From the NCBI GenBank assembly GCA_023512255.1, contig JAILZY010000048.1:1-25830 (forward strand): a stretch of 25,830 nucleotides of DNA, given 5' to 3'. The position numbers and the translations under genes were made by a program. Under the pieces are notes generated by a model. It saw nothing but the letters and a program-made list of their open reading frames with translations, made no database searches and was not told the origin of the DNA. Within the stretch, counting starts at the first letter, position 1. Every line of letters starts with the position of its first letter. The stretch is from a bacterium (GTDB lineage: Bacteria > SZUA-182 > DTGQ01). This document shows positions 1 to 25,830 of the stretch, one piece after another.

Positions 1-106
1 TACTATTATCTTTTACCTCAATACCCTTCCCCTGCGGCTTATCTCCTCCTCCTAATTTAAACATGGGGAACATCTGTAAGTAATTTATTTCTCTTGACAT
101 CTTCAT
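1..106 (-). CDS. 5' end of an unrecognised protein, runs off the left edge
   Basis: Reading the minus strand from the ATG at 106-104 gives 35 uninterrupted codons to the window edge; an ATG at 100-98 is also possible. A GAGG lies 8 bases before the first ATG. The peptide includes MFPMFKLGGG and QGKGIEVKDN; I do not recognise the family and see no signal peptide in this part. Support for coding comes from a second copy at 25757-25830: the two copies differ at five bases plus one indel over about 73 bases, and most of the peptide is conserved. It is divergent from the gene starting at 199, with a dyad between them. Only the N-terminus is visible, so no function is proposed. Confidence 0.55.
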   Translation of the reverse strand, partial: MKMSREINYLQMFPMFKLGGGDKPQGKGIEVKDNS

Positions 107-116
107 AACCTCATGT

Positions 117-140
117 TATCTTCATCACTGTATGAAGATA
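117..140. promoter_or_regulatory. Perfect 9-bp inverted repeat between divergent genes, operator-like
   Basis: TATCTTCAT, a 6-base spacer CACTGT, then the exact reverse complement ATGAAGATA. It lies in the 92-bp gap between divergent starts at 106 (minus) and 199 (plus), where a dimeric regulator could control both. It could instead be a hairpin in the 5' leader of either transcript. No convincing -35/-10 pair was seen. Confidence 0.4.
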
Positions 141-198
141 CGATAAACTGGGATGTTTTTGCCTATAAGCATCTAACACTCCAGGAGAAATATGGTTA

Positions 199-1017
199 AT
201 GAAAAAAATACTTATCTTAGAAGATGACCCAGCAATAGCCAATATTATTAAAGAGAAAATCCGCAACACCAATTTCTTCGATTCTGATCTTGCTTCAAGC
301 CTAGATGAGGCAAAGTATAAAATTGAAAATAACCAGGGGGAATATTTCCTGGCTGTTATTGAACTCAACCTTCCTGGCACTCAATGCAGCGAATTTATTG
401 ACTATATCCTCTCTAAAAACATTTCTCCTATCATATTTACTTCAGAATATAACGATGAGATCCGAGATCGGATCATGTCGAAGAAAGTGATTGATTATAT
501 TGTTAAAAATGATGAAGAATCAATTGATTATCTTGTTCAAACCATTGAGAGGATATATAAAAATCAGTTTGTTAAGGTCATGGTTGTGGATGACTCCGAA
601 ATTTCAAGACAATACCTGGTCGATATTTTGAAGGTTCAAAAATTCATGGTCTTGGAGGCCAGAGACGGCCTTGAAGCTATCTCTCTGTTGGTGAAGAATA
701 AAGACACCAAATTAATCATAACTGACTATTTGATGGATAAAATCGATGGCTTCGAGCTGACCCGCAAAATTAGGAGACATTATTCCTCAAAACAGTTGGC
801 CATAATTGGCATCTCAGCTTACGGCTCAGGGCTTTTATCGGTAAAATTTTTAAAAAGCGGTGCAAACGACTTTATTATAAAACCTTTTGTGGAAGAAGAG
901 CTTCTGCTGCGAATTAGGCAAAATATTGAAATTTTAGAACAATTGGACGCTTATCAGAGGCTATCTCATGTCGATTATCTTACTCAGTTATATAATCGCT
1001 GTTTTTTTTCGAAATAG
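199..1017 (+). CDS. Response regulator with two receiver domains; N-terminal part of a frameshifted diguanylate cyclase
   Basis: Residues 1-120 and about 125-250 are two CheY-like receiver domains. In the second, the acidic pair (VVDDS), the phosphoacceptor Asp (LIITDYLM) and the Lys (FIIKPF) are all present. In the first, the acceptor position is Glu (AVIELNLPG), so it probably cannot be phosphorylated in the normal way. The chain then enters a GGDEF domain (DYLTQLYNR) and stops at 1015-1017, just after eight T at 1002-1009. With nine T the frame would read NRCFFFEIG, which fits the family, and continue through the GGEEF active site to 1445, giving a protein of about 415 residues. AGGAG lies about 11 bases before the ATG. 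As read, this half has no cyclase active site. Confidence 0.85.
   Translation: MKKILILEDDPAIANIIKEKIRNTNFFDSDLASSLDEAKYKIENNQGEYFLAVIELNLPGTQCSEFIDYILSKNISPIIFTSEYNDEIRDRIMSKKVIDYIVKNDEESIDYLVQTIERIYKNQFVKVMVVDDSEISRQYLVDILKVQKFMVLEARDGLEAISLLVKNKDTKLIITDYLMDKIDGFELTRKIRRHYSSKQLAIIGISAYGSGLLSVKFLKSGANDFIIKPFVEEELLLRIRQNIEILEQLDAYQRLSHVDYLTQLYNRCFFSK
1002..1009 (+). other. Run of eight T at the frameshift point of the diguanylate cyclase
   Basis: The upstream frame uses TGT TTT TTT TCG and reaches TAG six bases later. The downstream frame (TTC GAA ATA GGG) is open back to this run and supplies the missing GGDEF residues. One extra T gives a continuous and family-consistent reading. Possible causes are a sequencing or assembly indel, a fixed mutation, or a slippage-prone tract used for phase variation or transcriptional slippage. 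Confidence 0.75.
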
Positions 1018-1070
1018 GGAAGAAAATTTTTGAAAATGCTAAGAGGAAAAATCTGGAAATTACCACGGCC

Positions 1071-1445
1071 ATGCTCGATATCGACCATTTCAAATTGATC
1101 AATGATAACTATGGCCATGATATCGGCGATCTGGCCCTGAAGCATGTGGCGCAGATTATCTCGAAAAACTTGAGAGCCTCGGATATTATCTGCCGATATG
1201 GAGGAGAAGAATTTTGTATTTTAGCTATTAATATAAAAAAACCAAATGATTTTAAAGTTTTTGAAAAACTTCGTCTCTTGATTAAACAATCAAGGCTTCA
1301 ATTAGCCAACAGGGAAATATCGCTTTCTGTTTCTATTGGCGTAACTAGCCAAGTTTTTGATTCTCTTGAAGAAAATATAAAACATGCTGATGAGCTTCTG
1401 TATAAAGCTAAACAGCAAGGGCGAAACCGGGTTGTCGTGGATTAA
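1071..1445 (+). CDS. GGDEF (diguanylate cyclase) domain, C-terminal part of the frameshifted gene
   Basis: This holds the catalytic core of a GGDEF domain: MLDIDHFK for metal and substrate binding, the active site RYGGEEF, and a C-terminal VSIGVT segment. An RxxD inhibitory site (RASD) lies five residues before GGEEF, as expected for c-di-GMP feedback inhibition. The frame stays open upstream to the T run at 1002-1009, so the ATG at 1071 is internal to the family and probably not a real start. The most likely biological unit is 199-1445, a receiver-receiver-GGDEF protein making c-di-GMP from two GTP. A separately translated 124-residue fragment would lack the N-terminal part of the fold. Confidence 0.8.
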   Translation: MLDIDHFKLINDNYGHDIGDLALKHVAQIISKNLRASDIICRYGGEEFCILAINIKKPNDFKVFEKLRLLIKQSRLQLANREISLSVSIGVTSQVFDSLEENIKHADELLYKAKQQGRNRVVVD

Positions 1446-1523
1446 AAGCCGCCGCTAGAGCGCTGGTCTCCCCTGGCCTTTGAGTGAGAGAACTTGAGAT
1501 AACTAAAGATTCGAGATCCGAAA

Positions 1524-2579
1524 TTGAACAAAGAACAGGTAATTAAAAAAATTGAATATGAAAACAGCGAAAGCCTGGTGGATTTTTTCAGCTGCCAGGA
1601 GAAAAATTTACAGCTGCTCGAAGATAAGTTTCAAGTCCAGATTTCAACCCGAGGTAATCAATTCTGTATCCTCGGCGAGGAAAAAAACGTCAATCGGGCA
1701 ACGAGCCTTATCCCCAGGCTACTTAACTTAATCAAGCAGGGAGCGATAAGCAAGGGCACGGATATTCGCTACATTATTCAGGCTTTCACTGAAGATGAAA
1801 ATGTAGACTTAGAATCAATTTTCCTTGACCGGATCGAAGTGCCGGGCAGAAAATCATTTATTCGCCCCAAGGGCAGGGTTCAGCAAGAATACATTCAGGC
1901 CATAAGAGATTACGATATCGTATTTGGTATTGGTCCGGCAGGGACAGGGAAAACTTATCTGGCTATGGCTATGGCCGTATCCTCACTGATGAAGAAGCAG
2001 GTGAGTCGGATTATTCTGGCCCGACCAGCAGTCGAGGCAGGAGAAAAGCTAGGTTTTTTGCCTGGTGATCTCCAGGAGAAAGTCAATCCTTATCTTCGGC
2101 CCCTATACGATGCTCTCTACGACATGATGGATACAGAGAGGGCCAATCGGTTGATAGAAAAAGATGTGATCGAAATTGCTCCTCTGGCTTATATGCGGGG
2201 GCGGACCTTGAACGATGCCTTTGCCATTTTGGATGAAGCTCAAAATACTACCTCAGAGCAGATGAAAATGTTTCTGACCCGACTAGGTTTTGGATCAAAG
2301 GCAGTGATTACCGGCGATATAACCCAGATTGATTTGCCCGCCGATCGGCCTTCCGGCCTAGTTGAAGTGCAGTCAATCTTGAAAAAGGTTCAGGGTATTC
2401 GGTTTATTTACTTTTCTGAACTTGATGTTGTTCGCCACAGTCTGGTTCAGAAAATTATCAAAGCCTACGAAAGTTACGAACATGATCAGGAAAATTTAAG
2501 GCAGAGAACCAGTGATGAGACTCGTCTCAAAAGGAAAAAATGTTCAACCGATGGAGAAAAGGAGCCGCCAAAGCAGTAA
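1524..2579 (+). CDS. phoH: PhoH family ATPase (YbeZ type)
   Basis: The 351-residue protein has the PhoH layout: an N-terminal region of about 110 residues followed by a RecA-like P-loop domain. Walker A is GPAGTGKT (137-144) and Walker B ends in DEAQN (237-241); RPAVEAGEKLGFLPG and GDITQIDLP are typical of the family. YbeZ/PhoH proteins bind ATP and RNA and work with the endoribonuclease YbeY, encoded two genes downstream. The start is TTG at 1524: an in-frame TAA lies at 1500-1502 and the first internal ATG is next to the P-loop, so the start is short of alternatives although its ribosome binding site is weak. The 3' end overlaps the next gene by 40 bp. The hydrophilic, lysine-rich tail (about 330-351) lies mostly in that overlap. 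Confidence 0.93.
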   Translation: MNKEQVIKKIEYENSESLVDFFSCQEKNLQLLEDKFQVQISTRGNQFCILGEEKNVNRATSLIPRLLNLIKQGAISKGTDIRYIIQAFTEDENVDLESIFLDRIEVPGRKSFIRPKGRVQQEYIQAIRDYDIVFGIGPAGTGKTYLAMAMAVSSLMKKQVSRIILARPAVEAGEKLGFLPGDLQEKVNPYLRPLYDALYDMMDTERANRLIEKDVIEIAPLAYMRGRTLNDAFAILDEAQNTTSEQMKMFLTRLGFGSKAVITGDITQIDLPADRPSGLVEVQSILKKVQGIRFIYFSELDVVRHSLVQKIIKAYESYEHDQENLRQRTSDETRLKRKKCSTDGEKEPPKQ

Positions 2580-5050
2580 GTGGCAAAAGGATCCTTTTAA
2601 AAAAAGATAAAAAATCCTCGTCATCAAAAACGAGTGCCAGCTATATTACGCAGGTTACAGCTCTTTGGCTAGGCACAACTATTGTTCTGACTTATCTTAT
2701 TTTCCCTATCATCAGTATGCCGATTCCCTCCTTGCGGGTAGGCGATATCAGCCCGCATGATATTAAAGCACCAAAGGATTTCCAGGTTGAGGACAAAGCC
2801 ACGACTGAAAAACGCCAATATGAAGCCGAGGCCAAGGTACTGGCTATTTACGATTTTGATGATCGCCTGCTGGCCAATATTAACCAAAAACTCAATCATG
2901 CCTTTGACCTGCTGACAGAGTTTGGGCAATCAACAGGGGAGGATAAAGTGGCTGATAAGAAAGCGCAAGAGTCTGCAGCTGGCTCAGGGTCGAGTTCGCA
3001 AAGCTCTTCCTCTTCTGTCTTGTCGATTGAAGATCAGTGGGAGTATTTCAAGGATGAGACCTCTCTTGCCCTATCGCTCGAGGATTTCAAATATCTGGTT
3101 AGTTATCCCCAAAAGGATCAGCTCAAAAGCTCAATCAGCCATCTTGTGAATCAGATCATGTTGATGGGTGTTGTGGGAAGCCTTAATTTCCCTCTGGAAG
3201 AAGAGCGAAAGGGATTTATTAAGAGAAATATCGTCACCGGCCAAGAGACAGTGATCAAGGATACTAAGGAAATATTTGACGAGCAGGGGGCAAGAGAGTA
3301 TGCGCAAAAAGCAGCCAAATCTCTCTTTCCCCAGGATCATAGAGCGAATCGGCTGGTGGCGGAAATGGTCAAGGGGCTTATTTATCCTAACATGACGCTC
3401 AATCTGAGTGAAACACGGCTTCGAAAGCTTCAGGCAATTGAAAGTGTAAAGCCATCATTTTTCCAGATAAAAAAGGGAGAGATGATTGTTCGAGAGGGAG
3501 AGAAGGTAACCGAAAGCCAGGTGGCCAAGATAAACGAGCTGATTAGGATCATGCAACAGGAGAATGTTTTTCTCTCCTTTTTCGGGCTGGCTATGCTCAT
3601 CCTGCTCACGCTGCTTATGCTGTTTCTCTTCATTCATCGCTATAAATTGTCTATGGCTAGAAATATTAAAGACTTGTTTTTAGTAGCTCTAATCGTCACC
3701 GTTACTATCTTTTTCAACAAAATGTTTGTTTATATAGCCAATGGCCTGTCGGCCACGGTGTCACAGATAGAACCATCCTCTTATTTTTACGCTTTCCCCT
3801 TCGCGGCCGCAGCTATGCTGACCGCTGTTTTGCTCGATACGCAGATAGCGGTGATGGTAGCCGCGGTTACAGCTATTTTCTCCAGTATGCTGCTGGGGAA
3901 AAATTTCTATGTATTTTTAGTTGCATTTTTCGGCGGGGTGGGAGCAACCTACGGTCTGTTATACAAGGCTCACCGAACGGCTATTGTGCGGGGGGGGGCG
4001 ATGGTCAGTCTGGTCAATCTGGCGATTATCATCCCCCTTGACCTGACTGGGGGAATCTTGCTTAGCTCTCAAGGGATTTCCGATTGTATCTTTGGAGTGG
4101 TGGGAGGGCTGGCTTCGGCGACTCTGGTTTCAGCCCTAGTGCCGGTTTTTGAATCCCTCTTTAAATTGACTACCGATATTAAGCTGCTAGAGCTTCTGAA
4201 TATGAATCAGCCGATCCTGCGTCGCCTGGCTATGGAGGCTCCGGGGACCTATCATCACAGCATCGTGGTCGGCAACCTGGCTGAGGCGGCCTGTGAGGCC
4301 ATAGGGGCAAATTCACTCCTAGCCCGGGTAGCCTCCAACTATCATGATATTGGCAAGGTTAAAAAACCTCGATATTTTGTTGAAAATCAAATGAATTTTA
4401 AAAATATACACGAGCGACTGGCCCCCAGTATGAGCGGGTTGATTCTGATCTCCCACGTGAGGGACGGGGTCGAGCTGGCCAAGCAAAATAAAATCAGTCC
4501 GGCGATCATTGATATTATCAGTCAACATCACGGAACCAGTCTCATTAAGTTTTTTTACAAAAAGGCCAAGGATCAAGAAGAACAAAAGCTGCAGGTAATC
4601 AAAGAGGAGGCTTTCCGCTATCCAGGGCCAAAGCCGCAAACCAAGGAGGCGGGAATTGTCATGTTGGCCGATGTGGTCGAGGCTGCTTCCAGGACATTGA
4701 CCGATCCTAGTCCCTCTCGGATTCAGGGATTAATTCTCAACATTATCAATCATATTTTTACCGATGGTCAACTGGATGAGTGTGAGCTGACCTTGAAAGA
4801 TCTCCATCAAATCGCTGATAGTTTTAATCGAATCCTTATTGGCATATTTCACCAGAGGATCGCTTATCCTGATATCCAGTCTGGAGCATCGGGCGGGGAG
4901 GGGAAAAAGGGAAAAGGTGGAGATTCAACTCAGAAATCAACAAAAGATGATAAAAATAAGTATCCCCTTGTGGAGGAAGGTAGCAAGGAAAATATTAGGC
5001 GCCTTGGGATTGCAAACCCAGGAGGTGAGTATAACATTCGTAGCCGATAG
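2540..5050 (+). CDS. pgpH: PgpH/YqfF-type membrane HD phosphodiesterase (7TM-HD), probably c-di-AMP specific
   Basis: Family members hydrolyse c-di-AMP in the cytoplasm and have a 7TM-HD architecture. Visible in order: a first membrane segment (about 37-60), a large extracytoplasmic region (about 65-335) with a serine-rich stretch near 145-160, several hydrophobic segments (about 340-560), then a cytoplasmic HD domain. HD ligands are visible at YHHS (571-574), YHDIGK (601-606, HD pair 602-603) and QHHGT. AAGGA lies 5-6 bases before the ATG, and the gene starts inside the end of phoH, so the two are probably translationally coupled. A run of nine G at 3990-3998 is in frame but slip-prone. The last 45 or so residues (GGEGKKGKGG and on) are low in complexity and overlap ybeY in another frame, so the tail may be a read-through extension. 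Confidence 0.9.
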   Translation: MFNRWRKGAAKAVSGKRILLKKDKKSSSSKTSASYITQVTALWLGTTIVLTYLIFPIISMPIPSLRVGDISPHDIKAPKDFQVEDKATTEKRQYEAEAKVLAIYDFDDRLLANINQKLNHAFDLLTEFGQSTGEDKVADKKAQESAAGSGSSSQSSSSSVLSIEDQWEYFKDETSLALSLEDFKYLVSYPQKDQLKSSISHLVNQIMLMGVVGSLNFPLEEERKGFIKRNIVTGQETVIKDTKEIFDEQGAREYAQKAAKSLFPQDHRANRLVAEMVKGLIYPNMTLNLSETRLRKLQAIESVKPSFFQIKKGEMIVREGEKVTESQVAKINELIRIMQQENVFLSFFGLAMLILLTLLMLFLFIHRYKLSMARNIKDLFLVALIVTVTIFFNKMFVYIANGLSATVSQIEPSSYFYAFPFAAAAMLTAVLLDTQIAVMVAAVTAIFSSMLLGKNFYVFLVAFFGGVGATYGLLYKAHRTAIVRGGAMVSLVNLAIIIPLDLTGGILLSSQGISDCIFGVVGGLASATLVSALVPVFESLFKLTTDIKLLELLNMNQPILRRLAMEAPGTYHHSIVVGNLAEAACEAIGANSLLARVASNYHDIGKVKKPRYFVENQMNFKNIHERLAPSMSGLILISHVRDGVELAKQNKISPAIIDIISQHHGTSLIKFFYKKAKDQEEQKLQVIKEEAFRYPGPKPQTKEAGIVMLADVVEAASRTLTDPSPSRIQGLILNIINHIFTDGQLDECELTLKDLHQIADSFNRILIGIFHQRIAYPDIQSGASGGEGKKGKGGDSTQKSTKDDKNKYPLVEEGSKENIRRLGIANPGGEYNIRSR

Positions 5051-5372
5051 AAAGATCAGGGAATTGAACCACCAATATCGTGGACTTGATTCCCCGACCG
5101 ATGTCCTGGCTTTTTCGATGCGGGAGGGAGAATTTCAGGAAATTAATCCACACCTTTTGGGAGATGTGGTTATCTCAGTAGAAACGGCTCAAAGACAAGC
5201 TATCGAGGCTGGGCATTCCCTGGAGGAAGAGATCGGGATTTTGCTGATCCATGGGCTTCTCCATCTAGTAGGCTACGATCATATGGCTGAAGAAGATGCC
5301 GTCCACATGAGGGAAAAAGAGCATGAGCTTTGGCAACAGATTCAATCTGAGCTAACTGATTATGCTTCCTGA
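4917..5372 (+). CDS. ybeY: YbeY endoribonuclease (rRNA maturation factor)
   Basis: YbeY is a zinc-dependent single-strand endoribonuclease needed for 16S rRNA 3' maturation and ribosome quality control. The zinc motif H-x3-H-x5-H is seen as HGLLHLVGYDH, and the fold signature is SPTDVLAFSM. I place the start at GTG 4917, not at the ATG at 4839: the sequence from there (VEIQLRNQQ) matches the usual YbeY N-terminus, gives 151 residues, and has AGGG 6-7 bases upstream. The extra 26 residues of the longer reading look like out-of-frame sequence of the upstream gene. Even so, the first 134 bases lie inside the PgpH coding sequence. The 3' end overlaps the next gene by 11 bp. Confidence 0.9.
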   Translation: MEIQLRNQQKMIKISIPLWRKVARKILGALGLQTQEVSITFVADRKIRELNHQYRGLDSPTDVLAFSMREGEFQEINPHLLGDVVISVETAQRQAIEAGHSLEEEIGILLIHGLLHLVGYDHMAEEDAVHMREKEHELWQQIQSELTDYAS

Positions 5373-6096
5373 CCGCACGGCTGATACGTTAATCGAAAAG
5401 CTAAACTACGCCATTGAGGGGATCATCTATGCCGCCAGGACGCAGAAGAATTTTCGCTTCCACCTTGGAGCGGCTGCTTTGGTGCTGCTGGCGAGCGCTA
5501 TTTTCTCTGTCTCCAAGGGAGAGCTTATTATTGTCCTCCTTGTCGTTTCTCTGGTTTTGATAGCTGAGCTCTTCAATACTGCGATTGAAGAGCTGGTCAA
5601 TATGATCAGTCCTCAGGCCAATGCTAAGGCCAAAATTACCAAAGACATAGCCGCCGGCGCTGTTTTGCTTTCGGCTGTTGTGGCCATAGCTATCGGTTGT
5701 CTGATTTTTATCCCCTATCTTATTTCCCCGGCCTTTAAGGCAGCAGGATTTCTCCACTCCCTGAATAGCTGTGAGCAGGCGGCCTATATTACCCTCTTTT
5801 CCCTTCTGGTGGTCATTATCCTAATTGTTATCAGCAAGGCCATATTCGGCAAAGGAGAACCTCTTCATGGCGGTATGCCTAGTGGACATTCGGCCGTAGC
5901 CTTTTCGATTGGCACAGCTATAGCCTTTTTAACCAGCAATGCGCTAATCATTGCCCTGGTCTTTGTCCTGGCTATAATGGTCAGCCACAGCAGATTGCTC
6001 CTGAAAATTCACACCCGGCGGGAGGTAGTTGTCGGGGCCGTGCTGGGATCTCTGGTTACGGCTAGTATTTTTATTCTTTTTCGCTGGTGCTTTTAA
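5362..6096 (+). CDS. dgkA: Fused diacylglycerol/undecaprenol kinase (DgkA) and PAP2 phosphatase
   Basis: Residues 10-115 form a DgkA-type membrane kinase with three hydrophobic helices and the family motif ELFNTAIEELVN, followed by KDIAAGAVLL. Residues about 135-244 form a PAP2-type membrane phosphatase: KGEPLHGGMPSGH carries the PSGH motif, and SRLLLKIHTRRE carries the SR-x5-H motif. The kinase would phosphorylate undecaprenol or diacylglycerol and the phosphatase would remove phosphate from a polyprenyl or lipid phosphate, so one chain carries opposing activities on the lipid carrier pool. Its position after ybeY is the usual one for dgkA. The first PAP2 motif is degenerate. No terminator is obvious; the next 173 bp hold a large inverted repeat. 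Confidence 0.87.
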   Translation: MLPDRTADTLIEKLNYAIEGIIYAARTQKNFRFHLGAAALVLLASAIFSVSKGELIIVLLVVSLVLIAELFNTAIEELVNMISPQANAKAKITKDIAAGAVLLSAVVAIAIGCLIFIPYLISPAFKAAGFLHSLNSCEQAAYITLFSLLVVIILIVISKAIFGKGEPLHGGMPSGHSAVAFSIGTAIAFLTSNALIIALVFVLAIMVSHSRLLLKIHTRREVVVGAVLGSLVTASIFILFRWCF

Positions 6097-6098
6097 AT

Positions 6099-6210
6099 GG
6101 TCTGTTCGCTAACAAAGTGCACAAGCTGCGGCGGCACAAGGTCCGCACTTACAATTGATTGGGTAATTGGATCTGCTGCGCACTTGTGTTACGCACTTAG
6201 CGAAAGAACC
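6099..6210. repeat. Long imperfect inverted repeat between dgkA-PAP2 and corC
   Basis: The outer arms are TTCGCTAA (6105-6112) and TTAGCGAA (6197-6204), flanked by GGT and ACC. Inside, the GTGCACAAG/GGCACAAGG and GCACTTGTG/CGCACTT segments can pair imperfectly, so most of the 112 bases can form one long stem with mismatches. It could be a small non-autonomous element, a transcript-processing or termination structure, or a structured leader of corC. No T run follows, so it is not a classical terminator. Confidence 0.45.
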
Positions 6211-6269
6211 AATTAAACCAGAGGGGGTAAAATAATTATTTGTAGAAAATGTATTTTTGAGGTAAAAAT

Positions 6270-7214
6270 ATGGAAAAACTAGATGCTGATCATCCTCCTC
6301 CCGAGCAGGAAGAAAGCCTGACCGAGAGGTGGCGTTTAAAATTAAGGGGAATTTTGACTCGCCTTTGTTTCGGAGGAGATAGGACTATCATTCAGAGTGA
6401 AGAAGAGCTCAGACAGATGATTGATGATGGAGAGAGGCGAGGCGTGATCGAGGAAGAGGAGCATGAAATGTTCCGAAGCATCCTCAAATTTGGCGATACT
6501 ATCGTCCGTGAGGTCATGGTCCCCAGAATAGAGATGCTCTGCATCAGGGAGGAAGTCTCCTTTGATCAGGTGATCGACCTTATCAATAAGGATGGACACT
6601 CCCGAATTCCGGTTTACAGGGAGAGCATTGATAATATTGTGGGGATATTGTACGCTAAGGATCTTTTGCGTCTGCTGCCCGATATTGATAGAGAGAACTT
6701 CAGGGTGTCTGATATTATGCGGCCTCCTTTCTTCATCCCCGAAACCAAAAAAATCAGCGAGCTCCTGAGGGAGTTTCAGCACAGGAAAGTCCATCTAGCC
6801 ATTGTAGTGGATGAATATGGCGGAACAGCCGGACTAGTAACCATCGAAGACCTGCTTGAAGAGCTCGTTGGCGAAATCGAAGATGAATATGATACCGAAC
6901 CAGAGCAGATGCTGGTAGTGGATGAAAAGGATAGCCAGGTGGTTTACGCCGATGGACGGCTAGGGATAGATGAGCTGGAGGAATATTTTCAGATTCCTTT
7001 AAAAGAGGATGATTATGATACGGTGGGCGGGCTGATATTCGCTCTCCTGGAGAGAATTCCCAGCCAGGGGGAGCAGATCATATTTAAAGGGTTACAATTT
7101 ACCGTTGAAAAAGTAGATGAGCGAAGAATCCATAGGGTAAGGATAGCCAGAATAGAGGAGGGAAGCTCCCCTCAAGCCCCCTCATCTCCTATGGAAGAAG
7201 ATGAGGAAAGTTGA
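6270..7214 (+). CDS. corC: CorC/HlyC family CBS-domain protein
   Basis: The 314-residue protein has the soluble CorC layout. A charged N-terminus leads into [15 protein letters not shown] and VREVMVPR; two CBS domains (about 70-195) contain SRIPVYRE and [20 protein letters not shown]; the CorC_HlyC domain (about 215-295) contains YDTVGGLIF. No membrane segment is present, so it lacks the N-terminal DUF21 domain of the transporter-like relatives. CorC proteins are linked to magnesium/cobalt efflux and in many diderms lie next to ybeY, as here. GAGG lies 7-8 bases before the ATG. The exact function of the soluble form is not settled. Confidence 0.88.
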
Positions 7215-7289
7215 AAAATTTTCCCCATCTTTCCCTGTATAATCCATTGAGATTATAAAACTTTCCAAATTCGCCGGAGGGAATCAATA

Positions 7290-8201
7290 ATGCCTGGAAT
7301 CCTAAAGAAGGCTCTTCTGGTTGAAGAGGAAGCAGAAGTTAGAAACCGTTTGAAAGGATACCTTAATAAGGCGGGGTATCTAGTTCTTGAGGCTAATCAT
7401 GGCTCTGAAGCCTTGGCTATTTTAAATGAGCAGATTCCAGACATTATCATTTCGGATGCCTACCTCTCCTCCATGAGCAGCATGGAGCTGTGCCGCCGGA
7501 TTAGGGAAAAGCCGCTAACCGCAGTCGTCCCCTTTGTTTTACTGATGGAAGAAGGAGATACGGCTATGGTTAGGCTGCAAATTGGTGCTGATGATTATAT
7601 CCTCAAGTCCGCCAGTGCGGAGGAGTTAATCGTCCGTATTCAGGCCAAAGTAGAACGGTTCAGAACCCTGCGGGAGCTGGTTCACATTGATTCCGTCACT
7701 CAGCTCTACAGCCGCTATTATTTTGATAGGACCCTGGCCGATATCCTTAAGATCTCCGAGCGCTACCATCATGATGTGTCTCTCTCTATTCTGGATATAG
7801 ATGATTTTAAAGAATTTAACGATACTTTCGGCCATCAGACCGGAGACTTTGTCATCAGATCCGTAGCTCGATTTATTCGCGACAGGCTGCGGGAAGTGGA
7901 TATCGTGGCTCGCTATGGCGGAGATGAATTTGTGGTCGTTATGCCTGAAACCTCAAAGGGTAATGCAGCCAAAGCCATGACCAGGATCCAAAATGAGCTG
8001 GGCCGGACATTTTTCCAAGCTGATGGGCTTGAGCAGCAACTTAAGGTTTCCATAAGTTTTGGCATCGCCAACTATCCAACCGAGGCAACTACTGATTATG
8101 AACTGATCCACAAGGCAGACCAGGAACTCTATGCTATTAAGAATCTAAAGAGCAATGGACCCTGGTCTTCATTGAAGAAGAGCTCAGTAGCGGAGAAGTG
8201 A
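7290..8201 (+). CDS. Receiver-GGDEF response regulator, diguanylate cyclase
   Basis: Residues 1-125 are a receiver domain. The likely acceptor Asp is in IIISDAYLS and the Lys in YILKSA, but the usual acidic pair is Glu-Glu (LLVEEEAEV) and the conserved Thr/Ser position is Met, so it is somewhat degenerate. Residues about 135-295 are a complete GGDEF domain: ILDIDDFKEFND, active site RYGGDEF, and RxxD inhibitory site REVD five residues before it, so it should make c-di-GMP with product inhibition. GGAGG lies 8 bases before the ATG. A TATAAT at 7238-7243 could be a -10 box, although its nearest -35-like TTGAAA is 21 bases away. The histidine kinase ends 3 bp downstream in convergent orientation and is a reasonable candidate partner. 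Confidence 0.9.
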   Translation: MPGILKKALLVEEEAEVRNRLKGYLNKAGYLVLEANHGSEALAILNEQIPDIIISDAYLSSMSSMELCRRIREKPLTAVVPFVLLMEEGDTAMVRLQIGADDYILKSASAEELIVRIQAKVERFRTLRELVHIDSVTQLYSRYYFDRTLADILKISERYHHDVSLSILDIDDFKEFNDTFGHQTGDFVIRSVARFIRDRLREVDIVARYGGDEFVVVMPETSKGNAAKAMTRIQNELGRTFFQADGLEQQLKVSISFGIANYPTEATTDYELIHKADQELYAIKNLKSNGPWSSLKKSSVAEK

Positions 8202-8213
8202 GCTCAGTAGCGG
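8181..8213. repeat. Short tandem duplication at the convergent gene ends
   Basis: AGCTCAGTAGCGG occurs at 8181-8193 and again at 8201-8213, period 20. It covers the last codons of the receiver-GGDEF gene and the stop of the kinase. It looks like a local slippage duplication. Confidence 0.6.
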
Positions 8214-9844
8214 CGGCTGTCATGCACAGATCTGACCGTATTTAGGTCATACTGCTGGAGCTCTTCGGCAGTAGGCAGGGGAAGCTTGACAGTAAAAATT
8301 GTCCCCAGCCCTTCTTTAGATCGTACCCTGATACTTCCCCCATGAGCCTTGATAATTCCGGCGCTGATGGACAGACCAAGACCGCTTCCCTTACCGATCT
8401 CTTTAGTGGTAAAGAAAGGCTCGAAAATTTTATCTAGGTACTTTTTCGGAATCCCCGATCCTGTATCTTTAAAAATAATCATTACATTTTTCTTGGCCTT
8501 ATCCAATCTCGTCGAAATGGTGATCTCATCGCCAAGCTTGGTGGCATCAATGGCATTGAGGAGGAGATTGACACAGACCTGCTGAATCTGACTAGCAACG
8601 ATGATCACCGGAGGAAGCTCACGAGCATAGCGTTTAGTCAGGCGAACTCCTTTGGCTGAGGTTTCAGCCTCAAACATTGAAATGGCATCTTCGATAACCT
8701 CATGGATTTCATAAAGATATCTGGGCTCCTCTTTTTGTTTGGAAAAAAATAGAAGACTATCGACGATCTTGCCGATCCGATCACACACCTTCTTCATGCT
8801 GGTGAAATTATGCCGTAATTCTTCATCGGCTTCGTATCTTACCAGCAGCTCCTGAATCCGTCCGGAGAGAACAGCCAGCGGATTATTGATTTCATGAGCG
8901 ATACCGGCTGAAAGCCGGCCCATAGCTGCTAGACGGTCTGAGTGAAGAATATGCTCATGAATTATTCTCTCCTGATCTTCGAGCTTTTTCTTCTCGGTAA
9001 TGTCCCGGATGATAGACAGGGTAATCCATTCTCCCTCAACTAAAACATGAGAGGTGGAGACCTCAAGGTCGATAATTATCCCATCAGATCTCTTGGCCTT
9101 GATTTCAAAGCGAGGGGGATTAGGTTTGCCCTCAAGCCTTCTCTTGAGGCGCTCTTGAAGGATCTGCCAAGTCTCAGAGGTACTGAAAACCATCAAGCTC
9201 TGACCGATCAACTCCTTAGGATGCCCATAACCTAGCATTCTGGCCAGGGCAGGATTTACATAAAGGATAGTCTCTCCTGTTGAAATACAAATCCCCTCCA
9301 CGGATCCTTCCACCAGGGAGTAAAAATTCTTTTCCCACGACTCAATCTCCCTAGCCTGTTTGACGGCTTTTTTCTCAAACTCATCCCCAACGGATTGGTG
9401 GCCAGCAACATCTTCCAGACAAATTGTCAGAAAATCACCCAGGCTGGCATGATCAGAGAGAGGAAAGATACTGAGATTATAATAGCCTCCTGCTGAGCTG
9501 CATGTAGTTAGTTGAACCCTTTCTCGACTGCAAAATGGCTTTCTTTCCTTCAAGACGGCAGGGCAGATTTCATGCAACCTCCTGGTGAAAGCTGGAGAGA
9601 AAATATCGCCGATAGACCTGCCAAGAGCCTGGGGTGCCAAAATACGGGTCAGCTTTTCCATCGCCGGATTCCAAAGGCAAATATTAAGTTTCTCATCCAG
9701 CACAGAGATACCGCTAGGGAGAAATTTTATAATTTCCTCACCTAGCCAGCCTAAACCCTGCCCCATCAGCCAAACCTCAGGAGTTTTTTGAACATCAATA
9801 CTATCCATGACTTCGTATGACCTAAATTTATGACCTGAATTCAA
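8204..9844 (-). CDS. PAS-PAS sensor histidine kinase, no membrane segment
   Basis: Two PAS-like domains (about 35-145 and 172-285) are followed by a HisKA domain with the phosphoacceptor in AHEINNP (His317) and a HATPase domain. The ATPase boxes are visible: N box [11 protein letters not shown]1 DTGSGIP, F box FEPFFTT, G2 GKGSGLGLS. No transmembrane stretch or signal peptide is seen, so it should sense a cytoplasmic signal. It has no receiver domain of its own. The start at 9844 is TTG with AGGGG 13 bases upstream; the in-frame ATG at residue 13 (9808) is an alternative, with AGG about 12 bases before it. The convergent receiver-GGDEF gene ends 3 bp away and could be its target, which is inference from position only. 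Confidence 0.9.
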
Positions 9845-10206
9845 GATGAGGAGAAACCCCTATGCTCCCCTGCCCTTTTAGTTAATTAATTTTTATTTAT
9901 TCAATAACACAATGATACCATATTTAGGGGCAGAAAACCAGAAAAGAATAAGGCCCAAAACAGATGTTCCCACATTTTCCCGCCCTTAATGGTTCAGGGG
10001 CAAGAGGAGGGCGACCCCCACTAAAGCCTTCCCCATAACAAGAAGGGAAGAGAGTATGAGAAGTCTTTCAATAAGCCTGGGAAACATCTAGCGTCAAATG
10101 TTTTCAGCGAGATTGATTCTTTATCCAAAATAGGTTATCATAAAAACCTATAGCCTAATAGATAATCTTCCAAAAGTTTTAGGATATAAACGGAAATATA
10201 AATCTC
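9845..10206. other. Divergent intergenic region between the kinase and lepA
   Basis: The 362 bp are non-coding as far as I can see. They hold weak dyads: CTTCCC/GGGAAG (10028-10050), ATAGGTT/AACCTAT around 10130-10152, and a spaced pair AGATGTTCCC (near 9963) and GGGAAACATCT (near 10080). Both flanking genes read away from it, so promoters must lie here, but no clear -35/-10 pair was identified. I do not recognise a riboswitch. Confidence 0.4.
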
Positions 10207-12003
10207 ATGAATTTAATTCGTAACTTCAGCATCATAGCTCATATTGATCATGGAAAGTCCACCCTGGCTGACCGACTTATCCAGCACAGCGGCGTGATCG
10301 ATCCTCGGATGTTCAAGGATCAGATTCTGGACACTATGGACCTTGAACGAGAGCGGGGCATTACTATTAAAAGCCAGGCTATCCGACTACCCTACCGAGC
10401 GCGGGATGGCCAGGAGTATATCCTAAATCTAATTGATACGCCTGGGCATGTGGATTTTACCTACGAGGTATCACGGGCCCTGGCTTCTTGCGAGGGAGTG
10501 CTGCTATTGATTGATGCCTCACAGGGAGTTGAGGCTCAGACCCTGGCTAATCTCTACCTAGCTATGGAGCACGATCTGGCCATTATCCCGGTCATCAACA
10601 AGATCGACCTTCCTTCAGCCGATATCGACCGGGTGCTGGAGCAAATCGACTCAGAGCTTGGGCTTAACCCTGATGAGGCTATCCGCTGTTCTGCCAAGGA
10701 AGGAATTGGCATTGAAGAGGTCCTCGAGGCGATTGTTCAGCGGCTGCCTGCCCCCAAGGGGGATGAGCAGAAACCTCTCTCAGCCTTAATCTTCGATGCC
10801 CAGTACGATCCTTTCCGAGGTGTGGTCATCTTCTGCCGAATCTTTGATGGCCGGGTCCAGGCTGGGGATACTATCCGATTGATGTCAAATGGCGCTGAGT
10901 ATAAGGTAGAAGAAGTCGGTTATTTTTGCCTCAAACGGGAAAAGTGTGCACTTTTGCGAGCTGGTGAGGTAGGCTATATCATTGCCGGAGTCAAGACCGT
11001 AAGCGACGCCCGAGTTGGAGATACGATCACCCTGGCTGATCGGCCGACTGATAAGCCACTAGCAGGCTTTCGGGCAGCCAAACCAGTAGTTTTTTCATCT
11101 CTCTATCCGGTCTCAACCGAAGAGTATGAAGACCTAGCCTTAGCCCTGGAAAAGTATAAGTTGAATGATGCCGCACTCACCTTTGAAAAAGATGCCTCAG
11201 CCGCTTTAGGGATGGGGTTTAGGTGTGGCTTTCTGGGGCTGCTGCACCTTGAGATTGTCCAGGAGCGCCTTGAGCGAGAGTATGACCTATCCCTAATTAT
11301 GACTGCTCCTACGGTCCGATACCAGGTTATCCTCAAGAGCGGGGAAAAAATCACCGTTGATAATCCAGCTCTCTATCCAGACCCAGCCTTGATCGATAAG
11401 GTAGAGGAGCCTTTTATCAGGGCAACCATCATTACCCCCGATCGTTACCTAGGGGCAATCATGAAGCTGTGCCTTGATCGACGCGGCATCAGTCGTGGGC
11501 ACCACTATATTGGTCCTGGCCGGGTTGAAATGATCTTTGAGCTGCCGCTGGCAGAGGTTGTTTATGATTTCTACGACAAGCTCAAAAGCCTGACCCAAGG
11601 GTATGGCTCATTTGACTACGAAATGCTGGACTACCGCCAGACCGATCTGGTCAAGGTGGATATTTTGGTCAACGGCGAGAAAGTGGATGCTCTTTCCCAG
11701 CTTGTCCACCGGGATCATGCCCGCGCCCGCGCCCTGCACACCTGCGAGCGGCTCAGGGATGAGATTCCACGGCAGATGTTTAAAATCGCCATTCAGGGAG
11801 CTATCGGGGGAACGATCATCGCCCGGACAACCATTTCTCCCTTTCGTAAGGATGTGTTAGCCAAATGCTATGGGGGAGATATTACCCGCAAGAGAAAGTT
11901 GCTGGAAAAGCAAAAAAAGGGTAAGAAGCGAATGAAGATGATCGGCTCGGTGGAGATCCCTCAAAAAGCCTTCCTCTCGGTGCTCAAGGCAGAGTCTGAC
12001 TAA
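10207..12003 (+). CDS. lepA: Elongation factor 4 (LepA), ribosome-associated GTPase
   Basis: LepA/EF4 binds the ribosome and can back-translocate it under stress. At 598 residues the protein has the usual family length. GTPase motifs are AHIDHGKST (11-19, P-loop), RGITIKSQ (switch), DTPGH and NKID. The C-terminal part has the LepA-specific region with [17 protein letters not shown] at the very end. The ATG gives the canonical N-terminus [13 protein letters not shown]; the ribosome binding site is weak (GGAA about 10 bases away, AGGA further upstream). It appears monocistronic, followed by a terminator-like hairpin. No defect is visible. Confidence 0.97.
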
Positions 12004-12011
12004 ATCGCGCC

Positions 12012-12037
12012 GGGGGGAAAACCCCTCTCTCTTTTTT
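12012..12037 (+). terminator. Probable rho-independent terminator after lepA
   Basis: A GGGG/CCCC hairpin with an A-rich loop (12014-12025) lies 8 bases after the lepA stop and is followed by TCTCTC and then six T (12032-12037). The stem is short and the T run is interrupted, so this is a moderate call. Confidence 0.45.
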
Positions 12038-12093
12038 CTCTAGGGAAAAACCTCTTTTTGACTCCCGAAAATATAAAACGCTCATATCTATCA

Positions 12094-12170
12094 TTCGTGA
12101 ACACCGGAATACAGTAATTTTACCTTCTGGATTTCTGTTTTCGCGGGAACAGCGGCATACTGAAATTACC
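12094..12170. repeat. Two imperfect 31-bp direct repeats, decayed extragenic repeat
   Basis: 12094-12124 and 12140-12170 align as TTCG, AACA, CGG, ATAC and AATT...ACC with scattered differences, separated by 15 bases. Each unit also pairs weakly with the opposite strand of its neighbour, as in palindromic REP-like elements. Two units are too few and too diverged for a CRISPR array. Confidence 0.4.
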
Positions 12171-12236
12171 TGGCTTTCCAATGAAAATGGACATGAGCAA
12201 TATAAAATTCCTCCCTAAATAAAGTAAGGGTAGTTT

Positions 12237-12259
12237 TTCTCGGCAAGAGAGGCCGAGAA
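12237..12259. repeat. Perfect 8-bp hairpin TTCTCGGC/GCCGAGAA
   Basis: TTCTCGGC, a 7-base loop, then GCCGAGAA. It is followed on the plus strand by AT-rich sequence but not a T run. It may be a transcript-end structure or an operator for the downstream operon. Confidence 0.4.
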
Positions 12260-12509
12260 GATAATTAATATTTTATCTTATTAAATTTTTCTATCAGCAA
12301 ATTTTTTATATCTTGCATTCATGGCTCTTCTTAAGGGGCTGTGGTTCTGGGTCCCTAAATATCAATAAAAATTAACCTTATCTTCAAAGTAACTGTTAGG
12401 TATTACGATATCGTATGACCATAAACATATGACCATAAGCAAGCCTCAAAAACCATTATAATCTATAGCCTCAAAAGCCCTTATATTATAATAATGAGGA
12501 GATAACTAT
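12260..12509. other. AT-rich leader upstream of the alpha/beta hydrolase, with two tandem duplications
   Basis: No coding sequence was found. TATGACCATAA occurs at 12414-12424 and 12428-12438 (period 14), and GCCTCAAAA with similar AT-rich tails occurs at 12443 and 12468 (period 25). TATAAT-like boxes occur inside the duplicated part, so a promoter here is likely, but no -35 box was assigned. Confidence 0.45.
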
Positions 12510-13556
12510 ATGCCCCCATTAAGACAGAGCATGGGCCATGCTTTTCGAAAAGCCTTTTCCTCAAGACTTCCTCAGGCATTCCTCTGCCTCATCTTCATAC
12601 TCTTTTTCTCTATCTCCCTACTGCTTGCCGCCTTTTCCTCTTCGGCTATCCCAGCCACCTGCGGACCTCCTCAACCATCATCAGGGCTTGGTGGAGCAGA
12701 CTATCGACATAGCAAAGTAATCAGCAATACCTACGGCTCGGGCGCTTTAAAATATCATCTTTTTGAGCCTGACTCACCAAAGCCAGCTATGGCTCCTGTA
12801 ATTATCTTCCTGCACGGATGGGAGGCAATGAATCCTAAATCTTACGGCGCCTGGATCGAGCATATCGTCAGGAGGGGCAATATTGTGGTCTTCCCAGCCT
12901 ATCAATCCCTGTTCACTAAACCCGAGTCATTCACCCAGAATGCTGCTCGAGCGATTAAAAATTCGCTCGAAACCCTAAAGGCGAAAAACCACGTCAAGCC
13001 TGATCTTAGCAAATTCGCCATCGTAGGCCACTCTTGCGGCGGGATGATAACCGCCAACCTAGGCGCTCTGGCTGCCCGCCTCGGGCTTCCCACCCCGAGG
13101 GCCATCATGCCTGTTGAGCCTGGGTGGATAAGTACGGTTCCTTTGGAAAATTTGTCGATGATTCCTAGCGATACGCTCTTGCTCACGGTGGTAGGCGATC
13201 AGGATTTTATCGCTGGGGATCGGGCGGCTAAAGAGATCTTTTACCGCTCATCTCAGATCCCCTTGGAAAAAAAAGATTTCGTAATCATGCTTTCAGACTA
13301 TCATGGGCACCCTCCTCTAAAGGCAGATCATTTTGCTCCTGGCTGCTCATCTGCCGACCGAGGACCGCGGTCGAACATGGGCCCCGATGCCCTTGATTAC
13401 TACTGTCTGTGGAAATTATTCGATGCTCTAACTGATGCTGCCTTTTATGGGAGAAGCTGGGAATATGCCTTGGGGAATACCCCGCAGCAGCGCTATATGG
13501 GCACCTGGAGCGACGGGGTGCCGGTCAAGGAATTGATTGTAACTGACAAACCCTAA
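12510..13556 (+). CDS. Exported alpha/beta hydrolase, chlorophyllase/dienelactone-hydrolase-like
   Basis: The 348-residue protein starts with a basic, then strongly hydrophobic segment (about 20-47), a signal peptide or anchor. The alpha/beta hydrolase core follows: the oxyanion region VIIFLHGWE, the nucleophile elbow GHSCGG near residue 173, an acidic residue in VVGDQDF, and candidate catalytic histidines in YHGHPPLKADHF. The substrate is unknown; serine hydrolases of this shape act on esters, including polyesters. AGGAG lies 8 bases before the ATG. It is 36 bp upstream of the beta-helix gene, so the two are probably cotranscribed. The stretch GCSSADRGPRSNMGP is an unusual cysteine-containing loop. 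Confidence 0.8.
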   Translation: MPPLRQSMGHAFRKAFSSRLPQAFLCLIFILFFSISLLLAAFSSSAIPATCGPPQPSSGLGGADYRHSKVISNTYGSGALKYHLFEPDSPKPAMAPVIIFLHGWEAMNPKSYGAWIEHIVRRGNIVVFPAYQSLFTKPESFTQNAARAIKNSLETLKAKNHVKPDLSKFAIVGHSCGGMITANLGALAARLGLPTPRAIMPVEPGWISTVPLENLSMIPSDTLLLTVVGDQDFIAGDRAAKEIFYRSSQIPLEKKDFVIMLSDYHGHPPLKADHFAPGCSSADRGPRSNMGPDALDYYCLWKLFDALTDAAFYGRSWEYALGNTPQQRYMGTWSDGVPVKELIVTDKP

Positions 13557-13592
13557 GAAAAGACAGACCCTAAAAAGGAGGGGAAAAAATCA

Positions 13593-16433
13593 ATGAACAG
13601 AATCTTTAATCGACCCTCAGTTTTGATTTGGGTGTCTGCGGCGGCGATGATCCTCTCAGTCCTCCCTGCCGCTCAGGCAAAAGAGTTCAAAGTTGCAAAT
13701 GAGTATCAGACTATTCAGTCGGCAATAGCAGCGGCCAGCGATGGAGATGTAATTATCATCCAGCCAGGGATTTATCAGGAGCAGATCGACTTTCTTGGCA
13801 AAGGCATTACTGTCAAAAGTATAGACCCTAACGATCCAGACACTATAGCCTCAACCATTATCGATGGAGGCAAAGCGGGCAGTGTGGTTACCTTCAGCTG
13901 GGGTGAGGGTAAAAATTCTGTGCTCAGTGGAGTTACGATAAGAAATGGTCAACCACGGCAGCCCTTTAGCAAGGGTGGGGGAATTTTTTGTCAATCCTCA
14001 TCGCCTCTGATCAAAAAGTGTGTGATCAGGAGCAATTCGGCTCCTTTTGGCGGGGGAATTTATTGTCTTGAGGCTTCACCTATAGTAGCTAATTGCATAA
14101 TTGTGGAAAATACAGGCTCGGAAAAAGGGGGTGGAATCTTTGTCGACAGTTTCTCTTCACCACTTCTTATCCAGTGCGTTGTCAGCAAAAATTCAGCTCC
14201 TTATGGCGCCGGGATGTATAGCCATGCCCACTCTTCGCCATTGGTCATAAACTCGATTTTCTGGGACAATAGCCTACAGCAGATAGACACCGACGGGCAG
14301 CTCTCATACCTGCGGTTTAGCTACTGCGATATCCAACACAGCGGCGGCCACTGGCCTGGATTCGGAAACATTGATTCTGATCCCTTGTTCATCAATCCTG
14401 AGGGTGGAGATTATCGCCTACAAAGCTCATCGGCCTGCCGCGACGGCGGACATCCACGACTAGTCGATGCAGACGGCTCACGCTCTGATATCGGTGCCTG
14501 GGGCGGCGATGTCGGCATAGATTGCGCCGCCTTGTGCACAATCAGGGTTGCTCTTGATGGAAGCGGTGATTTTGCCTCTATTCAGGAGGCGATAGATTGG
14601 GCGCTACCAGGGGATACGGTGATAGTTTATCCGGGCAGGTGGAGGGAAAATCTCATTCTGGCCGGGAAAAATCTCTCTATCCTCAGCCAGAGCGGCCCAA
14701 GCTCTACGATAATCGATGGCGCCCAGGCAGGATCAGCAGTCGCTCTGATTAATGTGGGGCCAGAGAGCCGAATTGAGGGGTTTAGCATTCAAAATGGCTT
14801 GACTCCACGCTGTGGCGGTGGGATCTATTGTCTTAACTCCTCGGCCATAATCAGCAGCTGTCGAGTGATTCAAAATGCCGCAGCAGAGTCTGGGGGCGGA
14901 ATTTCTTGTGAGTATAACTCGTCGCCAACCATAACCAATTGTTTAATCAGCGCAAATTCGGCCTTATCCGGCGGTGGAATTTTCTTCGAGCGCTCAAGAC
15001 CGACCCTGATTGACTGCCAGATCACCAAAAACTCAGCTACCGGCAGCTTTCTTTATGAGAGTGGTGAGGAGGATTTCCACGGCGGCGGTGGCCTATTCTG
15101 CTATAATTCCGCGGCGCTGATCAGCAGATGCACCATTTCAGATAACGCTGCCCCTTGCGGTGGTGGTATAAGCTGCTTTGGCTCGATGTGCTACCAGCCC
15201 AAAATCATTGACTGCACGATCAGCCACAACCTGGCCTCTCATCGAGGCGGAGGGATTTATTATCAGTGTGATGCCCTGGAGATTAGCAATTCCACAATTG
15301 CCGGAAATTCGGCTGACTGCGGCGGCGGAATCTACTGCACCTGGCCCATAACCGGCTTTACTACCCATTGGACGATTGTCAATTGCGTTCTTGCCCTGAA
15401 CTCAGCACGCCTTGGAGCGGGAATCAATTGCTCAGGATATAGTGCATATAGTGCTAATGCATATTCTGCCCCAGAATACAACTTCCCAGCACCTAAGATC
15501 GCTAACTGCACCATTATCGGCAATTCAGCCTCTCTGTCAGGAGGAGGCATCCTGGCTGATCTTGCCTCACCAACGGTAACCAACTGCATTCTCTGGGGAA
15601 ACTCTCCGAATGAGGTTGACAATCATCTCTCCAGGATGAGTACCCTCAGCCACCAAAGAGAATACCGCCGCCCGGGCTCAAGGGTTTTGAACCGGATACC
15701 CTCAGGCTCCCTCACCATTAACTACTCTGATATCCAAGGAGGATATCAGGGGATGGGCAATATCAGCCTGCCGCCACTATTTGTTGACCCAGGCAGGGGT
15801 GATTATCACCTGCGATATGGCTCTCCCTGCATCGATGCCGGGGAGGATCCAAAGATACCCGAGGCTGAAAACGACCGGGATGGGGAACCTAGACCTTGGG
15901 ATGGAGACAGTGATGGCGTGGCTGGCCATGATATGGGAGCTTATGAATTCCGAGGATTTGCTCCTCCTATCATCTGGATATCCTTAGGTGTTTATCCGAA
16001 GGAGAGGGCCAGTCTCTTGATAGACCGCAAAATACAGCTAGTGGTTTTAGGCAGAGAGGGGTTTGATGTTACGGCCATAGATCCAGCCACCATACTCCTT
16101 GGCCGATGTGGCCTCAGAGAAAGCATTGCTCCCTTTAGCTGGAGTTATACCGATATTTCAGCCGAAAGTGCCGCTTCCCCTGATCGACGACATCAGAGCA
16201 GTGGCGATGGATACCAGGACCTTCTTCTTACCTTTAATAATCAAGAATTCATGAGAAAATTAGCGCCTAAGGATGCCTTAGAAGACACTATTTGCCTTAC
16301 CCTCTCTGGTTTTCTGCAGGATGGATCGCTGATTAAAGGACAGCTTAATATAGCTCCGATAAGACGATCCCTTGGGCATTTTCATTTTGAACCATTTTCA
16401 TTCCCATTTTTATTCGGAGACCTTGCTTACTAG
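13593..16433 (+). CDS. Secreted duplicated parallel beta-helix protein (pectin-lyase-like fold)
   Basis: A clear signal peptide (about 1-30, ending AAQA before KEF) leads into two successive right-handed beta-helix units. Each begins with a TIQSAI/SIQEAI box and an STIIDG motif, continues through repeated GGGIYC-type turns alternating with NCxI segments, and ends with a DPL/DP-x-GDY-RL box (ends near residues 310 and 780). A non-helical C-terminal domain of about 160 residues follows and is not recognised. Such proteins bind or cut polysaccharides or form surface fibres, but no lyase catalytic set was identified, so I do not assign an enzyme activity. GGAGG lies about 11 bases before the ATG, the strongest ribosome binding site here. 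It has no dockerin or anchor motif. Confidence 0.85.
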   Translation: MNRIFNRPSVLIWVSAAAMILSVLPAAQAKEFKVANEYQTIQSAIAAASDGDVIIIQPGIYQEQIDFLGKGITVKSIDPNDPDTIASTIIDGGKAGSVVTFSWGEGKNSVLSGVTIRNGQPRQPFSKGGGIFCQSSSPLIKKCVIRSNSAPFGGGIYCLEASPIVANCIIVENTGSEKGGGIFVDSFSSPLLIQCVVSKNSAPYGAGMYSHAHSSPLVINSIFWDNSLQQIDTDGQLSYLRFSYCDIQHSGGHWPGFGNIDSDPLFINPEGGDYRLQSSSACRDGGHPRLVDADGSRSDIGAWGGDVGIDCAALCTIRVALDGSGDFASIQEAIDWALPGDTVIVYPGRWRENLILAGKNLSILSQSGPSSTIIDGAQAGSAVALINVGPESRIEGFSIQNGLTPRCGGGIYCLNSSAIISSCRVIQNAAAESGGGISCEYNSSPTITNCLISANSALSGGGIFFERSRPTLIDCQITKNSATGSFLYESGEEDFHGGGGLFCYNSAALISRCTISDNAAPCGGGISCFGSMCYQPKIIDCTISHNLASHRGGGIYYQCDALEISNSTIAGNSADCGGGIYCTWPITGFTTHWTIVNCVLALNSARLGAGINCSGYSAYSANAYSAPEYNFPAPKIANCTIIGNSASLSGGGILADLASPTVTNCILWGNSPNEVDNHLSRMSTLSHQREYRRPGSRVLNRIPSGSLTINYSDIQGGYQGMGNISLPPLFVDPGRGDYHLRYGSPCIDAGEDPKIPEAENDRDGEPRPWDGDSDGVAGHDMGAYEFRGFAPPIIWISLGVYPKERASLLIDRKIQLVVLGREGFDVTAIDPATILLGRCGLRESIAPFSWSYTDISAESAASPDRRHQSSGDGYQDLLLTFNNQEFMRKLAPKDALEDTICLTLSGFLQDGSLIKGQLNIAPIRRSLGHFHFEPFSFPFLFGDLAY

Positions 16434-16442
16434 GATATTATC

Positions 16443-16469
16443 TTGTATATTATGTATTATGATATACAA
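16443..16469. repeat. AT-rich hairpin TTGTATAT/ATATACAA
   Basis: A perfect 8-bp inverted repeat with an 11-base loop starts 10 bp after the stop of the beta-helix gene. No T run follows. It may be an mRNA end structure or an operator for the next gene. Confidence 0.4.
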
Positions 16470-16473
16470 TATT

Positions 16474-16492
16474 TATGATCTGCTATGATCTG
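16474..16492. repeat. Tandem duplication of TATGATCTG
   Basis: TATGATCTG at 16474-16482 and 16484-16492, period 10, in the gap before the sulfatase-like gene. Confidence 0.55.
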
Positions 16493-16519
16493 TAGCCGAT
16501 TAAAACAGCACTATTTGCC

Positions 16520-16554
16520 GATTCAGTTTCATAATGCGATTCAGTTTCATAATG
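16520..16554 (+). repeat. 18-bp tandem duplication that duplicates the start codon
   Basis: GATTCAGTTTCATAATG occurs at 16520-16536 and 16538-16554. Each copy ends in an ATG, and the period of 18 keeps both in frame, so the sulfatase-like gene can start at 16534 or 16552. Neither ATG has a clear ribosome binding site. Confidence 0.7.
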
Positions 16555-18942
16555 AGAAAAACACAGCTCATCCCGGGAAAAACAGAATATCACCTGAGCC
16601 AGACTATCCTTATCATCGCTCTCCTTATGCTGACTGCGGCCCCAGCCCCAGGGTGCAGAACTGCTCAAAGGCGGCAGCAAACCGCTTTAGATAAACCCAC
16701 TTTGGACAAAACGATCAGCCCCCCGCGGAATATACTGCTAATTACTATTGATACCCTACGGGCCGATCACTTGGGTTGTTATGGATACTCAGGCGTTGAC
16801 ACCCCAGCTATTGATTCCCTAGCCGCCAAAGGGGTTCGATTTGAGCTGGCCTTTACTCCGGTGCCGCTCACTCTCCCCTCGCATGTTACCATCATGACCG
16901 GCCTCTATCCTGTTACCCACGGAGTACTGAACAATGGAGAGTTTCGCCTGAATCCATCCGCCAGACCCCTGGCCCAAATTCTCCACCAACAGGGCTTTAC
17001 TACGGCTGCCTTTGTCGGAGCCTTTGTCCTGAGCAGGCAATTTGGCCTCGACCAGGGGTTTGACTGGTTTGATGATGATCTTTCTGGCTCGAGCCAGCAC
17101 CATAATAAAAAAAATAATAATAAAATAAATAATAATAAGAATAATAATCCAGATAAAACAGGTGCATCCCCTCATGATGAAGCCTTCAGGCTGTATAATG
17201 AGCGCCGGGGCGAGGCAGTTTCTGAAGCAAGCATCAGCTGGTTGAGAAATAAAAATCCTGACCGCTTTTTCCTTTGGGTACATTACTTTGATCCCCATAC
17301 CAGATATGATCCCCCAGAGCCGTTCCGAAGCAGATATCTTGATCGGCCATATGATGGTGAGATCGCCTATACGGATCACTGCATCGGGCTATTGCTAAAT
17401 GAGCTTGCCCGCCGCGGGCAATTAGATGAGACTCTCATCATACTAGTAGCCGATCATGGCGAGGGGCTCGGTGAGCATCGGGAAAGCACGCACGGCATCT
17501 TCCTCTATGAGGCTACGGTGAGGGGCCCTTTAATTATGTGCTATCCGGCTCTGCTGCCTGAAGGGTATGTCCATGCTCAGCCAGTCAAGACCCTGGATAT
17601 TCTGCCAACTGTGTTGGATATCTTAAAAATCCCCCAGCCACCGCAAATTCAAGGGATTAGTCTGCTCACCCATATAAGCCAAACAGGGCGGCCAGCAGCG
17701 GCAGTCTTTAAGGGAGCAGCCTCTGAAGAGACAATATCTGAGGGATCTGACAAAGAGGCCGAAAGGGGAGTTATTTTTCTTGAAACTCGCTTCCCAGAGG
17801 CTAATTTTGGCTGGAGCCGACTCGAAGGGGTACGTAGCCGGCAATGGAAATATATCCTAGCCCCCCGCCCAGAATTATATAATCTATCGACCGATCCTCA
17901 TGAGCTCCATAATGTGCTCGATCAGTATCCGAAACAGGCTCAAAGACTTAAGGAAATGCTAGATAAGTTTTTAGCCCGTAACGCTTCTGATCCAAGGCCT
18001 AGCCAGATAAAAGAGCTGGATGAGGAAACCCGAGCCAGGCTTCAACAGCTGGGATATATAAAGATGACCCACCACCAGCACCTTGCTGCCGACCCCTCTG
18101 GCTCTCCTCCGCCCTGCTCTGGCTCTCCTTCGCCCCCTGATTCCCCTGATCCCAAGGACATGATTGATACCCTGGCTTTCTTTGATCAGGGAAGCGAGCA
18201 ATACGCGGCCGGACAATACCAGGCAGCTATCATCTCTTTTCGTCAGGTGCTATCTAAGGACAAGGGAAATATTATGGCTCGCTTTCTTCTGGGGGCAGCT
18301 CTCGAAAAGCTCGGCCTCCTTGAGCAAGCCCAGCAAGAATTCCAGACCGTAGCCGCTCAGGACACCGAGTTCATTAATATCCATCATAATCTTGGCGCGG
18401 TTTATGAAAAACTGGGCCAGTCTGATAAGGCCATAGCTGAATACCAGATGGATATCAGGCTTCATCCTACTGGAGCTGTTGCCTCCTATAATAATCTTGG
18501 AGGCATCTATCTCAAGCAAAGCCGCTATCAGGAGGCCAAAGAGCAATTCGAGAAATTGCTCCAGCTAAAACCAGACCTCACTACCCAGATCGTAGCTCAC
18601 ACTAACCTGGCCATAGCCTGTGAAATGCTTGGACAGTTAGACATGGCCCATCAGGAATACCAGCGCTCCCTCGACCTTGATCCGACCTATCTTCCCGGCC
18701 TAATGGGATTAGGTAATATCTTTCTCAAAACCAACCACCCGGAGCAGGCTATTCAGGCCTGGCAAAAGGCGCTAGAGATCAACCCCCAAAACGCCGAGGC
18801 CCATTTTAATCTCGGCTGCACTTTTCTGAAGCTCAACCGCCTTCCCGAAGCTGTCGAGTACCTTCAGGAAGCCGTTCAACAAGAACCAAACCTCTGGCAG
18901 GCTCGCTTACTGCTAGATCAGTGTAGAAAACAACAGCAGTAG
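16534..18942 (+). CDS. Sulfatase-like (alkaline phosphatase superfamily) hydrolase with C-terminal TPRs
   Basis: A hydrophobic N-terminus (about 22-41) ends at Cys41 after APAPG, possibly a lipoprotein signal although the lipobox is poor. The catalytic domain (about 65-480) shows TIDTLRADHLGCYGY, PLTLPSH and VADHGEGLGEH. The nucleophile position is Thr113 (TLPSH), not the Cys or Ser of CxPSR, so it cannot be a formylglycine sulfatase; a phospho-ester or phosphotransfer activity is more likely. A proline/serine linker (about 515-535) leads to about seven TPR units (about 548-800). An Asn/Lys-rich tract (about 191-208), written in AAT/AAA repeats, interrupts the catalytic domain. It follows the beta-helix gene by 100 bp and probably belongs to the same surface set. 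The start may be 16534 or 16552. Confidence 0.85.
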   Translation: MRFSFIMRKTQLIPGKTEYHLSQTILIIALLMLTAAPAPGCRTAQRRQQTALDKPTLDKTISPPRNILLITIDTLRADHLGCYGYSGVDTPAIDSLAAKGVRFELAFTPVPLTLPSHVTIMTGLYPVTHGVLNNGEFRLNPSARPLAQILHQQGFTTAAFVGAFVLSRQFGLDQGFDWFDDDLSGSSQHHNKKNNNKINNNKNNNPDKTGASPHDEAFRLYNERRGEAVSEASISWLRNKNPDRFFLWVHYFDPHTRYDPPEPFRSRYLDRPYDGEIAYTDHCIGLLLNELARRGQLDETLIILVADHGEGLGEHRESTHGIFLYEATVRGPLIMCYPALLPEGYVHAQPVKTLDILPTVLDILKIPQPPQIQGISLLTHISQTGRPAAAVFKGAASEETISEGSDKEAERGVIFLETRFPEANFGWSRLEGVRSRQWKYILAPRPELYNLSTDPHELHNVLDQYPKQAQRLKEMLDKFLARNASDPRPSQIKELDEETRARLQQLGYIKMTHHQHLAADPSGSPPPCSGSPSPPDSPDPKDMIDTLAFFDQGSEQYAAGQYQAAIISFRQVLSKDKGNIMARFLLGAALEKLGLLEQAQQEFQTVAAQDTEFINIHHNLGAVYEKLGQSDKAIAEYQMDIRLHPTGAVASYNNLGGIYLKQSRYQEAKEQFEKLLQLKPDLTTQIVAHTNLAIACEMLGQLDMAHQEYQRSLDLDPTYLPGLMGLGNIFLKTNHPEQAIQAWQKALEINPQNAEAHFNLGCTFLKLNRLPEAVEYLQEAVQQEPNLWQARLLLDQCRKQQQ

Positions 18943-18960
18943 GTGAGAAGCTTTGAATTT

Positions 18961-19082
18961 GGAAGGAACCCTTTTGAAAAAGGGTTCCTTCCAAACCATC
19001 CTCCTAAAACTTTAATTAATTAACTAAAGTTTTAGGGAAGGGGTTTAAGGGGAAAACCCTTTTTCAAAAGGGTTTTCCCCTT
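18961..19082. repeat. Compact triple-hairpin element between the TPR hydrolase and hemW
   Basis: Three perfect or near-perfect hairpins follow each other. Hairpin 1 is 18961-18992 (15-bp stem, 2-base turn). Hairpin 2 is 19003-19036 (12-bp stem around TTAATTAA). Hairpin 3 is 19047-19082 (17-bp stem, 2-base turn). AAACC (18993-18997) and GGTTT (19042-19046) can also pair and enclose the middle hairpin, giving a cloverleaf. Hairpins 1 and 3 share an AACCCTTTT core. This looks like a mobile or dispersed palindromic element that probably also ends transcription. A TATAAT at 19096-19101 may be part of the hemW promoter. Confidence 0.75.
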
Positions 19083-19137
19083 ACCTTATTTGGTGTATAA
19101 TTGAAAAAAATCTTTTTAAAATAGAAGGCAAGAAAGC

Positions 19138-20328
19138 TTGAATCTTACTCTATCCCCCACCACTACCCCACAGCGGGCTGGATTATATATTCATATCCCC
19201 TTTTGTCGAAAAAAATGCCACTATTGTGATTTTTACTCTACTGCGGCGGCCACAAAAGGCCGAATTGATGAGTTTATCGCTGCACTCCGGCAAGAGATGG
19301 AGCTTCAGCGCTCTTTTTGGCCGGACGAATACGATACTCTTTATTTAGGCGGCGGCACTCCTTCTCTGTTGAGCCTCGATCAGCTAGCCGAGATTATAGA
19401 CACGGTGCGCAAGACTTTTCCCTTGACTCAGGATGCAGAGCAGACCATAGAAGCCAACCCAGACGATATAACCCTCGACTACCTTCGTGGGGTTCGATCC
19501 TTGGGGTTTAACCGGCTAAGCCTTGGCCTTCAGTCTCTGCGGGATGAAAACCTAATCTGGCTAGGTCGAAGGCATAAGGCGACCCAGGGCCTTTGGACTA
19601 TTGAGGCGGCCCGGCAGGCTGGTTTCAATAACCTGAGCCTTGATCTGATCTTTGGTCTTCCTGAGCGCTTGCCCGCCGCCAGGCAGGGCCAAAATTCCCT
19701 CTCTCTCTGGCTTTGGGAGCTTGATGAGGCTATTTGCTATGAGCCTGAGCACCTTTCCTGCTATCAGCTCTCTTATGAGCCCCATACTCTGATCATGCGC
19801 CAAAAGCAGCAAGGCTTGATTCAGCCGCTAACTGAGGCAGAGGAGGCAGACTATTTTCTTGAGACCTCAGCCCTGCTCGAATCCAGGGGATATCTCCACT
19901 ATGAGGTTTCCAATTTCAGCCGTGGGGGAAAATGGCTATCTCGGCACAACCAAAAATATTGGCAGCACATCCCATACCTTGGCCTTGGGCCATCGGCCCA
20001 CTCCTTTGCCCGAGGCCGCAGATACTGGAATCATCGCTCATTGTCGCTCTACTGCCAGACGCTCAAGCAGGGCAGCCTCCCCATAGCCGGAGAGGAAATC
20101 TTGGGCCCTGAGGAGCTTCGGCTTGAGACCCTCTATCTTGGATTCAGAACCAGGCAGGGAATTCATCTGACCGAGTTTTGCCGCCGCTTTGGCCAAAACC
20201 TTCTTTCTGATCCCCCAGGGCTAGCCAATCGGCTGATTGATGAAGGGAAATTAGAGGTGCGAGGCGAGTGGCTATGCCCTACTCGGCAGGGATTAGCCAT
20301 AGCCGATGCCCTTGCCCTGATGTGGTAG
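19138..20328 (+). CDS. hemW: HemW-type radical SAM protein (heme chaperone)
   Basis: The 396-residue protein has the radical SAM motif CRKKCHYC (Cys23, 27, 30) preceded by GLYIHIPF, and LGGGTPSLL, typical of the HemN/HemW family. The motif RHNQKYW, with the HNxxYW heme-binding signature of HemW, separates it from coproporphyrinogen dehydrogenase HemN. HemW proteins bind heme and an iron-sulfur cluster and deliver heme to membrane enzymes. The start is TTG at 19138 with GAAGG about 12 bases upstream; no in-frame ATG lies before the motif. A perfect 14-bp tandem duplication crosses the stop codon, so the gene end may have moved recently. Confidence 0.92.
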   Translation: MNLTLSPTTTPQRAGLYIHIPFCRKKCHYCDFYSTAAATKGRIDEFIAALRQEMELQRSFWPDEYDTLYLGGGTPSLLSLDQLAEIIDTVRKTFPLTQDAEQTIEANPDDITLDYLRGVRSLGFNRLSLGLQSLRDENLIWLGRRHKATQGLWTIEAARQAGFNNLSLDLIFGLPERLPAARQGQNSLSLWLWELDEAICYEPEHLSCYQLSYEPHTLIMRQKQQGLIQPLTEAEEADYFLETSALLESRGYLHYEVSNFSRGGKWLSRHNQKYWQHIPYLGLGPSAHSFARGRRYWNHRSLSLYCQTLKQGSLPIAGEEILGPEELRLETLYLGFRTRQGIHLTEFCRRFGQNLLSDPPGLANRLIDEGKLEVRGEWLCPTRQGLAIADALALMW

Positions 20329-20341
20329 CCCTGATGTGGTA
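20314..20341. repeat. Perfect 14-bp tandem duplication across the hemW stop codon
   Basis: GCCCTGATGTGGTA is repeated exactly at 20314-20327 and 20328-20341; the stop TAG (20326-20328) forms at the junction. It fits a recent slippage event. Confidence 0.8.
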
Positions 20342-20343
20342 AA

Positions 20344-20367
20344 GCGGGAGCCAATTCTGACTCCCGC
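20344..20367. terminator. Hairpin between convergent hemW and the giant gene
   Basis: GCGGGAG and CTCCCGC form a 7-bp stem around a 10-base loop. On the minus strand three T follow; on the plus strand ATAGTTTAG follows. The placement between convergent genes suggests a bidirectional terminator, though neither T run is strong. Confidence 0.5.
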
Positions 20368-20399
20368 ATAGTTTAGAGCCTAGCCCCCTTTTAGCTTTC

Positions 20400-23300
20400 T
20401 CAATCCAGGCAAGAGGGCAGGCCAAGGTATTTCCTGAATAGGCACAGGGCATCAGCCGGAGTAACACTGCCGTTGCCGTCAACATCAGCACACTCATGGC
20501 ATGGGATAAAACCCAGGTAGCATCTGAAGGATAGCAAAGCATCAGCCGGAGTAATTTTTTTGTCTCCATTTAAGTCTCCGGTGCAGGTTTCGAGACAGAA
20601 GCAGCCGCCGCTGATGGTAAATTGGCCGATAGTGTCTACCGGTTTTTCTACCCTCAAGGGATAGCATTCGCCCTCTTTTTGACCGACGCTCTCTTTGACC
20701 TTGAATTTTAGCACTACCACTGCACCGCTTGTCCCCTTGGTTAGGCCGCGGTCGTAGTAGGGATCAAATCCGGCCACTCTCAGTCTGCCGGAGCCAAGCT
20801 CTATCACCTCAAAGATGGGGAAAGAGGTGGCCAGCAGATCCCCTCTCTCATAACCTGCATATTCCAAAACTTGGGGGTTATATGTCAGCTCAAACCCAAA
20901 GGAGTAGACTGTCTCGGGAGAATTTTGTATTCTGACTGGAATCTCAACCTGATCACCCGGCCTGCCCTTGACGCCGACCACATCCAACGCTCCCCACGTC
21001 TGCTCCTCACATTCAAGGCACAGGCAGCCGCCTGTGGTTGAAAATTCGATGAGATCGCCATCGAGCTCCTCCAGCCTCAAGGGGTAGCATTCTCCACCTT
21101 GAACCCCGCTCTTGACCTTGAATCTGAACACCACCAAAAAGCCGCTGGCTCCCTTAGCTATCTTGCCGCCAAAAGGATCAATGCCAGCTACTCTTATCCT
21201 GCCGGATCTGATCTCATTCACTCCAAAGACAGGCAAAGAAGCGGCCAACTCCCCTGGTTTGTAATTGCCCTCCTGGTATTCCAAAATCTCAGGATCATAG
21301 CTTAGCTCAAACCCGAATGATTCAACCGCCGAAGGCGCGTTCTGGATTCTTACGGCAATCTCAACCTGATCGCCCGGCCTTCCGCTAGCCCCTACGACAT
21401 CCAGCGCGCCTGAAGTCTCTTCTTGGCAGGCGCCTTGCTGTGATGATTCGCAGTTTTCATGAATAGCCTTATTCTGGTCATCGCAATCAGTGCCATCCTC
21501 AACATATCCAGAAGGCGCAGAGCAGGCCTGCACGCTCTTATTGGCATTCCCATAGCCGTCGCCGTCAGCATCAAGGTAGTAAGTGCGCATCAGGCCCTCA
21601 TCCACCAGCCCGTCGCAGTCATTATCCACACCATCGCAGACCTCAGGCTGAGGCTTAGGCGCCGTACAGCCTACCCAGCGGCCGCTTTGACAGATTTCCG
21701 TGCCGCTGCCACAAGCCGTTGAGCAGGTGCGCATCAGGCCCTCATCCACCAGCCCATCGCAGTCATTATCCACACCATCGCAGACTTCAGGCTCTCCCTC
21801 AAGCCTGGCCTCTATCTGCCGCGAGCTTGTAGCCGTAATCCCGTTCGGATCAGCCACCGTCAAAGTAACTGTATAGACGCCGGCGGCGCCATAGGTGTGC
21901 TGAGGGTTTTGCTCCTGGCTTCTTTGGCCGTCGCCAAAGTCCCAAAGCCAGGAGGTAATAGCTCCATCTTGGCAGGTTGACTTGTCAGTGAACTGGATTA
22001 TCGGTCGACAATTCTCTTCCCCTTTTTGCACCCAGCTAAAGCCTGCGGTGAGAGCGCTCATCCTCTTCACGCTGACACTGGCCGTATCCTGGCTGGTCAG
22101 TTTTCCGTCGCTCACCTCCAGCCTGACTGTCCCGCTCCAGTTATCCGGCCAAGTATGCTGGATGAGCGGACTACTCAGCCAATCCGTATCCCACCTGCCA
22201 TCATCGTCAAAATCCCAGCGATAAGAAAGAACATCGCCATCAGGGTCGATCGAGCCTGAAGCCTCAAGGGTCAGGGCAGATCCGGCAGCGCCGGCATAGG
22301 AGCCGCCAGCATTGGCCACCGGCGCCCGGTTGAAGGCCACCACCGAGACAATACCATTGGTTTTGGTTGCCTCAGGCACAGAGGGGAAATACACGGTCGC
22401 AAAGTTTATGACCTCCGCTCCATACGGCGCCTCATCCTTAACCTTGGCGCTCAATTCAGCATAGCCGCCTTCCTTCGGCCCAACCTCGCCAACAAACCAG
22501 GTTATGGTTCGGCTCTGCGGATCATAGACCCCGGGTGGGGCAATCTCCGAGCCGTCTTTAGTGCTCCTCACCGGACCAATCGTGAGGGTTGAATCATCAA
22601 GGTCTTCATCCAGCGTGTCGGTGAAATACACCCCAAAGGCAATCCCCTCGCCCTCGTTCTCAAACTCAACCTTGTAGTCCAATTGCTGGCCAGGCAAGAT
22701 AGTGCCCTGCGGACCATACTTGAGATTAGGATCATGAGCAGTGGTGATGGTGCTGGTGTGGGAGGAAGAGGTAAGGGTGTTTTGAATTTCCTCTATTTCT
22801 TTCTTTTCCTTTATCTCATCTAAAGATCTTTCAATACCCAATCCTTCACTATAATATAAATCAACTAAATCTCCAAAATTTTTATTGAGATTGAACTTAT
22901 CTTCCCCCTTCTTAGGTAAAACGTTATCAATACAATTATCCACTTTCTCTGTTTCTTTGCACTTCTCAAACCAATAGTAAATTTCTCCAGAAGTTTTAAA
23001 TACTTCAAGCATTTCTTCTTCCAAATAGTACTTAGGTAAAAACCCCTTACAATCTTCCAACGCCTTATCTGATGAAAGCCCTGCGCTTCGCATATTCAGA
23101 TAGCATGTCAAGAAAGGCTTCCATACGATAACTCTGATAGCAAATTTCTTTGTTACATTTTCTACATTTTCCAATATCTCTAACATCGTAAACCAAATCG
23201 TAGAATAAGCTAATCCAAATGAAATAAAGGGAGATAGAGATGCAAGGTAAGGGATCTTCGTAGCTATCTTATTAATCTTAGGTAAAAGCTCAGATAGAGT

Positions 23301-25751
23301 GCCTAAGCTTTGAAATAATTTTTCCCAACCTTCTCTCCCCTTTACCGCGTCAACACCCTCTGTTAGTATCTCAGTTCCCATCAGTACAACCTTACCAACC
23401 TGAATCCAGGATAACATTCTCGCCAACATAGGGAAAGCATCTTCTCCATAGAATAATAGGGAAGTTTCAGCTAAAATTTCACTAGGCAATATACTTAATT
23501 CTATAACCTTAAGAGTTTCAACACTATTTTTAACAGCATCCTTAATTTTTTCAATAAGGTTATTAGTAGCGTCTATCTCTGATGGTTTTAATTGCTTTAT
23601 GGTAATTTCATTAAAATTACCCTTTACCACCATGTCAAGAAATTTATCGGGAATCTCTTCTTCTTTAACTCCTATAACTAAAGTTAATAAGACCTTTAGT
23701 ACTTCTTTCTTATCATTTATTATTCCTTCATCCTCATCTTCCTCATCTCTAAATCTAACTTTTCTATCAAAACTATTTTCTGTCCTCACCTCCACAGGAA
23801 AATCATAACCCATCCTGAGGCGGGATTCAGTCGGTAATACATTAGCATTTTTCTCTTTGGGAATCCTGACTGTATTCTTAAAAGTAGAGCCATTCGCCAG
23901 CCCCCAGACAACTCTTGCTTTAGTCGTCAGGCAGGTCTTAGCCTTTGGCCCCAAGTTCTTGAGGAGCCAACTAACTTCACGCCATACTTTTTGATAGCTT
24001 CCTCCGCCTGTATTCGAGATATACTCCACCTCCTTGGGCAGCTTATCAATCACCCTTACATCCTCAGCCGCCTTCAGCCCTTCGTTTCTCACCTCAATGA
24101 TATAATCTATGGTTTGCCCAGGGCTGACCCGGCTTGGCCCCCAGGTCGAAATCTTTAATTCCGGCGCAGGCGCAGCCCCTACATCCAGCCGCTCAAGGTC
24201 TAGCAGGATGCTTCTTTTCACCTCACCGTTATCAGCCTCAGACTCAGACAAAGTAGCGTAAAGCAAACCGGTCAAAGGAGCGCTAAACAGCCCGTTTAAT
24301 TTGATTATCCCCGGTTGAAGCTCTCGATCATAGCTCCAGCCCTCCCCTGATCCGGCCTCAGAGGTATAGGAAATGATTGAAAATCCCTGGCCATGATAAG
24401 GATTGGTCTGATCAACTATCCTGACCTGGGTCAAAACCGTACTCACCGGACCTTGATAATGTCCATGGAACTCGCCATTGACCGAGGTCTGAAGAGCAAT
24501 GATCCGGCTCGCCGGATAAGTGGCCTCCTGCTGGTAGGAAACCACAGCTTCAAGGGTTAAGGTTGCCGAAGTGATTCTATCGCTCACCCTGGCCAATCTC
24601 CAGTCCGCCTGGAGTTGATCATACCTGCCGCTGCCAGGCGAAGATTCTATAATCTGGCCCTCGACAATACCTAAAAGGTCGCCCGAGAGAGCCCCTTTGA
24701 GATAAATTTTCCTCTCCGACTCCTTGAAGAAGAACATTCCTTGCCATTCTCCCTGACAGGGTAGAGTCTCAAGCGTAGCCTCATACTTCCCTTTCATAAA
24801 GCCTTTTCCGGCAAAAGGCCCAGTGGTGATAGTAACCATCTCTAGGCTTGGGAAGCTGATCTCGCCGCTCAGATCGCCGGAAACAGAAACATTGTCCAGG
24901 ATTAATTTCTGGCTGACCACAGTTTCCGTCAGGGTTGACTGTGCTGATGAAACCTCAGACATAGCTGAAATCGCTCCTGCACTCCGCACCGCCCGCACAT
25001 AGTATTTGGTGGCACTAGACTTTCGATTGCCGGAGGATATTCCCCCGTAGTCAAAGCTCACATACCAGGCGTTGTCAGGTGAGCAGTGATTCACAGTCGA
25101 TGACCAGTAGCCGGAAGATTTGGTTCCAGGGAAAGAATTTGGGTCTATGGCCGGATTGTAGCGGCTGTAATCCACCAGAAATTGCAGCTCATTGACCGTC
25201 GGCAGCCGCCAATCGCTGTAGCCGCCAAGGGCAAGCCCCTCGCAGTAGCGCAAAGCCTCCTCCCAGCTCATCGGCCCCACCGTCTCCTGCTGCCACATCA
25301 GCCCGCTGGCCACATCACTCACTGTGCCATCTCCATTGACCATCAGCGAGCCGTTGAGGTAGCTGTTGCCGTATATATGCTCTTTTCTATTTTCTTTTAT
25401 AGTCGTAAGTAAGGAGGTACTGCGCACAGCCCGCACATAGTATTTACTCAACCTGCCAGCGGAGGATATCCCCCCGTAGTCAAAGCCCACATACCAGACA
25501 TTGTCAGGCGAGCAGTGAACCACGGTCGATGACCAGTAGCCAGAAGAGGTGGTCCCAGGGAAAGAATTTGGGTCTATGGCCGGATTGTAGCGGCTGTAAT
25601 CCACCAGAAATTGCAGCTCATTGACCGTTGGCAGCCGCCAATCGCTGTAGCCGCCAAGGGCAAGCCCCTCGCAGTAGCGCAAAGCCTCCTCCCAACTCAT
25701 CGGCCCCACCGTCTCCTGCTGCCACATCAGCCCGCTGGCCGCATCACTCAC
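20400..25751 (-). CDS. Giant mosaic surface protein: DUF1566 x2, DUF11-like, PKD, MopE-like, cohesin-like, dockerin; 5' end truncated
   Basis: The 1783 residues show, in order: DUF1566 copies (1-110 and 144-257); an unrecognised beta-rich region (about 275-525); a DUF11-like domain (about 531-645); an AT-rich helical insert (about 655-990); a second DUF11-like domain (about 1005-1140); two PKD domains (1142-1229, 1233-1316); MopE-like repeats with CDGVDNDCDGLVDEG twice (1320-1388) and a DxDGDGYG box; two cohesin-like domains (1447-1580, 1587-1720); and a dockerin with two calcium loops (DLNGDKKIT, DVDGNGSVT). It is expected outside the cell, yet no signal peptide exists. The GTG start at 25751 lies inside the first DUF1566, seven codons after a TAA, and has no ribosome binding site. 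The real 5' end is missing through rearrangement or assembly chimerism. As it stands it may be a pseudogene. Confidence 0.85.
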   Translation of the reverse strand: MSDAASGLMWQQETVGPMSWEEALRYCEGLALGGYSDWRLPTVNELQFLVDYSRYNPAIDPNSFPGTTSSGYWSSTVVHCSPDNVWYVGFDYGGISSAGRLSKYYVRAVRSTSLLTTIKENRKEHIYGNSYLNGSLMVNGDGTVSDVASGLMWQQETVGPMSWEEALRYCEGLALGGYSDWRLPTVNELQFLVDYSRYNPAIDPNSFPGTKSSGYWSSTVNHCSPDNAWYVSFDYGGISSGNRKSSATKYYVRAVRSAGAISAMSEVSSAQSTLTETVVSQKLILDNVSVSGDLSGEISFPSLEMVTITTGPFAGKGFMKGKYEATLETLPCQGEWQGMFFFKESERKIYLKGALSGDLLGIVEGQIIESSPGSGRYDQLQADWRLARVSDRITSATLTLEAVVSYQQEATYPASRIIALQTSVNGEFHGHYQGPVSTVLTQVRIVDQTNPYHGQGFSIISYTSEAGSGEGWSYDRELQPGIIKLNGLFSAPLTGLLYATLSESEADNGEVKRSILLDLERLDVGAAPAPELKISTWGPSRVSPGQTIDYIIEVRNEGLKAAEDVRVIDKLPKEVEYISNTGGGSYQKVWREVSWLLKNLGPKAKTCLTTKARVVWGLANGSTFKNTVRIPKEKNANVLPTESRLRMGYDFPVEVRTENSFDRKVRFRDEEDEDEGIINDKKEVLKVLLTLVIGVKEEEIPDKFLDMVVKGNFNEITIKQLKPSEIDATNNLIEKIKDAVKNSVETLKVIELSILPSEILAETSLLFYGEDAFPMLARMLSWIQVGKVVLMGTEILTEGVDAVKGREGWEKLFQSLGTLSELLPKINKIATKIPYLASLSPFISFGLAYSTIWFTMLEILENVENVTKKFAIRVIVWKPFLTCYLNMRSAGLSSDKALEDCKGFLPKYYLEEEMLEVFKTSGEIYYWFEKCKETEKVDNCIDNVLPKKGEDKFNLNKNFGDLVDLYYSEGLGIERSLDEIKEKKEIEEIQNTLTSSSHTSTITTAHDPNLKYGPQGTILPGQQLDYKVEFENEGEGIAFGVYFTDTLDEDLDDSTLTIGPVRSTKDGSEIAPPGVYDPQSRTITWFVGEVGPKEGGYAELSAKVKDEAPYGAEVINFATVYFPSVPEATKTNGIVSVVAFNRAPVANAGGSYAGAAGSALTLEASGSIDPDGDVLSYRWDFDDDGRWDTDWLSSPLIQHTWPDNWSGTVRLEVSDGKLTSQDTASVSVKRMSALTAGFSWVQKGEENCRPIIQFTDKSTCQDGAITSWLWDFGDGQRSQEQNPQHTYGAAGVYTVTLTVADPNGITATSSRQIEARLEGEPEVCDGVDNDCDGLVDEGLMRTCSTACGSGTEICQSGRWVGCTAPKPQPEVCDGVDNDCDGLVDEGLMRTYYLDADGDGYGNANKSVQACSAPSGYVEDGTDCDDQNKAIHENCESSQQGACQEETSGALDVVGASGRPGDQVEIAVRIQNAPSAVESFGFELSYDPEILEYQEGNYKPGELAASLPVFGVNEIRSGRIRVAGIDPFGGKIAKGASGFLVVFRFKVKSGVQGGECYPLRLEELDGDLIEFSTTGGCLCLECEEQTWGALDVVGVKGRPGDQVEIPVRIQNSPETVYSFGFELTYNPQVLEYAGYERGDLLATSFPIFEVIELGSGRLRVAGFDPYYDRGLTKGTSGAVVVLKFKVKESVGQKEGECYPLRVEKPVDTIGQFTISGGCFCLETCTGDLNGDKKITPADALLSFRCYLGFIPCHECADVDGNGSVTPADALCLFRKYLGLPSCLD
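20403..20588 (-). other. C-terminal dockerin type I module of the giant protein
   Basis: Residues 1722-1783 hold two copies of a calcium-binding loop plus helix: DLNGDKKITPADALL and DVDGNGSVTPADALC, each followed by a Phe-Arg-x-Tyr-Leu-Gly helix end. Cysteines just before and after the second loop may form a disulfide. Dockerins bind cohesins, and this chain carries two cohesin-like domains directly upstream. Confidence 0.85.
20589..21410 (-). repeat. Tandem pair of cohesin-like domains in the giant protein
   Basis: Residues 1448-1580 and 1587-1721 are homologous. Shared segments are GALDVVG, GRPGDQVEI, VRIQN, SFGFEL, LEY, GRxRVAG and GECYPLR. The pattern with a PGD turn and Y-(D/N)-P-x-x-LEY is that of cohesin-type beta sandwiches. 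The DNA of the two copies is also recognisably duplicated, for example near 20935-21000 and 21350-21415. Each ends in a short cysteine cluster (CLCLEC, CFCLETC). Confidence 0.75.
21588..21795 (-). repeat. Duplicated MopE-type calcium/copper-binding repeat
   Basis: Two almost identical segments encode PEVCDGVDNDCDGLVDEGLM at 1319-1339 and 1368-1388. Over about 60 bases the DNA copies differ at very few positions, so the duplication is recent or homogenised. A related TDCDDQNKAIHENC unit follows. Cysteine- and aspartate-rich repeats of this kind occur in outer-surface proteins of several diderm groups. Confidence 0.75.
22785..23795 (-). other. AT-rich segment encoding an unrecognised helical domain within the giant gene
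   Basis: The base composition changes sharply. Sixty-base lines at 22861 and 23521 contain 18 and 17 G+C, against 36 in the line at 21601. The segment encodes about residues 655-990: a charged start (RFRDEEDEDEG), amphipathic helices, a hydrophobic stretch near 830-862 (YLASLSPFISFGLAYS and on), four cysteines (883, 901, 931, 940) and a Lys/Glu-rich end. It is flanked on both sides by DUF11-like beta domains. I do not recognise the family. It fits a horizontally acquired domain insertion, but the frame is intact and it may belong to a known large-protein arrangement. Confidence 0.6.
24981..25751 (-). repeat. Tandem DUF1566 (Lcl-type) repeats
   Basis: Copy 1 is 25751-25422 and copy 2 is 25322-24981, joined by a linker of about 33 residues. 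Over the first 200 or so bases they differ at only three positions. In the last third, from the SSGYWSST motif on, differences cluster (T/K, V/N, V/A, G/S) and an indel of three codons appears before the shared KYYVRAVRS end. DUF1566 has a C-type-lectin-like fold and is usually extracellular. Confidence 0.8.
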
Positions 25752-25756
25752 TGTGC

Positions 25757-25830
25757 CAGATGTTCCCCATATTTAAAATTAGGAGAAGTAGATAAGCTGC
25801 AGGGGAAGGGTATTGAGGTAAAAGACAATA
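25757..25830 (+). pseudogene. Frameshifted fragment paralogous to the gene at the left edge, runs off the right edge
   Basis: From codon 11 (CAG ATG TTC CCC) this matches the minus-strand gene at 1-106, but in the opposite orientation, pointing out of the window. One extra A in the run at 25775-25778 breaks the frame; without it the peptide reads MFPIFKLGEV then DKLQGKGIEVKDN. The first ten codons are absent: the sequence switches directly to the DUF1566 coding sequence of the giant gene. It may be a true pseudogene, or this edge may be a poorly assembled repeat. Confidence 0.5.

What the first reader, a model, noticed from the sequence alone, without database searches (positions are those of the whole stretch)
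22785..23795. Compositionally foreign helical domain inside a beta-sandwich mosaic protein
About 1 kb of the giant gene drops to near 30% GC in sampled lines while its flanks are near 50-60%, and the protein changes from beta-rich extracellular modules to about 330 residues of charged and hydrophobic helices. It sits exactly between two DUF11-like domains. I do not recognise it. A membrane-active, toxin-like or immunity-like cargo carried on a surface scaffold is one speculative reading.
Basis: partly seen in the sequence, partly recalled or inferred. Interest (0 to 1): 0.65.

Follow-up and report, generated by a model that had tools for sequence, protein, structure and literature searches.

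The report
Swapped helical module in adhesin slot
A huge bacterial surface protein carries an orphan, AT-rich helical module in a slot between two stalk domains, and relatives in other bacteria and archaea carry unrelated modules, or none, in the same slot, so the slot looks like a site where surface proteins exchange working parts.

Summary
Residues 622-990 of the 1783-aa ORF (window 22782-23888, minus) form a sharp compositional island: GC3 0.27 inside, 0.59 outside, with 0.587±0.024 expected from the protein's own codon use. The domain is predicted all-helical (low-confidence model) and lies between a DUF11 and a DUF7619/DUF11-like domain. It matches nothing in Pfam, NCBIfam, PHROGs, PADLOC, PDB, phages, plasmids, IMG/VR, GTDB contigs or 144 other genomes.

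The decisive result is comparative. The flanking core (beta module + DUF11 + DUF7619, residues ~260-1145) recurs as single, sporadic copies in 17 loci from archaea and bacteria. It sits inside unrelated N- and C-terminal contexts and breaks at the same place. That slot holds a Cys-rich family A (10 loci), a family B (3), short unrelated inserts (2), or nothing (2); ours is unrelated to all. Two sister cores (65%/86% identical flanks) carry unrelated inserts, so contents are exchanged.

The DUF7619 flank keeps an invariant Lys-Asp-Asn set like the isopeptide triad of adhesin stalks. Best reading: a horizontally exchanged recognition or effector head on a fibrillar-adhesin stalk. Toxin, immunity or membrane activity is not supported. 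Biochemical function remains open.

The parts
20400..25751 (-). Giant mosaic surface protein ORF, 1783 aa; its 5' end is cut off by the contig end (contig C38 = 25830 bases)
24984..25751 (-). Tandem Lcl_C (DUF1566) domains, host-genus N-terminal module
24162..24962 (-). Unnamed beta module (residues ~264-530), first part of the travelling core
   Evidence: blastp to L087-L097
23856..24140 (-). DUF11 (residues 538-632), N-terminal border of the slot
   Evidence: PF01345; two DUF11 stretches, 70.0 bits for the whole protein, cutoff 24.6
22782..23888 (-). Slot content: compositional island by GC3 segmentation (residues 622-990); the helical domain proper is residues 655-990 (22782-23789)
22320..22739 (-). 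DUF7619/DUF7927, DUF11-like domain (residues 1005-1144), C-terminal border of the slot; K1011, D1045 and N1116 invariant in 13 of 13 sequences
   Evidence: triad spacing compared with PMC12617251
21798..22319 (-). Two PKD domains
20403..21797 (-). MopE motifs, two cohesins and a type I dockerin: host-genus C-terminal module shared with dozens of other proteins

Best explanation
The helical stretch is an exchangeable module sitting in a conserved slot between DUF11 and DUF7619 of a horizontally travelling adhesin core. SHOWN: a sharp compositional island whose edges match the slot edges found from relatives; a core found as scattered single copies across archaea and bacteria; slot contents that are unrelated, or absent, while the flanks stay recognisable (mostly 36-53% and 62-74% identical to ours). 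INFERRED: recombination in the conserved flanks swapped an AT-rich foreign module into this copy, probably replacing the commonest content (the Cys-rich family A). The protein is a fibrillar-adhesin-like stalk (DUF11/DUF7619 beta-sandwiches, with a probable isopeptide bond in DUF7619) attached through the host's cohesin/dockerin module, and the helical module projects from the stalk as an extracellular recognition or effector head whose exchange changes the target. The confidence given is for the exchanged-module statement; that the head is a binding/recognition domain is about 0.45, and that it is a toxin-like effector about 0.12.
For: Composition: GC3 0.27 against 0.59, edges 622 and 990. 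Homology: local alignments to the 12 core relatives found in the genome scan stop at or near residues 618-645 and resume at about 968-1005 in most; L092 and L095 align weakly further in, at shuffle level apart from the L092 hint. Content: family A in 10 loci; family B in L092/L095 (z 17.6) plus L093 (HHalign 73%); 30-residue linkers in L089 and L091; ours like shuffled sequence against A and B (HHalign 0.2% and 0.9%). Exchange: L092 and L096 are sisters in both flank trees (95/91 and 98/96), with flanks 65%/86% identical and slots unrelated (z 0.8), while each slot is related to that of a more distant core (z 17.6 and 37.6). Slot GC3 deficit: ours -0.29 (z -7.8); next largest -0.14. Sporadic core: 1 of 9 genomes in the host's own class, 1 of 58, 1 of 12, 1 of 4 and 1 of 393 in four other groups. 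Stalk role: PMC12617251 describes DUF11 (CLIPPER) as a stalk domain of fibrillar adhesins and lists an isopeptide triad for DUF7619; the equivalent K27, D61 and N132 are invariant here.
Against: No homolog of the helical module was found anywhere, so its donor, and its life as an independent module, are not shown. Structure confidence is low. Part of the slot AT-bias may be intrinsic: other slots are also slightly AT-rich (median GC3 difference -0.04 without ours, p 0.05). No binding partner, enzyme motif or expression evidence exists. L092 shows a marginal similarity to our slot's first third (z 3), so remote kinship to family B is not fully excluded.
Confidence: 0.8

Rival explanations
1. 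The island is an old, constant part of the protein whose low GC reflects local relaxed selection or AT-biased drift in an exposed, fast-evolving domain rather than transfer.
For: Other slots are slightly AT-rich relative to their flanks, especially L119, L120 and L118. Slot sequences evolve faster than flanks.
Against: The shift is twice the next largest and z -7.8, with sharp edges. The content is not alignable to any other slot family. Host dockerin proteins of the same genome keep GC3 near 0.5 along their lengths, with few exceptions.
Confidence: 0.1
2. The helical module is a secreted toxin or pore-forming effector displayed on a surface scaffold, as in contact-dependent or polymorphic toxin systems.
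For: Exchangeable content on a conserved secreted carrier resembles polymorphic toxins (PMC3482391). The helices are hydrophobic and charged.
Against: The slot is internal, flanked on both sides by stalk domains. No toxin or PADLOC hit. No transmembrane-grade helix. No small immunity-like gene beside the C-terminus: the neighbour is a convergent hemW-like gene.
Confidence: 0.12
3. An assembly chimera in a metagenome bin joined an AT-rich fragment into the gene.
For: The genome has 172 contigs and this contig ends inside the same gene.
Against: Both junctions are in frame with no stop across about 370 codons, and they fall at the domain borders that independent relatives from other phyla define.
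Confidence: 0.04

Closest known systems
DUF11/CLIPPER and DUF7619 isopeptide stalk domains of fibrillar adhesins (PMC12617251)
   Same: Both slot borders are these domains; DUF7619 keeps invariant Lys/Asp/Asn at spacings (+34, +105) close to the published example (+38, +107).
   Different: That survey treats tandem stalk repeats and notes that partner domains in archaeal proteins are rarely recognised. A defined slot between the two domains with exchanged orphan contents was not found in the passages read.
RTX adhesins whose ligand-binding domains bud out of Ig-like split domains (PMC12077191, PMC10865825)
   Same: Works alike in outline: a beta-sandwich stalk projects different head domains.
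   Different: Here the head lies between two complete Ig-like domains, there is no RTX C-terminus, and ligand binding is untested. Not a member.
Polymorphic toxins (CdiA, Rhs, Maf; PMC3482391)
   Same: Conserved carrier with variable, recombining part.
   Different: Variable part is internal, with no immunity gene and no toxin family hit. Not a member.
Cellulosome-like cohesin/dockerin proteins
   Same: The C-terminus has two cohesins and a dockerin.
   Different: No carbohydrate-active enzyme domain was detected in this protein.

Membership tests
DUF11 (PF01345) | HMM score above gathering cutoff at the N-terminal border | tested here: met
   70.0 bits for the whole protein vs 24.6, two stretches, best at 538-632
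DUF7619 (PF24595) | HMM score above gathering cutoff at the C-terminal border | tested here: met
   39.6 vs 27 bits, best stretch 1010-1122
Isopeptide-bonded stalk domain | Lys, Asp and Asn at isopeptide positions in DUF7619 | tested here: met
   K27, D61, N132 of the query invariant in 13 sequences; positions as in PMC12617251. The bond itself is not tested.
Isopeptide-bonded stalk domain | Covalent bond formed | not testable with these tools
   needs mass spectrometry or a structure
Fibrillar adhesin | Signal peptide at the N-terminus | not testable with these tools
   the N-terminus lies beyond the contig end
Polymorphic toxin | Variable toxin domain at the extreme C-terminus | tested here: not met
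   variable part is internal; C-terminus is a conserved dockerin
Polymorphic toxin | Adjacent immunity gene | tested here: not met
   downstream neighbour is a convergent hemW-like gene
RTX adhesin | RTX beta-roll and type I secretion signal | tested here: not met
   no RTX family in Pfam scan
Slot families A and B | Detectable homology of our slot content | tested here: not met
   HHalign probability 0.2% and 0.9%, near shuffles; L092 local score z 3 is a weak hint

The most novel reading that the evidence does not exclude
A single adhesin core moves between archaea and bacteria and carries a dedicated exchange slot for orphan domains; the slot contents are unrecognised folds that set the target of contact between cells, and this copy is a recent swap caught before amelioration.
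Probability: 0.35. Interest if true: 0.72.

Novelty: new variant of a known kind. Interest (0 to 1): 0.52.

Why it matters
Stalk domains such as DUF11 are recognised in archaea and bacteria, but the domains that accompany them in archaeal proteins are rarely recognised (PMC12617251). The fixed borders found here (DUF11 end, and the [HR]DPN.KYGP start of DUF7619) give a simple way to cut out those heads from any genome, producing a catalogue of unknown domains to express and test. The copy in this window, with its composition not yet ameliorated, suggests that swapping is recent.

Tried and rejected
Searches of the helical domain in Pfam, NCBIfam, PHROGs, PADLOC, PDB sequences, phages, plasmids, IMG/VR and GTDB contigs and 144 other genomes gave nothing usable. 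Single-sequence AlphaFold2 and Foldseek were uninformative, as were the family A model and its Foldseek and profile searches; its best-ranked region (about residues 36-123) is alpha+beta but has no match. The idea that the same-genus ortholog is a simple before/after case was dropped: it lacks the whole core and has a different middle. The idea that low GC is general to the cohesin/dockerin proteins was rejected. A resemblance of family A to Cys-rich bacteriocin precursors, recalled from memory, found no support in NCBIfam or Pfam. Core searches in viral contigs found none. Literature searches found no description of this slot.

Full report
The observation. The ORF at 20400-25751 (minus) encodes 1783 residues whose 5' end is cut by the contig end. 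GC falls from 0.50-0.60 to 0.31-0.41 over about 1.1 kb. The drop is strong at third positions. Segmenting GC3 alone gives residues 622-990, and resampling synonymous codons from the rest of the gene never comes near the observed value. Pfam places DUF11 on one side and DUF7619/DUF7927 on the other. The stretch is single copy in its genome. Its model is all-helical but of low confidence, and its hydropathy does not reach transmembrane grade.

No relatives of the domain itself. It is absent from 144 other genomes, including eight of the host's own class, and from phages, plasmids, viral contigs, GTDB contigs (pattern-based scan), PDB sequences, Pfam, NCBIfam, PHROGs and PADLOC. The pattern-based contig scans find close relatives only, so absence there is weak evidence.

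The scaffold is three layers deep. The outer layer (Lcl_C at the N-terminus; MopE, two cohesins and a dockerin at the C-terminus) belongs to the host genus: its C-terminal part recurs in dozens of proteins of this genome and of a same-genus genome, G001. The closest G001 protein (L038, 70-79% identical in the shared N-terminal segments and 75% at the C-terminus) has a completely different middle, containing another low-GC stretch (GC3 about 0.22-0.40) with a motif that looks like a PHP hydrolase, below the Pfam cutoff. The middle layer, residues about 260-1145, is a core found in 12 loci from Methanophagales, Hermodarchaeum, Thermoplasmata, Bathyarchaeota, Phycisphaerae, Sedimentisphaerales, Chloroflexota, Schekmanbacteria, a deltaproteobacterium and two unnamed bacteria. 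DUF7619 is up to 75% identical across these. Most surround the core with domains of their own: LVIVD propeller, NosD helix, LamG, RCC1, PPC and others. The core is sporadic: one genome in 58, 12, 4 and 393 in four groups searched, and one of nine in the host's class. Five further members, most with only the DUF11 and DUF7619 parts alignable, came from a fifth search and from a second copy in one genome.

The inner layer is the slot. In the relatives, similarity stops after DUF11 and resumes at the start of DUF7619. Between lie a Cys-rich family A in 10 loci, family B in three, a 138-residue and a 69-residue unrelated insert, or only a 30-residue linker in two. Our module is as unlike A and B as shuffled sequence, with one weak hint towards L092. 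Because A is the commonest and occurs in the most distant members, it is probably the original content (inference).

Exchange is visible directly. L092 (Chloroflexota) and L096 (Phycisphaerae) are sisters in trees of both flanks, 65% and 86% identical in the two flanks and 73-79% in DNA, yet their slots are unrelated; each slot is instead related to that of a more distant core. The trees are otherwise poorly resolved, so this one pair carries the argument. In our protein the evidence is compositional: the slot GC3 deficit is -0.29, against -0.14 for the next of 15 and a median of -0.04 for the others.

How it probably works. PMC12617251 shows DUF11 (renamed CLIPPER) to be an isopeptide-bearing stalk domain of fibrillar adhesins, lists DUF7619 with a Lys/Asp/Asn triad, and notes that partner domains in archaea are rarely recognised. 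In our alignment the Lys, Asp and Asn of DUF7619 are invariant at similar spacing. By analogy with RTX adhesins, where ligand-binding heads project from Ig-like split domains (PMC12077191), the slot content is most simply a head presented by the stalk. The analogy is in working, not in membership. A toxin reading remains possible but fails the positional and immunity-gene features of polymorphic toxins.

Limits. No ligand, structure or donor is known; the N-terminus is missing; and the host organism's name was not established.

Noticed in passing
L077 (G000:C113:1-6000, reverse strand) and L038:277-2806: A diversity-generating retroelement in this genome and in the same-genus genome: an Lcl_C target with C-terminal variable repeat, an Avd-like gene, then template repeat and reverse transcriptase. 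Template-to-variable mismatches fall at template adenines in 14 of 16 and 20 of 21 cases. DUF1566 (Lcl_C) is a known common target (PMC6642488).
   Followed up: partly
window 25419-25830; L038:2806-5135: In G001 the giant Lcl_C/dockerin gene lies directly downstream of the retroelement. Here contig C113 starts soon after the reverse transcriptase and contig C38 ends inside the giant gene's first Lcl_C, so the two contigs may be neighbours; no sequence overlap was found.
   Followed up: partly
L038:6450-8100 (about residues 660-1210 of the ORF): The same-genus relative carries a different AT-rich middle region (GC3 about 0.22-0.40) with a PHP-hydrolase-like motif (GDCHVHTNYKG...TTDHRS), below the Pfam cutoff.
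   Followed up: partly
own genome, e.g. C15, C88, C97, C122; G001, many contigs: A very large family of secreted mosaics ending in cohesin and dockerin modules: 60 matches to this protein in the own genome, from an unnamed lineage.
   Followed up: no
slot family A: L087, L090, L094, L096, L098, L118-L122: An undescribed ~310-365 residue domain with an alpha+beta N-part and a Cys-rich C-part, in the slot of archaeal and bacterial proteins, with no Pfam or NCBIfam match for those tested.
   Followed up: partly
window ~17100-17165: The sulfatase/TPR-like protein at 16534-18942 contains a low-complexity Asn/Lys run (NKKNNNKINNNKNNN), possibly a slipping repeat.
   Followed up: no
window 1-1500: A second AT-rich stretch (35-39% GC) holding a response-regulator ORF, against 43-52% GC in most of the neighbouring genes.
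   Followed up: no
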